Origin: Oscillospiraceae bacterium
GTDB taxonomy: Bacteria; Bacillota; Clostridia; Oscillospirales; Oscillospiraceae
Length of the DNA: 64,000 bases
Direction of reading: 5' to 3'
Assembly (NCBI GenBank): GCA_030625685.1
Contig: DAOUQJ010000010.1
Span: 1-64,000, forward strand
In this document: piece after piece, positions 1 to 64,000 of the stretch
Numbering within the stretch: the first letter of the stretch is position 1
Layout of the letters: each line of letters opens with the position of its first letter
Notes under the pieces: model-generated
Told to the model about the DNA's origin: nothing
Seen by the model: only the letters and a program-made list of their open reading frames with translations
The model's database searches: none
Made by a program: the position numbers and the translations under genes

Positions 1-411
<411 letters not shown>

Positions 412-552
412 ACGGAACACGAAGTGTTCTAAAGGTTATTGAAAAGAATGCAGGCAAGTTTGCAAGGATGTCATTGTATGGAGTATTGTTCGGTTTTGAG
501 AGTGCGACAAAAAAAGCTTGATTTTTACTGAGATTTCAGTTAAAATATATTG

Positions 553-671
<119 letters not shown>

Positions 672-676
672 AATTT

Positions 677-752
677 GCCTTCTTAGCTCAGTCGGTAGAG
701 CATGCGGCTGTTAACCGCAGGGTCGTTGGTTCGAGTCCAACAGGAGGCGCCA
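677..752 (+). tRNA. tRNA-Asn (anticodon GTT)
   Basis: A full cloverleaf with the CCA end encoded. The acceptor stem is 677-683 with 742-748 (one G-U pair), the anticodon stem TGCGG/CCGCA encloses loop CTGTTAA giving anticodon GTT, and the T-arm carries GGTTCGAGTCC. It begins six bases after the 5S gene and is probably co-transcribed with the rrn operon. Confidence 0.96.
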
Positions 753-756
753 GACG

Positions 757-788
757 CCTTTCCCTTGGTGGTTGCATCGGGGGAAAGG
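757..788 (+). other. hairpin in tRNA spacer
   Basis: CCTTTCCC at 757-764 can pair with GGGAAAGG at 781-788 around a 16-nt loop, between the Asn and CAU tRNAs. There is no T-run after it, so it is more likely a processing or spacer structure than a terminator. Confidence 0.4.
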
Positions 789-813
789 TAGATATATATA
801 GAATCGAAAACTT

Positions 814-890
814 GGGCCTTTAGCTCAGTTGGTTAGAGCAACCGGCTCATAACCGGTCGGTCCACGGTTCGAGTCCGTGAAGGCCCACCA
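814..890 (+). tRNA. tRNA with anticodon CAT (elongator Met, or Ile2 if lysidinylated)
   Basis: The cloverleaf has acceptor GGGCCTT (814-820) pairing with AAGGCCC, anticodon stem ACCGG/CCGGT, loop CTCATAA and an encoded CCA. The first acceptor pair is a normal G-C and the anticodon stem lacks the three stacked G-C pairs of an initiator, so it is not the initiator tRNA. Elongator Met and lysidine-modified Ile2 both carry a CAT anticodon in the gene, and the sequence alone does not settle which this is. Confidence 0.93.
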
Positions 891-893
891 TAT

Positions 894-969
894 AGGGGTA
901 TAGCTCAGTTGGTAGAGCAGCGGTCTCCAAAACCGCGTGCCGAGGGTTCGAATCCTTCTGCCCCTGCCA
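894..969 (+). tRNA. tRNA-Trp (anticodon CCA)
   Basis: Acceptor AGGGGTA (894-900) pairs with 959-965, discriminator G966, then encoded CCA. The anticodon stem GCGGT/ACCGC encloses loop CTCCAAA, giving CCA. The T-arm has GGTTCGAATCC. Only three bases separate it from the preceding tRNA, so one transcript is expected. Confidence 0.96.
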
Positions 970-997
970 ATTTTCTATATATTTTACAAATTAATAT

Positions 998-1074
998 GGC
1001 GCTGTAGCGAAGTTGGTTATCGCGCCGGCCTGTCACGCCGGAGATCGTGGGTTCAAGTCCCATCAGCGTCGCCA
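998..1074 (+). tRNA. tRNA-Asp (anticodon GTC)
   Basis: Acceptor GGCGCTG (998-1004) pairs with 1064-1070 with one G-T pair; the anticodon stem CCGGC/GCCGG encloses loop CTGTCAC, giving GTC. Discriminator G and CCA are encoded. Confidence 0.96.
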
Positions 1075-1079
1075 AATAT

Positions 1080-1114
1080 AACCAGCAAGTAAGGGTATCG
1101 CTTACTTGCTGGTT
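1080..1114 (+). repeat. perfect 14-bp inverted repeat between tRNA-Asp and tRNA-Thr
   Basis: Bases 1080-1093 are the exact reverse complement of 1101-1114, with a 7-base loop. It looks like the stem of a terminator but is followed by ATCCTAAATTTTA rather than a run of T, and another tRNA follows 17 bases later. It may be an RNA-processing signal or a weak or decayed terminator. Confidence 0.6.
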
Positions 1115-1131
1115 ATCCTAAATTTTAAGAT

Positions 1132-1207
1132 GCATCTATAGCTCAGTAGGCAGAGCACATCCTTGGTAAGGATGAGGTCAGCAGTTCGAATCTGCTTAGA
1201 TGCTCCA
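1132..1207 (+). tRNA. tRNA-Thr (anticodon GGT)
   Basis: Acceptor GCATCTA (1132-1138) pairs exactly with 1197-1203, discriminator T1204, encoded CCA. The anticodon stem CATCC/GGATG encloses loop TTGGTAA, giving GGT. It is the last gene of the rRNA/tRNA unit and is followed at once by a strong terminator. Confidence 0.96.
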
Positions 1208-1212
1208 ATCAT

Positions 1213-1250
1213 AAAAGACCTTGCAAATCAACGATTTGCAAGGTCTTTTT
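1213..1250 (+). terminator. rho-independent terminator of the rRNA-tRNA operon
   Basis: A perfect stem of about 17 bp (1213-1229 with 1233-1249, 3-base loop) ends in TTTTT. It lies five bases after tRNA-Thr. The following 1251-1527 is AT-rich and shows no gene or further structure that I can support. Confidence 0.9.
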
Positions 1251-1527
1251 GATATTTGGCTTAATCATAAATTAAAGTTAAATTATTATGGTCAGTATTT
1301 AGTCACACAGAGATTGATAATTTTAAAGTATATAATATAATGTTGATATGAATAACTGTATATAGATAGTGGGTGTGGGTTATGAAGCAGTTTAAACATT
1401 GTTTTATGCTTCTATAAATTCATTGTAATGATATTATTATCTTTCCCTATTTTATAGAGCACCATGCATAGCGCAACTAGAAAATTTTTGCATCTGTTCC
1501 TTTGTGATTTTGTTTACTATTTAAATT

Positions 1528-2430
1528 TTATATCAGTGATGTACTAAAATACCTTTCAACTCTGTCAGGCAAAATAGTTACAATATTTTTGTCTTGACCA
1601 TATTTTTCAGAGACTTTAATAGAAGCCCAGACATTGGCACCTGAAGAAGTCCCTGCTAAAATTCCCTGAACTCTAGCTAGATCCCTAGCTGTGTTAATTG
1701 CATCATCGTCTGTAACTTCAATGATCTCATCTATAAGGTTTACGTCCAGGTTTTTGGGAATAAAGCCATCCCCAATTCCTTGAATACTGTGCAATCCTGG
1801 CTCATCACCGAGAAGGGCTGATACATTTTTAGGTTCTACTGCAATTATCTTAGCCTCTGGGTTCTTTTCTTTAATAAATTTGCCTATACCACCAAGCGTT
1901 CCTCCACTGCCTAACCCAGAAACAAAGACATCAACTTTACCCCTCATTTGTGACCAAATTTCTGAAGCTGTAGTTAGATAATGAATTTGGGGATTATCCG
2001 GATTTTCAAACTGCTGAGGAATAAAAATATTAGAATCCTTTGCCTTATGCCTCTCAACTTCGGCCACTGATCCCCCAATGCTTTCCTGCGCATTAGTCAT
2101 AATGAGTTCTCCACCTAATGCTAATATTATTTTTTTTCTTTCCTCACTCATATTTTCCGGCATAACAATTACAACCCTATATCCTTTTTGAATACCAACT
2201 AAAGCTACGCCTATTCCCGTGTTGCCTGAAGTAGGTTCCATGATTGTCATACCAGGTTTCAACAACCCTCTCTCTTCCGCTTGCTCAATCATATATTTGG
2301 CAACCCTATCTTTAATACTTCCACCAGGGTTCAAATACTCTGCCTTAGCAAAAATATTCAACCCAGATAGTTTTTTCAAGCTAACCATTGGTGTATTACC
2401 AATCACGTCTAGTATGTTTTCAATTAACAT
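1528..2430 (-). CDS. cysK: cysteine synthase (O-acetylserine sulfhydrylase)
   Basis: The 300-residue product is a fold-type II PLP enzyme that makes L-cysteine from O-acetylserine and sulfide in the cytoplasm. The PLP-lysine motif GGSIKDR is at about residues 36-42 (K40), the substrate loop PTSGNTG at about 66, and the phosphate-binding GSGGTLGG at about 172; the end (LPDRVERYFS) resembles the family's LPDxxERY ending. Length is usual for CysK. I start at 2430, because AGAGGTGATTCA sits just upstream and the N-terminus MLIENILDVIGNTP aligns with the family; a 13-residue upstream extension is possible but unsupported. It follows the antiporter gene on the same strand after a gap of about 300 bases in which I see no terminator or gene. 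Cystathionine beta-synthase-like enzymes are the main alternative. Confidence 0.9.
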   Translation of the reverse strand: MLIENILDVIGNTPMVSLKKLSGLNIFAKAEYLNPGGSIKDRVAKYMIEQAEERGLLKPGMTIMEPTSGNTGIGVALVGIQKGYRVVIVMPENMSEERKKIILALGGELIMTNAQESIGGSVAEVERHKAKDSNIFIPQQFENPDNPQIHYLTTASEIWSQMRGKVDVFVSGLGSGGTLGGIGKFIKEKNPEAKIIAVEPKNVSALLGDEPGLHSIQGIGDGFIPKNLDVNLIDEIIEVTDDDAINTARDLARVQGILAGTSSGANVWASIKVSEKYGQDKNIVTILPDRVERYFSTSLI

Positions 2431-2729
2431 TGAATCACCTCTTTGATATATATTATAAATCTTATGCATATGAAGCTGTGATAGACATATGCCTTAAAAT
2501 TAATTTATTTAAGTGTTCCTCTTTATCTTTGATTTTATGAATATGAGTATATCTGTTACAATCTGTCATATATCTTAGAGCCAATCATTGAAATAAACAT
2601 GTCAATTAGATTTTGTAAGTGCAATGTCTTCACGAACCACTAACAGTGTAATATAGACTTTGTTGGGGTTATCTAGATTATTAATAGATGTGATTTTTTT
2701 TAGGCTTCTCCTCGTTGGGTCAATTGGGA

Positions 2730-3941
2730 TTAAGTATTAGGTTCATTGTCTTTATTCCTTGTCTTTGCGTTGTGAAGCAATCGCTTGTAAGTTTTATCAA
2801 TGGCATAAGTACCGAGAGGCGCAGTAATTAAAATTGCTAATACGGCTACTGTTAGAACAATTGGTCCACTAGCCAAACCCATGGTCAAAGGCAATGAACC
2901 AATGGCTGCTTGTACAGTAGCTTTTGGACAATAGGAAATCATGCAAAACACTCGTTCTTTGATGTTTAGATTAGTTTTTGTTAGGCAAAGGAAGACACCT
3001 ATCATTCGAAATGCCAGAACAATACATATTAGTATAATAGCAGAAACACCAGCTTCGAGTGCATAGTGAATATCTACTGTTGCACCTACTAAAACAAAGA
3101 GAAGTATTTCACCAGCTACCCACAGCTTTCCAAATTTTGCGGACAATCGAGTGGCTACAAGTTTATGTTTTTTCTTAATAGCAGTGCCCATTGCCATAAT
3201 AGCAAGTAGTCCTGAAAATGGTAATATTCCTTTGAGAGCGTGTTCTCCTGCTATTAAGAAGAATGATATACTAAGCAGAATTATTACTTTAGCAGAATCT
3301 CGCATTTTTACTTTCACAAAAAAAGTAGTTAAAACCATTCCGAACAAAATGCCAATAATTAAGCCGAAAATAATTGATACGGGTATTTGTAAAAAATTAC
3401 TTGCTGAAATAGAGGAACCTGTTGCCAAACCCGTGAACGCAGTAAATAGAACGATAACAAAAACATCATCTACAGAAGCTCCCGCAATAAGAAGTTGTGG
3501 AATGCTTTTGTTTGTTCCATAGTCTCTTTCCATTAAAAATAACATTTTGGGGACTATCACAGCAGGAGAGACGGCAGCGACGACTGCGCCCATGATTGCT
3601 GCATCTAAGACTGAAATGTCTAGAAGCATCGGCGCAATTAGTACCATGCCAGCAATTTCAAAACATGCTGGTATAAAACACATTAGAATTGCTGGTCGTC
3701 CAACTTTTTGCAAGTCGACAATATCTAAGGCAAGTCCTGCTCGTGTCAATATAATAATTAAGGCTAACTGTCTTAAATCAGAAGATATCGATAGAATTGA
3801 GCTATCGAGTAAATTGAGTGCATGGGGGCCTAGAATAATACCTGCTATTAACATGCCGAGCAGACTAGGCAGTCGAAAATAATTAAAAATTGATCCAAAT
3901 AAAAGACCAGATAAAAAAATTAACGCCAAGCTTATGAGCAT
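2730..3941 (-). CDS. cation:proton antiporter (CPA superfamily), probably fluoride-controlled
   Basis: A hydrophobic protein of 403 residues with about 12 membrane spans. It has the sodium/proton-exchanger pattern: an N-terminal gate-like LPSLLGMLIAGIILGP, the middle SPAVIVPKM, and GASVDDVFVIVLFT with paired aspartates where CPA antiporters bind the ion. The likely job is exchange of a monovalent cation (Na+ or K+) for protons at the membrane. I start at 3941, after AAAGAGGG, instead of 13 codons upstream. The gene is preceded by a 165-base leader that follows a fluoride-riboswitch-like element and terminator (4105-4203), which suggests induction by fluoride; antiporter genes are known but minority members of that regulon. 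Substrate is not determined by sequence. No regulatory nucleotide-binding (TrkA) domain follows the membrane part. Confidence 0.85.
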   Translation of the reverse strand: MLISLALIFLSGLLFGSIFNYFRLPSLLGMLIAGIILGPHALNLLDSSILSISSDLRQLALIIILTRAGLALDIVDLQKVGRPAILMCFIPACFEIAGMVLIAPMLLDISVLDAAIMGAVVAAVSPAVIVPKMLFLMERDYGTNKSIPQLLIAGASVDDVFVIVLFTAFTGLATGSSISASNFLQIPVSIIFGLIIGILFGMVLTTFFVKVKMRDSAKVIILLSISFFLIAGEHALKGILPFSGLLAIMAMGTAIKKKHKLVATRLSAKFGKLWVAGEILLFVLVGATVDIHYALEAGVSAIILICIVLAFRMIGVFLCLTKTNLNIKERVFCMISYCPKATVQAAIGSLPLTMGLASGPIVLTVAVLAILITAPLGTYAIDKTYKRLLHNAKTRNKDNEPNT

Positions 3942-4104
3942 GGGATACCCTCTTTCCGTTAGTATAGTTATAAAATACAATTCACTCTTACAAAAAATTC
4001 AAGTGTAACGTATATCAGATTGATTAAGGGTGGCTTGGTTTTAGATTTGATGCAATTGTACTTAGTTTGCTATATAAAAGCATGAATTCACTCCTTTTGG
4101 GCAT

Positions 4105-4203
4105 AAAAAAACTGATGACTTCTGTTGTTATACAACAGAAGTCATCAGCATTACTGCGGTTTAGAAAAGCATCTTGCCCTTCATGGGAGAACTTCATTCC
4201 CTT
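4105..4203 (-). promoter_or_regulatory. fluoride riboswitch (crcB motif) with overlapping terminator
   Basis: Read on the minus strand. P1 is GGGA (4201-4198) with TCCC (4188-4185), enclosing loop ATGAAGTTC, which matches the fluoride aptamer loop pattern AUG-N3-UUC. After a weak second helix comes GCTGATGACTTCTG; ACTTC there can pair with GAAGT of the first loop, the aptamer's pseudoknot. The same ACTTCTG forms the 5' arm of a perfect 16-17 bp stem (4148-4132 region with 4128-4112) followed by seven T (4111-4105), so pseudoknot and terminator exclude each other, the known 'on' switch logic. Deviations from the remembered consensus: GAAG in place of the AAC after P1, CUGU in place of CUAC at the 3' end, and a long loop in the second helix. 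It lies 165 bases before the antiporter start. Confidence 0.72.
4112..4148 (-). terminator. attenuator terminator of the riboswitch
   Basis: CTGATGACTTCTGTTG at 4112-4127 (plus strand) is exactly complementary to 4133-4148, with A7 at 4105-4111, which is a T-run in minus-strand RNA. It is oriented to stop transcription toward the antiporter gene. It could also end read-through from the DMT transporter gene upstream. Confidence 0.85.
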
Positions 4204-4381
4204 TTTTTCAGATTAACATATATTAAGTTGCGTGTCAATCTAGTCTTAGAAAAGTTTTTATATTCTAATTGAGTTTAGTATTTGTTATTAGCAGAGCAAT
4301 AATAGTAATCAAATCTAGCTATGAGAGTAAAGCACTTAATACTATGTTTTAATTCGTCTTTTGCGTTAAATATTATGTGAG

Positions 4382-4423
4382 TTATACACAATATTCACAT
4401 AGTTATCCACAAAATGTGGATAG
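4382..4423. promoter_or_regulatory. cluster of DnaA-box-like sites
   Basis: Two exact matches to TTATNCACA lie in the same direction at 4382-4390 (TTATACACA) and 4403-4411 (TTATCCACA), start-to-start 21 bp, two helical turns apart. An inverted near-match, TGTGGATAG, is at 4415-4423 (8 of 9). Flanks are AT-rich. The site is in the 526-base gene-free stretch between the antiporter and the DMT transporter. No dnaA or dnaN is near, so it is not likely the main origin; a DnaA-binding regulatory or titration cluster is the inference. Confidence 0.45.
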
Positions 4424-4467
4424 ATTCATTGATATAGCATTCATTATTTTGTTATTTATGTTTTTAG

Positions 4468-5472
4468 CTAACTTTGATTTAATGTGGCGGATGAGGCTAG
4501 GTTTATTTTCTCTTCTTTGTAGTGACGGAGAAGAGCAGGAATTATTCCTAGTAGGCTTCCAGTTAAAAAGAAGACAATTCCCACTGTAATGTTGGCTGTA
4601 ATTTGTTCATGTAAAACAAAATATGCTAAAAGGGGTGCCAGTATGGGTTTAAAGAAAAAGATTAAATTTGTCATATGCACATTGGTATATTCCATTGCCA
4701 ACATATGAAAGATATAACCGAGTGCAGTATTCACCAAACAGATGTATAAAAAGTATGGTAAAGTCACGGTGTTAATGCCAGTAAAAAGAGGGACGTCACG
4801 GAATATGGAGAGTCCGATTTGTTGATAGAAGTAGGAAAAAACATCGAATTTACCTAGAATTAGGAGAAAGAGTAGTTGTGCACTACCAAATAGAAAGCTA
4901 AAGCATGTTACAACGATGCTTCCACAGTGTTTGACAACACGTTTTCCTAAAACACTATATGAAGAAAACAAGATAGCGCTGAGAAGAATAAAAAATACGC
5001 TCAAAAGATTGATGTCAGTCTCAGGAGAGAATGGATTTATAATGGCAATGATGCCTAAAATATTAAAGACTAGAGCCAGAACGTTATTCCAACGAATGGT
5101 TTCATGTAAAAAAAGAAAGGCTAACACTGTGACAAAAATTGGATTTCCACTGAACAGGACGGCAACTACATTGGCATGACCATAGGTGATTGCCAATTGG
5201 AATAAAACCATGCTCAAAGGCACACAGAGTAAACCGGTGAGAAATAGTGTTTTTAAATATGGCGTTGTGATTTTAATGTCGTGTTTTTTTAAGTGATACA
5301 AGGCAAAGGGAAGAAGCGCTAGACCACCCACAAAAAAGCGTGCAAATGTGATTTGCATAGGATGAAAAACACCACTCACAACGGGCAACTTTAGCATTAC
5401 TTCCATTGTACTAAATATAAAGGAGCTCAAAAGAATGAAAGCGAGTCCCCAATAGAGTCGGAATCGTGACAT
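4468..5472 (-). CDS. DMT-superfamily transporter (EamA family)
   Basis: The 334-residue protein has about ten membrane spans in two similar halves, the EamA arrangement, with short connecting loops (for example LHETIRW in the first half and LHEQITAN in the second, the repeated family signature E in a V/L-L-x-E context). Such proteins export or take up small metabolites; no substrate can be named. I start at 5472 because GAAAGGAT lies about nine bases upstream; the longer frame to 5649 runs into the terminator of the GAPDH gene and is not supported. It has its own position 97 bases after GAPDH, separated by a terminator. No clear terminator directly follows its stop; the next on this strand is the riboswitch attenuator. 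Confidence 0.85.
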   Translation of the reverse strand: MSRFRLYWGLAFILLSSFIFSTMEVMLKLPVVSGVFHPMQITFARFFVGGLALLPFALYHLKKHDIKITTPYLKTLFLTGLLCVPLSMVLFQLAITYGHANVVAVLFSGNPIFVTVLAFLFLHETIRWNNVLALVFNILGIIAIINPFSPETDINLLSVFFILLSAILFSSYSVLGKRVVKHCGSIVVTCFSFLFGSAQLLFLLILGKFDVFSYFYQQIGLSIFRDVPLFTGINTVTLPYFLYICLVNTALGYIFHMLAMEYTNVHMTNLIFFFKPILAPLLAYFVLHEQITANITVGIVFFLTGSLLGIIPALLRHYKEEKINLASSATLNQS

Positions 5473-5498
5473 GTAGCAATATCCTTTCTCAAACATAA

Positions 5499-5532
5499 TA
5501 AAAGGTGATACATTTCTGCAATGCATCACCTT
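5499..5532 (-). terminator. terminator after GAPDH gene
   Basis: Minus-strand RNA forms AAGGTGATGCATT pairing with AATGTATCACCTT (one G-T pair) around a short loop, followed by TTATT. It lies 38-70 bases after the GAPDH stop. Confidence 0.75.
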
Positions 5533-5569
5533 AGTAGAATTGATTTCAAAATGAACAATCAAAAACAAA

Positions 5570-6697
<1,128 letters not shown>

Positions 6698-6729
6698 TTA
6701 CAATAACGTTAACTATTCATAAAATTTAC

Positions 6730-6758
6730 TTGTATATATTGATAAAGTTTGCTATCAT
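6730..6758 (+). promoter_or_regulatory. sigma-A type promoter of the kinase-like gene
   Basis: TTGTAT (6730-6735) and TATCAT (6753-6758) with a 17-base spacer, 40 bases before the start at 6799. Confidence 0.55.
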
Positions 6759-6798
6759 TTGATTTGCAAAATAACTGAACGCAAATGAGGCGAAACGA

Positions 6799-7887
6799 AT
6801 GGATGAACTGCAGTTTAAACAAATGTTTGACAGTTTAGAAGAGCCTGTACTGTTTATACGTGAGAATTTACTGATTTACCATAATCATGCTTATTTAAAA
6901 GAAGTAGAACATATGCAAGAAAGACCTTTGCCAGTTTGGAGTGAATTGACGAGCACAAAGGAAAACATCATATGTATATTAGGGGAAAAGTCATTTAAGC
7001 TGACCAAATCTATGCTTGATGATGGAGCATTGTTCTTCTTTCAGTCCTTAAAAATTGCACAAGAGCAATCTTCAGAAATCTATGATATTGGAAAGACCAA
7101 CTTTGCATCTACTTTTCGAGATAAGCTAGGTACGGTTTATTCATCTGTCGATAGGCTGTTTCGTAGGTTAGAAGAAAAAGGTGAAAAAGAAGACTTTGAA
7201 GATATCTTAGCGACACAGGCGCAAGTAGTGTTTTCTCTACTTCGCATGGTAAGACAGTTGGAACTCATGGAAAGTGATTTTTCAAAGGAATATCCGTTTG
7301 AGCACCTTAACTTTACGAAACTGTGTCAAAATATTTGTTATGAGACAAAAAGTGAGCTAGAACAGGAAGCAATTTCGTTTTCTTATGATATTGGCGAAGA
7401 GATGCTACCCGTGTATGGCAATTCAATTTTGCTCACTCGCTTGATTGTGTCACTACTTTCCAATGCGTTGAAGTTCAAAGGGGAACATGGTGCGGTGCAT
7501 GTTTCTTTGACAAAACGAAATGGGCAGTTATGGCTCAGTATTCAGCAAAAGGGAAAAGGAATTGCTGGTAGCCGATTAAAGACACTATTTTCATTTGAAA
7601 CACCGGAGAGCATTCCACGCCCCAAAGAGGGATCAGGATTAGATTTATGGCTTGTGAGCAAGGTGACGCGTGCACATGGCGGTTCTATTTGGGCGGGGAA
7701 TATGCCAGATGAGGCCGGAACAGAATTTAGCCTATTTTTGCCCTTGAGTAAGTTAAAGGATTTAAAGCTTAAAAATAAAGCGAAATCCACGTTGTTGGAA
7801 GACAAGGATATGTTTTCATCGGTGCTGATTGGCCTAGCAGATGCCTTGCCAGCAAATGTGTTTAAATTGAGTTTTGAAGATAAATAA
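6799..7887 (+). CDS. orphan histidine-kinase-like protein lacking key catalytic residues
   Basis: The 362-residue protein has no membrane span or signal peptide. Residues 1-60 resemble a PAS-type start (MFDSLEEPVLFIRENLLIYH). A helical dimerisation-like region at about 100-155 follows, but it contains no histidine: where HELRTP is expected it reads FRDKLGTV. The ATPase domain (about 170-315) keeps the N-box asparagine (SLLSNALKF) and a G2-like GSGLDLWLVSKV and AHGGSIW, but the G1 box aspartate is replaced (QKGKGI instead of DxGxG). Together these suggest it does not autophosphorylate in the usual way and may bind nucleotide only, or act as a scaffold. No response regulator is adjacent. Its RBS is GAGGCG, seven bases upstream. 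Function unknown. Confidence 0.8.
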   Translation: MDELQFKQMFDSLEEPVLFIRENLLIYHNHAYLKEVEHMQERPLPVWSELTSTKENIICILGEKSFKLTKSMLDDGALFFFQSLKIAQEQSSEIYDIGKTNFASTFRDKLGTVYSSVDRLFRRLEEKGEKEDFEDILATQAQVVFSLLRMVRQLELMESDFSKEYPFEHLNFTKLCQNICYETKSELEQEAISFSYDIGEEMLPVYGNSILLTRLIVSLLSNALKFKGEHGAVHVSLTKRNGQLWLSIQQKGKGIAGSRLKTLFSFETPESIPRPKEGSGLDLWLVSKVTRAHGGSIWAGNMPDEAGTEFSLFLPLSKLKDLKLKNKAKSTLLEDKDMFSSVLIGLADALPANVFKLSFEDK

Positions 7888-7925
7888 AAAAGGACAGTGC
7901 AGATATCTGCACTGTCCTTTTTTAT
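7886..7925 (+). terminator. bidirectional terminator after kinase-like gene
   Basis: AGGACAGTGCAGA and its reverse complement form a perfect palindromic stem flanked by A-run on the left and TTTTTTT on the right, directly after the stop codon. Confidence 0.9.
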
Positions 7926-7934
7926 AGAGAAAGA

Positions 7935-7972
7935 AAACCAAGGCAACAAGCATAAGCTTGTTGCCTTGGTTT
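7935..7972. terminator. second hairpin, similar to the S-layer gene terminator
   Basis: AAACCAAGGCAACAAGC (7935-7951) pairs perfectly with 7956-7972 around a 4-base loop. T-tracts are weak on both sides. The core AAGGCAAC-A/G-AGC is shared with the hairpin at 8251-8278, which suggests the two are copies. Confidence 0.55.
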
Positions 7973-8250
7973 AGTCATTTAATATCTTATGGTGTGACAG
8001 TAATAAAGCTTTAGCTTCATTATGGCCTTACGAGCATTAGTAGCAGCAGTACACATCAGTAGCGTTATCAGCGTTTATAGCGGCTTGTGTCGCTGTTTGT
8101 GCATAGTCAGCATAGTCAGCATAGTCAGCAGCGGAATGAGCTTTTGAGCTACAGAGTTAAGATTAGTTTTGTGTGAGTTAAACATGTGTAATACAATTAA
8201 TGAAGAATAGCGTAGCGTTCATGACGCTGTCTTTCATTTTTAAATAAAAC
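7973..8250. repeat. gene-free stretch with 9-bp tandem repeat
   Basis: Between two similar hairpins lies a 278-base stretch without a supported gene. At about 8101-8130 the unit CATAGTCAG is repeated three times in tandem (with partial copies at the ends). Read on the minus strand it would encode AADYADYADYAQ, followed by a stop 23 codons later, but there is no start codon or RBS in that frame. It may be a decayed gene end between a duplicated terminator. Confidence 0.5.
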
Positions 8251-8278
8251 AAGGCAACGAGCTTACACTCGTTGCCTT
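8251..8278 (-). terminator. terminator of the S-layer gene
   Basis: AAGGCAACGAG (8251-8261) pairs with CTCGTTGCCTT (8268-8278). In minus-strand RNA it is followed by GTTTTATTT. It starts 30 bases after the stop codon. Confidence 0.75.
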
Positions 8279-8307
8279 ATTTTGAACACTAAGTCAAATT
8301 AATCTCA

Positions 8308-10851
8308 TTAAGCTTTGCTATCTTCATCGTAATCATTGTTGTTGTCAACTACGATTAGTAGAATTTCGTTTGCATCATCGATTAGAACCAATGCGTTGTT
8401 GATTTTACCAGATTCATTTTCATCAGCAACAACGATAGTACCTTCATCAGAGAACTCTTCATCTTCTACAGTGTCACAGAAGACGTATTGTGTGTCTTCA
8501 GTGAAGTAGAAACGGTCTGTGCTATGTAGTGTTACGTCAAAGTCGATGAAGTCACCTTCTTTAACAGCTGTGATAGCACCGATGCTAGACCAAGTAGCAC
8601 TTAGAGTATCTTCATTTTCGATTTCGTTGTCAGCTAGTAGATCGTATACAATCACTTCGCCGACAACGAAGTCAGATAGTGTTCCATTAACTTTGTATAG
8701 AGTTTCCATTTTGCCGAATTCAGCATTCCAAACAGTTATAACAACAGCGTCATCACCATCAAATTCGCCGTCATATGCTTCTGTGATATAACCATAGTTA
8801 TCAGTTGTACCACGGTCGTTTGGAAGGTCAGTAGTGAGGTTTAGAGAAATTACTTCAGCAACGTCAACACCGTTTGTTTCGTTAGTCAAAACAGAGCCTT
8901 CAGAACCAGCAGGTAAAGCTGCTTTTAGGTTGTTCAAAGTAGCACCAGAGATAACATCGTAGTCACCGTCTTCGTTTAGGAAAACAACAGCGTCATCAGC
9001 AATGCTATAAGTTTCTAGTGTTGTTGTTCCATCTTTTAGTACTTTAAGAACGCCTTCTCTGTCAGAAGTAGCAGCAGTTACAGTTACTGTTTCGGCTACA
9101 GTTGTGCTGTAGCTGTCATCGTAGCTGTCGTAACCAGCGTCGTTAGTATTAGAAACGATTTCTAGGTTGTATTCGCCGTTTCTTTCAGTATAAGTAACCA
9201 TCATGTCTTGTAGCTCTTCAAGTTGTACTTTTGTGAAATCATCTTTGTCTTCAACTGTGTTAGTAGTGATTTCATCAACAGTTACGATTTTTTTAGTGCC
9301 ATCAGCAAATACTAGTTTCGCACGAGCATCGTCTAGAGTATTAGTTTCATCATAATCAACACCTTCAACAAAAGCAATGTTTTTTAGTGAGTTAGAAGTA
9401 GATGTTTCTTCAGCGAAGTAAACAATGTCGTCTACAACATAGAATGTGTAAGAGTCACCGCTTTCGATAGAATCACTTGTATTTTTTGTATACCAAGTGC
9501 CATCAATTTTAACTTCGTCTGTTTTTAGGCCATTAACTTTTCCGTCGATGGAGTCCATTTCAACTAGTTTGTCATTGTCGCCAGCAACGTTATCTGCGCT
9601 GAAGAAAACAACATAGTCGTCTTTGTCAACACCGCTGTAGATGTCATCATCGTCAAATTTCAAAGATTCAGTGCTTCCGTTTGTTAGTTTAACAGTTGTT
9701 TTGTTAACGTAAGAAACTTGACCAACTTCGTATGGTAGGTAAACAATTACGTCAACTTCGTCGTTGTCGTCTGTGTCGATCAAACGAGCAGTACCAGCTA
9801 GTGCGTCAAAAGCATTATCAGCGTTTGCTGCAGTAGTTGTATCTGTGTTTTGAGCAATTGCTTTTAGGGTGCTTTCGATGTCGTAAACAACATCATTGAA
9901 TTCGATTTCTTTTTCGCTAACGTCAAGATCGTCGATATCGCTCATTGTACCAGTTGCCAAAACAACAGAGTCAGGAGCGAAGATACCGTATACATCTTCA
10001 TCTTCATCAACAACAACAGTTACAACCATAGCAAATAGGTCAGTGTAATCGTTGTCAGATTTGTAAGTGTCTCCACCAATTGTGTAAGTGTATTCGTCGT
10101 CGTCTTCATCATAAGAGAAGTGAGTCATAACACCATCTTCAATTGAGTCAGATTTAAATTTGGATTTTAGAAGAGTGTTGTCAACGTTTTCTTTGTCTTC
10201 GCGTACTTGAACAGTAACTAGGTTGCCATCAACAGTAGATAGTTTGTAGTCATATTCAACTTGAGTCGCGTTCAAAGCATTCCAAACCATTTGCGCAGCG
10301 TCATCACGGTTTAGAGGAGCGTTAGGATCAATGTTGACGTCGTCATATAGATCTTTTTGGCTCGCAGCAACGTTGATTTTAACAGACCAAGCTGGGCTGT
10401 TGAAACCTTCGAAGTCAGCGTTGAAGCCGATTGAAACAAGAAGCATTTTAGCAGCTTGTGTGCCAGTCACTTTTCCGTCAGGAACGAAAGTGCCATCGCC
10501 CATACCAGCAACAATGCCTAGGGAAGAGCAGTATTCAATATAGCCTTCAGCCCAGTGACCTTGGATGTCAGTATAAGTTGGAGTTGTTTTTGGACCCAAA
10601 GTTGGTTCGTTACCACCATTGAGTACGATGCAGATCATTTTTGCCATTTCAGCACGAGTAACTGTGCCTTCTGGGTCAAATGAACCGTCTGGTCTGCCGT
10701 TGATAATGTTCAACGCAACGTTCATGTCAACAGCTGTGTCGTTTTCAATGTCAGTTTGATCAGTGAAAGTAGCTGTTGTGCCAACAACGAATAGGCTCAT
10801 TACCATAGCAGCAGCCATAGCCATTGTTAGCAATCTTTTTAGATTGTTCAT
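8308..10851 (-). CDS. S-layer protein with N-terminal SLH domains
   Basis: The 847-residue protein has a Sec signal peptide (residues 1-28: basic MNNLKR, hydrophobic core, cleavage near TTATF). Three SLH modules follow at about 30-80, 88-150 and 155-210, recognisable by GRPDGSFDPEGTVTRAEMAK, DGTFVPDGKVTGTQAAKML and APLNRDDAAQMVWNAL; SLH domains hold proteins on pyruvylated secondary cell-wall polymer. The remaining about 630 residues are rich in D, T, V and S and poor in basic residues, as in exported surface-layer proteins. It starts after a near-perfect AAAGGAGG at eight bases. The strong RBS, own terminator and long leader suggest high, monocistronic expression, so it may be the main S-layer protein; this is inference. 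The array-forming part has no family that I recognise. Confidence 0.88.
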   Translation of the reverse strand: MNNLKRLLTMAMAAAMVMSLFVVGTTATFTDQTDIENDTAVDMNVALNIINGRPDGSFDPEGTVTRAEMAKMICIVLNGGNEPTLGPKTTPTYTDIQGHWAEGYIEYCSSLGIVAGMGDGTFVPDGKVTGTQAAKMLLVSIGFNADFEGFNSPAWSVKINVAASQKDLYDDVNIDPNAPLNRDDAAQMVWNALNATQVEYDYKLSTVDGNLVTVQVREDKENVDNTLLKSKFKSDSIEDGVMTHFSYDEDDDEYTYTIGGDTYKSDNDYTDLFAMVVTVVVDEDEDVYGIFAPDSVVLATGTMSDIDDLDVSEKEIEFNDVVYDIESTLKAIAQNTDTTTAANADNAFDALAGTARLIDTDDNDEVDVIVYLPYEVGQVSYVNKTTVKLTNGSTESLKFDDDDIYSGVDKDDYVVFFSADNVAGDNDKLVEMDSIDGKVNGLKTDEVKIDGTWYTKNTSDSIESGDSYTFYVVDDIVYFAEETSTSNSLKNIAFVEGVDYDETNTLDDARAKLVFADGTKKIVTVDEITTNTVEDKDDFTKVQLEELQDMMVTYTERNGEYNLEIVSNTNDAGYDSYDDSYSTTVAETVTVTAATSDREGVLKVLKDGTTTLETYSIADDAVVFLNEDGDYDVISGATLNNLKAALPAGSEGSVLTNETNGVDVAEVISLNLTTDLPNDRGTTDNYGYITEAYDGEFDGDDAVVITVWNAEFGKMETLYKVNGTLSDFVVGEVIVYDLLADNEIENEDTLSATWSSIGAITAVKEGDFIDFDVTLHSTDRFYFTEDTQYVFCDTVEDEEFSDEGTIVVADENESGKINNALVLIDDANEILLIVVDNNNDYDEDSKA

Positions 10852-10898
10852 GTAAGAATTCCTCCTTTAATATTTAGTGTCAAATATCACCACAATTT

Positions 10899-10940
10899 TC
10901 GATGCACACACAGTGGCATGCCCACCTGCGACTACATCGA
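10899..10940 (-). promoter_or_regulatory. structured 5' leader of the S-layer gene
   Basis: The 323-base gap upstream of the S-layer start holds TCGATG (10899-10904) pairing with CATCGA (10935-10940), with an inner GTGG/CCAC pair of arms, 50 bases before the RBS. A TATACT -10-like element is read on the minus strand at 11042-11037, but without a good -35. A stable leader hairpin would fit a long-lived S-layer mRNA. Tentative. Confidence 0.35.
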
Positions 10941-11174
10941 GGTTAAGGCAAACTTGATCACGAGTAAACATTAACACAAGGGGAATGCTTTGTCTATATT
11001 GTTTGCTGTATTGTAACATAACTGTAACATTGGAGAGTATAGTTCGTTTTTATACATTTAAAACATTAGAAATAATATCATATGATTACTGAATTGGTTT
11101 GCGCATTTCAAGCAAAAATTGATTTGAAATCAGCGATAGAATCATAGTACCCTGCTTTACGTGAGTGTAGTAGA

Positions 11175-11510
11175 TTATTCCCACGTTTTCCATACGTCTG
11201 GGTGATACCCGATGGTTGCTTTTTTTCCATTGCGCACAATGGGGGTTTGCAATAGTCGCGGATCATCTAATAGTTTTTCTAGCTTGTCTTGCTCATAGGC
11301 AAGATACTTTAAAAGAGGGGCGTCAGGATGTTTGCCATTGACAAGCGCATCAAGAGAACCAACGGACTGGATTACGCTACGCAATTCACCAGGACTCATG
11401 CCTTTTTTTGCAAGATCAATACTTTGCACTTTGATATTGCGTTCTTTGAAATAGCGCTCTGCTTTTTTTGTATCAAAGCATTTTGATTTACCGAATATTT
11501 GCACGTTCAT
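11175..11510 (-). CDS. ArsC/Spx-family protein
   Basis: The 111-residue protein has the thioredoxin-like ArsC/Spx fold: N-terminal MNVQIFGKSKC with a single cysteine at residue 11, a central SVGSLDALVNGKH, and the conserved proline segment QTPIVRNGKKATIGYHPDVW near the end. Arsenate reductases and Spx-type regulators share this fold; Spx proteins usually have CxxC, and here only one cysteine is present (KCFDTKK), so neither role can be chosen. Length is typical. I start at 11510, with GAAAGGAT eight bases upstream, rather than six codons earlier. It is monocistronic between the S-layer gene and rnjA and transcribed away from rnjA. No ars genes are near. Confidence 0.75.
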   Translation of the reverse strand: MNVQIFGKSKCFDTKKAERYFKERNIKVQSIDLAKKGMSPGELRSVIQSVGSLDALVNGKHPDAPLLKYLAYEQDKLEKLLDDPRLLQTPIVRNGKKATIGYHPDVWKTWE

Positions 11511-11625
11511 TGGAATATATCCTTTCAATAGAATAGATGTTCTTCATTATACCATATTATATAATGTTAGCAATGCGCGAAAAGAAGGAAAGCAAAAAGA
11601 GTATACTTTTGGTATCTCTTGTGCT

Positions 11626-11636
11626 ATACTATAATT
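11626..11636 (+). promoter_or_regulatory. -10-like elements upstream of rnjA
   Basis: Overlapping TATACT (11626-11631) and TATAAT (11631-11636) lie about 190 bases before the RNase J start. No convincing -35 is seen at 17 bases. Confidence 0.35.
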
Positions 11637-11698
11637 ACTCAAAAAATGGAAACTTGTGTGTATACACATAAATTATATAGTAAATAATTGGAATAGTG

Positions 11699-11784
11699 TT
11701 AGGTAAAAGGGCTGGGATCACTTTCATTCTACGAAAACAGGGTAAGAATGAAGATATAGAGCACCTTAGTTTTGTATTGCCTAA
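11699..11784 (+). promoter_or_regulatory. possible structured leader of rnjA
   Basis: TTAGGT (11699-11704) can pair with GCCTAA (11779-11784), enclosing an inner hairpin TTCATTCT (11723-11730) with AGAATGAA (11745-11752) and a 14-base loop. It ends 42 bases before the start codon of RNase J. It matches no riboswitch that I know; no T-run follows, so control of translation or mRNA stability would be the likely mode if it is real. Confidence 0.4.
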
Positions 11785-11826
11785 ATTTTTCCGTTTTTGC
11801 AAAAGAAAATGTTAAAGGAGTCATTC

Positions 11827-13485
11827 ATGGCAGAAAAATTAAAAGTAATTCCACTCGGTGGACTCAATGAAATTGGGAAAAACTTGACCGTATATGAATA
11901 TGGCAAGGACTTGATTGTTGTTGATGTTGGAATGGGATTTCCAGACGAGGATATGTATGGTATTGATGTGGTTATTCCAGACATTAGTTATCTCATAAAA
12001 AATCAAAATCGAATTCGCGCAATCTTTTTGACACATGGACATGAAGATCATATTGGGGCACTACCATATGTTTTGCGTTCTATCAATGCACCGATTTATG
12101 CAACGAGAATGACGCTGGGACTTGTGCGCATCAAACTTGAAGAACATAGACTACTTGACAAGGTGAAAATGATTACCTGTGAAGCAGGAGAAATTATTAA
12201 AGCAGGTCCGTTTTCAGTAGAGTTTATTCATGCGAACCATTCCATTGCGGATGCGGTTTCGTTTGCGATTCAAACACCAGTGGGCACGTTGGTGCATACG
12301 GGAGATTTTAAGATTGATCCAACACCAATCAAAGGACAGATGATTGATTTGGCACGTTTTGGACAATTGGGGAAAGATGGCGTGCTTGCGCTACTTTCAG
12401 ATTCTACGAATGCAGAAAGTCCTGGTCATACGAAAAGTGAGCGCGCAGTTGGCGCTAGTTTTGATGCTATCTTTAAAGGGTGTAAAGAACGTATCATCGT
12501 GACCACATTTGCATCCAACGTGGATCGAATTCAGCAAATCATAAATGTTGCTGATCGCTATGGTAGAAAAGTTGCTATTACAGGCAGAAGCATGGAAAAT
12601 ACATTGAAGGTTGCGACAGAGCTTGGATATGCAGAAATCCCAAAAGGAGTTTTGGTTGAGTTAAATCATATCAAATCGTTGCCAAAAGAAAAAATATGTA
12701 TCATTACAACAGGCAGTCAGGGCGAAACAATGTCAGCATTATCACGCATGGCGTTTTCTACACATAGACAAGTAGAAATTCAGGCGGGTGATTTGGTCAT
12801 CATTTCTGCATCTGCCATTCCAGGAAATGAAAGTGCAGTTGGCAATGTGATCAATGAACTGTATCGCAAACATGCAGACGTAGTCAATGAAAGACTTGGC
12901 AGTCTGCACGTATCTGGACATGCTTGTCAAGAAGAACTAAAAATTATGCATGCACTGGTTAGACCGAAGTATTTTGTGCCAATTCATGGTGAACAAAGGC
13001 ATTTGCAAATGCATGCAAAACTTGCAAAAGAAATGGGAACACCATCTGAAAATATTATCATCACTGAAATCGGAAAAGTGATTGAGTTTACAAAAGACAC
13101 AGCTAGAGTGAATGGCACGGTCCCATCTGGACGTGTCTTTGTAGATGGATATGGTGTTGGTGATGTAGGTAGCGTTGTCTTAAGAGACCGAAAACATCTG
13201 GCGCAAGATGGTATGATTGTGGTGATTATGACTTTGTCAATTGAAGATGGTCAGCTTTTATCTGGCCCTGATATCATTACGCGTGGTTTTGTATATGTGA
13301 AAGAATCAGAAGAACTGATGGATGAATTGAGAGATGTGTCGCTAGCTGCGCTTGAAAATTGCGTTGAAAAGAATGGCACGGATTGGGCAGCCATCAAATC
13401 GGCAATTAAAAATGAAATGTCAGCATATCTATATAAGAAGACAAAACGAAATCCTATGATTTTGCCAGTATTGATGGAAGTGTAG
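11827..13485 (+). CDS. rnj: ribonuclease J
   Basis: The 552-residue protein is a beta-CASP metallo-beta-lactamase RNase with 5'-to-3' exonuclease and endonuclease activity on RNA, central to mRNA decay and rRNA maturation in Firmicutes. The zinc motif HGHEDH is at residues 70-75 (TH70-x-H72-x-D74-H75), HTGDFKID at about 158-165, and the beta-CASP part includes SDSTNAE, ITGRSM and, later, HVSGHA. The C-terminal domain is present. I start at 11827, where AAAGGAG is six bases upstream and the N-terminus MAEKLKVIPLGGLNEIGKN matches the family; the ten extra upstream codons are not supported. It is monocistronic with its own terminator. Whether it corresponds to J1 or J2 of Bacillus is not decided from sequence. 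Confidence 0.94.
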   Translation: MAEKLKVIPLGGLNEIGKNLTVYEYGKDLIVVDVGMGFPDEDMYGIDVVIPDISYLIKNQNRIRAIFLTHGHEDHIGALPYVLRSINAPIYATRMTLGLVRIKLEEHRLLDKVKMITCEAGEIIKAGPFSVEFIHANHSIADAVSFAIQTPVGTLVHTGDFKIDPTPIKGQMIDLARFGQLGKDGVLALLSDSTNAESPGHTKSERAVGASFDAIFKGCKERIIVTTFASNVDRIQQIINVADRYGRKVAITGRSMENTLKVATELGYAEIPKGVLVELNHIKSLPKEKICIITTGSQGETMSALSRMAFSTHRQVEIQAGDLVIISASAIPGNESAVGNVINELYRKHADVVNERLGSLHVSGHACQEELKIMHALVRPKYFVPIHGEQRHLQMHAKLAKEMGTPSENIIITEIGKVIEFTKDTARVNGTVPSGRVFVDGYGVGDVGSVVLRDRKHLAQDGMIVVIMTLSIEDGQLLSGPDIITRGFVYVKESEELMDELRDVSLAALENCVEKNGTDWAAIKSAIKNEMSAYLYKKTKRNPMILPVLMEV

Positions 13486-13520
13486 AAAACTGTTTTACGA
13501 AACGTTTGTTGCAAAATATA

Positions 13521-13557
13521 TAGAAGACGCACTGCAAGATTGCAGTGCGTCTTCTTA
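13521..13557 (+). terminator. terminator after RNase J gene
   Basis: AGAAGACGCACTGCA (13522-13536) pairs perfectly with 13541-13555 around a 4-base loop, followed by TATTT. The T-tract is short. It may also serve the spore-protein gene that converges from the right. Confidence 0.75.
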
Positions 13558-13571
13558 TTTGGAGGAAAAGC

Positions 13572-13817
13572 TTATTCTTGTGGCAAGCTGTTTTCGTAAG
13601 ATTGGATCATTTTTTTAACCATTTGACCACCAACAGAACCAGCTTCGCGAGAAGTTAGGTGACCATTGTAACCTTCTTTAAGGTTAACACCTACTTCGTT
13701 GGCAGATTCCATTTTAAATTGGTTCATGGCTTTACGAGCTTCAGGAACAACGATTTTGTTGTTGCTGTTTTTATAGCTGTTGCTGCTGTTACTATTGTTG
13801 TAGTTAGATTGTGTCAT
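13572..13817 (-). CDS. alpha/beta-type small acid-soluble spore protein
   Basis: An 81-residue protein with an N/S-rich first 20 residues and then the SASP signature: FKMESANEVG, in which the GPR protease cleaves between E and S, and the DNA-binding end GYNGHLTSREAGSVGGQMVKKM. These proteins coat DNA in the dormant spore and protect it from UV and hydrolysis; they are degraded at germination. I start at 13817, seven bases after AAGGAG; the longer frame has a 30-residue extension with no family likeness. Forespore sigma-G expression is expected from the family, but I could not place a convincing sigma-G promoter. This gene is the direct evidence that the organism forms endospores. Confidence 0.93.
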   Translation of the reverse strand: MTQSNYNNSNSSNSYKNSNNKIVVPEARKAMNQFKMESANEVGVNLKEGYNGHLTSREAGSVGGQMVKKMIQSYENSLPQE

Positions 13818-14005
13818 AATCTTTACTCCTTTGTTAAACGTATCTTCTTTTTGACTTGCATCGCAGATTTGTGACGCGTCGTCTGCTGATAGATTAACCG
13901 AAATCATAAATTATATGCAAAAAATAAAAAGAAAATATTAGAAAAAATGAAACAAATGAGGAAATGATTCGTCTAAGTTCTAAGTGAAAAGAATAATAGT
14001 AAATA

Positions 14006-14034
14006 TTGACTTTAGAAAAACAAAGTGATATAAG
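14006..14034 (+). promoter_or_regulatory. sigma-A promoter of the MacA/MacB-SLH operon
   Basis: TTGACT (14006-14011), a 17-base spacer and TATAAG (14029-14034), 50 bases before the first gene of the operon. Confidence 0.7.
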
Positions 14035-14083
14035 TATATCAATACGCTTAATACACTGGAATGCAAAAGGGGTAAGAAAACAA

Positions 14084-15775
14084 ATGTCAGAGATAAACAA
14101 AGAGTATGAGGTCGCACAGGAAGATGCGTTTTTGCAGGAAACGCCTCAGCCTGTAGAAGACGATTTAAATGCAAAGAAAACAAAAGGAAACAAATCAAAA
14201 AAGAAAAAACGCATCATCATTGGAGTAGTTTTACTTGCCGTGATATTGCTTATCATTGCTTGGTCTCGTCGTGGAGGTGGAGAAACCGAAGAAGTGACAA
14301 TAATGACAGAGTTTTCTACAAGAGGCTCTATTAGCAGTGTGATAGAGGGAAATGGGCTTGCCAAAGCAAAAGACAATGATGTGTTGACCGTTGTCACAAG
14401 CGGAACGGTGCTGGATGTATTTGTGCAAGAGGGCGAATATGTGGAAGAGGGCACAATGCTTTATATGATTGACAGTCCTGCTGGTGATGAAGCAGTGGAT
14501 GAAGCCAAACGCGATGTAGATGGATACGAAAATCAGTTAGAAGAATTGTATGAAGCAAAAGAAAATTTGAATGTGAAGGCTGAATTTACTGGGAAATTAC
14601 TGAAAACAGCTGATTTAGATGTTGGTGATTATGTTTCCAATGGCACAGAACTTGCTGTGCTTGTTGATGACAGTCAAATGCGTCTTAAACAGTATTATAG
14701 TTATGCCTATGAAAATGATATTTATGTCGGTCAAACAGCAGTGATTTCTGTACCAGGTGTTATGCAACAAATTGATGGCACCGTGACAGAAGTGGTGAAA
14801 GTAGAGAGAATTTCACCAGAGGGCGGAAAGCTGTTTTGTGTTGAATTTCTTGTAAATAATCCAGGCACCTTGATTCCTGAACTCAAAGCAACTGCAGTGT
14901 TGTATACTGATGATGAAGAGATGATTACACCATATGAACAAGGTGAGCTCGCCTATAAAGAAAGCAAGCAAATTGTTGCTAAGGTTTCTGGCGATATTGA
15001 AGTAAATAATATGCGTGACTATTTGAAAGTGAGCGCAGGTGAATTGTTGGTTCGAATCGGTGGCAATGACAATGACAATGATATTTTTGAAATGGAAAAA
15101 AATCTAGAAAAAGCAAGAGAAGATTTGAAAGATGCAGAAGAAAATAGAGATAAGCTCAACCCAACAGCGAAAATTGCAGGCAGAGTTGTGGGACTGAATG
15201 TGAGCGTTGGTGACGAAGTGTCTGCCAATACAAACATTTTGACAATTATTGATACATCTGAAATTGTGGTAGATGCAAAAATAGATGAACGCAATTTGTC
15301 ATACATTCAAGTCGGTATGCCAGTTGAAGTTGATCAATGGGGAAATATCGCAATGGGTGTTGTAGATTTTGTAAGCCTAGAAGGTAGTTATGAAAATGGA
15401 ATGGCAACGTTCCCTGCGAAAATTTTAGTGGAAAACTCAGAGGGAATTCTAAACAGTGATGTAGGTATTACATATCGCATTAATGCGAGCCAAAGTGATG
15501 ATTGCATTATTGTGCCAAACCAATGCGTGAAATCTGTGGCGCATCCAGAAAGCGGAGAAACCATGTCAGTTGTCTTCATCAAAACGCAGTCTATGCCAGA
15601 GAATGCTATTGTGATTGATGGAACGTCGTTGGGCGTGCCTGAAACAGGGTATTATGCTGTGCCAGTGAAAACAGGAATTGCAGATAAATTCAACGTAGAA
15701 ATTACAGAAGGCTTAGAAGAAGACGTTGAAGTATTTTCGCAAGTAATTCGTCAAAATGAAGGCATGATGTGGTAA
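14084..15775 (+). CDS. MacA-like membrane fusion (HlyD-family) protein
   Basis: The 563-residue protein has a charged cytoplasmic start, a single membrane span at about 48-66 (after a KKKKR stretch) and an extracytoplasmic part with lipoyl-like halves around coiled-coil segments; a second biotinyl-like block (KVSGDIEVNN to IGG) and a beta-barrel (TSEIVVDAKIDERNLSYI) follow. This is the adaptor architecture of MacAB-type exporters, which in Gram-positives span the wall zone. I start at 14084: a G-rich AAAGGGG element lies about 12 bases upstream, and the longer frame begins inside the promoter. It is the first gene of an operon with an ABC ATPase (11-base gap), an FtsX-like permease and an SLH protein. 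What is exported is unknown. Confidence 0.85.
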   Translation: MSEINKEYEVAQEDAFLQETPQPVEDDLNAKKTKGNKSKKKKRIIIGVVLLAVILLIIAWSRRGGGETEEVTIMTEFSTRGSISSVIEGNGLAKAKDNDVLTVVTSGTVLDVFVQEGEYVEEGTMLYMIDSPAGDEAVDEAKRDVDGYENQLEELYEAKENLNVKAEFTGKLLKTADLDVGDYVSNGTELAVLVDDSQMRLKQYYSYAYENDIYVGQTAVISVPGVMQQIDGTVTEVVKVERISPEGGKLFCVEFLVNNPGTLIPELKATAVLYTDDEEMITPYEQGELAYKESKQIVAKVSGDIEVNNMRDYLKVSAGELLVRIGGNDNDNDIFEMEKNLEKAREDLKDAEENRDKLNPTAKIAGRVVGLNVSVGDEVSANTNILTIIDTSEIVVDAKIDERNLSYIQVGMPVEVDQWGNIAMGVVDFVSLEGSYENGMATFPAKILVENSEGILNSDVGITYRINASQSDDCIIVPNQCVKSVAHPESGETMSVVFIKTQSMPENAIVIDGTSLGVPETGYYAVPVKTGIADKFNVEITEGLEEDVEVFSQVIRQNEGMMW

Positions 15776-15786
15776 GGTAGGCAAAG

Positions 15787-16482
15787 ATGTTAATAGAGTT
15801 GCAGAATGTATATAAGATATATGGCGAAGGAAAAGCCGCAGAAGTGAGAGCGTTAGATGGCGTGAGTGTTCAGATTGATCACGGAGAATTTGTGGCTGTT
15901 GTGGGAGCTTCAGGGTCTGGGAAATCAACACTGATGAATCTATTGGGGTGCTTGGATGTGCCCAGTTATGGAACTTATAAAATTGATGGAACGGATATAG
16001 CCGAACTTTCTGATACAAAGCTTTCACTCATTCGAAATAAACAAATTGGATTTATATTTCAAAGTTTTAATCTCATTGCGACGATGACAGCATTTGAAAA
16101 TGTGGAGTTACCACTCATTTATCAAGGTGTTTTGCCGGCAAAGAGAAAAGAATTGGCAATGGAAGCACTCGCACGTGTAGGCCTTGCGGAAAGAAGCAAA
16201 CATAAACCGTCTGAATTGTCAGGGGGACAACAACAGAGAGTTGCAATCGCAAGAGCAATCGCAACAAAGCCTCCCATTATCATGGCGGATGAACCGACTG
16301 GCGCACTTGACAGTAAAACAGGCAAAGAAGTGCTCCGATTTTTAAAACAATTGAATAGGGAAGGTACGACCATTATTTTGATAACACATGATAATAGCAT
16401 TGCGGAGCAATCTCCAAGAGTCATTCGTATTGCAGATGGACATATTATAGAGGACGTTTTGCAGGAGGTGAGCGAGACGTGA
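15787..16482 (+). CDS. MacB/LolD-type ABC transporter ATP-binding protein
   Basis: A 231-residue ABC ATPase: Walker A GASGSGKST at about 38-46, Q-loop in FIFQSFNLI, signature LSGGQQQR, Walker B IIMADEPTGALDS and H-loop THD. The SFNLI and LSGGQQQRVAIARA pattern is that of the MacB/LolD/FtsE subfamily, which moves lipids, lipoproteins or peptides by a mechanotransmission mode. It powers the permease encoded next; its stop overlaps the permease's GTG by four bases (GTGA), showing translational coupling. Confidence 0.93.
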   Translation: MLIELQNVYKIYGEGKAAEVRALDGVSVQIDHGEFVAVVGASGSGKSTLMNLLGCLDVPSYGTYKIDGTDIAELSDTKLSLIRNKQIGFIFQSFNLIATMTAFENVELPLIYQGVLPAKRKELAMEALARVGLAERSKHKPSELSGGQQQRVAIARAIATKPPIIMADEPTGALDSKTGKEVLRFLKQLNREGTTIILITHDNSIAEQSPRVIRIADGHIIEDVLQEVSET

Positions 16483-17693
16483 ATATTTTACAGGCTTTTA
16501 AAATGGCATTTCGCTCAATTTGGGGAAAAAAAGGCCGTTCTGCATTGACGATGTTAGGTATTGTGATAGGGATTGCCGCTGTTATGACCATTGTTTCCAT
16601 TTTGCAGGGGCTCACAAAGAAGTCTATGGAAATGTTTGAGGCAATGGGAAATAATAAAATCTCCGTATCAGCATATGCAAACAATGGGATGAACATATTT
16701 GATGATATATATGATGCCTGCTTGCAAATGGATGATTTGGTAGAAGGTGTAACACCGAAGGCAAATATTTGGGGTGTTGTGACCTATGGAACCAAAAACA
16801 GTGAAAATATGGACGGCGAACCTAGCCTGTATTTGGGCAGTGAACAGTATTCTCTTTGCAACAACTTTCAAATTGCACGTGGACGAGATTTGAGTAAAAT
16901 GGATGTTGATAATTACAATAATGTTTGTGTTTTAGGATATCAGGCGAGTATGAATTTTTTTGATTTGGCTGACCCCATTGGGCGAAACATTCAGGTGAAC
17001 GGAGTTCCATTCACCGTTATCGGGGTATATGCGAAAAAGGACGACTTTAATGAGCCACGGTGGTCTATGGACAATATGATTCTGTTTCCGTATACCGCTT
17101 CACGCTCGCTCGGAACTACAGATTTAGGCAATGAGTTTGTGGTAAAAGCTAAAAATGCAGAAGCCACAGAGATGGCGGTAATCAAATTGAAGTCCTTTTT
17201 TACAAATTTGTTGGGGGACCAAGAGAGTGGAAAGGAGACCAAAGGTTGGTTTTCTGTTTGGAGTGAAGACTCATGGCAAGAACAAAGTCAAGACATGGCA
17301 AAGATGTTTAGCTTAGTTTTGGGAGGCATTGCAGGAATATCGCTCTTGGTTGGCGGGATTGGTATTATGAATATCATGCTGGTTACAGTAACTGAAAGAA
17401 CGAGAGAAATTGGTGTGCGTCGTGCAATTGGTGCCAAAAAAGCTTCTATTTTAACACAGTTTTTGATTGAATCGGGAATGATTTGTGCCATCGGTGGAGC
17501 ATTTGGTGTGCTAATTGGCACTGGTCTTACGGTGTTGGGAAGTACTTTATTGCTCAAAGAGCAAATATATCCTGCGTGGGATATTACATTGGGAGCAGTG
17601 CTCTTTTCTAGTTTATTGGGCATGATCTTTGGATTATATCCAGCACTAAAAGCATCTTCGCTTCCACCTGTTGAAGCATTGAGAGCAGAATAA
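16479..17693 (+). CDS. MacB-like ABC transporter permease (FtsX family)
   Basis: The 404-residue protein has the MacB layout: one N-terminal membrane span (ALTMLGIVIGIAAVMTIVSI, about 22-41), a large extracytoplasmic MacB_PCD-type domain (about 45-270), and three C-terminal spans of the FtsX domain, with the typical VTERTREIGVRRAIGAKK loop and FGLYPALKASSLPPVEALR end. It should work with the ATPase and the HlyD-like protein of the same operon as an exporter across the membrane. GTG start within the ATPase stop region. Confidence 0.92.
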   Translation: MNILQAFKMAFRSIWGKKGRSALTMLGIVIGIAAVMTIVSILQGLTKKSMEMFEAMGNNKISVSAYANNGMNIFDDIYDACLQMDDLVEGVTPKANIWGVVTYGTKNSENMDGEPSLYLGSEQYSLCNNFQIARGRDLSKMDVDNYNNVCVLGYQASMNFFDLADPIGRNIQVNGVPFTVIGVYAKKDDFNEPRWSMDNMILFPYTASRSLGTTDLGNEFVVKAKNAEATEMAVIKLKSFFTNLLGDQESGKETKGWFSVWSEDSWQEQSQDMAKMFSLVLGGIAGISLLVGGIGIMNIMLVTVTERTREIGVRRAIGAKKASILTQFLIESGMICAIGGAFGVLIGTGLTVLGSTLLLKEQIYPAWDITLGAVLFSSLLGMIFGLYPALKASSLPPVEALRAE

Positions 17694-17708
17694 AAGGAGA
17701 ATAGATTG

Positions 17709-19913
17709 ATGAAACGTTGGAAGCATATTTTCATGAGCACACTACTTGTTGTGTCCATGAGTATACCTTGTTTTGCATTTGATGATGTCACTTCACCATC
17801 GCTTGCCAGACAAATTGATGCACTGCAAATGATGGGAATAGTCAATGGAGTTTCGCACTCCGATTTTGCACCACAAGACACACTGACGAGAGCGCAGTTT
17901 ACAAAAATGGCAGTGGTTGCACAGGGCAGACAAAAAGAAGCAGATAGACAAGCAGGAATGACAATATTTCCTGATGTCCGATCTAGCCATTGGGCAGTTG
18001 GATATATTAATTTAGCTGTTCGTGGAGAAGATAGATTTATGTCTGGATTTGGAGATGGAACATTTGGACCAGACAAAACCATTACATATGGGGAAGCGGT
18101 CACAATTTTAATGCGCTTATTGGGTTATAACGATGAAGATGTCGGTATGCTATGGCCGATGGGTTATATTCAGAGAGCAAATAGTATTGGGCTAAGTGAT
18201 GATGTATACTTGAAAGGAAATCAAACCATTTCACGGGCGCAAGCTGTTCAGTTGTTTTCGAATTTATTGGTGACAGAAAAAAAAGATAGTACACAAACCT
18301 TTGCAGAAGCAATTGGCGCACAATTTAAAAGAGAAGTCATTTTATTAAATGCAGATGTCGAAGCAGAAAATGGTGCTATGGCAATAGATACAAGTTCGGG
18401 TGTATTTGAATTAGCAAATGGACATGCACCATATTTGATACAAGGCATGATAGGAACACTTCTGCTTGATGAAAAAGGCAAGGCGATGGGATTTGTGCCT
18501 GATGTAAACAACCAAGTTATAGATATTACGATTGCGAGTGTAACAGCGGGTAGCATTTCCACCACTACTGGTAGAGAATATACGGTGAAAGCAACCATTC
18601 CTACTTGTTTTCAAGGGGAGCAGGTTCCTTATGGTGATGTCTTTATGAATCTCAATGCAGGAAAAAAAGTAAGTTTGCATGTGGATTTAGCTGGAAATGT
18701 AACGAGAGTATTTGTGCCAGAAAACATCACAGAAGAAGCCATTGTGGTTTCCAAGGATAAAAGTGAACTTGGATTTGTGGGCTTAGCAAACGGAAGAAAT
18801 GATTATCAAATTCTTCGTCACGGGAAAATTGTATCTGCTTCTGAAATTCGAAAATATGACGTTGCTAGTTATGTGGCAAGAGACAATCAAATTGCGATAT
18901 CTACGCTTCGATTGACAGGAAGTTATGCAGATGCATATCCAAATGCCAGCGCACCAACAAAAGTGACGGTGATGGGCAATGAATTCGAAGTGCTAGAAGA
19001 TGCGATTGGACATTTTTCGGATTGTCGTTTGGGTAATCAAATTACACTGCTTCTAACAAAAGATCATAAGGTTGCAGGCGTGCTCAAGGCGAATCAGCTG
19101 AATACTGATAGCATTGGACTTGCCAGTGTACAAGGCAATACAGTCACTGTGAAGCTAGAAGAGGGTCTAACTGTGACAGGGGTCCATGAGAATGCAAGCT
19201 ATTATCAGGGAGAAGTGGTTTCTGTTTCTTCATCCAGTGATGCGTTGCGGTTATCTATCATAGATAAAAAAAGTAAGTCAGAGACATTGTATGTCAATGA
19301 ACGAAGATTGGGCAGTGCTTCGCTTGCTGACAATGTGAGAATTTATGAGCGAATTGGAGATGGACCTGCGGTAGCGATTGCTTTGGCTGATATTAGAGAC
19401 AATAAGGTGAGTGCAAATCAGGTGACATATTTCCATCACAATGATGCAGGTGAAGTTGATATCGTTGTGTTAGATGATGTGACAGGAGACCGTTACATCT
19501 ATGGCTATGCGTATTTTAAAAATGTGAAACTAACTAATGAAAAAATGAATGGTAAAGAGGAAACTCGTGTGGTATCGCGCTTGTATATAGAGTGTGGAGA
19601 TGTGACGTATGGACCATATCGAGCCAATGGCATAGCAAGTGGAGAGGTTGTTGGAGTAAGCATTGATAAAGCAGGAATAACAGTGTCTTCCTATGCAGAG
19701 CTGGAATGGCTTCGAATTGAGAGTGGTTCTTGGATTGATGACGAAACCATTGCGATGAACAATCAGCAATATCACGTGCCGCAAGATGGTATCTGCTATA
19801 ATAAAACGAGTAAGAGATGGGTGAGTGTGTCAGTAGCAAGAGCATATGATGGTAATATCACAGCATATGCCGATGAGCATAATGTCATTCGACTCATTGA
19901 GATGAGTAATTAA
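17709..19913 (+). CDS. SLH-domain surface protein, last gene of the export operon
   Basis: The 734-residue protein has a signal peptide (MKRWKHIFMSTLLVVSMSIP to about residue 24) and three SLH modules at about 25-75, 85-145 and 150-200 (for example FGPDKTITYGEAVTILMRLL). The rest, about 530 residues, is beta-rich and has no family I know. It should be anchored to the cell-wall polymer. The start may be ATG 17709 or TTG 17706; AAGGAGA precedes both and the ATG is the usual choice. It is 15 bases after the permease gene, with a terminator behind, so it belongs to the MacAB-like operon; it could be cargo, an accessory, or simply co-expressed with the exporter. Confidence 0.85.
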   Translation: MKRWKHIFMSTLLVVSMSIPCFAFDDVTSPSLARQIDALQMMGIVNGVSHSDFAPQDTLTRAQFTKMAVVAQGRQKEADRQAGMTIFPDVRSSHWAVGYINLAVRGEDRFMSGFGDGTFGPDKTITYGEAVTILMRLLGYNDEDVGMLWPMGYIQRANSIGLSDDVYLKGNQTISRAQAVQLFSNLLVTEKKDSTQTFAEAIGAQFKREVILLNADVEAENGAMAIDTSSGVFELANGHAPYLIQGMIGTLLLDEKGKAMGFVPDVNNQVIDITIASVTAGSISTTTGREYTVKATIPTCFQGEQVPYGDVFMNLNAGKKVSLHVDLAGNVTRVFVPENITEEAIVVSKDKSELGFVGLANGRNDYQILRHGKIVSASEIRKYDVASYVARDNQIAISTLRLTGSYADAYPNASAPTKVTVMGNEFEVLEDAIGHFSDCRLGNQITLLLTKDHKVAGVLKANQLNTDSIGLASVQGNTVTVKLEEGLTVTGVHENASYYQGEVVSVSSSSDALRLSIIDKKSKSETLYVNERRLGSASLADNVRIYERIGDGPAVAIALADIRDNKVSANQVTYFHHNDAGEVDIVVLDDVTGDRYIYGYAYFKNVKLTNEKMNGKEETRVVSRLYIECGDVTYGPYRANGIASGEVVGVSIDKAGITVSSYAELEWLRIESGSWIDDETIAMNNQQYHVPQDGICYNKTSKRWVSVSVARAYDGNITAYADEHNVIRLIEMSN

Positions 19914-19920
19914 TTACATA

Positions 19921-19955
19921 AAAAAGCACTCTCACAATTTGTGAGAGTGCTTTTT
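19921..19955. terminator. bidirectional terminator between the SLH operon and hpf
   Basis: A 16-bp perfect stem (19921-19936 with 19940-19955, 3-base loop) is flanked by A5 and T6, so it can act for both converging genes. Confidence 0.92.
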
Positions 19956-19967
19956 TAATATATCAAG

Positions 19968-20513
19968 TTATTGTTCGTCAATGATAAGTCCGTAATCGCC
20001 GTCGTTTCTACGATAAACGATGGAGAATGCTTCGTTTTCCTCTTGGTTGCGGAATGCAAAGAAGGTGTGACCAATGAGATTCATTTGCAAAATGGCTTCT
20101 TCCACGGACATAGGGCGGAAGTTGAAGTGTTTGGAACGAATGACATTGAATTCAGGCTCCTCTTCCACTTCAGGGGAGAAGTACGCATCTTCTAAGGAAG
20201 CAATGTCGACAAAAGCATCTTGACGAAGACGTTTTTCTAAGCGAGATTTATTTTTGCGAAGCTGACGTTCGATGGAAGCGACGGCAGCATCGATGGAAAC
20301 AAACATATCAGGGGTGCTTTCAAACACACGGATAACGGTAGAATTGGAACGCAAGGTAACTTCTAATTGATGGCGTCCTTTTTCAGTACCGAAAACCAAA
20401 GAGACTTCTGGCTCTTGTGTGAAAAATTTTTCTAGTTTCCCAACTTTTTTCTCTGCGTAGGCGATGACGCGTTTCGGTGTATTTGTTTTTTTGTCTGTAA
20501 AAGTAAATTTCAT
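19968..20513 (-). CDS. hpf: long-form ribosome hibernation promoting factor
   Basis: The 181-residue protein binds 30S subunits and, through its C-terminal domain, joins two 70S ribosomes into silent 100S dimers in stationary phase. Residues 1-105 form the RaiA/YfiA-type domain (MKFTFTDKKTNTPKRVIAYAEKKVGKLEKFF; basic RRQLRKNKSRLEKRL stretch), and about 125-181 is the dimerisation domain of long HPF (VIRSKHFNFRPMSVEEAILQMNLIGHTFFAF). The end GDYGLIIDEQ is typical of the family. I start at 20513, nine bases after AAGGAG; three codons further upstream is possible but unsupported. A promoter and a leader with a strong inverted repeat lie upstream. Confidence 0.93.
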   Translation of the reverse strand: MKFTFTDKKTNTPKRVIAYAEKKVGKLEKFFTQEPEVSLVFGTEKGRHQLEVTLRSNSTVIRVFESTPDMFVSIDAAVASIERQLRKNKSRLEKRLRQDAFVDIASLEDAYFSPEVEEEPEFNVIRSKHFNFRPMSVEEAILQMNLIGHTFFAFRNQEENEAFSIVYRRNDGDYGLIIDEQ

Positions 20514-20544
20514 AGAAAACAACTCCTTTTTCTTGCCGAGAATG

Positions 20545-20604
20545 AGAGAACCAAAACGGTTTCTGTCTAGTCTAAGTATCGAAAATTATGGAAAATGGTT
20601 CTCT
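20545..20604 (-). promoter_or_regulatory. leader hairpin of hpf
   Basis: AGAGAACCA (20545-20553) and TGGTTCTCT (20596-20604) are exact inverted repeats that span most of the predicted leader. A promoter-like GTGACT with 17-base spacer and TATACT (minus strand, 20641-20613) would place the transcript start at about 20606, so the stem would begin at the very 5' end of the RNA. It matches no named motif that I know. Confidence 0.4.
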
Positions 20605-20707
20605 GTAAATAGAGTATATCACAGGTTGCACAATAAGTCACGTACTATTTTGAAATTTATTGACAAAAATGACAAGTCCTTAGGATGGTGTTCGACATAA
20701 ATAGAGA

Positions 20708-20736
20708 TTGACAACAATAACCAATTGGTATATTAT
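20708..20736 (+). promoter_or_regulatory. strong sigma-A promoter (consensus-like) for a small RNA or moxR leader
   Basis: TTGACA (20708-20713), exactly 17 bases, then TATTAT (20731-20736). The spacer contains the palindrome CCAATTGG. Confidence 0.75.
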
Positions 20737-20742
20737 GTAAAT

Positions 20743-20824
20743 GGGCAAAGGATTTGTCCTTCATGACATCGTTCATTCCATTCTCCTGCATTTGGCACCC
20801 TCTACATGAGGGTGCACTTTTTTT
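20743..20824 (+). ncRNA. candidate small RNA or attenuated leader of the MoxR operon
   Basis: A transcript from the preceding promoter would start near 20743 and meet a terminator at 20795-20824, about 82 nt. It holds a small hairpin AAGGA/TCCTT (20748-20761) and no open frame of note. The terminator is 81 bases before the MoxR gene. Either this is an independent small RNA or a 5' leader with premature termination; no family recognised. Confidence 0.45.
20795..20824 (+). terminator. terminator before moxR
   Basis: GCACCCT (20795-20801) pairs with AGGGTGC (20809-20815), followed by ACTTTTTTT. It lies upstream of the MoxR start, thus ends the short transcript from the promoter at 20708. Confidence 0.8.
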
Positions 20825-20904
20825 GTCTTCTCATGGGATTAATTCAAGACAAGCTCAGCAATATATGCTACAATGTGTCCAATTGAATGAAAGGAAACTA
20901 TACT

Positions 20905-21738
20905 ATGCAAACATTTACAGGAAGTAAAGAATATGTGGCGTCAGAAGATCTATTGCGAAGTGTGAACATTGCTATGGCACTGGAAAAGCCACTACTAATA
21001 AAAGGTGAACCAGGAACAGGAAAAACCATGCTAGCCGAAGCGGTGCGAGATGCACTAGGAAAAGAACTGATCATTTGGAATATCAAGTCTACAACAAAGG
21101 CACAAGATGGACTCTATGTGTATGATACGGTGCAACGTCTCTATGACAGTCAGTTTGGGACAGACGGTGTTGAAGAAATTGCGAAATACATCAAACTTGG
21201 AAAACTTGGCGAGGCGTTTTCACGTGAAGAGCAAGTCATTTTGCTTATTGATGAAATTGACAAAGCAGATTTAGAATTTCCAAATGATTTGTTGTGGGAA
21301 TTGGATAAAATGGAATTCTATATTCCAGAGACGAAAGAAACCGTCCAAGCGAAAAAACGTCCCATTGTCATTATAACGTCAAATGCAGAAAAAGATTTGC
21401 CAGATGCTTTTTTGCGTCGTTGTATTTTCCACTACATTGCATTTCCTGATAAGGAGATGATGAAAGAAATTGTCAATGCGCATTATGAAGCTCTGGAAAA
21501 CACACTGTTAGAGGCGAGTTTGCAAGCGTTTTATGAACTGAGAGATTTGCATACCATTGTGAAAAAACCAACCACATCAGAACTGCTCGATTGGATTCAA
21601 GCGTTGCATATTGGTGGCATTCCAGCGGAAGAGATTGAAAAAGAGTTGCCGTTTGCTGGTGTTTTGCTGAAAAAGACAGAAGATTTGGGTGCGCTAGCGT
21701 ATCGTAATACACAAGAGAAGAGAAAGTCATTCTGGTAA
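20905..21738 (+). CDS. MoxR-type AAA ATPase
   Basis: The 277-residue protein has the MoxR-family AAA core: Walker A GEPGTGKT at about 34-41, Walker B ILLIDEIDKAD at about 114, sensor 1 VIITSNAEKDLPDAFLRRC with arginine finger. MoxR proteins act as chaperone-like remodelers, often for a neighbouring von Willebrand A (VWA) protein. I start at 20905 with AAGGAA eight bases upstream (another ATG at 20887 lies before that RBS). It is followed after 13 bases by a CoxE-like VWA gene, the usual partner, so the two likely form one functional unit. Substrate unknown. Confidence 0.88.
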   Translation: MQTFTGSKEYVASEDLLRSVNIAMALEKPLLIKGEPGTGKTMLAEAVRDALGKELIIWNIKSTTKAQDGLYVYDTVQRLYDSQFGTDGVEEIAKYIKLGKLGEAFSREEQVILLIDEIDKADLEFPNDLLWELDKMEFYIPETKETVQAKKRPIVIITSNAEKDLPDAFLRRCIFHYIAFPDKEMMKEIVNAHYEALENTLLEASLQAFYELRDLHTIVKKPTTSELLDWIQALHIGGIPAEEIEKELPFAGVLLKKTEDLGALAYRNTQEKRKSFW

Positions 21739-21751
21739 GAGGAGCTAAGAC

Positions 21752-22948
21752 GTGTTTATTGATTTTTTCTATATGCTTCGTCAGCGGGGGTTGCCAGTTA
21801 GTTTTAATGAGTGGATGACTCTCATGGAGGGGCTAGAAAAGGGACTTGCTGGGCAAAGTCTTTTGGATTTTTACTATTTGAGCCGAGCTGTGCTTATAAA
21901 AACAGAAACGGATTATGATGCGTTTGATGAGGTGTTTTTGGCATATTTTGATGGGATTAAGTCTATTGACAGCATTCCTGAGGAGTTTTATCAGTGGTTA
22001 CATGATCCGAAAGAACGTCGTCCATATGACAAAAATGAAGTAGATGCTCGCACACAGTTTGATTTGGAAAAGCTGCGTGAAACATTGGAAGACCGCTTGC
22101 AAAGACAAAAAAAGCGACACGATGGAGGGCAAATTTGGGTAGGCACCGGTGGAACATCTGTGCTGGGACACTCAGGCTATGCAAAAACAGGGATAAAAGT
22201 GGGCGATGGAGGTGCACATGGCAACGCCTTGCAAATTGCCAAAGAGCGACAATTTCGGGATTTTCGTGATGATAACACCCTGGGGTTGCGATCGTTTCAA
22301 ATGGCGTTTCGTAAATTGCGACAACAAATGGTCAAACAAGATGGACCAAAAGATCAGCTGAATTTAGAGCAGAGTATTGAAGAGACTGCAAACAACGCAG
22401 GATATTTGAAGCTTCACTTTGAAAGACCTAGAGAAAATGATATCAAAGTTTTGTTGTTATTTGATTCAGGTGGCTCAATGGCTTCTTTTTCAAAACTGAC
22501 AAGTCAACTTTTTCAGGCTGTGGCAGGCGCCAATCATTTTAAAGATTTGCAGGCGTATTATTTTCACAACTGTATTTATGATACGGTCTATCGTACACCT
22601 AGACTTGATTTGGATGAAGAAGTGGATACAACCTATTTGTTGCAGCAATTTGGAAGAGAGTATAAAGTAATTTTTGTCGGAGATGCATCGATGTCACCAA
22701 CGGAACTCTTCAGCAGAGGAGGATCCATTTCCTACTATAAATTCAATCAGGAAAGCGGAGTAACATGGCTCTCGCGTATCAAAAAGCATTTTGATAAAGT
22801 GGTTTGGTTTAACCCGATTGAAAAGCAACGTTGGCCGTATCAATATGGAGCTGTCACCATTGAGGCAATCAGTGGCATAATACCGATGTATCATTTATCA
22901 GCGGAAGGGTTAGAAGAGGGACTCAAAGATTTGGTGTCTGCACGATAA
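21752..22948 (+). CDS. CoxE-like VWA-domain protein
   Basis: The 398-residue protein has no signal peptide. Its C-terminal half (about 225-390) is a VWA domain with the metal-site-like motif LLLFDSGGSMASF and later VIFVGDASMSPTELF; the N-terminal half resembles the CoxE-type extension, with GGQIWVGTGGTSVLGHSGY near residues 127-145. It starts at GTG 21752, after GAGGAG, 13 bases behind the MoxR gene. MoxR/CoxE pairs assist maturation or metal insertion of target proteins in some bacteria; here no target gene is adjacent, so its client is unknown. Confidence 0.82.
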   Translation: MFIDFFYMLRQRGLPVSFNEWMTLMEGLEKGLAGQSLLDFYYLSRAVLIKTETDYDAFDEVFLAYFDGIKSIDSIPEEFYQWLHDPKERRPYDKNEVDARTQFDLEKLRETLEDRLQRQKKRHDGGQIWVGTGGTSVLGHSGYAKTGIKVGDGGAHGNALQIAKERQFRDFRDDNTLGLRSFQMAFRKLRQQMVKQDGPKDQLNLEQSIEETANNAGYLKLHFERPRENDIKVLLLFDSGGSMASFSKLTSQLFQAVAGANHFKDLQAYYFHNCIYDTVYRTPRLDLDEEVDTTYLLQQFGREYKVIFVGDASMSPTELFSRGGSISYYKFNQESGVTWLSRIKKHFDKVVWFNPIEKQRWPYQYGAVTIEAISGIIPMYHLSAEGLEEGLKDLVSAR

Positions 22949-23035
22949 CTAGCATAATTTTTCATTGTTTTATTATAATAAGTAATGTAATGTACTTTTA
23001 ATGTGTACGGTAAACACGAAAGACGACAATGTTGG

Positions 23036-23065
23036 TTGCTATTTTTCTTTTTTGTATGGTATACT
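23036..23065 (+). promoter_or_regulatory. promoter of the HAD-phosphatase operon
   Basis: TTGCTA (23036-23041) and TATACT (23060-23065), spacer 18, about 33 bases before the start codons at 23090-23099. Confidence 0.55.
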
Positions 23066-23098
23066 GAAACTGAATATACAGATAGAAGGATGAGCATG

Positions 23099-23941
23099 AT
23101 GCGACAAATTCGTTTGATTGGTGTAGATTTAGACGGCACATTACTTGATACAGATAAGTCCATATCAAATAGGACCTATAGTGCCTTGCAAAAAGCAAAA
23201 GAGCAGGGCGTTATTGTTGTGCCTGCAACAGGAAGACCTTATGAAGGAATTCCTGCAAATATTCGAGCTTGTGAGCTGCTTGAATATATTATTTCAAGCA
23301 ATGGAGCAAACATTCGAAGACTGCCCAGTAATGAACATATGCGACAAGCTTGTCTAACTCCCAATGAAAGTGTTGCCATTGCGCATTTGTTGGAAGAGGC
23401 AAGATTACCTTATGAAGTCATATGGAACGGTGTTGGGTATGCGCAACAATGGGTATATGAGTTTATGATGAAAGGTCGCTTAGACAATGCCTTTTTGCCT
23501 AAATACATTCGTGAAACGAGAAAGCAAATTGAGGACATGAGGGCCTTCTTAAATGATGGACAGAAACAGTTAGAAGCGTTTTTTGTCATTACGCGTGAAG
23601 CAGAACACCAAGCTAAAATGAAAGAAATTACACAACAAATCGCAGATGTTGATTATGTATACCCAGCTCCATGGGCAACTGAAATTACTGCGAGAAAAGT
23701 GAATAAAGGGGAAGCGCTATTACATATCGCGGATACTTTAGGGATTCGACAAGAGGAAGTCATGGCAATTGGAGACAGCGGAAATGATATTGAATTGCTT
23801 AGACATGTAGGATTCCCCGTTGCCATGGGCAATGCAGAAGAGCATATCAAACAGATGTCACATTTTGTGACAAGTTCTAATGACGACCATGGTGTTGCGT
23901 TGGCAATTGAACGATTTGTTCTTCAACCAGATGAGCTTTGA
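23099..23941 (+). CDS. Cof-type HAD-superfamily phosphatase
   Basis: The 280-residue protein is a HAD hydrolase of the Cof (type IIB cap) family: motif I DLDGTLLD at about residues 9-16, the cap in the middle, and the motif IV region GDSGNDIELL near 222. Such enzymes remove phosphate from sugar phosphates or cofactors; substrates are loose and cannot be read off. Three ATGs (23090, 23096, 23099) are possible; AGAAGGA is eight bases before 23099. It is followed after 12 bases by an HD hydrolase, probably in the same operon. Confidence 0.85.
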   Translation: MRQIRLIGVDLDGTLLDTDKSISNRTYSALQKAKEQGVIVVPATGRPYEGIPANIRACELLEYIISSNGANIRRLPSNEHMRQACLTPNESVAIAHLLEEARLPYEVIWNGVGYAQQWVYEFMMKGRLDNAFLPKYIRETRKQIEDMRAFLNDGQKQLEAFFVITREAEHQAKMKEITQQIADVDYVYPAPWATEITARKVNKGEALLHIADTLGIRQEEVMAIGDSGNDIELLRHVGFPVAMGNAEEHIKQMSHFVTSSNDDHGVALAIERFVLQPDEL

Positions 23942-23953
23942 GGAGACGAGGAT

Positions 23954-24547
23954 ATGCAAAAAAAAGAAGAATTTATTCGTATATTCAAAGAACGCATCAC
24001 AAGACCAGGTGCTGATCAATTGCTTGAATATTTAGAGCAGAAAAGTGATTTTTTTAAAGCGCCAGCTTCAGCTCGATACCACTGTGCATATGAAGGTGGT
24101 TTATGTGATCACAGTATAAATGTATATGAGTGCTTGAAGGCGTATCTGGCGAGAGAACGCGTTACTGATGAATATGGGCTTGCATATACAGATGAGTCAA
24201 TCGCGATCGTTTCACTTTTGCACGACGTGTGTAAAGTCAATTGTTACGTGGAAGGCACAAGAAACGTAAAAGGAAAAGATGGAAAATGGACACAAGTCAA
24301 AACATATTATTTTGAAGATCCATTGCCATATGGACACGGTGAAAAGTCGGTTTATATTGCAAATGGCTTTATTCGACTCACGAGAGAAGAAGCAATGGCA
24401 ATCCGTTGGCATATGGGCTTTTCAGGTACGGAAGATAATCGGCTTGTTGGCAATGCGTTTCAAAAATATCCACTTGCGTTTGCTTTGTCGGTGGCAGATA
24501 TGGAAGCAAGTTACTTTTTGGAGCATGCAGAAGATACCGATATATGA
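23954..24547 (+). CDS. HD-domain hydrolase
   Basis: The 197-residue protein carries metal ligands of the HD phosphohydrolase superfamily: CDHSINVYE (about 52-60) and LLHDVCK with the HD pair at about 90. The rest (YYFEDPLPYGHGEKSVY with another histidine, IRWHMGFSG) fits the fold. HD proteins cleave phosphate esters of nucleotides or cyclic nucleotides; this one has no GYP extension or extra domain, so its substrate cannot be named. It lies in a co-directional row with the phosphatase before and the helicase after. Confidence 0.8.
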   Translation: MQKKEEFIRIFKERITRPGADQLLEYLEQKSDFFKAPASARYHCAYEGGLCDHSINVYECLKAYLARERVTDEYGLAYTDESIAIVSLLHDVCKVNCYVEGTRNVKGKDGKWTQVKTYYFEDPLPYGHGEKSVYIANGFIRLTREEAMAIRWHMGFSGTEDNRLVGNAFQKYPLAFALSVADMEASYFLEHAEDTDI

Positions 24548-24575
24548 TGAAATCGAAAGGAAACAAAAATAATAC

Positions 24576-26471
24576 ATGACATTTGAAACATTAGGGCTTT
24601 CTTCACCCTTGTGCAAGGCGCTTGAAGCCTGCAAATATGAAGAACCAACCCCCATTCAAGAAACAGCCATTCCAGCAGCACTGCGTGGAGAAGATGTATT
24701 GGGGATTGCACAAACAGGAACAGGAAAAACCTGTGCTTTTGGAACACCAATTATTGAAAGGCTCAATGGAGGAGCGCGTAAACGCGGAAAACGAGTGGTA
24801 CGGGCACTTATTTTAACTCCTACAAGAGAATTGGCTTTGCAAATTGGTGCCAATCTACGAGAATATAGCAAAGAAGTTCAAATATACTCCACAGTGATTT
24901 TTGGTGGGGTTGGTCAGGCAAATCAAGTGGAGCGTTTGGAGCGCGGAGTTGATATTTTGACTGCTACACCAGGTAGACTGTTGGATTTGCATAAACAGGG
25001 ATTGTTGGATTTATCACATGTTGAAATTTTAGTCTTGGATGAAGCGGATCGTATGCTTGACATGGGATTCATTGGTGACGTAAAAAAAATCATCAAATTG
25101 CTGCCAGAGAAAAAACAAACACTCTTTTTCTCTGCCACGATGCCAGAAGAAATTGAAGATCTTGTGAATTCGCTCATGAAAAATCCTGTGCGAGTAGAAG
25201 TGACACCAGCATCTTCTACAGTTGATATGATTGAACAGAAATTATATTTTATTGATAGAACCAATAAGATGAACTTATTGGTTGATATATTGCAAGAAGA
25301 CACCAAGCATCAAGCGTTGATTTTCACTAGAACCAAACATAGTGCAGATAAAGTGACTCGAGTATTGGTAGAGCGTGGAATTAAAGCGTCTGCCATTCAT
25401 GGCAATAAATCGCAAACAGCGCGACAATCCGCTTTGTCTCAATTCAAACAAGGGAAAGTGCAAGCGTTAGTTGCAACAGACATTGCAGCACGTGGGATTG
25501 ATATTGACCGTTTGCCGTTTGTTTTCAATTATAATTTGCCCGACGTGGCAGAAACATATGTCCATCGAATTGGGCGAACAGGTAGAGCAGGTAGACAAGG
25601 TGTTGCGATTACATTCTGTGATCACGCTGAAAAACCATTGCTACGTAATATTGAACAGCTTTTGGGAAAAGAGATTCCGAAAGTTTTGGAGCATCCTTAT
25701 CCACTGCAAGTGTTTGAAGGCATGAAACGAGATAAAAACGGTAGACTTGTGCACCCAGATGATGAAGAAGCTAGACAGGAAGCTAGATTGAAACGCAGTC
25801 AAATGAAAAGTCAGGCTTCCAAGAAGCAGACTTCCACAACAGATAAACAAATAGCGCAACCGAATGCAAAGGCAACTGCTGTAAAAAAAGAACAAAAAGA
25901 AGTATCCAATCGCGTTAAAACCCAGAAAGATAATAAAGTGACTGGGCCTAAGCCAAGAAGACAAAACAAGAAGAGTGTGGATGAAGTGTTGAAAAAAGCG
26001 GATAACACACCTGCACGAGCGATACCAAAACAAAGAAGAAACCCCTTTGATGGGGACGTGATTATGGATGCGACGGAGCGTTTTTTTTCCTCTTCACGCG
26101 CCGCTACAACTCGTGTGCAAAATACTGCACCTAAACGTGATAACAACCAAATGAAAAAACAGGAACACTTTGGAAAACAAGCAGAGAATAAAACAAATAA
26201 GGCGACACAAAAGAAGGCGCAAACAAAATCTTGGGATGATGGGAAACAGAGAGCAAAAAAGGTTGATAAACCGATGAAGAAATCTGAAATGAAGTCTCAA
26301 GAAAGCAAACGAGTTACACCACAAAGTGATAAAAAACAAGAAACGAAAAGTTCAATGGATAGAAGTCGAAGATTTAGACGACCACCACAGGTGGAAGGAA
26401 TCCGAAGCAAACAAAAAGACTCAACAGAACAACCAAGTTTGATGAAACCATTCTATATTAACAATGATTAG
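24576..26471 (+). CDS. DEAD-box RNA helicase with long basic tail
   Basis: The 631-residue protein unwinds RNA in the cytoplasm. The core (about 1-375) has the Q motif (PTPIQETAIP), motif I AQTGTGKT, Ia PTRELALQ, GG, TPGR, motif II DEAD (VLDEADRML), III SAT and VI HRIGRTGRAGRQG; it is closest to the RhlE/CshA group. From about 400 to the end it is a low-complexity K/Q/T-rich tail of about 230 residues, likely flexible and RNA-binding. ATG 24576 has AAGGAA some 14 bases upstream, a rather long spacing, but no better start is seen. It overlaps the next gene by eight bases. Cold-shock or RNA-degradosome roles are known for relatives. Confidence 0.9.
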   Translation: MTFETLGLSSPLCKALEACKYEEPTPIQETAIPAALRGEDVLGIAQTGTGKTCAFGTPIIERLNGGARKRGKRVVRALILTPTRELALQIGANLREYSKEVQIYSTVIFGGVGQANQVERLERGVDILTATPGRLLDLHKQGLLDLSHVEILVLDEADRMLDMGFIGDVKKIIKLLPEKKQTLFFSATMPEEIEDLVNSLMKNPVRVEVTPASSTVDMIEQKLYFIDRTNKMNLLVDILQEDTKHQALIFTRTKHSADKVTRVLVERGIKASAIHGNKSQTARQSALSQFKQGKVQALVATDIAARGIDIDRLPFVFNYNLPDVAETYVHRIGRTGRAGRQGVAITFCDHAEKPLLRNIEQLLGKEIPKVLEHPYPLQVFEGMKRDKNGRLVHPDDEEARQEARLKRSQMKSQASKKQTSTTDKQIAQPNAKATAVKKEQKEVSNRVKTQKDNKVTGPKPRRQNKKSVDEVLKKADNTPARAIPKQRRNPFDGDVIMDATERFFSSSRAATTRVQNTAPKRDNNQMKKQEHFGKQAENKTNKATQKKAQTKSWDDGKQRAKKVDKPMKKSEMKSQESKRVTPQSDKKQETKSSMDRSRRFRRPPQVEGIRSKQKDSTEQPSLMKPFYINND

Positions 26472-27312
26472 AAGAGCAAAAAGGCATAGAAGACGCCCGA
26501 GATGGGGATTGCTGCTAATCATTTTCCTTTGCTTTTGGTTTTATCAGGAACAAAATATGTTGCAAGTAGAGCAGATTGATGTGTATGGCGCGCCGAAAGG
26601 GTTCGAAGGTTTTCGGATTGTTGTGCTTGCTGATTTGCACGGTAAATCTTTTGGAGAGCAAAATGAGAAGCTTATTCGAAAAGTGGAAAAGCAAAACCCT
26701 GATATTATAGTGCTGATCGGTGATTTTGTTCGAGGGGAAGCACAATTTTCAATAGTAGAATCACTTTCAGAAGAACTTGTTGAGATTGCCCCAACGTATT
26801 ATGTCACAGGCAATCACGAATGGGCTGGAGGCGATGTCGAAAAGCTCAAAGATCAGTTGCGAGACCTTGATGTGAGGGTCTTTTCAAATGAGTATGATAT
26901 GTTAGAACGCAATGGAGAAACTCTTGCTTTCTTAGGGATTGACGATCCCAATGGATATGCCGATCAAAAAACACTATCCAAACTTGTGGATGAAGTGAGA
27001 GAATTCCAAGGGGAAGAACAGTATATATTACTGTTATCCCATAGAAATACAATGTATCAAAGTTATATTGAAGCGAAAGTGGATTTATCGCTCGTTGGAC
27101 ACGCGCATGGAGGGCAAATTCGCCTTCCTTTGACGGATGGACTTATTGGTCCAACGCGAGATTTGTTTCCAAGCTATACAGCAGGACGGTATGAGCTCGA
27201 ATATGGCCAAATGGTTGTTTCCAGAGGATTATCGGATGAGTTTCCCGCTTTTCGCTTGTTTAACCGTCCTCATATTCCCGTGGTGGTTTTGCATGAGGGC
27301 GAAAAGGAGTAG
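26464..27312 (+). CDS. membrane-anchored metallophosphoesterase (YaeI/YkuE-like)
   Basis: A 282-residue protein with a basic N-terminus (RRAKRHRRRPRW) and one hydrophobic segment at about 15-28, then a calcineurin-like domain: DLHGKSFG, GDFVRGE, GNHEWAGG, SHRN and GHAHGGQIRLP provide the metal ligands in the usual order. The arrangement fits the YaeI/YkuE type, enzymes that act on lipid or nucleotide phosphoesters; the substrate is not determined. Its ATG lies inside the end of the helicase gene (8-base overlap), so the pair is translationally linked. In Bacillus YkuE is a secreted, wall-associated phosphodiesterase. Confidence 0.84.
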   Translation: MIRRAKRHRRRPRWGLLLIIFLCFWFYQEQNMLQVEQIDVYGAPKGFEGFRIVVLADLHGKSFGEQNEKLIRKVEKQNPDIIVLIGDFVRGEAQFSIVESLSEELVEIAPTYYVTGNHEWAGGDVEKLKDQLRDLDVRVFSNEYDMLERNGETLAFLGIDDPNGYADQKTLSKLVDEVREFQGEEQYILLLSHRNTMYQSYIEAKVDLSLVGHAHGGQIRLPLTDGLIGPTRDLFPSYTAGRYELEYGQMVVSRGLSDEFPAFRLFNRPHIPVVVLHEGEKE

Positions 27313-27320
27313 AGAAAACG

Positions 27321-29201
27321 ATGATTTATGATGCAGGAAGTTATGACGTTGCTGTCATTGGGGCAGGTCATGCAGGAATTGAAGCCTGTCTTGCAACAGC
27401 CCGCTTAGGACTGCGCACAATTTGTTTCACCATTAATTTGGATTCAGTGGGCAATATGCCATGCAATCCATCTATTGGAGGCACAGGAAAAGGGCATCTT
27501 GTAAGAGAGCTTGACGCACTGGGTGGTGAAATGGGTAAAGCAGCGGATCGGTCTTGTATTCAATACCGCATGCTCAATCGCGGGAAAGGACCTGCGGTGC
27601 ATTCGTTGCGTGCGCAAGCGGATAGACGTGAATACCAAAAAGTGATGAAGCAGGTGCTAGAAGATCAAGAAAATTTGATCGTCAAGCAAGCTGAAGTCAC
27701 TGAAATCTTGAGTGAAGATGGCAAAGTGACAGCAGTGCGTACGTACACAGGTGCTACCTTTCATGTGAATGCAGTTATCATTTGTTCTGGAACATTTCTT
27801 GCGGGAACTACCATTGTAGGTGAAGTGGCAAAAGAGAGTGGACCAGATGGTATGTTTGGTGCCAATGACCTGAGCAAGAGTTTGACAGAATTGGGCATCA
27901 CTTTGCGCCGATTCAAAACAGGTACGCCACCAAGAATCAATGCTAGAACCATCGATTATTCGCAGTTAGAAGAGCAACCTGGGGATGAACAGGTGGTGCC
28001 ATTTTCCTTTGAAACAAAAAAACAACCTGAAAACAAAGTGGTTTGTCACATTACTTACACAAATGGATTGACACATGAGGTTATTCATCAAAATATGCAT
28101 CGTTCTCCTTTGTTTTCGGGAGTGATTGAGGGTGTGGGTCCACGTTATTGTCCATCTATTGAAGACAAGGTGGTGCGTTTTTCAGATAAACCGCGTCATC
28201 AGTTGTTTGTAGAACCAATGGGTTTGGATACGCAAGAAGTGTATCTGCAAGGATTCTCGTCTTCTTTGCCAGAAGAAGTGCAAATTCGCATGCTTCACAC
28301 CATAAAAGGCTTTGAACATGCAGAGATGACACGTTGCGCCTATGCGATTGAGTATGACTGTGTTGATCCAACCGAACTTTTGCCTACTTTAGAACATAAG
28401 AAAGTGGAAGGATTATATGGAGCAGGGCAGTTCAATGGCTCTTCAGGATATGAAGAAGCGGCCGTACAAGGCTTTGTTGCTGCTGTGAACGCTGCGCATA
28501 AACTCCAAAATAAACCACCGCTTATTATTGACCGTAGTCAGGGATATATTGGTGTACTGATTGACGATCTCGTAACAAAAGGTACCAATGAACCATATCG
28601 CATGATGACATCAAGAACAGAATATCGGTTGCTACACAGACAAGACAATGCAGATGAACGCTTTGTGAAAATTGGCTATGAACTGGGTCTTGTGTCAAAA
28701 GAACGTTTTGAGGCGGTGAGTGAAAAGTATAGTTTGGTTGCAAAAGAAATCAAACGCTTGGGCAAAGTAGGTTTGGCACCAAACGATACACTCAATGCGT
28801 TTTTAGAATCGTGCGGAGAACCCAAAGCAAAAAATGGGGTTACACTGGCTGATTTGTTGCGTCGTCCAAAAGTGACATATGTAGATTTAGCACAGTTTGA
28901 TGAGAAGCGTCCAGACTATCCTTTTGAAGTTGGCGAACAAGTTGAAATTTCCATTAAATACGAAGGATATATCGCAAGACAAGCCAGACAAGTTGCCGAG
29001 ATGAAGCGACTAGAAGATAGAGAACTTCCGGCAAACATAGATTATTTGTCACTAGAAGGTTTGCGATTAGAGGCAAGACAGAAGCTTGCTGATATTCGAC
29101 CATTCAATTTAGGGCAAGCGTCTCGGATATCTGGTGTTTCGCCTGCAGATGTGACAAGTCTTATGATATATATGGAAAGACAAAAAGCAGAAAGGGCCTA
29201 A
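27321..29201 (+). CDS. mnmG: tRNA uridine-5-carboxymethylaminomethyl modification enzyme MnmG
   Basis: The 626-residue FAD protein works with MnmE to add the (carboxymethyl)aminomethyl group to U34 of tRNAs reading two-fold codon boxes. The FAD fold begins with VAVIGAGHAGIEACLA at about residue 9; the GidA family blocks CNPSIGGTGKGHLVRELDALGGEMG, CSGTFL and the end RISGVSPADVTSLMIY are present. Length is standard. It begins nine bases after the phosphoesterase gene, after AAGGAG. In many genomes mnmG sits near the origin with mnmE, yidC and rsmG; here it is instead paired with mnmA, which thiolates the same U34, so the two modifications are encoded together. Confidence 0.95.
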   Translation: MIYDAGSYDVAVIGAGHAGIEACLATARLGLRTICFTINLDSVGNMPCNPSIGGTGKGHLVRELDALGGEMGKAADRSCIQYRMLNRGKGPAVHSLRAQADRREYQKVMKQVLEDQENLIVKQAEVTEILSEDGKVTAVRTYTGATFHVNAVIICSGTFLAGTTIVGEVAKESGPDGMFGANDLSKSLTELGITLRRFKTGTPPRINARTIDYSQLEEQPGDEQVVPFSFETKKQPENKVVCHITYTNGLTHEVIHQNMHRSPLFSGVIEGVGPRYCPSIEDKVVRFSDKPRHQLFVEPMGLDTQEVYLQGFSSSLPEEVQIRMLHTIKGFEHAEMTRCAYAIEYDCVDPTELLPTLEHKKVEGLYGAGQFNGSSGYEEAAVQGFVAAVNAAHKLQNKPPLIIDRSQGYIGVLIDDLVTKGTNEPYRMMTSRTEYRLLHRQDNADERFVKIGYELGLVSKERFEAVSEKYSLVAKEIKRLGKVGLAPNDTLNAFLESCGEPKAKNGVTLADLLRRPKVTYVDLAQFDEKRPDYPFEVGEQVEISIKYEGYIARQARQVAEMKRLEDRELPANIDYLSLEGLRLEARQKLADIRPFNLGQASRISGVSPADVTSLMIYMERQKAERA

Positions 29202-29202
29202 T

Positions 29203-30099
29203 ATGGAACGTAAACAAGTAAAAGGGAATACGTGGTGCTTGGTTGACAAACAGCTGATTCCATATTATAAACTCAATGATAGACAATGTATTTTATTGGA
29301 TGCAGGAAAGTCAAGTAATCGCGAATCTATAGAGAGAATTATGGAAGAGGAAGGCCTTGAGATTGTAGGAATTGTGCTGACACACATGCATTATGATCAC
29401 AATGAGAATACTAGATATTTCAAAGAAAAATATCACGTTCCTGTCGCCATGCCTAGGGGAGAAGCTGAAATCTGTCGCAATGAACGCAGCTTAAAGAATC
29501 ATTTGTTTTGTTTTACACCAGGTCTAATTCATGACGTGGAACGTTTACAAAACTTAGTTTGTCCTGTGGATATCAATATTGAAACTGAAGATACAAAAGT
29601 GATAGTGGCTGGGGTTAGCTTTGATGTAATTCATGCACCAGGTCATTCGCCAGATCATATTTTGTTGATTACTCCAGACAATGTGTGTTATGTAGGGGAT
29701 GCCATTTTAGCTGAACATGATTTAGAGCGCGCTGAAATTCCATTTGTGTTTGATATGGCACTCGATTTGGATAGCAAAGAGAAAATGAAACAGCTGTCTT
29801 GTGACAAATACATCATGGCGCACTATGGTATTGCGGATGATATTATCGATTTGATTGAAGAAAACAAAGCATTGATTGAACGCCAAATTGCGCTATTTAA
29901 AAGCTTTATTTCAAGACCGATGAATATGTGTGAATGTTATGAAGTGATTTTGACACATTTGAATCAAGCTGAGGTGCATCCAGTGTGGAATATGCATATG
30001 GAACGATATTTGCGACCATATTTGGAATATTTAATTGATACCAAACAAGTAGAATTGGTGCAGGGAAAAGGTTCGCCGACACTTGCACCCTTGGGGTGA
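29203..30099 (+). CDS. metallo-beta-lactamase-fold hydrolase
   Basis: The 298-residue protein has the MBL zinc motif HMHYDH (THMHYDHNEN, about residues 65-70), HAPGHSPDH and GDAILAEHD, and late YIMAHYG, matching glyoxalase-II-like or general MBL hydrolases. It follows mnmG by one base and ends four bases before mnmA, so it is co-expressed with them. No cyclase, nuclease or quorum-related signature sets its substrate. Its place between two tRNA-modification genes is the only functional hint. Confidence 0.82.
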   Translation: MERKQVKGNTWCLVDKQLIPYYKLNDRQCILLDAGKSSNRESIERIMEEEGLEIVGIVLTHMHYDHNENTRYFKEKYHVPVAMPRGEAEICRNERSLKNHLFCFTPGLIHDVERLQNLVCPVDINIETEDTKVIVAGVSFDVIHAPGHSPDHILLITPDNVCYVGDAILAEHDLERAEIPFVFDMALDLDSKEKMKQLSCDKYIMAHYGIADDIIDLIEENKALIERQIALFKSFISRPMNMCECYEVILTHLNQAEVHPVWNMHMERYLRPYLEYLIDTKQVELVQGKGSPTLAPLG

Positions 30100-30103
30100 T
30101 ATT

Positions 30104-31135
30104 ATGAGCAAAACTGTCTTGTTGGGATTGTCAGGCGGAGTAGATTCTTCTGTCTGTGCTAGATTGTTGATAGAACAAGGCTATACTGTGCACGCCCATT
30201 GGTTGGATATTGGTTTGGGTGACAGTAGTGATGCCCAAAAAGTCGCAAAAGATTTAGGAATTGCATTTTCAACGGGGGCTATTCGAGAGGAACTTGAAGC
30301 GCTCGTATGCAAACCGTTTATGCAAGATTATTTGTCCGGAAGAACACCAATGCCCTGTGCAAGATGCAATTTAGATGTTAAATTTCCTGCACTGTTTCAC
30401 GCCGCAGATTCCATTGGTGCAGATTTTGTAGCCACAGGTCATTATGCAAATATTTTGTATGATGAAAAAGGTGCGGCATTTCTCGCCAGAGGAAAGCATC
30501 AAAATGACCAAGCCTATATGCTTGCAAGGCTGAAAAGAGAGTGGCTACCTCGGCTGATTTTTCCTTTGGGGGAATATGAGAAATCTGATATTAGACAATT
30601 GGCGCATCAATATGGAATTCATGTAGCCGACAAACCGGATAGTATGGAGATATGTTTTGTGCCTGATGGAGACTATGCAGCCTGGCTGGAACGACGCCAT
30701 CAAACGCCACCGAAAGGACAATTCATTGACGAACAAGGCAATGTGTTAGGAGAGCATAAAGGCATCCATCATTATACCTTAGGACAAAGACGTGGCTTAG
30801 GGATTTCGGCAAAACATCGTTTGTTTGTGTCTGCCATTCATCCTGAAACCAATGAAGTAGTGCTTTCCAATGGAGAAGATCTATTTGAGAAAGAAGTGTA
30901 TTGTAAGGATGTCAGTTTGCTTGCAGATATGAAAGATGGGCAACAAGTGGAATTGCGCTTGCGTCATTCTAAAAATGCGTATCCTGCAATCATTCATTTG
31001 AAAGACAATGGCTTAGCGAGTGTCACGGTGTTAACAGAGGCTAGAGCGCCAACGCCAGGTCAACTGGCTGTGTTTTATGATGGTGATATTGTGCTTGGAA
31101 GTGCTTGGATTACGAGCAAACCTGATGAAACATAA
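30104..31135 (+). CDS. mnmA: tRNA-specific 2-thiouridylase MnmA
   Basis: The 343-residue enzyme activates U34 of Glu, Gln and Lys tRNAs with ATP and adds sulfur. The PP-loop SGGVDSS is at about 8-14, one catalytic cysteine in PMPCARCN (about residue 85) and the second in MEICFVPDGDY (about 182), and the end has TPGQLAVFYDGD. I start at 30104 (GGGGTGAT seven bases before), where MSKTVLLGLSGGVDSS matches the family, and not in the end of the previous gene. It ends the mnmG-MBL-mnmA operon, with a terminator after it. Confidence 0.95.
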   Translation: MSKTVLLGLSGGVDSSVCARLLIEQGYTVHAHWLDIGLGDSSDAQKVAKDLGIAFSTGAIREELEALVCKPFMQDYLSGRTPMPCARCNLDVKFPALFHAADSIGADFVATGHYANILYDEKGAAFLARGKHQNDQAYMLARLKREWLPRLIFPLGEYEKSDIRQLAHQYGIHVADKPDSMEICFVPDGDYAAWLERRHQTPPKGQFIDEQGNVLGEHKGIHHYTLGQRRGLGISAKHRLFVSAIHPETNEVVLSNGEDLFEKEVYCKDVSLLADMKDGQQVELRLRHSKNAYPAIIHLKDNGLASVTVLTEARAPTPGQLAVFYDGDIVLGSAWITSKPDET

Positions 31136-31162
31136 GAGTTTGCATAAAGATGTTGTTAATTG

Positions 31163-31194
31163 AAAAGAGCTACCATTTTTATGGTAGCTCTTTT
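31163..31194 (+). terminator. terminator after mnmA
   Basis: A 14-bp stem AAAAGAGCTACCAT / ATGGTAGCTCTTTT around TTTT, ending in TTTTT. The A-run on the left lets it also act on the minus strand for mfd. Confidence 0.9.
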
Positions 31195-31341
31195 TGTATG
31201 AGATATTGAAGTGTAGTTGGTTTGAATAAAAGGCTTCTTTTGATCAAATTAGGCTCTGTCATAGTTTTGTTTTGCTGATTGAATAAACATGGGTTAAAAA
31301 TTGAATTGCGTGTGAGGAAAAAGTAGATGAGAACCAATACA

Positions 31342-34300
31342 TTAAGTGGTTGTGTTCTCATCATCAGGTTGCATCATGCTTGCAAAATCATCCAAGACAA
31401 GGTTCACTAGACGTATGATATTGTCGCCTTTTTTGAGACGCAAAATGAGCTGAATGGTATTTCCAGGGGAAACAAGCAGGCGATTTTTGTATTTTTCCAA
31501 ACTGCATAGAGAAGACAGAGATTCTAAATTTGGGTTTTCGATGGTGAAGCGAATCATCATGTCTTTTTGCACGATTTCAGATATGTACAATTTACTTGCA
31601 ATGCTTCGTAATAGAGCGATGGATATGAGATTGGATACCTTAGGTGGTAAGTCGCCATATCGGTCAATCATTTCATCAATGAGGTCATCGGAATCCTCTT
31701 CTGATCGTATGCGTGAAATGCGACGATAAATATCCATGCGCTGATCGTCTGAAGGGATATAGGAGTCAGGCAGTGAAGCTGGCACCGAAAGATCCGCCAA
31801 ACAGCTTGGGAGTGCTTCGGGTGTTTTGCCTTGTTCTTCTAATACAGCTTCTTCTAATAAGCGAAGATACATATCATATCCGACGCTCATCAAAAACCCA
31901 GACTGTTCAGCACCAAGTAAGTTTCCTGCTCCGCGAATCTCAAGATCTCTCATAGCGATTTTAAATCCAGAGCCAAATGTTGCAAATTCACGAATGGCAG
32001 TGAGGCGACGCATGGCTATATCAGAGAGGGCTTTGTTTTGACGATAGGTTATATATGCATAGGAACGACGAGCAGACCGCCCAACTCGACCACGCAATTG
32101 ATGCAGTTGAGATAGTCCCATGTGGTCTGCATTTTCGATGATAAGTGTATTGACATTGGGGATATCAACACCAGTTTCTATAATGGTGGTGCAGACAAGA
32201 ATGTCAATTTCGTTTTCACGCATGCGTTGCATAATGTCGCTGATTTCATCTTGTGCCATTTTGCCATGAGCTACTGCAACTGTGGCATCTGGCAGAAGCG
32301 CTTTGAGGCGATTGGCACATTGTGCAATGGATTCGATGCGATTGTGAATATAGTACACTTGCCCGCCGCGTGCCAGTTCTTGCTCTAAGGCGTCTTTGAT
32401 GACGCTTCCTTCGTATTCTAGTACATAGGTTTGGACAGGACGGCGGTTGTGAGGGGGTTCTTCTAATGTAGACATATCACGTAGGCCAGAGAGTGCCATA
32501 TTGAGGGTGCGGGGGATGGGCGTTGCAGACAAAGTGAGCACATCAACTTGTGGAAAGAGCTCTTTAAGGCGCTCTTTGTGAGTAACACCAAAGCGTTGTT
32601 CTTCATCGACAATCAGAAGCCCTAGGTCTTTGAAATCCAATTGTTTTTGCAATAATTTGTGTGTGCCGATGAGTAGATCAATGGAACCATCTTTACTGCG
32701 GGCAAAGATGTCTTTGGTTTGTTTGGCTGATTTGCTTCGACTGAGCAGTTCAATTTGTACAGGAAAGCGACGGAAGCGTTGCTTAGCGGTGAGGTAATGT
32801 TGCCCAGCCAGTACCGTAGTTGGGGCTAAAATGGCAGCTTGCTTTCCATCTAAGATGCATTTCATAACGGCGCGGAAAGCTACTTCTGTTTTACCATAAC
32901 CCACATCGCCACAAAGAAGTCGATCCATGGGGATTTCACGTTCCATGTCACGCTTGATGGCTGCAGCGCTACTCAGTTGGTCTTCCGTTTCCGAATATTC
33001 AAAGCGTTCTTCGAACTCTTTTTGCCAAGGGGTATCAGGGGAAAAGGCATAGCCTTTGAGGTTTTGACGTTTTGCGTAAAGAGCGATAAGACCTTTGGCA
33101 AGGTCTTTGGTTGCAGCTTTGGCTTTTTTCTTTGCGGTTTCCCAGCTGGTGCCACCAAGTTTTGATAGACGTTTGCTTTCTGTGTTTTCGCCGCTACCAA
33201 TATATTTTGAAATTAAATCTAGCTGCGTGGCAGGAAGATAGAGAATATCTGATCCTGCAAATTGCAGTTTGATGTATTCTTTTTCGATGCCATCTACATC
33301 CATTTTGACGAGTCCAGAAAAACGGGCTATACCGTGATGATCGTGCACAATTAAATCACCAATGGAAAGGTCGGTGAAAGAATCTAAGCGATTTTTCTTG
33401 TCTTTTTTAACTGTTTTTTTTGGTTCTACTGCTCCAACGCCTTCCGTTAAAATGGCGATTTTTGCTGATGGAAGTTCTAAACTGGCGGATATACTACCCG
33501 TGGTAATGGTGCGCATTTTTCCAAAGGGAGAATCAGTCAAAGCAAGATCTAGCTGACAGGAAAGGCCTGATTCACGCAAAAGGTTTTCAAGCCGTTCAGC
33601 GCGCAACTTAGAGTCTGCCAGCAATACGATACTCATCCCTCGTGTTTCATATTCACGCAAATCGTCTTGTGTGAGCGGCAAACTGAAATCATATGCAGGC
33701 AATTGGGTCGTAGATAAATAGGAAAATGCCTTTGGAGCAATAGGGTAAGATGCTTTATCAAATGCATCCAAATAGACGGTTGCATATTCCTTGATATGAG
33801 AAAAAAGACGTGTTTTATCATACACAAAGTCGGTTGCCGTCGTTTTGTGTTGGGTTTCAAGATTGCTCAATTGATTTTTCAAATGGTCAAAGGATTCTTG
33901 TACGAGGTTGGAGCAATTGATGCTTTCGCATAATAAGATGATGCTGGTATGAGGGATGTAATCAAGGGCGGTGGTAAATTTGTCATATACAGCAGGAAAA
34001 GAAAGGTCATACAGAGGCGTTTCTTCTGTTTGTAAGAGCTCTCGACAAGGCAGAATGGTAGCATAGTCAACGGAAGATTCTCTTCGCTGACTTTGCACAT
34101 CAAAAAGCCCCATAGAGTCAATATCATCACCCCAAAACTCAACACGGATTGGGCTTTCGTAATTGGGTGAAAAGACGTCTAAAATGCCACCTCGGATGGC
34201 AAACTGACCAGCGCCTTCTACTTGTTCGCAACGTGTATAGCCTATGTTTGTGAGCTTGCTTGAAAGGACAGAAAGGTCATACGACTCAGTCATGTTGAGG

Positions 34301-34716
34301 GTAAACGAACTGTCTGCAAAAACCGCAGAAGGCATGGTGCGCTGACAAAGTGCATCAACCGTAGACACAAGAAAAGGAGAGTGTTCGTTTTGAAGGGCAT
34401 GAAAAATGCGTAGACGTTCATGTTCCCATTGTTGAGAAGCGTCAATACGGTGAAATGTGAACTGCCTAGATACCAGAGTTGGAACGTATTCGCCACTGAG
34501 AGAGGAAAGGTCTCGCGCTAAGGTTCTTGCTTCCTCTTCTTTGGCGCAAACTAGCACGATGGGACAGTTCATGTCTTTGTGCAGTGCGTTGGCAAAGAAG
34601 CTGCGAATGACAGGGGTGATTCCAGACATTGCGACAGGGGCTTTTCCGGCATCTAGACTTTCTTTGAGCGCTTCGTATTCTGGTAAAAGGTTTAATACGT
34701 TTGACAGTTGTTTCAT
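31342..34716 (-). CDS. mfd: transcription-repair coupling factor Mfd
   Basis: The 1124-residue ATPase displaces RNA polymerase stalled at DNA lesions and recruits UvrA. Its order of domains is standard: UvrB-homology N-terminus (residues about 20-330, VEGAGQFAIRGGILDVFSP and RVEFWGDDIDSM), RNA-polymerase-interacting CarD-like segment (GDLIVHDHHGIARFSG, about 455-520), helicase domains with Walker A GDVGYGKTEVA, Walker B DEEQRFG, SATPIPRTL and RGRVGR, then the C-terminal TRCF domain. It begins 16 bases after the pth stop, an operon arrangement also seen in Bacillus. Confidence 0.95.
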   Translation of the reverse strand: MKQLSNVLNLLPEYEALKESLDAGKAPVAMSGITPVIRSFFANALHKDMNCPIVLVCAKEEEARTLARDLSSLSGEYVPTLVSRQFTFHRIDASQQWEHERLRIFHALQNEHSPFLVSTVDALCQRTMPSAVFADSSFTLNMTESYDLSVLSSKLTNIGYTRCEQVEGAGQFAIRGGILDVFSPNYESPIRVEFWGDDIDSMGLFDVQSQRRESSVDYATILPCRELLQTEETPLYDLSFPAVYDKFTTALDYIPHTSIILLCESINCSNLVQESFDHLKNQLSNLETQHKTTATDFVYDKTRLFSHIKEYATVYLDAFDKASYPIAPKAFSYLSTTQLPAYDFSLPLTQDDLREYETRGMSIVLLADSKLRAERLENLLRESGLSCQLDLALTDSPFGKMRTITTGSISASLELPSAKIAILTEGVGAVEPKKTVKKDKKNRLDSFTDLSIGDLIVHDHHGIARFSGLVKMDVDGIEKEYIKLQFAGSDILYLPATQLDLISKYIGSGENTESKRLSKLGGTSWETAKKKAKAATKDLAKGLIALYAKRQNLKGYAFSPDTPWQKEFEERFEYSETEDQLSSAAAIKRDMEREIPMDRLLCGDVGYGKTEVAFRAVMKCILDGKQAAILAPTTVLAGQHYLTAKQRFRRFPVQIELLSRSKSAKQTKDIFARSKDGSIDLLIGTHKLLQKQLDFKDLGLLIVDEEQRFGVTHKERLKELFPQVDVLTLSATPIPRTLNMALSGLRDMSTLEEPPHNRRPVQTYVLEYEGSVIKDALEQELARGGQVYYIHNRIESIAQCANRLKALLPDATVAVAHGKMAQDEISDIMQRMRENEIDILVCTTIIETGVDIPNVNTLIIENADHMGLSQLHQLRGRVGRSARRSYAYITYRQNKALSDIAMRRLTAIREFATFGSGFKIAMRDLEIRGAGNLLGAEQSGFLMSVGYDMYLRLLEEAVLEEQGKTPEALPSCLADLSVPASLPDSYIPSDDQRMDIYRRISRIRSEEDSDDLIDEMIDRYGDLPPKVSNLISIALLRSIASKLYISEIVQKDMMIRFTIENPNLESLSSLCSLEKYKNRLLVSPGNTIQLILRLKKGDNIIRLVNLVLDDFASMMQPDDENTTT

Positions 34717-34732
34717 AATGATCTACCTTGTA

Positions 34733-35326
34733 TCAATTGTATTTTGCCATAGCGGCATCAATATGCTCGGCGAGCATGAGCTCAACAGCGTCGCAAGTAT
34801 TGGTGATTGCGTCATTGAGTTGTTTGCTTTCTTGTGGAGAAAAACGAGATAACACCCATTTTGCCATATCATAGTCTGGATGTGGTTTGTCACCAACTCC
34901 AATTTTAATTCGAGGGAATGCTTCTGTTGCCAAATGTTTAATGATGCTTTTTAGTCCATTATGGCCACCAGCGCTACCCTTGCGACGAATGCGAATAGAG
35001 CCAACAGGAAGGCTGGTATCATCAGTAATCACGAGAACTTGGTCGGGATTCAATTTATAGTACTGCATGGCTTCAATGATAGATTCCCCAGATAAATTCA
35101 TGTATGTGGTGGGCTTCATCAGAAAAATACGAGTATCTTTGATGGTGGTTTGTGCAGTTTTAGCACGGTATTTGAGTCTGCTGACGGCAACATTTTGGCG
35201 GCGCGCCAATTCATCGATTGCCATAAAACCGACGTTGTGACGCGTGTTATCATATTCTTTTCCGATATTGCCCAAACCAACGATGAGCATATCAGTGCCA
35301 CCAGTATTTTTTTTGAAGAAAAACAT
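34733..35326 (-). CDS. pth: peptidyl-tRNA hydrolase
   Basis: The 197-residue enzyme frees tRNA from prematurely released peptidyl-tRNA. The family blocks VGLGNIGKEYDNTRHNVGF (catalytic histidine in TRH), MKPTTYMNLSGES and RIRRKGSAGGHNGLKSI are in order. Two starts are possible. I keep the long form (35326) because GGAAG lies six bases upstream and many clostridial Pth proteins carry a short MFF-lysine-rich tail; the shorter form would start at MLIVGLGNIG, where no RBS is seen. Together with mfd it forms a minus-strand operon; prs precedes it with a terminator in between. Confidence 0.93.
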   Translation of the reverse strand: MFFFKKNTGGTDMLIVGLGNIGKEYDNTRHNVGFMAIDELARRQNVAVSRLKYRAKTAQTTIKDTRIFLMKPTTYMNLSGESIIEAMQYYKLNPDQVLVITDDTSLPVGSIRIRRKGSAGGHNGLKSIIKHLATEAFPRIKIGVGDKPHPDYDMAKWVLSRFSPQESKQLNDAITNTCDAVELMLAEHIDAAMAKYN

Positions 35327-35341
35327 AAAACACTTCCAATC

Positions 35342-35373
35342 AAAAAGCGACGAAGCTTAAAACTCCGTCGCTT
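35342..35373 (-). terminator. terminator between prs and pth
   Basis: Minus-strand RNA forms AAAGCGACGGAG with CTTCGTCGCTTT (one G-T pair, loop TTTTAAG), followed by TTG. It lies before pth and after the prs stop at 35409. Confidence 0.75.
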
Positions 35374-35408
35374 TGTTTATTTGTACTTTATATAATGTGA
35401 TTAGGACA

Positions 35409-36368
35409 TTATAAGAATAGACGAGAAACAGAGACCTCTTCGTAAATGTATTCAATCGCGTCTGCAAACATTTGCGCTGAGGAAAGATAATTAATTCTAT
35501 CAGAAATGGTGTCTGGACGAGGTGGAATGGTGTCGAGGAACAATAATTCTTTGATGACACTGTTATTGATGCGTTCAATGGCAGGGCCAGACAATACGCC
35601 GTGAGATGCACAGGCATATACTTCGGTTACACCGCCAACTTCGACAAGAGCTTTGGCGGCATTACAAAGAGAACCACCAGTATCCACCATGTCATCAAGA
35701 AGGATGGCACGTTTTCCACGTACATCACCAATGATGTTCATAACTTCACATGCATTTGCTTTAGGACGACGTTTATCAACAATAGCAAGATTCATGCCAA
35801 GTTTTTCAGCAAAAGCACGAGCACGTGCAACAGAACCAACGTCAGGAGATACAATTACAGTATCGTCGCAGTCAGTTCCGAATTTTTCGTTGAAATGTTG
35901 AAGGAAGAGAGGGCTTCCGAGAAGATTGTCCACTGGAATATCAAAGAAACCTTGGATTTGAGATGCATGCAAATCCATGGTGAGCACACGGTCAGCGCCA
36001 GCACGGGTTAGAAGGTTTGCAACTAGTTTTGCAGAAATAGGGTCACGAGGTTTTGCTTTGCGGTCTTGTCTTGCGTAGCCGAAGTATGGCATAACGGCCG
36101 TAATTCTACCAGCAGAAGCGCGTTTGAAGGCGTCAATCATGACGAGCAATTCCATTAAATTGTCATTGACTGGTGTACAAGTGGATTGAATGACGAAAAC
36201 ATCAGAACCACGTACAGATTCATAAATTGAAACAAAGCTTTCGCCGTCTGAAAAACGACCAACATCTAGATTTCCCAAAGGAAGATTTAGAATTTTGCAA
36301 ATAGATTCTGCCAAAGGTCTGTTTGCGTTGCCTGAAAAAATCTTCATATTTTTTCCGTGAGCGATCAT
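35409..36368 (-). CDS. prs: ribose-phosphate pyrophosphokinase (PRPP synthetase)
   Basis: The 319-residue enzyme transfers pyrophosphate from ATP to ribose-5-phosphate and feeds purine, pyrimidine, NAD, His and Trp synthesis. The pattern is that of class I PRPP synthetases: FSDGES near residue 40, KRASAGRITAVMPYFGYARQ, DLHASQIQGFFD at about 140 and the PRPP-binding loop AILLDDMVDTGGSL near 225. It starts at 36368, nine bases after AAAGGG. A perfect TATAAT for this gene lies on the minus strand (36439-36434). In Bacillus prs is also near pth and mfd, so the order is ancestral. Confidence 0.95.
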   Translation of the reverse strand: MIAHGKNMKIFSGNANRPLAESICKILNLPLGNLDVGRFSDGESFVSIYESVRGSDVFVIQSTCTPVNDNLMELLVMIDAFKRASAGRITAVMPYFGYARQDRKAKPRDPISAKLVANLLTRAGADRVLTMDLHASQIQGFFDIPVDNLLGSPLFLQHFNEKFGTDCDDTVIVSPDVGSVARARAFAEKLGMNLAIVDKRRPKANACEVMNIIGDVRGKRAILLDDMVDTGGSLCNAAKALVEVGGVTEVYACASHGVLSGPAIERINNSVIKELLFLDTIPPRPDTISDRINYLSSAQMFADAIEYIYEEVSVSRLFL

Positions 36369-36433
36369 AAGTGCATCCCTTTCTCATTTCAAGTTTTTTA
36401 CTATTCATACCGATATAAAATTTCAGTATTTTT

Positions 36434-36439
36434 ATTATA
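36434..36439 (-). promoter_or_regulatory. -10 element for prs
   Basis: TATAAT on the minus strand at 36439-36434, about 65 bases before the prs start; the -35 (TGCAAA, 17 bases upstream) is poor. Confidence 0.45.
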
Positions 36440-36504
36440 GCAAAGTTTCAACTGATTTGCATCAGTAAAATAACCGTTTTTGCAAAAATATCGTCATATT
36501 TTTC

Positions 36505-36533
36505 TTGACAAAGTCTCCAATTACTGCTACAGT
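36505..36533 (+). promoter_or_regulatory. sigma-A promoter of the GntR-ABC operon
   Basis: TTGACA (36505-36510), 17 bases, TACAGT (36528-36533). Confidence 0.7.
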
Positions 36534-36535
36534 AT

Positions 36536-36558
36536 GTGTATTAAGAGAACTAATACAC
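36536..36558 (+). promoter_or_regulatory. palindromic operator, probably of the GntR regulator
   Basis: GTGTATTA (36536-36543) and TAATACAC (36551-36558) are a perfect inverted repeat with seven bases between, directly after the -10 hexamer and over the expected start site. This is where an autorepressor would block transcription. GntR-family regulators of the YtrA group bind such inverted repeats near their own promoter. Confidence 0.65.
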
Positions 36559-36590
36559 GCAGAACACAATGAAGACAAGGAGGAGGTAAG

Positions 36591-36962
36591 ATGATTCAAC
36601 TGAATTACAGGGACGCGAGACCAATCTATGAACAAGTGCGAGATGGTTTGCGTCAACTTGTCTTGTCGGGTGCGATTTCACCAAATGAAAAGTTGCCATC
36701 TGTGCGCAGTTTGGCATCAAGCCTTGCGATAAATCCCAATACTATTTCTAGAGCTTACGAAGCTTTAGAAAAAGAGGGGTATGTATACACGCAAGTAGGA
36801 AAAGGTACATTCGCTGCGCAATTAACTGACGTTAACAAGGAGAGAGTGAAAACACTGATGAAGCAATGGCAAACAATTACTATGGAGTTATTGCGTTTGG
36901 GAATAAGCGCAGAAGAATTGAAGGAAATATTGAAAAGAATGGAGGATGAAAGCAATGATTAA
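36591..36962 (+). CDS. GntR-family transcriptional regulator, YtrA subfamily
   Basis: A 123-residue protein with an N-terminal winged helix-turn-helix (RPIYEQVRDGLRQLVLSG, PSVRSLASSLAINPNTISRAYEALE, GYVYTQVGKGTFAA) and only a short helical end, which is the YtrA type: no sensor domain of the usual size. YtrA-type repressors sit in front of ABC transporter genes that they control, often induced by cell-wall antibiotics in Bacillus. It starts after AAGGAGGAGG and overlaps the ATPase gene by eight bases. The palindrome at 36536-36558 is its probable site. Confidence 0.9.
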   Translation: MIQLNYRDARPIYEQVRDGLRQLVLSGAISPNEKLPSVRSLASSLAINPNTISRAYEALEKEGYVYTQVGKGTFAAQLTDVNKERVKTLMKQWQTITMELLRLGISAEELKEILKRMEDESND

Positions 36963-37857
36963 GATGCAAAATGTAGTGAAAAGTTTTGATGGCTTTCATG
37001 CCTTAGATGACTTTTCTATGCATGTGCCAAAAGGTGCCATTTATGGTTTGGTTGGACCGAATGGTTCGGGCAAATCAACAGCTATGCGTCATCTCACTGG
37101 TGTGTATCGACAAGATAAAGGTGAAGTGTTGTTGGAAGGGAAGCCAATCTATGAAAACCCAGAAGCAAAGGTGAGGATTGCAAACATCCCTGACGAACTT
37201 TATTATTTTGTATCTGCAACAACAAAAGATATGATGAAGTTTTATAAAGGCTTTTATCCTAAGTTTGATGAGAAACGCTATGAAGCACTCAAAGATGTTT
37301 TTCACACTGTGGATGAAAAACGTCCCATTCGCAGATTATCCAAGGGGATGCAAAAACAATCTGCTTTTTGGCTTTCCATTTGTTGTCGCCCAGACTTACT
37401 GCTTTTGGATGAACCAGTTGATGGGCTTGATCCAGTGATGCGTCGTCAGGTTTGGAGTCTATTGATGGCGGATGTGGTGGAGAGCGAAACAACGGTGCTG
37501 GTTTCTTCTCACAACCTTCGTGAATTGGAAGATGTTTGCGACCACGTTGGCATTGTATCAAAAGGGAAAATATTGGTGGAGCGTTCCTTGAGTGAACTTC
37601 AAGACATGGTCAATAAAATTCAAATTGCCTTTCCAGAAAGTGTTGAAATGAATCTGCCAGCAGACTTGGAAGTTTTGCATCAAAGCAAAATTGGTCGTGT
37701 CCATACACTTATCATTAGAGAGCAAACGGAAATTGTACTTGCAAAGTTGGGTGCACTCAATCCGATTTTACTGGAAGCAATTCCGTTGTCTTTAGAAGAA
37801 ATCTTTATTTATGAATTGGGAGGGGAAGACTATGCGGTCCGAGAAATTGTTCTTTAA
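36955..37857 (+). CDS. ABC transporter ATP-binding protein (YtrB-like)
   Basis: The 300-residue ATPase has Walker A GPNGSGKST at about 35-43, a YtrB-like signature RRLSKGMQKQSAF, Walker B LLLDEPVDGLDP and the switch histidine in SSHNLRELE. The signature LSKGMQ instead of LSGG is common in this export subfamily. I start at 36955 because GGAGGATG lies just upstream; three codons earlier is possible. The stop lies inside the permease gene (26-base overlap). It should power the permease encoded next. Confidence 0.9.
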   Translation: MIKMQNVVKSFDGFHALDDFSMHVPKGAIYGLVGPNGSGKSTAMRHLTGVYRQDKGEVLLEGKPIYENPEAKVRIANIPDELYYFVSATTKDMMKFYKGFYPKFDEKRYEALKDVFHTVDEKRPIRRLSKGMQKQSAFWLSICCRPDLLLLDEPVDGLDPVMRRQVWSLLMADVVESETTVLVSSHNLRELEDVCDHVGIVSKGKILVERSLSELQDMVNKIQIAFPESVEMNLPADLEVLHQSKIGRVHTLIIREQTEIVLAKLGALNPILLEAIPLSLEEIFIYELGGEDYAVREIVL

Positions 37858-39805
37858 TAGTGCATTATTCAAAAAGCAAACACAACGTTTTTGGCCGATT
37901 TGGAGTCTTTATACCCTGCTCATGGTCAGTATCATTCCGCTGTATACCATCATGGATTATTCATATAACAGCCATTTGGAAGCGTCGGAGATTGCGATTC
38001 AATTTCAAAATTATTTGATAGACTTTGCAGTTCATGCTGCGCCAACAATATCACTTATTACTGGTCTGATTATTGCTTGTGCAGTGTGGTCATATTTACA
38101 TAACAGTAGATCATCTGCACTCATTCATTCACTTCCGATGAATCGAACTTCTTTGTTTGTGACAAACTATCTAACAGGCATTTGCTTTTTCTTGGTGCCA
38201 AACATATTGGTGCTTCTTCTTACCTATGGAGTTGGGCTTTCTATAGGTGTCGGTGGCATGACAGGGATTCTTACTTGGTTTTACTGTCAAACTATGAGTA
38301 GTCTCTTCTTTTATTCCTTTGCTACTTTGCTCGCCTTTGTCACAGGAAATACGCTTACATTGCCTGTATTGTATGCCATTTTTAATGCTTTGGTAATCGT
38401 AATTTATCAGATGATGAACTGGGTGTTTGGTGAGTTTTTATATGGATATGCATGGAACTCTATGTCGAAGATGGAACAATGGGCAGAGTATTTAACGCCA
38501 GTGTATGCCATGTATGAAAATTTGGACTATACGCATCCCATTGAAGGTGGGATGGTGACCGAAATTCATGGACTAGGCATGATGGGCATCTATGCGTTGG
38601 TCGGTGTGGTCTTTACAATCTTAGGATATCTTTTGTATCGTCGACGCAAACTAGAATTGGCTGGAGAAGTCATTGCTGAGCCGTTTTTAAAACCGGTGTT
38701 TCGCGTTGGATTTGCGCTTTGCGGAGGTCTGGCAATGGCATCCTTCTTTTATGCCATTTTCTACAGCATATTTGCAGGTAAATTCTTTAGCTATATGCTC
38801 TTTATGTTATTGTGGTCAGCAATTTTCTATATTGCTGGTGATATGATACTGGCAAAGAGTGTGAAACCAAGAAGAAAAAGTTTGAAACCATGTGCCGTTT
38901 TATTGGTTGTGTTGGCTGTATTTGGGATGTTACTACAATTCGATGTGTTTGGGTATGAAGGATATACTCCGGAAGCGACTGAAGTGGAAAACATTACGAT
39001 TACAATTGATTATAATGACAAGGTTATTCCATTGGCGTTTGCACCAGAAGGTGAAAAGCAAGAAATCATTTTACAAGTGCTAGCACTGCATGAAGATATT
39101 ATTGCTGAAAAAGAACATACGCTAAATACAATCAAAGGAAATGATCCTGACATGATTGCAGTGCAGCAAGAAAACTATGCCAATGGTTGGGAAACATGGG
39201 ATTGGGAACGAGTCACCATACAATATGTTCTCTTAAATGGGAAAGTCGTTGAGCGTGAATATCAAATCCCTGTGACAGAAGCGCTTTTAGAAAATGACAG
39301 TATCGGGAATAGTTTAAATGAGTTTGTGAATTCACCAGCAGTGATATTATTGCGCCATTTTCCACAAGCAGATAAAATTGAGTATATTGAATCGAGCATT
39401 GATCTCATGAACGACAATGGAATTGAAGAAAGTCGTTGGGTTCAATCGTTTGGCAAGGAAGCATCTCAAAAACTCATGGATGCATTGGTGGAAGATATGG
39501 AAAATGGACGTATTGGTATAGAGTATTTTCTAGAGACAGAAGAGAAAGCTAATATCAATTATGAAAATATCATTTACATTGTCACTTCTGGCAAGTATAA
39601 TACAGAAGAAATGTCCAATTTGTATAAGTGGAATCGATGGAATGAAGAAGAATTTACATTTCATACAGAAATTCGTTTGCAAAGTACGGCAACTGCAACG
39701 ATAGAAGCACTGCATGAATTGGGTGTTGAAGATGAATTTTTGATGACAAGGGCTGAATATCGAGAAATGGAACAAGTCTTATACGGAACATATGAGAAGT
39801 GGTAA
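37832..39805 (+). CDS. ABC-2-type permease with large extracytoplasmic domain
   Basis: The 657-residue protein has six or so membrane spans in the first 330 residues (WPIWSLYTLLMVSIIPLYTI, TISLITGLIIACAVWSYLHN with SALIHSLPMNR, and so on), as in ABC-2 permeases of the YtrC/YtrD or BcrB kind. A seventh span at about 357-373 is followed by about 285 residues with no membrane segment (from GYEGYTPEATEVENITITID), rich in N, E and T. That tail should lie outside the cell, as the charge pattern of the spans suggests. I recognise no domain in it. The start at 37832 follows GGGAGGGG seven bases upstream. Confidence 0.82.
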   Translation: MRSEKLFFNSALFKKQTQRFWPIWSLYTLLMVSIIPLYTIMDYSYNSHLEASEIAIQFQNYLIDFAVHAAPTISLITGLIIACAVWSYLHNSRSSALIHSLPMNRTSLFVTNYLTGICFFLVPNILVLLLTYGVGLSIGVGGMTGILTWFYCQTMSSLFFYSFATLLAFVTGNTLTLPVLYAIFNALVIVIYQMMNWVFGEFLYGYAWNSMSKMEQWAEYLTPVYAMYENLDYTHPIEGGMVTEIHGLGMMGIYALVGVVFTILGYLLYRRRKLELAGEVIAEPFLKPVFRVGFALCGGLAMASFFYAIFYSIFAGKFFSYMLFMLLWSAIFYIAGDMILAKSVKPRRKSLKPCAVLLVVLAVFGMLLQFDVFGYEGYTPEATEVENITITIDYNDKVIPLAFAPEGEKQEIILQVLALHEDIIAEKEHTLNTIKGNDPDMIAVQQENYANGWETWDWERVTIQYVLLNGKVVEREYQIPVTEALLENDSIGNSLNEFVNSPAVILLRHFPQADKIEYIESSIDLMNDNGIEESRWVQSFGKEASQKLMDALVEDMENGRIGIEYFLETEEKANINYENIIYIVTSGKYNTEEMSNLYKWNRWNEEEFTFHTEIRLQSTATATIEALHELGVEDEFLMTRAEYREMEQVLYGTYEKW

Positions 39806-39882
39806 CAAAGTAAATAAACTTCTCTTCGATAGCTTGGTATAGAGTTGCCTTTGTTAACATACAATAAAATGATTGCAATAAA

Positions 39883-39915
39883 GCTATGCGTCCAGAAAAT
39901 TTCTGGACGCATAGC
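39883..39915 (+). terminator. probable terminator after the ABC operon
   Basis: GCTATGCGTCCAGAA (39883-39897) pairs perfectly with 39901-39915 around a 3-base loop. The T-tract (GTAGCTTTTAT) is interrupted. The stem is strong. Confidence 0.6.
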
Positions 39916-39943
39916 GTAGCTTTTATACATGAGGGGATACAAC

Positions 39944-40645
39944 ATGGAGTTTTTTGTAAATGAAGGCAAAGTGAGACGTATTGAGGCAGAAGGAAGATCG
40001 TTTGACCGTCATGCCATTCAAACGCGCTTTGTGGAAGTGGGCGAAGACTATATTGAGCTTGTTAAAGAGTATGTGTTACCTTGTTACCAGCAGGGAGACA
40101 TTTTAAGTATCAGTGAGAAAATCATTGCGCTATGCCAAAATCGAGTCATATATCGCGAGGATGTAAAGCCAGGTCTCATGGCAAAGTTTTTGTGTCGATT
40201 TGTGCATCAAACTTCGGCAGGGCCAGGGGCAGGACTTCCGGAAAAAATGCAATTTGCCATCAATCACTGTGGCGCATTTACTGTGTTTTGGGCTGCAGTG
40301 CGCGCGGGATTTGATAAACTGCGTGGCGTGAAGGGAACCTTTTATCATATTACTGGACCTGAAGTAGCGGGACTAGATGGCTTTTATGGAAAAGACATTG
40401 AAAGCTATAGTGATATGGGCATTCGCATTCCTGAAAATCCTGATCTTGTCTGTGATGAAATCTATGAAAAAACGGGTGTTGTGTCCATGATTGTAGACGC
40501 CAATGCTCTATCGCAAGAGGTGTTGGGAAAGGCAAGTGTCATTCAAGAGGAGACAAATGTGCTTGAAGGAATGATACGTGACAATCCAGCAGGACAAGAA
40601 AAACAATTGACCCCATTTATTTTGATTCGAGAAGTCAAAATGTGA
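39944..40645 (+). CDS. CofE-like (F420-0:gamma-glutamyl ligase family) protein
   Basis: The 233-residue protein matches the CofE ligase fold, which adds glutamate by a GTP-dependent reaction in F420 makers; recognisable blocks are RRIEAEGRSFDRHAIQTRF near the start, ISEKIIALCQNRVI, GVKGTFYHITG and the end VDANALSQEVLGKAS. Length is that of the one-domain form. F420 is not known from Clostridia of this kind, and no other cof gene is near, so the glutamyl acceptor is probably another molecule. I start at 39944, eight bases after GAGGGG. It stands alone between the ABC operon and a parvulin lipoprotein. Confidence 0.75.
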   Translation: MEFFVNEGKVRRIEAEGRSFDRHAIQTRFVEVGEDYIELVKEYVLPCYQQGDILSISEKIIALCQNRVIYREDVKPGLMAKFLCRFVHQTSAGPGAGLPEKMQFAINHCGAFTVFWAAVRAGFDKLRGVKGTFYHITGPEVAGLDGFYGKDIESYSDMGIRIPENPDLVCDEIYEKTGVVSMIVDANALSQEVLGKASVIQEETNVLEGMIRDNPAGQEKQLTPFILIREVKM

Positions 40646-40719
40646 GTGTTAACGATTGAGAATGAGCAAATATTTATGATACACTGATTTTTACTATTCA
40701 CGAATGAAAAGGAGTTTTT

Positions 40720-42051
40720 ATGAAAACGATAAAACGAACGATATCCATTTTGTTGGTGCTTGGTCTTATGACCATGCTACTTACATCTTGTACACAAACA
40801 AAAGAAGAAGACCCTGTGCTTGCGCTTGCTGGTTTTGACAAAGAAACGGTGCTGCTGTCGTTTGATGGAAATTCTGTAACGGCAGAAGATTATTTATATT
40901 GGCTGATTATGAGCATTTCTCAAGTGCGTCAGATACAACAAAAATGGGGAGATGAGCCAGCTGATTGGGATGCAGAAGTGTATGCTGGTATGACAGCAAG
41001 AGAATATGCGTATAAGTATGCAACAGACTCAGCTAAAATGCCTTGGGTTGTTGAACAAATTGCGCAAGAATATGGCATTACGCTAACCAGAGAAGAAAAA
41101 GCAAAAATTCAAGAGAGCAAGGACGATTTCAAAGAGCAATTTGGCGGAGAAGACCTGTATTTTATGTATATTCACAGTATGGGAATGACAGATGCTGTGG
41201 TTGATCGCATGAACGAGATGGGCATGCTAGCTGAAAAGATTGAGCTTGTCTTGGCTGAAGAAGATGAAACATTGACTTTGAATGATGAAGCGCTACGTAC
41301 ATACATGGAAGACTTGGGGATTTTAAAGGCGAAACACATTTTGCTCAAAACAAAAGACACTTCCATCGAAAATGGCGAATACAGTGATGAAAAGAAACAA
41401 GAGCAAAAAGAACTTGCAGAGGATTTGCTTGCGCAACTCAGAGAGAGTGAAACACCACTTGAGTTATTTGATGAGCTTATGCAAACATATAGTGAAGATC
41501 CAGGTTTGGCAGCTTATCCAGGTGGCTACTTATTTAGCACACTTCCAGATGGGATTGATTTCACAGGGCGTATGGTGCCTGAGTTTGAAACAGGAACACA
41601 GACCCTAGCCTACAATGAGATTGGGGAGATAGTAGAAAGCACTTATGGTTATCATATTATTTTGCGTATAGATCCAACGCAAGATGAGGAAACCAAAGAG
41701 AAATATGAGAAAAAATGGCGCTCAGAACAAGTGCAAAAAATTTATGAAGAGCGTATGAATAGTATTGAGATCGAAACAACGGAAATCTTAGACACTCTTG
41801 ATTTGGTGGCACTTGATGAGGCTGTGCGTAACAAGGAAAGTGAACTCAATAAAGCCATTGAAGAAATGCAATTAGCAAAATTACAAGAGCAACAAGAAAA
41901 AGATTCACAAAATGATGCGAGTGTTGAGGAAAATGTAGATTCAGAAAATGATGCTGAAGTTGATGCAACTGTAGAGGAAGATGTAACAACTGAAAGTGAT
42001 GCAAATACTGAAAATGGCGAAGACACGGAAAAAGAGATAAATGCTGAATAG
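40720..42051 (+). CDS. parvulin-type peptidyl-prolyl isomerase lipoprotein (PrsA-like foldase)
   Basis: The 443-residue protein has a lipoprotein signal ending in the lipobox LTSC (Cys24), so it should be fixed to the outer face of the membrane. A SurA/PrsA-type N-terminal region follows; a parvulin domain runs from LKAKHILLKTKDTS at about 203 to GYHIILRID at about 315. The last 85 residues are acidic, low-complexity repeats of E, D, N, V and T. PrsA proteins assist folding of exported proteins. It starts after AAAGGAG at about seven bases and is monocistronic with a terminator. Confidence 0.86.
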   Translation: MKTIKRTISILLVLGLMTMLLTSCTQTKEEDPVLALAGFDKETVLLSFDGNSVTAEDYLYWLIMSISQVRQIQQKWGDEPADWDAEVYAGMTAREYAYKYATDSAKMPWVVEQIAQEYGITLTREEKAKIQESKDDFKEQFGGEDLYFMYIHSMGMTDAVVDRMNEMGMLAEKIELVLAEEDETLTLNDEALRTYMEDLGILKAKHILLKTKDTSIENGEYSDEKKQEQKELAEDLLAQLRESETPLELFDELMQTYSEDPGLAAYPGGYLFSTLPDGIDFTGRMVPEFETGTQTLAYNEIGEIVESTYGYHIILRIDPTQDEETKEKYEKKWRSEQVQKIYEERMNSIEIETTEILDTLDLVALDEAVRNKESELNKAIEEMQLAKLQEQQEKDSQNDASVEENVDSENDAEVDATVEEDVTTESDANTENGEDTEKEINAE

Positions 42052-42096
42052 GCAAATGCAAAGAAATTATATAGGAAAATATGAAGACAGAAGAAT

Positions 42097-42134
42097 AAAA
42101 AAAGAGAGCAGATTAAAATCTGCTCTCTTTTTTT
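42097..42134 (+). terminator. terminator after the parvulin gene
   Basis: GAGAGCAGATT (42104-42114) pairs with AATCTGCTCTC (42117-42127), between A-run and a long T-run. Bidirectional in form. Confidence 0.9.
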
Positions 42135-42221
42135 ATTGCTTGGACAAGATTTTCTGAAAATCGTGCAAGAGTTTTTGTATGCTATAGATACAACGATTTT
42201 CATGAGAAAAGAGGGAATACT

Positions 42222-44843
42222 TTGAATAGCTTTTATACCATGGAAGCCAATGAGGTTGTCAGAAAGTTAGAGAGTGACAAAGAGTGTGGGTTATCTACAA
42301 AAGAAGGTGAAAAAAGACGCTTAGAGTATGGATTAAATGAAATGGATAAACCCAGAGATAAGTCGTTATTACTTCGTATTTTGGCACAACTGAAAGATCC
42401 AATGATTTTGCTTCTGCTCGTGGCGGGGGGACTATCGATTTTTATCAGTGGTGGAGAAGATGTGTTAGATGCATGCATCATTTTAGTGATTGTATTGGTA
42501 AACACCTGTATTTCAATTTCACAAGAAGACAATGCACAAAAAGCACTCAAAGCCTTGGAAGAGATGTCATCCCCTGCGGCAAATGTGCTCCGTGATGGAA
42601 AAATTCAGCAGATGGAAGCAAAGCTTCTAGTGCCAGGTGAGGTGATTTTGTTAGAGGCTGGTGACTATGTGCCAGCGGATGCCAGGATTTTGCAAGACAG
42701 TCAATTGCAAACGGATGAGTCAGCAATGACGGGAGAATCTCTTCCAGTTGAAAAAAGAGCAGATATAACATTGCCTTCCAATACTGCGTTGGGTGACCGT
42801 TCCAATATGCTTATTGCAGGGACAGTGGTGACGGCAGGACGTGCGGTTGCTATTGTGACAGAAACAGGAATGCAGACACAAATGGGGCAAATTGCAAAGC
42901 TAATTATGAAAGAAGAGGGAGGGAAAACACCGCTACAAGAGAAGATGGGAGAAATATCAAAATCGTTATCTTTTGCTTGTCTTTGTATTTGTGCTGTTCT
43001 GTTTGGCGTCGGTGTATGGCAACATAGACCGATGTTCGATATGCTTATGATGGCAGTGTCGCTTGCCGTCGCTGCAATTCCTGAGGGGTTATCGGCTGTT
43101 GTGACCATTGTTTTAGCATTGGGTGTGCAACGCATGGCAAAACAAAATGTCATTATTAAAAAGCTACCAGCTGTTGAGACTTTGGGGTGTGCCAATGTCA
43201 TTTGTTCTGATAAAACGGGCACTTTGACACAAAACAAAATGACTGTCGTTGAGCACTATCCAGCGGATCAGTTTAAGCAAATGATGACCCTTGCTGTGCT
43301 TTGTAACCATACACGAGTGGAATACAACTCAAATAAGAAACCGGTTTTTATTGGAGAGGCAACTGAGCGCGCCTTTGTGGAAAAAGCGCATGAACATGAT
43401 ATTTTCAAAACACAATTGGACAGGGAGACGCCCTTAATTGCAGAAAATGCATTTGACTCTACAAGAAAACGAATGAGCACATTACATAAACAAGGGGATG
43501 GAAAATACATTTTGGCGGTGAAAGGTGCTCCAGAAGAAGTACTTAAGCGCTGCACATATGTCGCGACAACACAGGGGGTCATTTCGCTGAGTAAAAGCGA
43601 ACGGCAACGAATTCAAAGTGTAAATAGCCAAATGGCACATCGTGCGTTGCGCGTGCTTGCTGTGGCATATCGTGTGTTTTCGGTGAGACCCAATCATTTG
43701 GAGGAAGAAGAACTTGTGTTTGTGGGGCTTGCAGGGATGATTGACCCACCAAGACAGGAAGTGAAAAAAGCGGTTATGCAGTGTATTCATGCTGGGATAA
43801 AGCCGGTTATGATTACGGGGGATCACAAAGATACTGCCGTTGCAATTGCGAAAAAGTTAAACATATTCCAAACGGGAGATATCGCAATTACAGGAGATGG
43901 CTTAGATATGCTCTCACAGGCCATGCTTGAAGAGGAAATTGAAAAGATTTCAGTTTATGCCAGAGTATCTCCTGAACATAAAATGCGCATCATCAAAGCA
44001 TGGCAAGCCAAAAAACAAGTGGTCGCAATGACGGGAGATGGCGTCAATGATGCGCCTGCCTTGAAGGCTGCTGATATTGGTTGTGCAATGGGTGTCACAG
44101 GAACAGATGTAGCCAAAGGTGCGGCAGATATGATACTCATGGATGATGATTTTAGCCGTGCGGTATCAGCCGTGGAAGAGGGCAGAGGAATTTATGCGAA
44201 CATTAAAAAATCAGTGCATTATCTCTTGTCTTGCAACATTGGTGAAGTGATGACAGTGTTTGTGGCTACCTTGTTTCGTTTTCCACAACTACCTCTTAAT
44301 CCAGTGCAGCTTCTTTGGCTGAATCTCGTCACAGATTCGCTCCCTGCTTTGGCACTTGGCATGGAACGGACCGAACACAGCGTGATGGAAGATAAACCGA
44401 GGAAGACAGAGGAACACTTTTTCAATCGCACATTCTCAGTTCGCCTTGCGTGGCAAGGTGTGATGGTAGGGGCACTTACACTGTTGGCGTATTGTTACGG
44501 ATATTATTGGGTTGAGGATGGAGAAGTAGCCAACACCATGGCGTTTGCGACTTTGACGCTTTGCCAGCTTTTTCATGCCTATGATGTGAGAAGTGAATCG
44601 CAATCAATTTGGAAGGTTGGGCTTTTTACAAACAAGGCAATGAATAAGGCGTTTGTGGTGGGAATCATTTTGCAGTTATCTGTTTTACTGGTGCCTCAAC
44701 TGCAAATGATATTTTCTGTTGTGTTTTTAGATATGTCTGAGTGGATTGTGGTTGCAATTCTTGCCATTGCTCCGATTCCGATTTGTGAATGTGCAAAATG
44801 GTTCAATAGGATTCAAGAAAAAACGAAAAAAAGACCAGCGTGA
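42222..44843 (+). CDS. P-type cation-transporting ATPase, SERCA-like
   Basis: The 873-residue ATPase has the phosphorylation motif CSDKTGTLTQNKM (Asp at about 331), the dephosphorylation TGES, KGAPEE, and TGDGVNDAPAL, and ten membrane spans. The layout (PAADARI, EIEKISVYARVSPEHKMRII, short N-terminal cation-ATPase N domain) is that of Ca2+-type (PIIA) ATPases. Membrane-span residues AAIPEGLSAVVTIVLALGVQRMA and NIGEVMTVF are those seen in calcium pumps. It probably exports Ca2+ against protons. The start is TTG 42222, seven bases after GAGGGA; the ATG at 42240 lacks an RBS. Monocistronic with its own terminator. Confidence 0.9.
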   Translation: MNSFYTMEANEVVRKLESDKECGLSTKEGEKRRLEYGLNEMDKPRDKSLLLRILAQLKDPMILLLLVAGGLSIFISGGEDVLDACIILVIVLVNTCISISQEDNAQKALKALEEMSSPAANVLRDGKIQQMEAKLLVPGEVILLEAGDYVPADARILQDSQLQTDESAMTGESLPVEKRADITLPSNTALGDRSNMLIAGTVVTAGRAVAIVTETGMQTQMGQIAKLIMKEEGGKTPLQEKMGEISKSLSFACLCICAVLFGVGVWQHRPMFDMLMMAVSLAVAAIPEGLSAVVTIVLALGVQRMAKQNVIIKKLPAVETLGCANVICSDKTGTLTQNKMTVVEHYPADQFKQMMTLAVLCNHTRVEYNSNKKPVFIGEATERAFVEKAHEHDIFKTQLDRETPLIAENAFDSTRKRMSTLHKQGDGKYILAVKGAPEEVLKRCTYVATTQGVISLSKSERQRIQSVNSQMAHRALRVLAVAYRVFSVRPNHLEEEELVFVGLAGMIDPPRQEVKKAVMQCIHAGIKPVMITGDHKDTAVAIAKKLNIFQTGDIAITGDGLDMLSQAMLEEEIEKISVYARVSPEHKMRIIKAWQAKKQVVAMTGDGVNDAPALKAADIGCAMGVTGTDVAKGAADMILMDDDFSRAVSAVEEGRGIYANIKKSVHYLLSCNIGEVMTVFVATLFRFPQLPLNPVQLLWLNLVTDSLPALALGMERTEHSVMEDKPRKTEEHFFNRTFSVRLAWQGVMVGALTLLAYCYGYYWVEDGEVANTMAFATLTLCQLFHAYDVRSESQSIWKVGLFTNKAMNKAFVVGIILQLSVLLVPQLQMIFSVVFLDMSEWIVVAILAIAPIPICECAKWFNRIQEKTKKRPA

Positions 44844-44866
44844 TTTTACACACGCTGGTCTTTTTT
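44828..44866. terminator. bidirectional terminator between the ATPase and the small SLH gene
   Basis: A 15-bp stem AAAAAGACCAGCGTG / CACGCTGGTCTTTTT around an 8-base loop, with A and T tracts on either side, between two converging genes. Confidence 0.92.
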
Positions 44867-44870
44867 AGAA

Positions 44871-45902
44871 TTAATAAAGAGAACCGTATCCGTAAATAAT
44901 GAGTGGTTCGTAAAAGGTTTCCGTGAACTTTGTGCCATCACTGAGGGTGCCTTCACAGGTTAAAGTGAACGCTAAAACAGGGTAATCGGTACCGCTGAAT
45001 TCTTTTGTTTCTGTTGCTGCTTTCAAAACTGCTGCTTCGTCATACGTCAGTGTGCAGGAAGCAAAACAGTTGGGGACAATGGAATGTATTGAAGGAATTT
45101 GGTCTTTGACGTCTTTTGCAGTTTGATTTTGCTGGATAGAGCAAGGAATGCCGTTTACAGTTGCATTCAAAACAGTGAAGGTTTTATAGCTGTTTTCACT
45201 ACCTGTAACTGGGAAAAAGGCAAAAGACATGGTGTCTTTGTTGCAAGAGATGCTCATCATATCCATTAAAACGAGATCGGTGTCAGCTAGTGCGCCTTCT
45301 TGGTTTAAATATTCAAGCAACGTAACAGAACTGTTTTTCAAAGTGGCAGTTAAACTGTTTGCTGAAATATTTGCAAGATCCGCACGGAGGAAATCGGTGG
45401 TGGAGGCATTGTATTCTTCGTATGTAATGCCGAGTGTATCGCTTAGTTCCCACGCTTTGTTCCAAATGAAATCTTCACCAGATTCATAGCCAAGAGCTCT
45501 TAATATGAATGTGAGATATTGAGCAGGGGTAACAAGATGATTTCCACCAAACTCAGTGTCTGAGATGCCATTAGTTAGGCCGTTGGCATAAGCATAGGAA
45601 ACATAGGGGATGGCCCAATTGTCCACGTCATTAAATGGAATGGATTGGCTGCTATTTAGGGCGTTGGCTTCTTTGCCAATGAGGCGAACAAGCATAGTGA
45701 TGGCTTCTTGTCGAGTGGGTGCCCGGTTCAAATCAAAGTCGATTTCCCCATTTTCCAATGTGCCAACACCTTTGAACAAACCAAGTTCATTTAAGATGGT
45801 AGCAGAATCTAAGCTGCGGGCAGACGCAAAGGTAGGAGAGAGAAATGTGGTAGACAATAGAGACAAAGCCAGCAGAGCCAGCAGTAGTTTTTTGAGTTTC
45901 AT
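44871..45902 (-). CDS. small SLH-domain exported protein
   Basis: The 343-residue protein has a signal peptide (MKLKKLLLALLALSLL to TFA, about residue 26) and three SLH-like modules at about 30-200, seen as DLNRAPTRQEAITMLVRLIG, GNHLVTPAQYLTFILRALGY and ATTDFLRADLANIS. The last about 130 residues are a beta-rich domain without a family name that I recognise. It should be attached to the cell wall like the other SLH proteins. I start at 45902, nine bases after GGAGGAT, rather than at the frame's first methionine five codons earlier. The gene is monocistronic, divergent from miaB. Confidence 0.82.
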   Translation of the reverse strand: MKLKKLLLALLALSLLSTTFLSPTFASARSLDSATILNELGLFKGVGTLENGEIDFDLNRAPTRQEAITMLVRLIGKEANALNSSQSIPFNDVDNWAIPYVSYAYANGLTNGISDTEFGGNHLVTPAQYLTFILRALGYESGEDFIWNKAWELSDTLGITYEEYNASTTDFLRADLANISANSLTATLKNSSVTLLEYLNQEGALADTDLVLMDMMSISCNKDTMSFAFFPVTGSENSYKTFTVLNATVNGIPCSIQQNQTAKDVKDQIPSIHSIVPNCFASCTLTYDEAAVLKAATETKEFSGTDYPVLAFTLTCEGTLSDGTKFTETFYEPLIIYGYGSLY

Positions 45903-46128
45903 CGAGTAATCCTCCAAGATGTATAAATAAGGAATCTAGTGTTTTCATTCTATCGAAAAAGAAATATGAAGTCAATAATCATATTATGGAATTAAGAATA
46001 GAAGAGAAGAGAGTTGCGTGCTGAAAAGATAGTGGGGGTGAAGAAATTGAAAGGAAATACAGTTGTCTTTGAATAGAAGAAATGATATGATATGGTTTAA
46101 TGAGAAAATGCAGTCAGGGGGAGATGAA

Positions 46129-47541
46129 ATGAGTAGAAACACCAAGCAAGTTCCAAAGGAAGAAATTATAAAGCAGTTGGAAACTTGTGATATAGTTCGT
46201 CAACTCCTTGCAAAAAAACCGAAAGAACGCAAAGCTCTGGTGGACACCTATGGTTGCCAACAAAATGAAGCGGATTCTGAGCAGATTTGTGGAATGCTGT
46301 CTCAAATGGGATATGGATTCACTGACAATGTAGAGGAAGCGGATTTGGTGCTTCTTAACACCTGTGCCATTCGCGAACATGCCGAGCAACGCGTGTTTGG
46401 TAACGTGGGCGCATTGGTGCACAGTAAGAGAAGAAATAAAGATAAAATCATTTGTGTATGTGGATGCATGCCACAACAAGAGTATGTGACAGAGAAAATT
46501 AAACGCTCATATCCGCATGTGGATTTGGTTTTTGGGACGCATAAGTTATGGCAGTTTCCAAGTTTGTTGTTATCTGTGTTACAAAATAAGAAACGTGTGT
46601 TTGCCATAGAAGATGAAGGCGGACGGGTGGCAGAAGGGCTTCCTGTTTTGAGAAAGTTTTCGTATAAAGCCAGTGTTCCGATTGTGAATGGCTGTAACAA
46701 TTTCTGCACATATTGCATTGTGCCATATGTTCGTGGGCGTGAGCGCAGTCGTGAGATTGAGGATATTGTAAGAGAAGTAAAAGATCTTGTGAATGGCGGT
46801 TGTAGAGAAATTACATTGTTGGGGCAAAACGTGAATTCATATGGGAAAGACTTGGAAAAAGCCAAGGATTTTTCTGATTTGCTGATTGCACTAGCGCAAC
46901 TGGACGGAGACTTTCTCATTCGTTTTATGACAAGCCATCCCAAAGATGCATCAGATAAGCTTTTCGCCGTGATGGAACAATATCCAAATAAAATTGCACC
47001 ACAACTTCATTTGCCTGTGCAATCGGGAAGCACACGAGTGCTTACTGCAATGAACCGAGGATATACCAGAGAAAAATATTTAGAACTGATTCGACAAGTT
47101 CGTGCGCGCATTCCAGATATTACGTTGACATCTGACATTATTGTTGGATTTCCAGGGGAAACGCAGGAAGAATTTGAAGAAACTTTGTCACTCATTGAGT
47201 TGGTTGAATTTGAAGCGCTATTTACCTTTGTTTTTTCAGCGAGAAAGGGTACACCGGCAGAGCATTTTGAAGACCCCATGCCTATTGTCCAGAAAAAAGA
47301 GAACTTTCAACGGTTGTTGGATGTGCAAAACGAAATTTCAGAACGGAAACATGCCGAATATATTGGAAAGACACTGCGTTGTCTTGTAGATCAAATCGAT
47401 GAAAAAGGAAATGTAATCGCACGAACGCCAGGAGGCAGACGTGTTCATTTAGAAAAAGACTGTGGCAAGTTGGGAGAATTTGTTGATGTATCTATCACAA
47501 ATGCTTCTAAGTGGTCGCTCTTTGGTGTAATTCAAAAGTAA
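46129..47541 (+). CDS. miaB: tRNA-2-methylthio-N6-dimethylallyladenosine synthase MiaB
   Basis: The 470-residue radical-SAM methylthiotransferase turns i6A37 into ms2i6A37 in tRNAs reading UNN codons. The N-terminal UPF0004 cluster ligand begins DTYGCQQNEADSE (about residue 42), the radical SAM CxxxCxxC is NGCNNFCTYCIVPY at about 185-198, followed by RGRERSR, and a C-terminal TRAM domain ends the protein. I start at 46129, five bases after GGGGGAG; longer frames begin in the upstream AT-rich gap. It heads the row miaB-mutS-mutL-miaA-hfq, as in other Firmicutes, and works after MiaA, encoded four genes on. Confidence 0.93.
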   Translation: MSRNTKQVPKEEIIKQLETCDIVRQLLAKKPKERKALVDTYGCQQNEADSEQICGMLSQMGYGFTDNVEEADLVLLNTCAIREHAEQRVFGNVGALVHSKRRNKDKIICVCGCMPQQEYVTEKIKRSYPHVDLVFGTHKLWQFPSLLLSVLQNKKRVFAIEDEGGRVAEGLPVLRKFSYKASVPIVNGCNNFCTYCIVPYVRGRERSREIEDIVREVKDLVNGGCREITLLGQNVNSYGKDLEKAKDFSDLLIALAQLDGDFLIRFMTSHPKDASDKLFAVMEQYPNKIAPQLHLPVQSGSTRVLTAMNRGYTREKYLELIRQVRARIPDITLTSDIIVGFPGETQEEFEETLSLIELVEFEALFTFVFSARKGTPAEHFEDPMPIVQKKENFQRLLDVQNEISERKHAEYIGKTLRCLVDQIDEKGNVIARTPGGRRVHLEKDCGKLGEFVDVSITNASKWSLFGVIQK

Positions 47542-47569
47542 AACGGTTGAGAGAAAGAGGAGCAACTTC

Positions 47570-50161
47570 ATGGAAAAACAGACACCTATGATGAAACAGT
47601 ATCTAACACTCAAAGAGGAATATAGTGACTGTTTATTGTTCTTCCGTTTGGGAGATTTTTATGAAATGTTTTTTGAAGATGCCATCCTTGCAGCCCGTGA
47701 ATTGGATCTCACGCTGACAACACGAGATCGAAACAAAGCCAAAGAGAATCGTGTTCCTATGTGTGGTGTGCCATATCATTCGGCACAAGGCTATATTGCA
47801 AAGTTGATTGCCAATGGACACAAGGTTGCCATTTGTGAACAAACCCAAGACCCAGCTCTAGCCAAAGGAATTGTAGAGCGATCTGTTGTCAAGGTAATTA
47901 CACCTGGAACTGTGACAGATAGCACGATGTTAGAGGAAGGAAAGAATAATTATATAGCTTGCCTTTGGGTGGGAAATGATGCTGCAGGGGTTTGTTTTGC
48001 AGATGTCACAACAGGGGATGTTTCTCTCACGTATTTTGAAGGTGAAACTGCCATCAGAGAGGCACTGGGAGAAATACTGCGTTATGAACCCAAAGAGGTA
48101 TTATTGTCACCACAAGCGACAGTTTCCATTGTGATTAAACAGCTCAGAAGACAGGAAGGCGTTCGATTAGAACCTGTTCCTGAAACGCTGTTTGAAGATG
48201 AGTTTTGTTTTACACAAGTGGACAAACAGTTTCCCAATCAAAGAAAAGGACTGCCCACAGGTGCGATGTCAGCACTTCGTGCAACTGGGGCTTTATTATA
48301 TTTTTTGCATCAGACTCAAAAGACGAATCTGTCTCACATGAAAGAGCTACACTTTTATAGTGGTGAAGAGTTTATGCAACTTGACCCAGTGGTGCGAAGT
48401 AATTTGGAACTCACCAAAACCATTCGCAGCAAGGAAAAAAAGGGCAGTTTGCTTTCTGTTTTAGACAAAACTAAGACCCCAATGGGTGGAAGACTTCTTT
48501 GTTTTTGGCTAGAAAGGCCGCGGCTGTCTGCTGGTAGTATTAATGCACGTCTGGATGCTGTGGAAGAACTCAAAGAAAATGGCATTAAGAGAACTGCCAT
48601 TGCGGACATGCTTCGCAATGTTTCTGATTTGGAACGTTTGGTGGGGCGTGTGTCATTTGGTAGTGCGGGAGCAAAAGATTTGCAAGCACTTGCTGTTGGA
48701 TTATCACAATTGCCACTGGTTCGTGAGGCGTTGGGAACGCCAGATACTGCGATGCTAAAGACAATGGTGGGAGAGTTAGATGATTTGCCTGAATTATGCG
48801 AGCAAATCTTTTCAGCGATTGCGGATGAACCTCCACTGTCGGTCAAAGATGGGGGAATGATTCGAGATGGTTACAACGAGGAAGTAGACCGCTTGCGTCA
48901 TATTTTGAAAAACAGTCGTGGCATCATGGCTGGGATTGAAACAAGAGAACGTGAAGAAACAGGCATCAAAAACCTAAAAATTGGATACAACAAAGTGTTT
49001 GGGTATTTCTTAGAAGTTTCCAAGTCGCACTATGAAAGAGTGCCTGACACTTATATTAGAAAGCAAACACTTGTCAATTGTGAGCGATATATTACACAAG
49101 AGCTAAAAGACATGGAACACAGTATTTTGTCCGCGCAAGATAGCATTGAAGCGTTAGAGTTTCGATTGTTTTCAGAATTGAGAAATCAAGTTGCAACGCA
49201 AATTACACGCATTCAGGAATCTGCGTTAGCAGTTGCTAAATTGGATGTGCTGATATCATTTGCCACTGTGGCAGAAGAACAAAACTATTGTAGACCGCAA
49301 GTGGATCATAGTGATGTGATTCATATCCAAGATGGCCGACATCCTGTGGTTGAGCAGATGTTGAAAGATAGTTTGTTTGTGCCCAATGATACAGTGCTAG
49401 ATGCGAATGAGCAAAGAGCAATTATTTTGACTGGACCAAACATGGCCGGAAAGTCTACATATATGCGACAGGTGGCACTCATCGTTCTCATGGCACAAGT
49501 GGGATCGTTTGTACCTGCGCAGTCGGCGCAAATTGGCATAGTGGATAGGATATTTACGCGTATTGGCGCTTCAGATGATTTGGCAGGTGGACAGTCGACT
49601 TTTATGGTGGAAATGACAGAAGTGGCACAGATGTTAGAAGCGGCGACCAGTCGTAGTTTGCTTATCTTAGATGAAGTGGGAAGAGGCACATCTACCTATG
49701 ATGGCATGGCAATTGCGCGCGCTGTCTTAGAGCGCTGTGCTGATTTTGATAAGTTGGGCGCAAAAACTTTGTTTGCAACGCATTATCATGAAATTACATC
49801 ATTAGAAGAGCAAATGCCTGGTGTTAAAAATGCAAATATTTTAGCAAAAAAGCGTGGCGATGAAGTGACGTTTTTACATAAGATTGTCAAAGGTAAGGCA
49901 GATCAAAGCTATGCAATTGAAGTGGCAAAGCTCGCAGGGGTGCCACAAGAAGTCGTGGAGCGTAGTAGAGAAATTTTATTTGAATTGGAACAGCAAGGGG
50001 CGAAGGTGCATAGCCATTCGCCTGTCTTACAGGATGAAGCCAAGCAAGCCACAGAAAATGAGCAAGAATTATTAGAAAAACTGCGAAATGTAAGTGTAGA
50101 AACATTGACTCCATTGGAAGCAATGAATCTACTATACCAGATGAAACAGACACTGATGTAA
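47570..50161 (+). CDS. mutS: DNA mismatch repair protein MutS
   Basis: The 863-residue protein finds mismatches and small loops. The mismatch-binding domain begins MMKQYLTLKEEYSDCLLFFRLGDFYEMF (phenylalanine-x-glutamate wedge in GDFYEM), and the ATPase has GPNMAGKST at about residue 622, DEVGRGTSTYDG and ATHYHE. All domains are present and the length is normal. RBS AGAGGAG precedes it by seven bases; it starts 28 bases after miaB. Confidence 0.96.
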   Translation: MEKQTPMMKQYLTLKEEYSDCLLFFRLGDFYEMFFEDAILAARELDLTLTTRDRNKAKENRVPMCGVPYHSAQGYIAKLIANGHKVAICEQTQDPALAKGIVERSVVKVITPGTVTDSTMLEEGKNNYIACLWVGNDAAGVCFADVTTGDVSLTYFEGETAIREALGEILRYEPKEVLLSPQATVSIVIKQLRRQEGVRLEPVPETLFEDEFCFTQVDKQFPNQRKGLPTGAMSALRATGALLYFLHQTQKTNLSHMKELHFYSGEEFMQLDPVVRSNLELTKTIRSKEKKGSLLSVLDKTKTPMGGRLLCFWLERPRLSAGSINARLDAVEELKENGIKRTAIADMLRNVSDLERLVGRVSFGSAGAKDLQALAVGLSQLPLVREALGTPDTAMLKTMVGELDDLPELCEQIFSAIADEPPLSVKDGGMIRDGYNEEVDRLRHILKNSRGIMAGIETREREETGIKNLKIGYNKVFGYFLEVSKSHYERVPDTYIRKQTLVNCERYITQELKDMEHSILSAQDSIEALEFRLFSELRNQVATQITRIQESALAVAKLDVLISFATVAEEQNYCRPQVDHSDVIHIQDGRHPVVEQMLKDSLFVPNDTVLDANEQRAIILTGPNMAGKSTYMRQVALIVLMAQVGSFVPAQSAQIGIVDRIFTRIGASDDLAGGQSTFMVEMTEVAQMLEAATSRSLLILDEVGRGTSTYDGMAIARAVLERCADFDKLGAKTLFATHYHEITSLEEQMPGVKNANILAKKRGDEVTFLHKIVKGKADQSYAIEVAKLAGVPQEVVERSREILFELEQQGAKVHSHSPVLQDEAKQATENEQELLEKLRNVSVETLTPLEAMNLLYQMKQTLM

Positions 50162-50177
50162 CAAAGGAGGTGGCGCA

Positions 50178-52079
50178 ATGCCAAGGATTCGTCAATTAGA
50201 TTCCCATGTGGCAGATTTGATTTCTGCGGGGGAGGTGGTAGAGCGTCCTGCTTCCGTTGTGAAAGAACTCATGGAAAATGCGATTGACGCTGGTGCAACT
50301 CGCATCATTGTTGAAATTCAACGTGGAGGAATGAGTTTAATCCGCGTCACAGATAATGGTTGTGGTATTTCTAGTGATGATGTGGAAACTGCTTTTTTAA
50401 GACACGCAACATCTAAAATACAAACAGAACAGGATTTAGAATCGATTTACACCTTGGGATTTCGAGGTGAGGCGTTGGCAGTGATTTCTGCTGTTTCTCG
50501 TATGGAAGTGATGACGCGTGAAACAAATGCGGAGCTTGGTGTTGCATTGGAAATAGAAGCAGGTGTGGTGAATAAAAGAGAAGAAATAGGGTCACCACAG
50601 GGGACAACGATGGTGGTGAGAGATTTATTTTTCAATACACCTGCAAGGCTCAAATTTATGAAGAAAGATGCAGCTGAAGGTGCAATGGTCTTTTCTGTTT
50701 TGCAAAAAGTTGCTATGGCGCATCCGGATGTATCTGTGCAGTTTATTCGTAATGGAAAACAGGAGTTGTTGACAGCAGGAGATGGTGCCTTAAAAGACAC
50801 AATGTTTCGGATTTTTGGAAGAGATATTGCACTTGGACTTATGCCAGTTTCTAGCGAAGAGGAAAACATTACAGTGCGAGGTTTTGTGTCTATTCCGTCT
50901 TGCTGTCGTGGCAGCAGAAATTATCAATATATCTCCTTGAATGGAAGACCCATCGTTTCAAGAATGCTTACTGTAGCGGTAGAAGAAGCATATAAAAATC
51001 AAATGATGGTTGGAAAATTTCCTGCTTGCGTATTACAGATAGAAATTAAAGCCAATCGTGTGGATGTTAATGTGCATCCGAGCAAACAAGAAGTGAAATT
51101 TCTAAATGATAAAGCGGTATTTGATGCTGTGTATCAAACAGTGTTGTGGGCTCTAAAGAATAAACATGAGGCACCACAACTTAACATGAAGCCAAGTCAT
51201 ATACAAACGCAAATTGTAGTGGATGAAAAGCATATAGAGTCAAAAGAAGAAGCCGTGATTCCGACATTTGCGCCAACTAAACAGGTGACTGGAATGCCGA
51301 TGGAACCTGTGAAATATTTAGCGAGCAATTTGCGATTGCAAAATGAAACAGCAAATAGTCATCGAGTGAGTTATGAAACACCTCATGAAACTTTCAAGAA
51401 GACTGTGCTGTTCGAGAAATTGGAAAACGTATCGGTGCAGGCAAAGGAACAAGAAGAGCTTGTACAAGAAACCCTGCCAATGGCCACACAAAAAGATGAA
51501 GAACATGCAAAAATTGCGCCATGGAGAATGATAGGAGAACTTTTTCATGCTTATATTTTAGTGGAAGAATCTGATACATTTTTGATGATAGATAAACATG
51601 CTGCACACGAAAGGCTAAATTTTGATCGAATGAAAGCACAAGGCTACGAGCCTATGGCACAAACATTGTTAGAGCCAATTGCTTTGTCATTACTACCTGA
51701 TGACTATGATGCGTTGCAAGAGCAGCTACATCTTTTAGAAGAGTTTGGTTTTGAGGTAGAGGAATTTGGTGGAAATACACTTATGGTTCGTCAAATCCCA
51801 TTTGACATTTTACCTGAAGAAACAGGGCAGGTGTTAGAGGACATGGCAAAAAAACTTCGTGGAGGACAGAGACTGAGCATCCAAGATGCACGGGATTATT
51901 TGCTTCGAAGCATGGCGTGTAAAGCGTCAGTTCGTGCTGGGGAAAAGCAAGACGAAACAGAACTTCTTCGTTTGGTAGAAGCTGTGATAGAAGGGCGTGT
52001 GCAATATTGTCCTCATGGAAGACCAGTTGCAATACGCTTGACCAAAGAAAAAATTGAGCGTCAAATTGGACGCAGTTAG
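50178..52079 (+). CDS. mutL: DNA mismatch repair protein MutL
   Basis: The 633-residue protein couples MutS to strand removal. The GHKL ATPase has ENAIDAGATRI, DNGCGIS, TLGFRGEAL and the family end of the N-terminal part (NVHPSKQEVKF near 300). The C-terminal dimerisation domain has DKHAAHERLNFD; the pattern of DQHA(x)2E(x)4E endonuclease residues is expected there, and DKHAAHERLNFDRM with the later PHGRP fits a nicking MutL. It starts 16 bases after mutS with an excellent AAAGGAGGTGG. It overlaps the start of the miaA frame. Confidence 0.95.
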   Translation: MPRIRQLDSHVADLISAGEVVERPASVVKELMENAIDAGATRIIVEIQRGGMSLIRVTDNGCGISSDDVETAFLRHATSKIQTEQDLESIYTLGFRGEALAVISAVSRMEVMTRETNAELGVALEIEAGVVNKREEIGSPQGTTMVVRDLFFNTPARLKFMKKDAAEGAMVFSVLQKVAMAHPDVSVQFIRNGKQELLTAGDGALKDTMFRIFGRDIALGLMPVSSEEENITVRGFVSIPSCCRGSRNYQYISLNGRPIVSRMLTVAVEEAYKNQMMVGKFPACVLQIEIKANRVDVNVHPSKQEVKFLNDKAVFDAVYQTVLWALKNKHEAPQLNMKPSHIQTQIVVDEKHIESKEEAVIPTFAPTKQVTGMPMEPVKYLASNLRLQNETANSHRVSYETPHETFKKTVLFEKLENVSVQAKEQEELVQETLPMATQKDEEHAKIAPWRMIGELFHAYILVEESDTFLMIDKHAAHERLNFDRMKAQGYEPMAQTLLEPIALSLLPDDYDALQEQLHLLEEFGFEVEEFGGNTLMVRQIPFDILPEETGQVLEDMAKKLRGGQRLSIQDARDYLLRSMACKASVRAGEKQDETELLRLVEAVIEGRVQYCPHGRPVAIRLTKEKIERQIGRS

Positions 52080-52092
52080 GATGTGGAGCAAT

Positions 52093-53037
52093 ATGCCAGC
52101 AGATATTGTTGTGGTCTGCGGGCCAACGGCATCGGGTAAGACGAAAATGGGTGTTTCACTGGCAAAACACTTCAATGGTGAAGTAATTTCGGCAGATTCC
52201 ATGCAGATATATAAAGGCATGGATATTGGAACAGCAACCCCTACACTTGTCGAACAGGATGGCATTGTGCATCATATGTTAGATGTTGCAAATCCTTCGG
52301 AAAATTATAGTGTCGCTCGATACGTGCAAGAGGCAACCATCTGTATAGAAGATATCAAAGCGCGCCGAAAGCTTCCCATAGTTGTAGGAGGCACAGGATT
52401 GTATATTGATGCTTTGTGCAAAGGAGAGTCGTTTGCGGATACGGTAGTAGATGAAGTGGCGAGAGCACAATTGCTAGAACGAGCGAATACAATTGGAAAC
52501 GAAGCCTTGTGGAAAGAGTTATCTGCGGTTGATCCAACTGCAGCAAAGGAGATTCATCCAAACAACGTACGACGCGTGATACGCGCGCTAGAAGTTTATC
52601 AGCAAACGGGCAAACCAATTTCTGAGCACAATGCCAAGAGCAAGTTAGATGAACTCAAATATCATAAAGTGAGCATAGCGCTGCGGTATGAAGATCGTGA
52701 GGATCAAAGGCAGGGAATTAACCGTCGGGTTGATGATATGATGACGCAAGGGCTTTTGCAGGAAGTAAAGACATTGTTGGCATCGGGTGTACCAGAACAT
52801 TGTACCGCCATGCAGGCAATTGGATATAAAGAAATGCGCACTTATATTGATGGAATGTGCACGTTGGAAGAAGCAATAGAGGAAATAAAGCTAAGGTCAA
52901 GACAATATGCAAAGCGACAGCTCACATGGTTTCGTCGTGATGAGGAAGCGTTTTGGGTGTTGTGGGAACAAGAGCCAAATTTTGCAGAGGGTGTACAAAA
53001 TACTATTTTACATTTGGAGAGAACTTTGGTAAAATAA
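52093..53037 (+). CDS. miaA: tRNA dimethylallyltransferase MiaA
   Basis: The 314-residue enzyme adds a dimethylallyl group to A37 of UNN-reading tRNAs, the substrate of MiaB. It has the P-loop GPTASGKT at residues 10-17 and the family motifs [45 protein letters not shown] and AIGYKEM. Start choice: [17 protein letters not shown] fits the family and GGAG lies five bases upstream of 52093; longer frames begin within mutL. The gene is placed between mutL and hfq as in Bacillus and E. coli. Confidence 0.94.
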
Positions 53038-53066
53038 GGAAAACTAAATTAGAGGGGTGTATTCTC

Positions 53067-53297
53067 ATGCAAAAAAAAGAAAATGGTTTACAAGATCAGC
53101 TACTTGCTCAAATGCGTCGTAGCAAAACATATGTCACCATGTTTTTGATGAATGGATTTCAACTAAAAGGACAAATTGATCGTTTTGATGCCTATGTCGT
53201 TTTACTGATTCAAAATGATGGGAAACAACATATGGTGTATAAACATGCGATTTCAACGATTGTGCCTGAGATTGCAGTGTCATTAGAGCAAGTATAA
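53067..53297 (+). CDS. hfq: RNA chaperone Hfq
   Basis: The 76-residue Sm-like protein forms hexameric rings that bind A- and U-rich RNA and small RNAs. The blocks [34 protein letters not shown] and the Sm2-like [12 protein letters not shown] (YKHAI in place of the KHAIS consensus) are clear. I start at 53067, about ten bases after AGAGGGG; the longer frame overlaps miaA and has no family match. It ends the miaB-to-hfq row. Confidence 0.95.
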
Positions 53298-53341
53298 GTA
53301 AGGGTTATTTTGACGGTATAGATAGATAAAGGACGAAAATC

Positions 53342-54565
53342 ATGAAGCAGAACACCATACTAACAAAAGTAATAATTGGTATCATGTTGTTGTTTGTACT
53401 TTCATACATTTTGTTTTCTCTATATAGGGAACTCAATAAACCGTATGAGTTTGTGCGCGTATATCATGGTGTGATTGAATACAGTTTAGAAAGTAACGGT
53501 TTGGTTGTGCGCGATGAAGTGCCGATTGATGAGGCACAAAGCATTGTTGGTTATGAAGTGGATGAAGGAGAAAAAGTGGGCGCGCAGCAAGTGATTGCAA
53601 CTGCCTATAACAATCAAATTTATCAAAATAAGCAACATGAAGTGACGCAGTTGCAGAACCAAATTGATCAAATTAGTTATGCTATCGATAATAAGTCTTT
53701 GGCGGGCATTACACTGACGCAGGAAAGTCGCAGTGTACAAGCTGAACTGCAAAGTATCGCATCGACAGGAAATTACAAACGTGCGTATGATGAGATGGAT
53801 GACCATAAAAAGATGGTACTTCGACGTGCATATCTAGAGTCAGAAGAAGCGGAAGCGCAACTTGGAATGAAGTTCTTGCAGGCAAGACAAGAGATTATTG
53901 AGCTCGAAGAAAGCATTCAAAATGAGACAGCGCAAATAATAGCGCCACAAGCCGGTGTATTTTCATCGTATTTAGATGGATATGAATTGCTCATTACGAC
54001 TCAGAGTTTAGCTGAGGTGGATAGTGAAGAGGCGTTTTTAAAGCTCGGAAATCAAGAGCCAATTGGTCTTGAAGGCATTGGGAAAATTGTAACTTCATTT
54101 GATTGGAAGCTAGCAGTGGTGACAGATGAAGAAACAGTGAAAAATTTCAAGAACAATTGGAATGTGAAAGTGCGGTTTTCTTCTTTGCAAGAAAGTGTGA
54201 AAATGCGTGTGGAAGAAAAAAGACTGCTGGAAGATGGAAAGTATCTTGTCGTGATGAGGGCGAATAAGAGCATTCTTGAGGTGTTAAAGTTGCGTCAGCA
54301 AGAAGTATCTATTGTTTTTCAAAGCGAGGAAGGCGTGCGAATACCGAAAGAGGCACTTCGCGTGCGAGAAGATGGGACGGTTGGTGTTTATACTGTCACG
54401 GGATATCGTGCAGAGTTTAAACCTGTCACAGTTCTTGCAGAAAACGAGGATGAATATGTCGTAGAAACGCCAGATACTGGGCGTAAAAGCAGTTATCGAA
54501 TACGATCAAATGATGAAGTGATTATTACAACGATGGAATTACATCAAGGAAAGGTGGTAAGATAG
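53342..54565 (+). CDS. membrane-anchored HlyD-like protein in the division cluster
   Basis: The 407-residue protein has one N-terminal span (residues 7-29) and an outer part with an HlyD-type barrel-sandwich at about 45-85 (GVIEYSLESNGLVV and EVDEGEKVGAQQVIATAY), a long coiled coil at about 90-200 and a beta-rich end. It resembles adaptor subunits of exporters, but no transporter gene is beside it. Instead it is followed by yggS, sepF and divIVA, one to forty bases apart, so an envelope role linked to cell division is more likely than classical efflux. It starts after AAGGACG. Function is inferred only from context. Confidence 0.78.
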   Translation: MKQNTILTKVIIGIMLLFVLSYILFSLYRELNKPYEFVRVYHGVIEYSLESNGLVVRDEVPIDEAQSIVGYEVDEGEKVGAQQVIATAYNNQIYQNKQHEVTQLQNQIDQISYAIDNKSLAGITLTQESRSVQAELQSIASTGNYKRAYDEMDDHKKMVLRRAYLESEEAEAQLGMKFLQARQEIIELEESIQNETAQIIAPQAGVFSSYLDGYELLITTQSLAEVDSEEAFLKLGNQEPIGLEGIGKIVTSFDWKLAVVTDEETVKNFKNNWNVKVRFSSLQESVKMRVEEKRLLEDGKYLVVMRANKSILEVLKLRQQEVSIVFQSEEGVRIPKEALRVREDGTVGVYTVTGYRAEFKPVTVLAENEDEYVVETPDTGRKSSYRIRSNDEVIITTMELHQGKVVR

Positions 54566-54566
54566 T

Positions 54567-55274
54567 ATGTCAGAATCTATTGTTCAAAATGTGATAAAAA
54601 TCAAAGAAAACATAGAAAAGGCTGCGCTTAAGTCTGGTAGAAATCCTATGGAGATTACACTGATTGCAGCAAGCAAAACGCAAAGCAGCGAGAAAATTCG
54701 TGCAGCGATACAAGCTGGTATTACTGTGTGTGGAGAAAATCGAGTGCAAGAGCTTTTACCACATGTAGAAGTCAATTCATATGAGGGGGCGCAGGTGCAT
54801 TTTATTGGTCATTTACAAACCAACAAGGTGCGTCAAATTGTGGGGAAAGTCAATATGATTCAGTCGGTAGATTCTGTGCGGCTATTAGATGAAATTGAAA
54901 AGCAAGCAAAAAAAATTAATATTGTGCAAGATGTGCTCTTTGAAGTGAATATTGGAAGAGAAGATAACAAAGGTGGCGTTATGCCAGAGAACTTACAGGA
55001 ATTGATTTCTTATCTTGATAAGCTGGAAAATGTTCGTCTGCGAGGTCTTATGTGCATCCCACCTGCATTGGCAGAAGAGGACGAGCTTCGCACTTTTTTT
55101 GCACAGACAAGACAGCTTTTTATTGACACAAAGAGCAAAATAGGGGATAATAAACACTATATAGACTGTCTTTCCATGGGTATGAGTGGAGATTACATGA
55201 TAGCAATAGAAGAAGGGGCGACCATGGTTCGTGTAGGAACTGCCATTTTTGGACAAAGACCGCCACTTCGATAG
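54567..55274 (+). CDS. YggS-family PLP-binding protein
   Basis: The 235-residue protein binds pyridoxal phosphate (lysine in LIAASKTQ, about residue 36) on an alanine-racemase-like TIM barrel. The blocks CGENRVQEL, HFIGHLQTNKVRQI and LSMGMSGDYMIAIEEGATMVRVGTAIFG are diagnostic. It buffers PLP and affects amino-acid homeostasis; it has no known enzyme activity. It begins one base after the HlyD-like gene and precedes sepF, the normal Firmicute order. Confidence 0.93.
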   Translation: MSESIVQNVIKIKENIEKAALKSGRNPMEITLIAASKTQSSEKIRAAIQAGITVCGENRVQELLPHVEVNSYEGAQVHFIGHLQTNKVRQIVGKVNMIQSVDSVRLLDEIEKQAKKINIVQDVLFEVNIGREDNKGGVMPENLQELISYLDKLENVRLRGLMCIPPALAEEDELRTFFAQTRQLFIDTKSKIGDNKHYIDCLSMGMSGDYMIAIEEGATMVRVGTAIFGQRPPLR

Positions 55275-55316
55275 GAGTATTCATATTCTGGAAGAACAAA
55301 GCAAGGAGTATATGTC

Positions 55317-55775
55317 ATGGGATTTATTGATTCAATCAAACAATTTGCTCAAGGTCAGCCAATTGACGATATAGAATACGAAGAAGAAGAGTATCAAGAA
55401 GAAGAAACGATTGTGCCAGCAAGACCCAATCGTTCTGTTAGAGATAGATATTCTGATTATCGCTCACCAGACAGCGAAGTATTAAACATCAATACAACAA
55501 CGCAATTACAAGTTGTGCTAGTTAAACCAGAGCGTTTTGAAAATGCATCTGAAATTGCAGACCATTTGGGAAGCAGACATACTGTGGTCTTGAATTTGGA
55601 ATCTGCTAGCAAAGAAGTGGCAGGCCGACTGCTGGATTTCTTGTCTGGTGTGGCGTATGCCAATGGTGGACAAATTAAAAAAGTTGCTATATCTACATTC
55701 ATTATCACCCCGTTTAATGTAGATATTCAAGGCGACTTATTAGATGAACTAGAAAGTAGCGGATTGTTCTTTTGA
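55317..55775 (+). CDS. sepF: cell division protein SepF
   Basis: The 152-residue protein binds FtsZ and anchors it to the membrane. The N-terminal amphipathic start MGFIDSIKQFA is the membrane-binding helix; residues about 15-50 are an acidic linker; and the core (about 60-150) has VVLVKPERFENASEIADHL and GGQIKKVAISTFIITP. It starts after AAGGAG, 7 bases upstream. Next to divIVA as usual. Confidence 0.94.
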   Translation: MGFIDSIKQFAQGQPIDDIEYEEEEYQEEETIVPARPNRSVRDRYSDYRSPDSEVLNINTTTQLQVVLVKPERFENASEIADHLGSRHTVVLNLESASKEVAGRLLDFLSGVAYANGGQIKKVAISTFIITPFNVDIQGDLLDELESSGLFF

Positions 55776-55815
55776 TAAGAGAGATGAGAATAATTCGAGA
55801 TTGGAGTGAACGCAT

Positions 55816-56448
55816 ATGATGACCCCACAAGAAGCAGAATCTCGCGTATTTTCCAAAGCCTCTTTTGGCGGAGGCTATAATATGGCACAAGTGGATGAGT
55901 TTTTAGATGAACTTTTGGCAGATTATGCAATATTATTTAAAGATAACTCTGCTATGAAGGGCAAAATGAAAGTGCTTGTGGAAAAAGTAGAAGAGTACAG
56001 ATCGACAGAAGACGCGATGAGACAAGCTTTGCTTAATGCACAAAATACAGCTAAAAATATTGTTGAGGCTGCAGAAGAGCAGAAGAAAGAAGCTATCTCA
56101 AAAATGCAAGGAGAAGCAGATCAAAAGATTGCCGAAATCCAAGCAGAGATTAAGAAAGAAGAAATGCGTCTGATTGCTGCGCGCAAATCAACCATTAATT
56201 ATGTTGAACAATTAAAAGAGTTGTACACGCAGGAAATGGAATACATAGGAAAGCTTTCTGATATCATTGGCAGTGTAGATGTTGAACCTGCTAAACCAAC
56301 AGACCCTGTAGAAGAAATCAAAGATCGTGTATCAGATATGATTGCCGAAACTGAAAAGAATGCGAAAATACAAGAGGAATCAGAAGATGATTCAGAGACT
56401 TTGGTATTTGACCGTTTGCAGTTTGGAAAAGATTATGAATTAGACTAA
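55816..56448 (+). CDS. divIVA: cell division protein DivIVA
   Basis: The 210-residue protein has the DivIVA N-terminal domain FSKASFGGGYNMAQVDEFLDELLADY, which senses curved membrane, then a long coiled coil (about 60-165) and an acidic tail. It marks poles and septa. The second half of the first block (FxxxxxGYxxxxVDxFL) is well conserved. I begin at 55816 (GGAG nine bases upstream); the next codon is also ATG. A terminator-like hairpin follows it and ileS comes next. Confidence 0.92.
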   Translation: MMTPQEAESRVFSKASFGGGYNMAQVDEFLDELLADYAILFKDNSAMKGKMKVLVEKVEEYRSTEDAMRQALLNAQNTAKNIVEAAEEQKKEAISKMQGEADQKIAEIQAEIKKEEMRLIAARKSTINYVEQLKELYTQEMEYIGKLSDIIGSVDVEPAKPTDPVEEIKDRVSDMIAETEKNAKIQEESEDDSETLVFDRLQFGKDYELD

Positions 56449-56480
56449 ACGACACAAAACAGATTGTGTGTTACATAGAA

Positions 56481-56510
56481 AACGGAATCTGAGTTTTTTC
56501 AGATTCCGTT
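56481..56510 (+). terminator. hairpin between divIVA and ileS
   Basis: AACGGAATCTGA (56481-56492) pairs with TCAGATTCCGTT (56499-56510), followed by ATTATGCTATT: stem strong, T-tract weak. A TATAAT at 56521-56526 begins just downstream. Confidence 0.6.
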
Positions 56511-56526
56511 ATTATGCTATTATAAT
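56498..56526 (+). promoter_or_regulatory. promoter of ileS
   Basis: TTCAGA (56498-56503, overlapping the hairpin), 17 bases, TATAAT (56521-56526). The leader to the ATG at 56567 is only about 35 bases, too short for a T-box. Confidence 0.5.
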
Positions 56527-56566
56527 GAGAATGGGCTATGCCCACTAAAGGAGAGAGGATACTGTC

Positions 56567-59353
56567 ATGGCAAAGGATTTTAACGAAACTGTCCATCTGC
56601 CACAAACGAAATTTCCAATGAGAGCCAGCTTGCCACAAAGAGAGCCAGCGATGCTTGAGTCGTTTGAGGAAAAACAAATTTACAATACATTGATGGAGAA
56701 AAATAAAGATAAACCTAAGTTTATTTTACATGACGGCCCTCCATATGCAAATGGAGACATTCATATTGGGCACTCCTTGAATAAAATCATCAAAGATATT
56801 ATTGTGCGTTACAAAAATATGACTGGTTTCTATGCGCCATATGTGCCAGGATGGGACACTCATGGTTTGCCTGTAGAGTCAGCCATTATGAAAAACAAAA
56901 AGATTAAATTCAGTGAATTATCTGTGACTGAGTTTAGAAATCATTGTCGTGATTATGCACTATCTTATGTAGATCGTCAAAAAGAACAATTCAAACGTTT
57001 GGGTGTCATTGGCGATTGGGATAATCCATATATCACACTGACATCAGACTTTGAAGCGGAACAAATTCGTGTATTTGGTAAAATGGCTGAAAAAGGCTAT
57101 ATTTATAAGGGTTTAAAACCGGTTTATTGGTGTTATACAGATGAAACAGCGCTTGCTGAAGCAGAAATTGAATATCAGGATGACCCATGTACCACGTTGT
57201 ATGTAAAGTTTCCGGTGAAAGATGATTTGGGTAAACTCGCACAGTTTGGGGATGTTAATCAAATGTCCTTTGTCATTTGGACAACCACAGCATGGACACT
57301 GCCAGGAAACCGCGCTATTTCGCTCAACCCAGAAATTGATTATGTGTTGCTGAAAGCAGAAAATGGTGAAGTTTACATTGTTGCAGAAGAGCTTCGTGAA
57401 ACCATCTGTGAAACGGCTGGATTAACAAATACGGAAGTATTGACAACGCAAAAAGGTGCATTCTTTGAACTCATGGTTGCAAACCACCCGTTTGAGGATA
57501 TCAATTCCTATGTGCTTTGTGGAGAACACGTTACTACAGAAGCAGGTACAGGTTGTGTTCATACAGCGCCTGGCTTTGGTGCAGATGACTTTGATATTTG
57601 CAAGCGTTATAATAGAGAAGGCAAACTAAACATTGAATCTGCTGTTCCAGTTAACTCTCGTGGTGTGATGATAGACAACACCTTCCAAGGCGTGCATTTA
57701 AGCAAAGCCAATGATGTTGTCATTCCTGCACTAGAGGAAAAAGGTCTTTTGTTAGCCAAAACGGATATTGTTCACTCCTATCCACATTGTTGGAGATGTA
57801 AAAAACCTGTTGTCTTCCGCGCGACGGAACAATGGTTCTGTTCAGTCAATAGCATCAAAGACACTGCAATCCAAGCTTGTGATGACATTTGGTGGAAACC
57901 TGAATGGGGCAAAGAGCGTATGGTGTCAATGATTGCCGAGCGTTCTGATTGGTGTATTTCTCGTCAAAGAAAATGGGGTGTGCCAATTCCAATTTTCTTC
58001 TGTGATTCATGTGGAGAACACATTGTCACTCCTGATAGCATCGAGCACATCGCTAATCTATTTGCAGAGCATTCATCAAACATTTGGTTTGAGAAAGATG
58101 CGATGGAACTTATTCCAGAAAACTTTACTTGTCCACACTGTGGAAGCAAAGAGCATTTCACCAAAGAGACTGATATTATGGATGTTTGGTTTGACTCTGG
58201 TTCTACGCACGCTGGTGTGTTGGCAAAAAGACCAGAGCTTGCATACCCTGCAGATCTCTATTTAGAGGGTGGAGATCAATATCGAGGCTGGTTCCAATCT
58301 TCTATGCTCACTTCCATTTCTGCCAATGGCATTGCTCCATATAAACAAATCGTCACACATGGATGGACGGTTGATGGAGAAGGTAAAGCGATGCATAAAT
58401 CTGCAGGCAATGCAGTAGCGCCAGCGGAAATCATCAAAGATTATGGTGCAGATGTGCTTCGTTTGTGGGTTTCTTCTGGTGATTTCACGCAAGATGTGCG
58501 TATTTCTAAGGAAATCATGAAACAATTGTCTCAAGCTTATCTAAAAATCCGCAATACTGCGCGTTTTATGCTAGGGAACTTGAATGATTTTGATGCAAAT
58601 TCTTTGGTTGCTTATGAAGATATGACCGATATTGATCGCTATGTTTTGCATACGTTTAATGCATTTGTAGGAGACGTACACCGACACTTTGCGCAGTATA
58701 ATTTCCATGCGGTATACCGTGATATTTATCAGTATTGTGTAGTAGAACTTTCTAATTTCTATTTTGATATTACAAAAGACCGTTTGTACTGTGACGCTGA
58801 AGAAAAACGTGCTAGTGCACAAACCGCCATCTATCATATTTTAGATGGACTCACAAGAATTTTGGCACCTATTTTGGCATTTACTTCAGAAGAAATTTGG
58901 GGCGAGATGCCGCACGATGAATCAGTTGATTCTAGCAGTGTATTATATAATGATATGCCTCAATACCGAGAAGATTTGGTGTTGCAAGCGGAAGAACTCG
59001 ATAGATGGAATAAAGTGAAATCTTTGCGTGATGCGGTTAACAAGGCTTTGGAAAATGTACGAAATCAAGGCGGCGTGAAGAAAAATCAAGATGCACTTAT
59101 CACAATTTATTTGAAAGAAGAGAAGGAAGCTTCAATGCTACAAGAAATGGACTTAGCATCTATTTTCATTGTATCAAAAGTGAATTTAATTCATGGTGAA
59201 GGAAACGGAGAGCAAGCACAAGATTGTGCAATTGCAGCTACAATTTTAGTGGAAGAAGCTCAAGCGCCAAAATGTCCACGTTGTTGGAATCGCAATGAAG
59301 ATGCGAATGAAGATGGACTATGTCCACGTTGTGCAACAGTGTTGGCTGAATAA
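56567..59353 (+). CDS. ileS: isoleucyl-tRNA synthetase, bacterial type with zinc end
   Basis: The 928-residue class I enzyme charges tRNA-Ile. HIGH is seen as HIGHS at residues 66-70, CP1 editing follows, and the KMSKS-type signature is present in the altered form GKAMHKSAGN near residue 605 rather than KMSKS. The C-terminal zinc cluster CPRCWNRNEDANEDGLCPRC marks the bacterial IleRS1 type. Length is normal. RBS AAAGGAGAGAGG about nine bases upstream. Its leader is too short for T-box control, which is common in front of Firmicute ileS. It sits between divIVA and lspA, as in other Firmicutes. Confidence 0.94.
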   Translation: MAKDFNETVHLPQTKFPMRASLPQREPAMLESFEEKQIYNTLMEKNKDKPKFILHDGPPYANGDIHIGHSLNKIIKDIIVRYKNMTGFYAPYVPGWDTHGLPVESAIMKNKKIKFSELSVTEFRNHCRDYALSYVDRQKEQFKRLGVIGDWDNPYITLTSDFEAEQIRVFGKMAEKGYIYKGLKPVYWCYTDETALAEAEIEYQDDPCTTLYVKFPVKDDLGKLAQFGDVNQMSFVIWTTTAWTLPGNRAISLNPEIDYVLLKAENGEVYIVAEELRETICETAGLTNTEVLTTQKGAFFELMVANHPFEDINSYVLCGEHVTTEAGTGCVHTAPGFGADDFDICKRYNREGKLNIESAVPVNSRGVMIDNTFQGVHLSKANDVVIPALEEKGLLLAKTDIVHSYPHCWRCKKPVVFRATEQWFCSVNSIKDTAIQACDDIWWKPEWGKERMVSMIAERSDWCISRQRKWGVPIPIFFCDSCGEHIVTPDSIEHIANLFAEHSSNIWFEKDAMELIPENFTCPHCGSKEHFTKETDIMDVWFDSGSTHAGVLAKRPELAYPADLYLEGGDQYRGWFQSSMLTSISANGIAPYKQIVTHGWTVDGEGKAMHKSAGNAVAPAEIIKDYGADVLRLWVSSGDFTQDVRISKEIMKQLSQAYLKIRNTARFMLGNLNDFDANSLVAYEDMTDIDRYVLHTFNAFVGDVHRHFAQYNFHAVYRDIYQYCVVELSNFYFDITKDRLYCDAEEKRASAQTAIYHILDGLTRILAPILAFTSEEIWGEMPHDESVDSSSVLYNDMPQYREDLVLQAEELDRWNKVKSLRDAVNKALENVRNQGGVKKNQDALITIYLKEEKEASMLQEMDLASIFIVSKVNLIHGEGNGEQAQDCAIAATILVEEAQAPKCPRCWNRNEDANEDGLCPRCATVLAE

Positions 59354-59414
59354 TAAAATGTGAAGAGGTGGGTGTTTTCTGCACCTGCCTCTTTATAAAT
59401 GTGGGGAGAAATAA

Positions 59415-59921
59415 ATGCGACAAAACTGGAAATACAATGCATTCTATAGTTTCGTTGTCCTGTTGGTGGTCACTGCGGATCAGTACTTAAAAATTTGGGT
59501 GAGGGAAACCATTCCAATGCATGAAACGAGAGCTTTTATACCTCGAGTTGTAGCACTTACTTATGAACAAAACACGGGGGCTGCGTTTTCAATCTTTAGA
59601 AATCAAACAGGTATACTAACAGTAATTTCAGCAATTGCTGTTGTTGCACTAATTTTTCTGCTCTTTAAAAAGAACTTTTTTTCAAGTGAGTTAGAACGAT
59701 GGGCCATAGTTTTTATTTTGGCTGGAGCATTGGGCAATCTGATTGATCGTGCACTTTTGGGATATGTTGTGGATATGTTTTCTTTGCAATTCATGAGATT
59801 TGCCATCTTTAATATTGCAGATATTTCGGTTTGTGTTGGTGGTGGATTGTTGATTCTAGCTGTCATTTTGTTGACAAGCAAGCAGAATAAGGAGAAGAAA
59901 AATGACGTTGATTGCGGATAA
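59415..59921 (+). CDS. lspA: lipoprotein signal peptidase (signal peptidase II)
   Basis: The 168-residue membrane protein with four spans removes signal peptides from lipoproteins. The catalytic aspartates are D120 (YVVDMF, after GALGNLIDR) and D136 (FNIADIS); NTGAAFSIF is also conserved. RBS GGGGAGA six bases upstream. Its last 20 bases overlap the following pseudouridine synthase gene, so the pair is translationally coupled. Its substrates include the parvulin lipoprotein at 40720. Confidence 0.94.
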   Translation: MRQNWKYNAFYSFVVLLVVTADQYLKIWVRETIPMHETRAFIPRVVALTYEQNTGAAFSIFRNQTGILTVISAIAVVALIFLLFKKNFFSSELERWAIVFILAGALGNLIDRALLGYVVDMFSLQFMRFAIFNIADISVCVGGGLLILAVILLTSKQNKEKKNDVDCG

Positions 59922-60801
59922 AAGTGGTGAAAGAGTGGATCAATTTTTGGCACGTTCTATTGAAGATGTGTCTCGTTCTTCTGCACAAAAATTGCTTGAA
60001 TCTGGATGTGTGCTGCGAGAGGGACGTCCGCTTCGCAAACAAGATAAGCTGTCAGAAGGTGATGAAATTGATATCACGATTCCTGAGCCTGAGCCTCTAG
60101 ATGCGCAACCAGAAAATATACCATTGGACATTCGATATGAAGATGACGATGTTGTAGTGATCAATAAGCCTGTCGGTATGGTGGTGCATCCAGCCGCTGG
60201 ACATAGCACTGGCACGCTTGTTAACGCGCTTTTATACCATGCGCAAGGTTCATTGTCAGGGATAGGAGGGGCATTGCGTCCAGGCATCGTTCATCGCATA
60301 GACAAAGACACCTCTGGGCTTTTGATTGTTGCTAAAAATGACAAAGCGCACATGGCATTGGCAGCGCAACTGCAAGATCATTCTTTGTATCGTGAGTATG
60401 ATGCTGTTGTCGTAGGAAATTTGCGCGAAGAAGATGGTGTCATTGATTTACCTATTGCACGTCATACGAAAGATAGAAAAAAGATGGCTGTGAATAGAGA
60501 AACGGGCAAACGTGCTGTGACGCACTGGCGTGTGCTTGCACGATATCCTGGATACACTCATGTGCAATGCAAATTGGAGACAGGAAGAACCCATCAAATT
60601 CGCGTGCATTTTGCAGCAATTGGACATCCTGTGCTTGGTGATATGGTATACGGTGCGAAAAAACCAGTTGCAGGTCTGGTAGGGCAGTGCTTACATGCGA
60701 GAAGACTCTCCTTTGTGCACCCTTCTACTGGTGCACAAATCGAAGTAGAGGCACCACTCGCAGAATATTTTTGTAAGATTGTAAAAAAGATTGACCGATA
60801 A
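59902..60801 (+). CDS. RluD-family ribosomal RNA/tRNA pseudouridine synthase
   Basis: The 299-residue enzyme carries an S4 domain (residues 11-60, LLESGCVLREGRPLRKQDKL) and the pseudouridine synthase domain with HRIDKDTSG, whose aspartate D134 is catalytic, then KMAVNRETGKRAVTHWR and TGRTHQIRVHFA. This is the RluD (ylyB/RluD) type, which in most bacteria modifies 23S rRNA. It overlaps lspA by 20 bases. Specific target sites cannot be given from sequence. Confidence 0.92.
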   Translation: MTLIADKSGERVDQFLARSIEDVSRSSAQKLLESGCVLREGRPLRKQDKLSEGDEIDITIPEPEPLDAQPENIPLDIRYEDDDVVVINKPVGMVVHPAAGHSTGTLVNALLYHAQGSLSGIGGALRPGIVHRIDKDTSGLLIVAKNDKAHMALAAQLQDHSLYREYDAVVVGNLREEDGVIDLPIARHTKDRKKMAVNRETGKRAVTHWRVLARYPGYTHVQCKLETGRTHQIRVHFAAIGHPVLGDMVYGAKKPVAGLVGQCLHARRLSFVHPSTGAQIEVEAPLAEYFCKIVKKIDR

Positions 60802-60933
60802 AGATTCAATTCAATTTTGGGCATATTGCTCGAATTTCAATATGTGCAGGCTATAGTAGAAAAGAGCATGGTGCTACGGTAAAGTTCCGTGATTTTTCAA
60901 AGGGTATTGATTATATAAGGATGGTAAGGGTAG
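60802..60933. other. spacer with a hairpin
   Basis: Nothing is coded here. GCATATTG (60820-60827 region) and CAATATGTGC (60836-60848 region) can pair imperfectly, but there is no T-run; it may be a weak terminator or only a spacer structure. Confidence 0.3.
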
Positions 60934-61872
60934 ATGAAAAAACAACCAATAACACTATTCATAGCAGTTTTGATCTTGCTTCAATTTTATTCCTTGGGGA
61001 AGATTCATTCTTTGCAACGCAGCGTAGACAGTGCCAATAACTCAATTAATTTTGGCGTAAGTCAAATGAATAATCAAATTAGTTCAATTTATCGCAAGGT
61101 AGAGGAGTCACTCGAAGAACAGGTGAGTTTCATTCACAATGCTTCGATAACTCTTGGAGAATTGGACATGGAAACACTTACGGTTCCTGTTACATATACA
61201 GTTGAGCCAAAAACAATCACGGAGACGATGACATTAGCGCTTGATTTCAATGGTCAACTTGTTCCTCTTGAACAGTCAGGGCTTATATATACTGTTACAA
61301 AACATTATGGACTTTGGCAGGAAAGTGTCTTTCCAACAATTGTGCTACAGGATCGCGGCGTTACAACAGTGGAAGAGCATGGTGGATTAAGAGTGAGTCG
61401 ATTAAAAGAACAAGTATTACCTTATATTGAAGCCCGCTTTTTTGGGGAGTCTTCTTATGGTTCCAAAGAATTTCGCATGAATGGAGCTCTTGAAATATTT
61501 GGTGAATTAAAGGAAGGAAATAATCCTTTTGTCAGTGTGAAATTTGTTGTGAAAGTGGAAGATAAAATTATAAAAGAAACTGTAATTCCTTTAGAGGGAA
61601 GACCTTTTTCAGATATGTCGACCTTAGAAATTGATGAAGCCTATGATTTATTAGAAGGGCAAACGCTTACAGCCTATGTTGTAGCTGTGGATAGTTATGG
61701 ATTTACTCACGAATATCTTGTTACACATTATGTTGCGGGATCGAACATGCAAAGAGAACCGTATTTTGAAGAAGCAACAATTACAGCACCAAGAGCACCC
61801 TATTTAGAGCAAGAAACAATAATTGCACCAAACGGTGAGATTGTTAATCAGTTCGATGAAATGAATTATTAA
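60934..61872 (+). CDS. uncharacterised membrane-anchored extracellular protein
   Basis: The 312-residue protein has a hydrophobic anchor at residues 7-20 (ITLFIAVLILLQFYSL), then a coiled-coil-like stretch (about 25-65, SVDSANNSINFGVSQMNNQI) and a beta-rich outer part with no named domain. The end contains two similar phrases, EEATITAPRAPYLEQ and ETIIAPNGEIVNQ. I do not recognise the family. It begins after AAGGATGG and is monocistronic, 130 bases behind the pseudouridine synthase gene. Confidence 0.7.
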   Translation: MKKQPITLFIAVLILLQFYSLGKIHSLQRSVDSANNSINFGVSQMNNQISSIYRKVEESLEEQVSFIHNASITLGELDMETLTVPVTYTVEPKTITETMTLALDFNGQLVPLEQSGLIYTVTKHYGLWQESVFPTIVLQDRGVTTVEEHGGLRVSRLKEQVLPYIEARFFGESSYGSKEFRMNGALEIFGELKEGNNPFVSVKFVVKVEDKIIKETVIPLEGRPFSDMSTLEIDEAYDLLEGQTLTAYVVAVDSYGFTHEYLVTHYVAGSNMQREPYFEEATITAPRAPYLEQETIIAPNGEIVNQFDEMNY

Positions 61873-61950
61873 GTGCTTTGGTATATCAAATATACTAATT
61901 GTTATAAGTCATCATATTGTATTAAAAAAGTAGTGATTTTCATGATAAGA

Positions 61951-61985
61951 AAGAGGCGCGACTGTGTTTTGCAGTCGCGCCTCTT
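61951..61985. other. GC-rich hairpin
   Basis: AAGAGGCGCGACTG (61951-61964) pairs exactly with CAGTCGCGCCTCTT (61972-61985), 14 bp, in an AT-rich gap of 284 bases (61873-62156). No T-run follows on either strand within ten bases. It might be the terminator of the preceding gene or a repeat element. Confidence 0.45.
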
Positions 61986-62096
61986 CAGAATAAAAGAGAG
62001 AGAATAAATATCGATATGTTTATTGAGAGCGTTGCTATGGTTGTCTTAGCTGATATGATTGAGATTTGAAGGATCAGAGTGAGCAGATTGTGTTTT

Positions 62097-62137
62097 TGTA
62101 AAAAAAAAGACCGCAATCATTTTGATTGCGGTCTTTT
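62097..62137 (-). terminator. terminator of hbd
   Basis: AAAAGACCGCAATCA (62105-62119) pairs with TGATTGCGGTCTTTT (62123-62137); A-run at 62100-62108 is a long T-run in minus-strand RNA. It ends 20 bases after the hbd stop. Confidence 0.92.
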
Positions 62138-62156
62138 AAATTTAATATGGTAAATA

Positions 62157-63008
62157 TTATTTTTTGTAGTCAAAGAAACCTTTGCCTGTTTTTTGACCAA
62201 GTAGACCACCACGAACCATTTTACGTAGAAGTGGAGCCGGACGGTATTTTTGGTCACCAGTCTCAAATTGAATGGTTTCCATAATAGCCAAAATGACGTC
62301 TAGACCGATGAGGTCACAAAGAGCAAGAGGACCCATTGGATGGTTTGCACCGAGTTTCATAGCGATATCAATGTCTTCAGCAGAAGCGGTGCCAGCTTCT
62401 AGAACGCCAATCGCTTCATTGATCATTGGAACAAGGATACGGTTTGTAACGAAAGCAGGTGCTTCACCAACTTCGATTGGTGTTTTACCAATTTCAGCAG
62501 CTAGATCATAAACAGCTTTGAATGTTTCGTCAGAAGTAGTAAAACCACGAATGATTTCAACTAGTTTCATAACAAGAACAGGGTTGAAGAAGTGCATGCC
62601 TAGTACGCGGTCAGGACGTTTTGTAGCAGCAGCCATAGCTGTGATAGAAATAGAAGAAGTGTTAGAAGCCAAAATGGTTTCAGGTTTGCAAATTTCGTCT
62701 AGTTCAGCGAATAGTTTCTTTTTGATATCTAGCACTTCGATAGCAGCTTCAATGACAAGGTCACAGTCAGCAGCACAAGCGATATCAGTGGAGAAAGAAA
62801 TGTTGTTAACAACAGTGTCCATTTCTTCTTGTGTTTTTTTGCCTTTTGCAACTAGTTTTTCTTGACCAGCAATCAAACGGCCTTTTGCAGCGTCTAGAAT
62901 GTTGTCATTTAGGTCGCGAACGCAAACAGTTTTTCCGCTTTGTGCAAGTGCTTGTGCAATGCCAAGACCCATGGCACCTGCACCGAGAACGACAATTTTA
63001 TTGATCAT
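62157..63008 (-). CDS. hbd: 3-hydroxybutyryl-CoA dehydrogenase
   Basis: The 283-residue enzyme reduces acetoacetyl-CoA to 3-hydroxybutyryl-CoA with NAD(P)H in butyrate-type fermentation. It has the Rossmann start [20 protein letters not shown] (residues 5-24), then [13 protein letters not shown] and [14 protein letters not shown] with the active-site histidine, and the C-terminal domain with GLIGLDVI-like segment ([15 protein letters not shown]) and GKGFFDYK end. RBS AGGAGGATC seven bases upstream. It follows crt by 26 bases, so one minus-strand operon is likely, and the pair is part of the butyryl-CoA branch; thl and bcd/etf are not in the window. Confidence 0.94.
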
Positions 63009-63034
63009 TTGAAGATCCTCCTAATATATTTCAG

Positions 63035-63811
63035 TTAACGGTTTTTATATCCGTCTAATTTACGTTTTTCCATGAAAGCTTTCATGGCGTCTTTTTGGTC
63101 TTCTGTATTAAACAATGTTGCAAAAGAAAGTGCTTCATATGTAGCAGCTGTGTTGATGTCACATTGCATACCACGGCGAATGGCTTGTTTAGAAGCGCGC
63201 ACAGACATTTGAGCTTGGCTTGCGATTGCATTGGCAAGCGCTAACGCATCATCAAGCAGTGCATCTGCAGAAACAACACGATTTACAAGTCCGATTTCTT
63301 TTGCTTCTTGAGCGTCAATGGTTTTGCCTGTCAAAATTATTTCCATTGCATTTCCGATGCCAACTGTGCGAGGGAGACGTTGGGAACCACCGAAACCAGG
63401 CATGACACCAAGGGAAACTTCAGGAAGACCAAATTTTGCTTTTTCACTTGCAATACGCATATCACATGCAAGAGAAAGCTCACAACCGCCACCAAGTGCA
63501 AAGCCGTTAATTGCTGCAATAGATGGTTTAGTCATTTGTTCGATTCTTAAGTATACGGAGTTGCCGAGATCTCCTAGTGCTTTACCTTGTGCAACATTCA
63601 TAGTGGTCATTTCACTGATGTCAGCACCTGCAATGAAAGCACGACCAGCGCCAGTTATGACAAAGACATAAATATCGTCATCTCTATCAACTTCGTCTAG
63701 AGCTTTAATCAAATCTTGAAACACTGCATTAGAAAGTGCGTTGAGTGCTTCAGGTCTATTCATGGTAAGGATGCCAACATGCCCTTGTTTGGTTAGTTCA
63801 ACATATGCCAC
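63035..63811 (-). CDS. crt: enoyl-CoA hydratase / crotonase
   Basis: The 258-residue enzyme removes water from 3-hydroxybutyryl-CoA to give crotonyl-CoA (or the reverse). The crotonase fold has GRAFIAGADISEM at about 60-72 (oxyanion), NGFALGGGCELSLACDMRIAS near 100-120 and GLPEVSLGVMPGFGGSQRLPR at about 130-150, with the catalytic glutamates. The start is GTG 63811, eight bases after AGGAGG, because AYVELTKQGHVGILTMNRPE fits the family; the longer frame to 63868 runs into upstream AT-rich DNA. It precedes hbd. Confidence 0.92.
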   Translation of the reverse strand: MAYVELTKQGHVGILTMNRPEALNALSNAVFQDLIKALDEVDRDDDIYVFVITGAGRAFIAGADISEMTTMNVAQGKALGDLGNSVYLRIEQMTKPSIAAINGFALGGGCELSLACDMRIASEKAKFGLPEVSLGVMPGFGGSQRLPRTVGIGNAMEIILTGKTIDAQEAKEIGLVNRVVSADALLDDALALANAIASQAQMSVRASKQAIRRGMQCDINTAATYEALSFATLFNTEDQKDAMKAFMEKRKLDGYKNR

Positions 63812-63915
63812 GGGTATTCCTCCTAGCTTTTGTATTATAAAATAGACAAATATTCTATTTTGAATCATTAGTAATAATTATACTGCAAATATAATAACGA
63901 AACAAGAGGAAATCA

Positions 63916-64000
63916 TTGATATATCACACAAAAAAACAGTCTAATTATAGGCAAAATTCCAATGAAAAGCCGGAAAAGAAGCGAATTTGGTTTGATACTT
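63916..64000 (+). CDS. possible gene start, partial at window end
   Basis: A frame opens at TTG 63916 and stays open to the end (28 codons: IYHTKKQSNYRQNSNEKPE then KKRIWFDT). AAGAGGAAA lies six bases before the TTG, a usable RBS, and it is divergent from crt. The frame is too short for a family call. An internal ATG at 63962 is in a different frame and has no RBS. Confidence 0.4.
   Translation, partial: MIYHTKKQSNYRQNSNEKPEKKRIWFDT

Follow-up and report, generated by a model that had tools for sequence, protein, structure and literature searches.

Fluoride riboswitches of the crcB motif (Rfam RF01734) are an established class, and antiporter genes are already known among their targets. Their usual targets are CLC-F and Fluc/CrcB. 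According to a passage of the original crcB paper (PMC2864571), terminators often overlap the motif, and ligand binding should raise expression. An excerpt of PMC11139923 ranks Na+/H+ antiporters as the next-most common riboswitch-associated class after the exporters and proposes an accessory role for them in pH and sodium homeostasis. In C. difficile, as summarized in part of PMC11477304, a single fluoride riboswitch precedes CLC and NhaP-type genes (CD0656-7).

Here we analyze a leader and antiporter gene within 64,000 nucleotides of DNA from an Oscillospiraceae bacterium (the window; features in Table 1). The leader has the P1 and P3 stems, pseudoknot, conserved loop letters, overlapping terminator and 5'-leader position of the crcB motif. 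Nothing substantial differs, although in the host copy P1 and P3 are separated by a longer insert and the gene lies 188 nt away. As in the cited account of C. difficile CD0656-7, a fluoride riboswitch precedes the gene for a Na+/H+ or K+/H+ antiporter; whereas that operon has both a CLC and an NhaP-type antiporter, the host antiporter stands alone in a genome without CLC-F. CLC-F and Fluc/CrcB are protein families unrelated to the antiporter, and neither is in the host genome, but their physiological role is probably the same. The likeness to NHA2/SLC9B2 (PDB 7b4l, 7p1i) extends to sequence family, fold (Z 34.8-40.9) and the DD, K, R and E residues. The host protein differs in being bacterial, in matching only from NHA2 residue 113-128 on (no N-terminal extension) and in being led by a fluoride riboswitch.

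Table 1. Features of the riboswitch-antiporter locus, in window coordinates
Feature	Position	Strand	Basis
Fluoride riboswitch aptamer (RF01734)	4129-4210	-	Rfam, 45.4 bits (gathering 34)
P1 stem, GGGA 4201-4198 with UCCC 4188-4185; loop holds GAAGU	4185-4201	-	Sequence, Rfam match, alignment
Pseudoknot 5' strand GAAGU, in P1 loop	4195-4191	-	Pairs with ACUUC 4142-4138
Pseudoknot 3' strand ACUUC, common to terminator 5' arm	4138-4142	-	Sequence, alignment
P3 stem, GCA with UGC	4157-4155 with 4150-4148	-	Sequence, Rfam match
Intrinsic terminator, 18-bp stem 4149-4132 with 4128-4111, T run to 4105	4105-4149	-	Terminator scan, folding
Possible promoter, TTGACA 4238-4233, 17 nt, TG-extended TAATCT 4215-4210	4210-4238	-	Read directly; weak
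19-codon ORF, with AAAAGGAG at 4098-4091	4024-4083	-	Sequence; close to the position of the antiporter start in relatives
NHA2/SLC9B-like cation:proton antiporter, 403 aa	2733-3941	-	Pfam, sequence, profile, structure model
Cysteine synthase gene	1528-2469	-	Downstream, ~260 nt after antiporter

The riboswitch and its terminator

The leader RNA is almost certainly a fluoride riboswitch by identity. The original prediction, made from the letters of this DNA, had proposed one here, and the RF01734 match falls where it was drawn, with P1, the P1 loop, P3 and the ACUUC strand as placed. The match lies above the Rfam gathering score, with an E value of 2.4e-11 in 701 bases and of 2.2e-9 over the 64-kb window. 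It is the sole riboswitch in the window to reach a gathering score, and RF01734 is found only once in the host genome (2.1 Mb, 99.24% complete). Rfam listings of V_AS9, sraA and microRNA families around the locus fall below their own gathering scores, and many of them overlap the terminator hairpin.

Is the proposed pairing kept in relatives? In an alignment of 26 riboswitch copies preceding the same kind of antiporter gene, the 5-bp pseudoknot GAAGU/ACUUC is paired in all 26, and four of its five pairs are changed on both sides: U-A becomes C-G in five copies, for example, and A-U becomes U-G in three. The whole structure has 10 double-change cells, all in the pseudoknot, compared to a shuffle mean of 2.1; none of 500 shuffles reaches 10, a control that ignores relatedness and gives no probability. 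Sliding the pairing partners lowers every pairing measure in this alignment. P1 shows no double changes, and its closing pair is open in 6 of the 26 copies. The host riboswitch keeps all invariant columns of a 32-copy alignment. Two departures from consensus that had been pointed out are indeed present: GAAG within the P1 loop and CTGT following the pseudoknot. Both recur in relatives and look like ordinary variation.

The terminator is predicted at -28.0 kcal/mol (z -8.6; 0 of 200 shuffles equally stable). Since its 5' arm contains the pseudoknot strand ACUUC, aptamer and terminator are mutually exclusive. This is the ON-switch layout that had been predicted, and the one described in the cited passage of PMC2864571. 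By covariance score, compensated pseudoknot and competing expression platform, the RNA belongs to RF01734. On its own the aptamer is no more stable than its shuffled versions (z -0.54), so the case for a riboswitch rests on family match and covariation, not on energy. That folding result, along with a gap to the gene longer than in most relatives, is what speaks for a degraded or chance resemblance that does not switch. Such an RNA is very improbable given a score above gathering, the intact invariant columns, a strong overlapping terminator and the recurrence of the arrangement in tens of genomes; as a chance match or decayed RNA it is ruled out by Rfam score, covariation and terminator.

The promoter candidate upstream was not picked up by a consensus scan, and its -10 element matches at only three of six positions. 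Downstream, the antiporter ATG at 3941 lies 188 nt past the aptamer end; in 50 class loci with a riboswitch this distance is 26-161 nt in 49 and 341 nt in one (median 54). The 19-codon ORF in the spacer has a good ribosome site, the antiporter start lying 142 nt further on. CATGCT is present at both starts (3937-4084), as if a short insertion after an old start had given a new one, though chance could produce the same repeat. The extra 5' spacer has no repeats of substance elsewhere in the window, and inspection by eye of the spacers of two relatives (L025, L100) showed no comparable peptide following a ribosome site. The ORF is probably non-functional or a private leader.

The antiporter and its linkage to the riboswitch

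The original prediction named a CPA-family antiporter as the target. That assignment stands and can be made more precise, as the protein is NHA2/SLC9B-like. Pfam gives PF00999 only, and the protein is a member of neither the CLC nor the CrcB family. In a single-sequence search at E 0.01 the only solved relatives are NHA2/SLC9B2 structures (1.3e-41 and 2.4e-40). A profile built from 14 relatives matches NHA2 at 4e-64, with MjNhaP1 next at 6.6e-13. The AlphaFold model (pLDDT 81.2) has the CPA antiporter fold, with Z 43.7 to MjNhaP1 (20% identity) and many CPA exchangers among its matches; against NHA2 (32% identity) Z is 36.5-40.9 for the bison and 34.8-39.8 for the human protein. Of 90 relatives, 89 retain D158, D159 and K340 and all 90 retain R312 and E95; in the NHA2 alignment the five are matched by identical residues. 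We take E95, D158, D159, R312 and K340 to have the functional roles of the NHA2 site residues. Similarity above that to other CPA families of known structure, the CPA fold and the DD, K, R and E residues place the protein in the NHA2/SLC9B subfamily. From homology, antiporter fold and kept site residues, it looks like a working cation/proton exchanger.

Among named organisms, Mobilisporobacter senegalensis has the nearest antiporter (73%). Co-transcription of the host gene with the cysteine synthase gene behind it is possible. A second antiporter copy in the host, 65% identical (L081 4888-6069; G000:C12:165896-167071), is without a fluoride riboswitch and follows genes whose sequences resemble cotJB/cotJC.

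How often do riboswitch and antiporter go together? In a sample of 150 genomes from the host's family, RF01734 matches at E 0.001 in 22 genomes and above the cut-off in 18. These 18 riboswitches precede the antiporter in 13 cases, a CLC in two, crcB in one, and another gene or nothing recognised in two. The riboswitch-led CLCs read GNNLI, GREGT and GEATP (G075) and GMGLV, GREGV and GEVTP (G078). Counted from the gene, 14 of 15 family antiporter genomes have the riboswitch at the antiporter, 13 above the cut-off and one below (L020, 29 bits). Across the class, the antiporter is detected in 63 of 391 genomes (1e-40 or better), and a same-strand riboswitch lies 26-341 nt upstream in 50 of 65 loci, a set that leaves out the host's two copies and one fragment. 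Of these riboswitches, 21 are above the Rfam gathering score, one is just below (L115, 33.4 bits), and 28 were found by a model built here (56-82 bits). Among the genome_contigs relatives the riboswitch is at the antiporter in 13 of 19. At one of the other six (L032) it is detected by the model built here (4.4e-6) and is not listed by Rfam at E 0.05. By the criteria used, 15 of the 65 class loci have no riboswitch, three of them being partial or short of upstream sequence (L226, L244, L250), and neither do six of the 19 genome_contigs loci, at which Rfam finds none at E 0.1.

The pair extends well outside the family. The genome_contigs pairs include records labelled Bacteroidales, Enterococcus and Mollicutes, as well as one 3.5-kb contig binned as an archaeon, which may be a binning error. 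In the plasmid collection, where 10 named full-length records are present, all five that were opened have the pair (Acetoanaerobium, Peptoclostridium, Ilyobacter, Cetobacterium and Picosynechococcus). Together, the records with the pair are labelled Bacillota, Bacteroidales, Fusobacteriota and Cyanobacteriota. The suggestion of an antiporter "of this lineage" was therefore too narrow. Nor is the target rare, as had been supposed: from the family, class, contig and plasmid counts, antiporters are a main target of the fluoride riboswitch, and the cited excerpt of PMC11139923 likewise ranks them directly after the exporters.

Several observations were made in passing. In Peptoclostridium the fluoride riboswitch and the antiporter gene are separated by a gene encoding a CBS-domain protein (L256 2326-4149). 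One family genome (G007) has a 36-bit fluoride riboswitch before a gene that by eye resembles a SAM-dependent methyltransferase (L019 1501-1570; G007:C10), an unusual target, and also a 31.5-bit riboswitch-like site, below the cut-off, before two CrcB genes (L024). Of 795 plasmid records that match the antiporter, mostly from Klebsiella and Escherichia, only 10 do so over at least 80% of the query. In the one such neighbourhood opened, on Klebsiella plasmid NZ_CP144134.1 (L255 4001-4603), a C-terminal piece of an antiporter from this subfamily (query residues 206-400, 54% identical) adjoins rmtB1; it is a remnant next to this resistance gene and could point to that region's origin.

CrcB and CLC proteins in antiporter genomes

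Does the host encode a known fluoride exporter? CrcB was not found in its genome, which is 99.24% complete, and its one CLC reads GSGIP and GREGPS, chloride-type motifs that rule it out as a CLC-F. The gene for this CLC (L002 1291-3407; G000:C26) overlaps by four bases a gene that by eye resembles a beta-carbonic anhydrase, which suggests a shared acid-base role. CrcB is likewise found in none of 19 genomes, comprising the host and 18 genome_contigs relatives (L037 is not included, and completeness is given for the host only), and the CLC hits of these genomes read GSGIP or GTN. Lacking CrcB is a common state, since CrcB and the antiporter are both absent from 254 of the 391 class genomes.

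In the class sample, CrcB is above the cut-off in 75 of the 391 genomes. Antiporter and CrcB occur together in one genome compared to 12.1 expected (two-sided Fisher p 1.4e-5, which overstates the avoidance because the genomes are related). That single genome (G538) bears the most distant antiporter (34-36%). In the closer antiporter clade, at 50% identity or more, 0 of 34 genomes have CrcB with 6.5 expected, and 0 of 37 with 7.1 expected when three partial genes are added. Ten families hold both genes: nine of them are without any double genome and the tenth (f60) contains G538. Within seven genera (g112, g123, g169, g176, g202, g1 and g40), one species has the antiporter and another CrcB. 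Collapsed to genus level, the two share 6 genera with 11.4 expected (p 0.037). As a control, GTN-type (non-F) CLC and CrcB show no avoidance, with 13 observed and 13.6 expected. The family sample by itself gives no significant antiporter-CrcB avoidance (0 observed, 1.5 expected, p 0.36). The near-exclusion fits a substitute fluoride-resistance transporter.

This result bears directly on the published view that such antiporters are accessories, serving pH and sodium homeostasis under fluoride stress while resistance proper comes from something not recognised. The conserved Na+/H+ site agrees with such a role, as does the fact that one subclade is found together with CLC-F-like proteins. A mere accessory, however, would be expected to show either no relation to CrcB or a positive one, which does not fit easily with the avoidance observed; moreover, the host has no recognised exporter left to assist. 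We regard an accessory role as a serious alternative, though not the probable one.

The relation to CLC-F is different. A CLC-F query at 1e-25 matches 69 of the 150 family genomes and 90 of the 391 class genomes. Not every hit can be counted as an exporter, as most of those read carry GTN/GREGA-type motifs, outside the signature quoted from PMC11139923. In the family, 22 of the 69 matches were read, namely those of G075 and G078 and 20 others, among which are the hits from each of the 13 antiporter genomes having one. The hits of the 13 antiporter genomes are all of GTN/GTE type. In the class, at least one CLC hit was read for each of the 90 genomes. The exact CLC-F signature is present in seven (G519, G554, G415, G206, G334, G234 and G311), and five more come near it by eye with one or two motifs changed (G409, G517, G359, G466 and G513). 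Both antiporter overlaps in the resulting loose count of 12 (G466 and G513) are among the latter five. The antiporter does not avoid CLC-F in this sample, with 2 overlaps by the loose signature and 1.9 expected, and 0 by the exact signature and 1.1 expected (p 0.6).

Two CLC groups near CLC-F (L117-L146 and L155-L214; e.g. L124-L127 and L129) have the altered signatures GND/GREGA/GEVIP and GTN/GREGA/GEIVP. Class genomes with the GND/GREGA/GEVIP form have the antiporter in 5 of 5 cases, or in 6 of 7 if GREAA forms are added (p 8.7e-5), and five of those six antiporters are from the more distant clade. The 19 genome_contigs antiporter loci (3.5-7.2 kb each) contain no linked CLC or CrcB gene, and in 36 class stretches searched for CLC only, a CLC lies beside the antiporter in one (L246). 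Given the absence of avoidance, the co-occurrence with CLC-F-like proteins and the C. difficile operon, at least one antiporter branch may work with a CLC.

A proposed role in fluoride resistance

What would a cation/proton antiporter do under fluoride control? Our preferred reading, to which we give a probability of about 0.6, is that the leader is a genuine crcB-class transcriptional ON switch and that the antiporter, the only host gene found behind a fluoride riboswitch, is the main fluoride-resistance gene, whichever way it acts. Without fluoride, the nascent RNA would form the 18-bp terminator. With Mg-fluoride bound, the GAAGU/ACUUC pseudoknot would be held and the 5' arm of the terminator occupied, so that RNA polymerase would read into the antiporter gene. 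The antiporter would then stand in for the missing CrcB and CLC-F as the probable main fluoride-resistance gene of the host.

In the mode that we favor, the protein would exchange a monovalent cation against a proton, with the proton moving in and the cation out. Fluoride would enter as HF, which equilibrates, and its trapping would scale with the transmembrane pH difference. Proton-in/cation-out exchange would limit trapping because it lowers the pH difference that internal fluoride follows. An excerpt of PMC11139923 reports that yeast adapted to fluoride can cope with a lower homeostatic pH.

The other mode of the same resistance role is that the antiporter itself exports F-, HF or a metal-fluoride cation, coupled to protons, as a third prokaryotic export family beside Fluc and CLC-F. 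It is unlikely, and its share is already contained in the probability given for the preferred reading. In most loci the antiporter follows the riboswitch alone, the host is without a known exporter, and the avoidance of CrcB is much like that which CLC-F and Fluc reportedly show toward each other in the part of PMC11139923 cited here, all of which would suit an exporter. Simple anion export, however, sits poorly with a site that has retained the double aspartate, lysine and arginine typical of cation/proton exchangers; the protein also has a sodium/proton antiporter fold, and one subclade coexists with CLC-F-like proteins. Among the matches listed from the PMC open-access literature, taken by titles and abstract starts, none describes a transport assay with fluoride on an antiporter of this kind.

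The riboswitch class and its antiporter targets were already known. The present comparison brings out an NHA2/SLC9B-like subfamily that is mostly fluoride-controlled in several phyla and nearly excludes CrcB in a sample of one class. The loose label "Na+/H+ antiporter, pH homeostasis" can thus be recast as a question: is this the fluoride-resistance transporter of anaerobes that have neither Fluc nor CLC-F? That fluoride-switched NHA2-type antiporters form a third prokaryotic fluoride-resistance class, replacing Fluc and CLC-F by export or by prevention of trapping, is a tentative proposal that we hold to be somewhat improbable. If it is true, relatives of human NHA2 would have a fluoride-linked branch.
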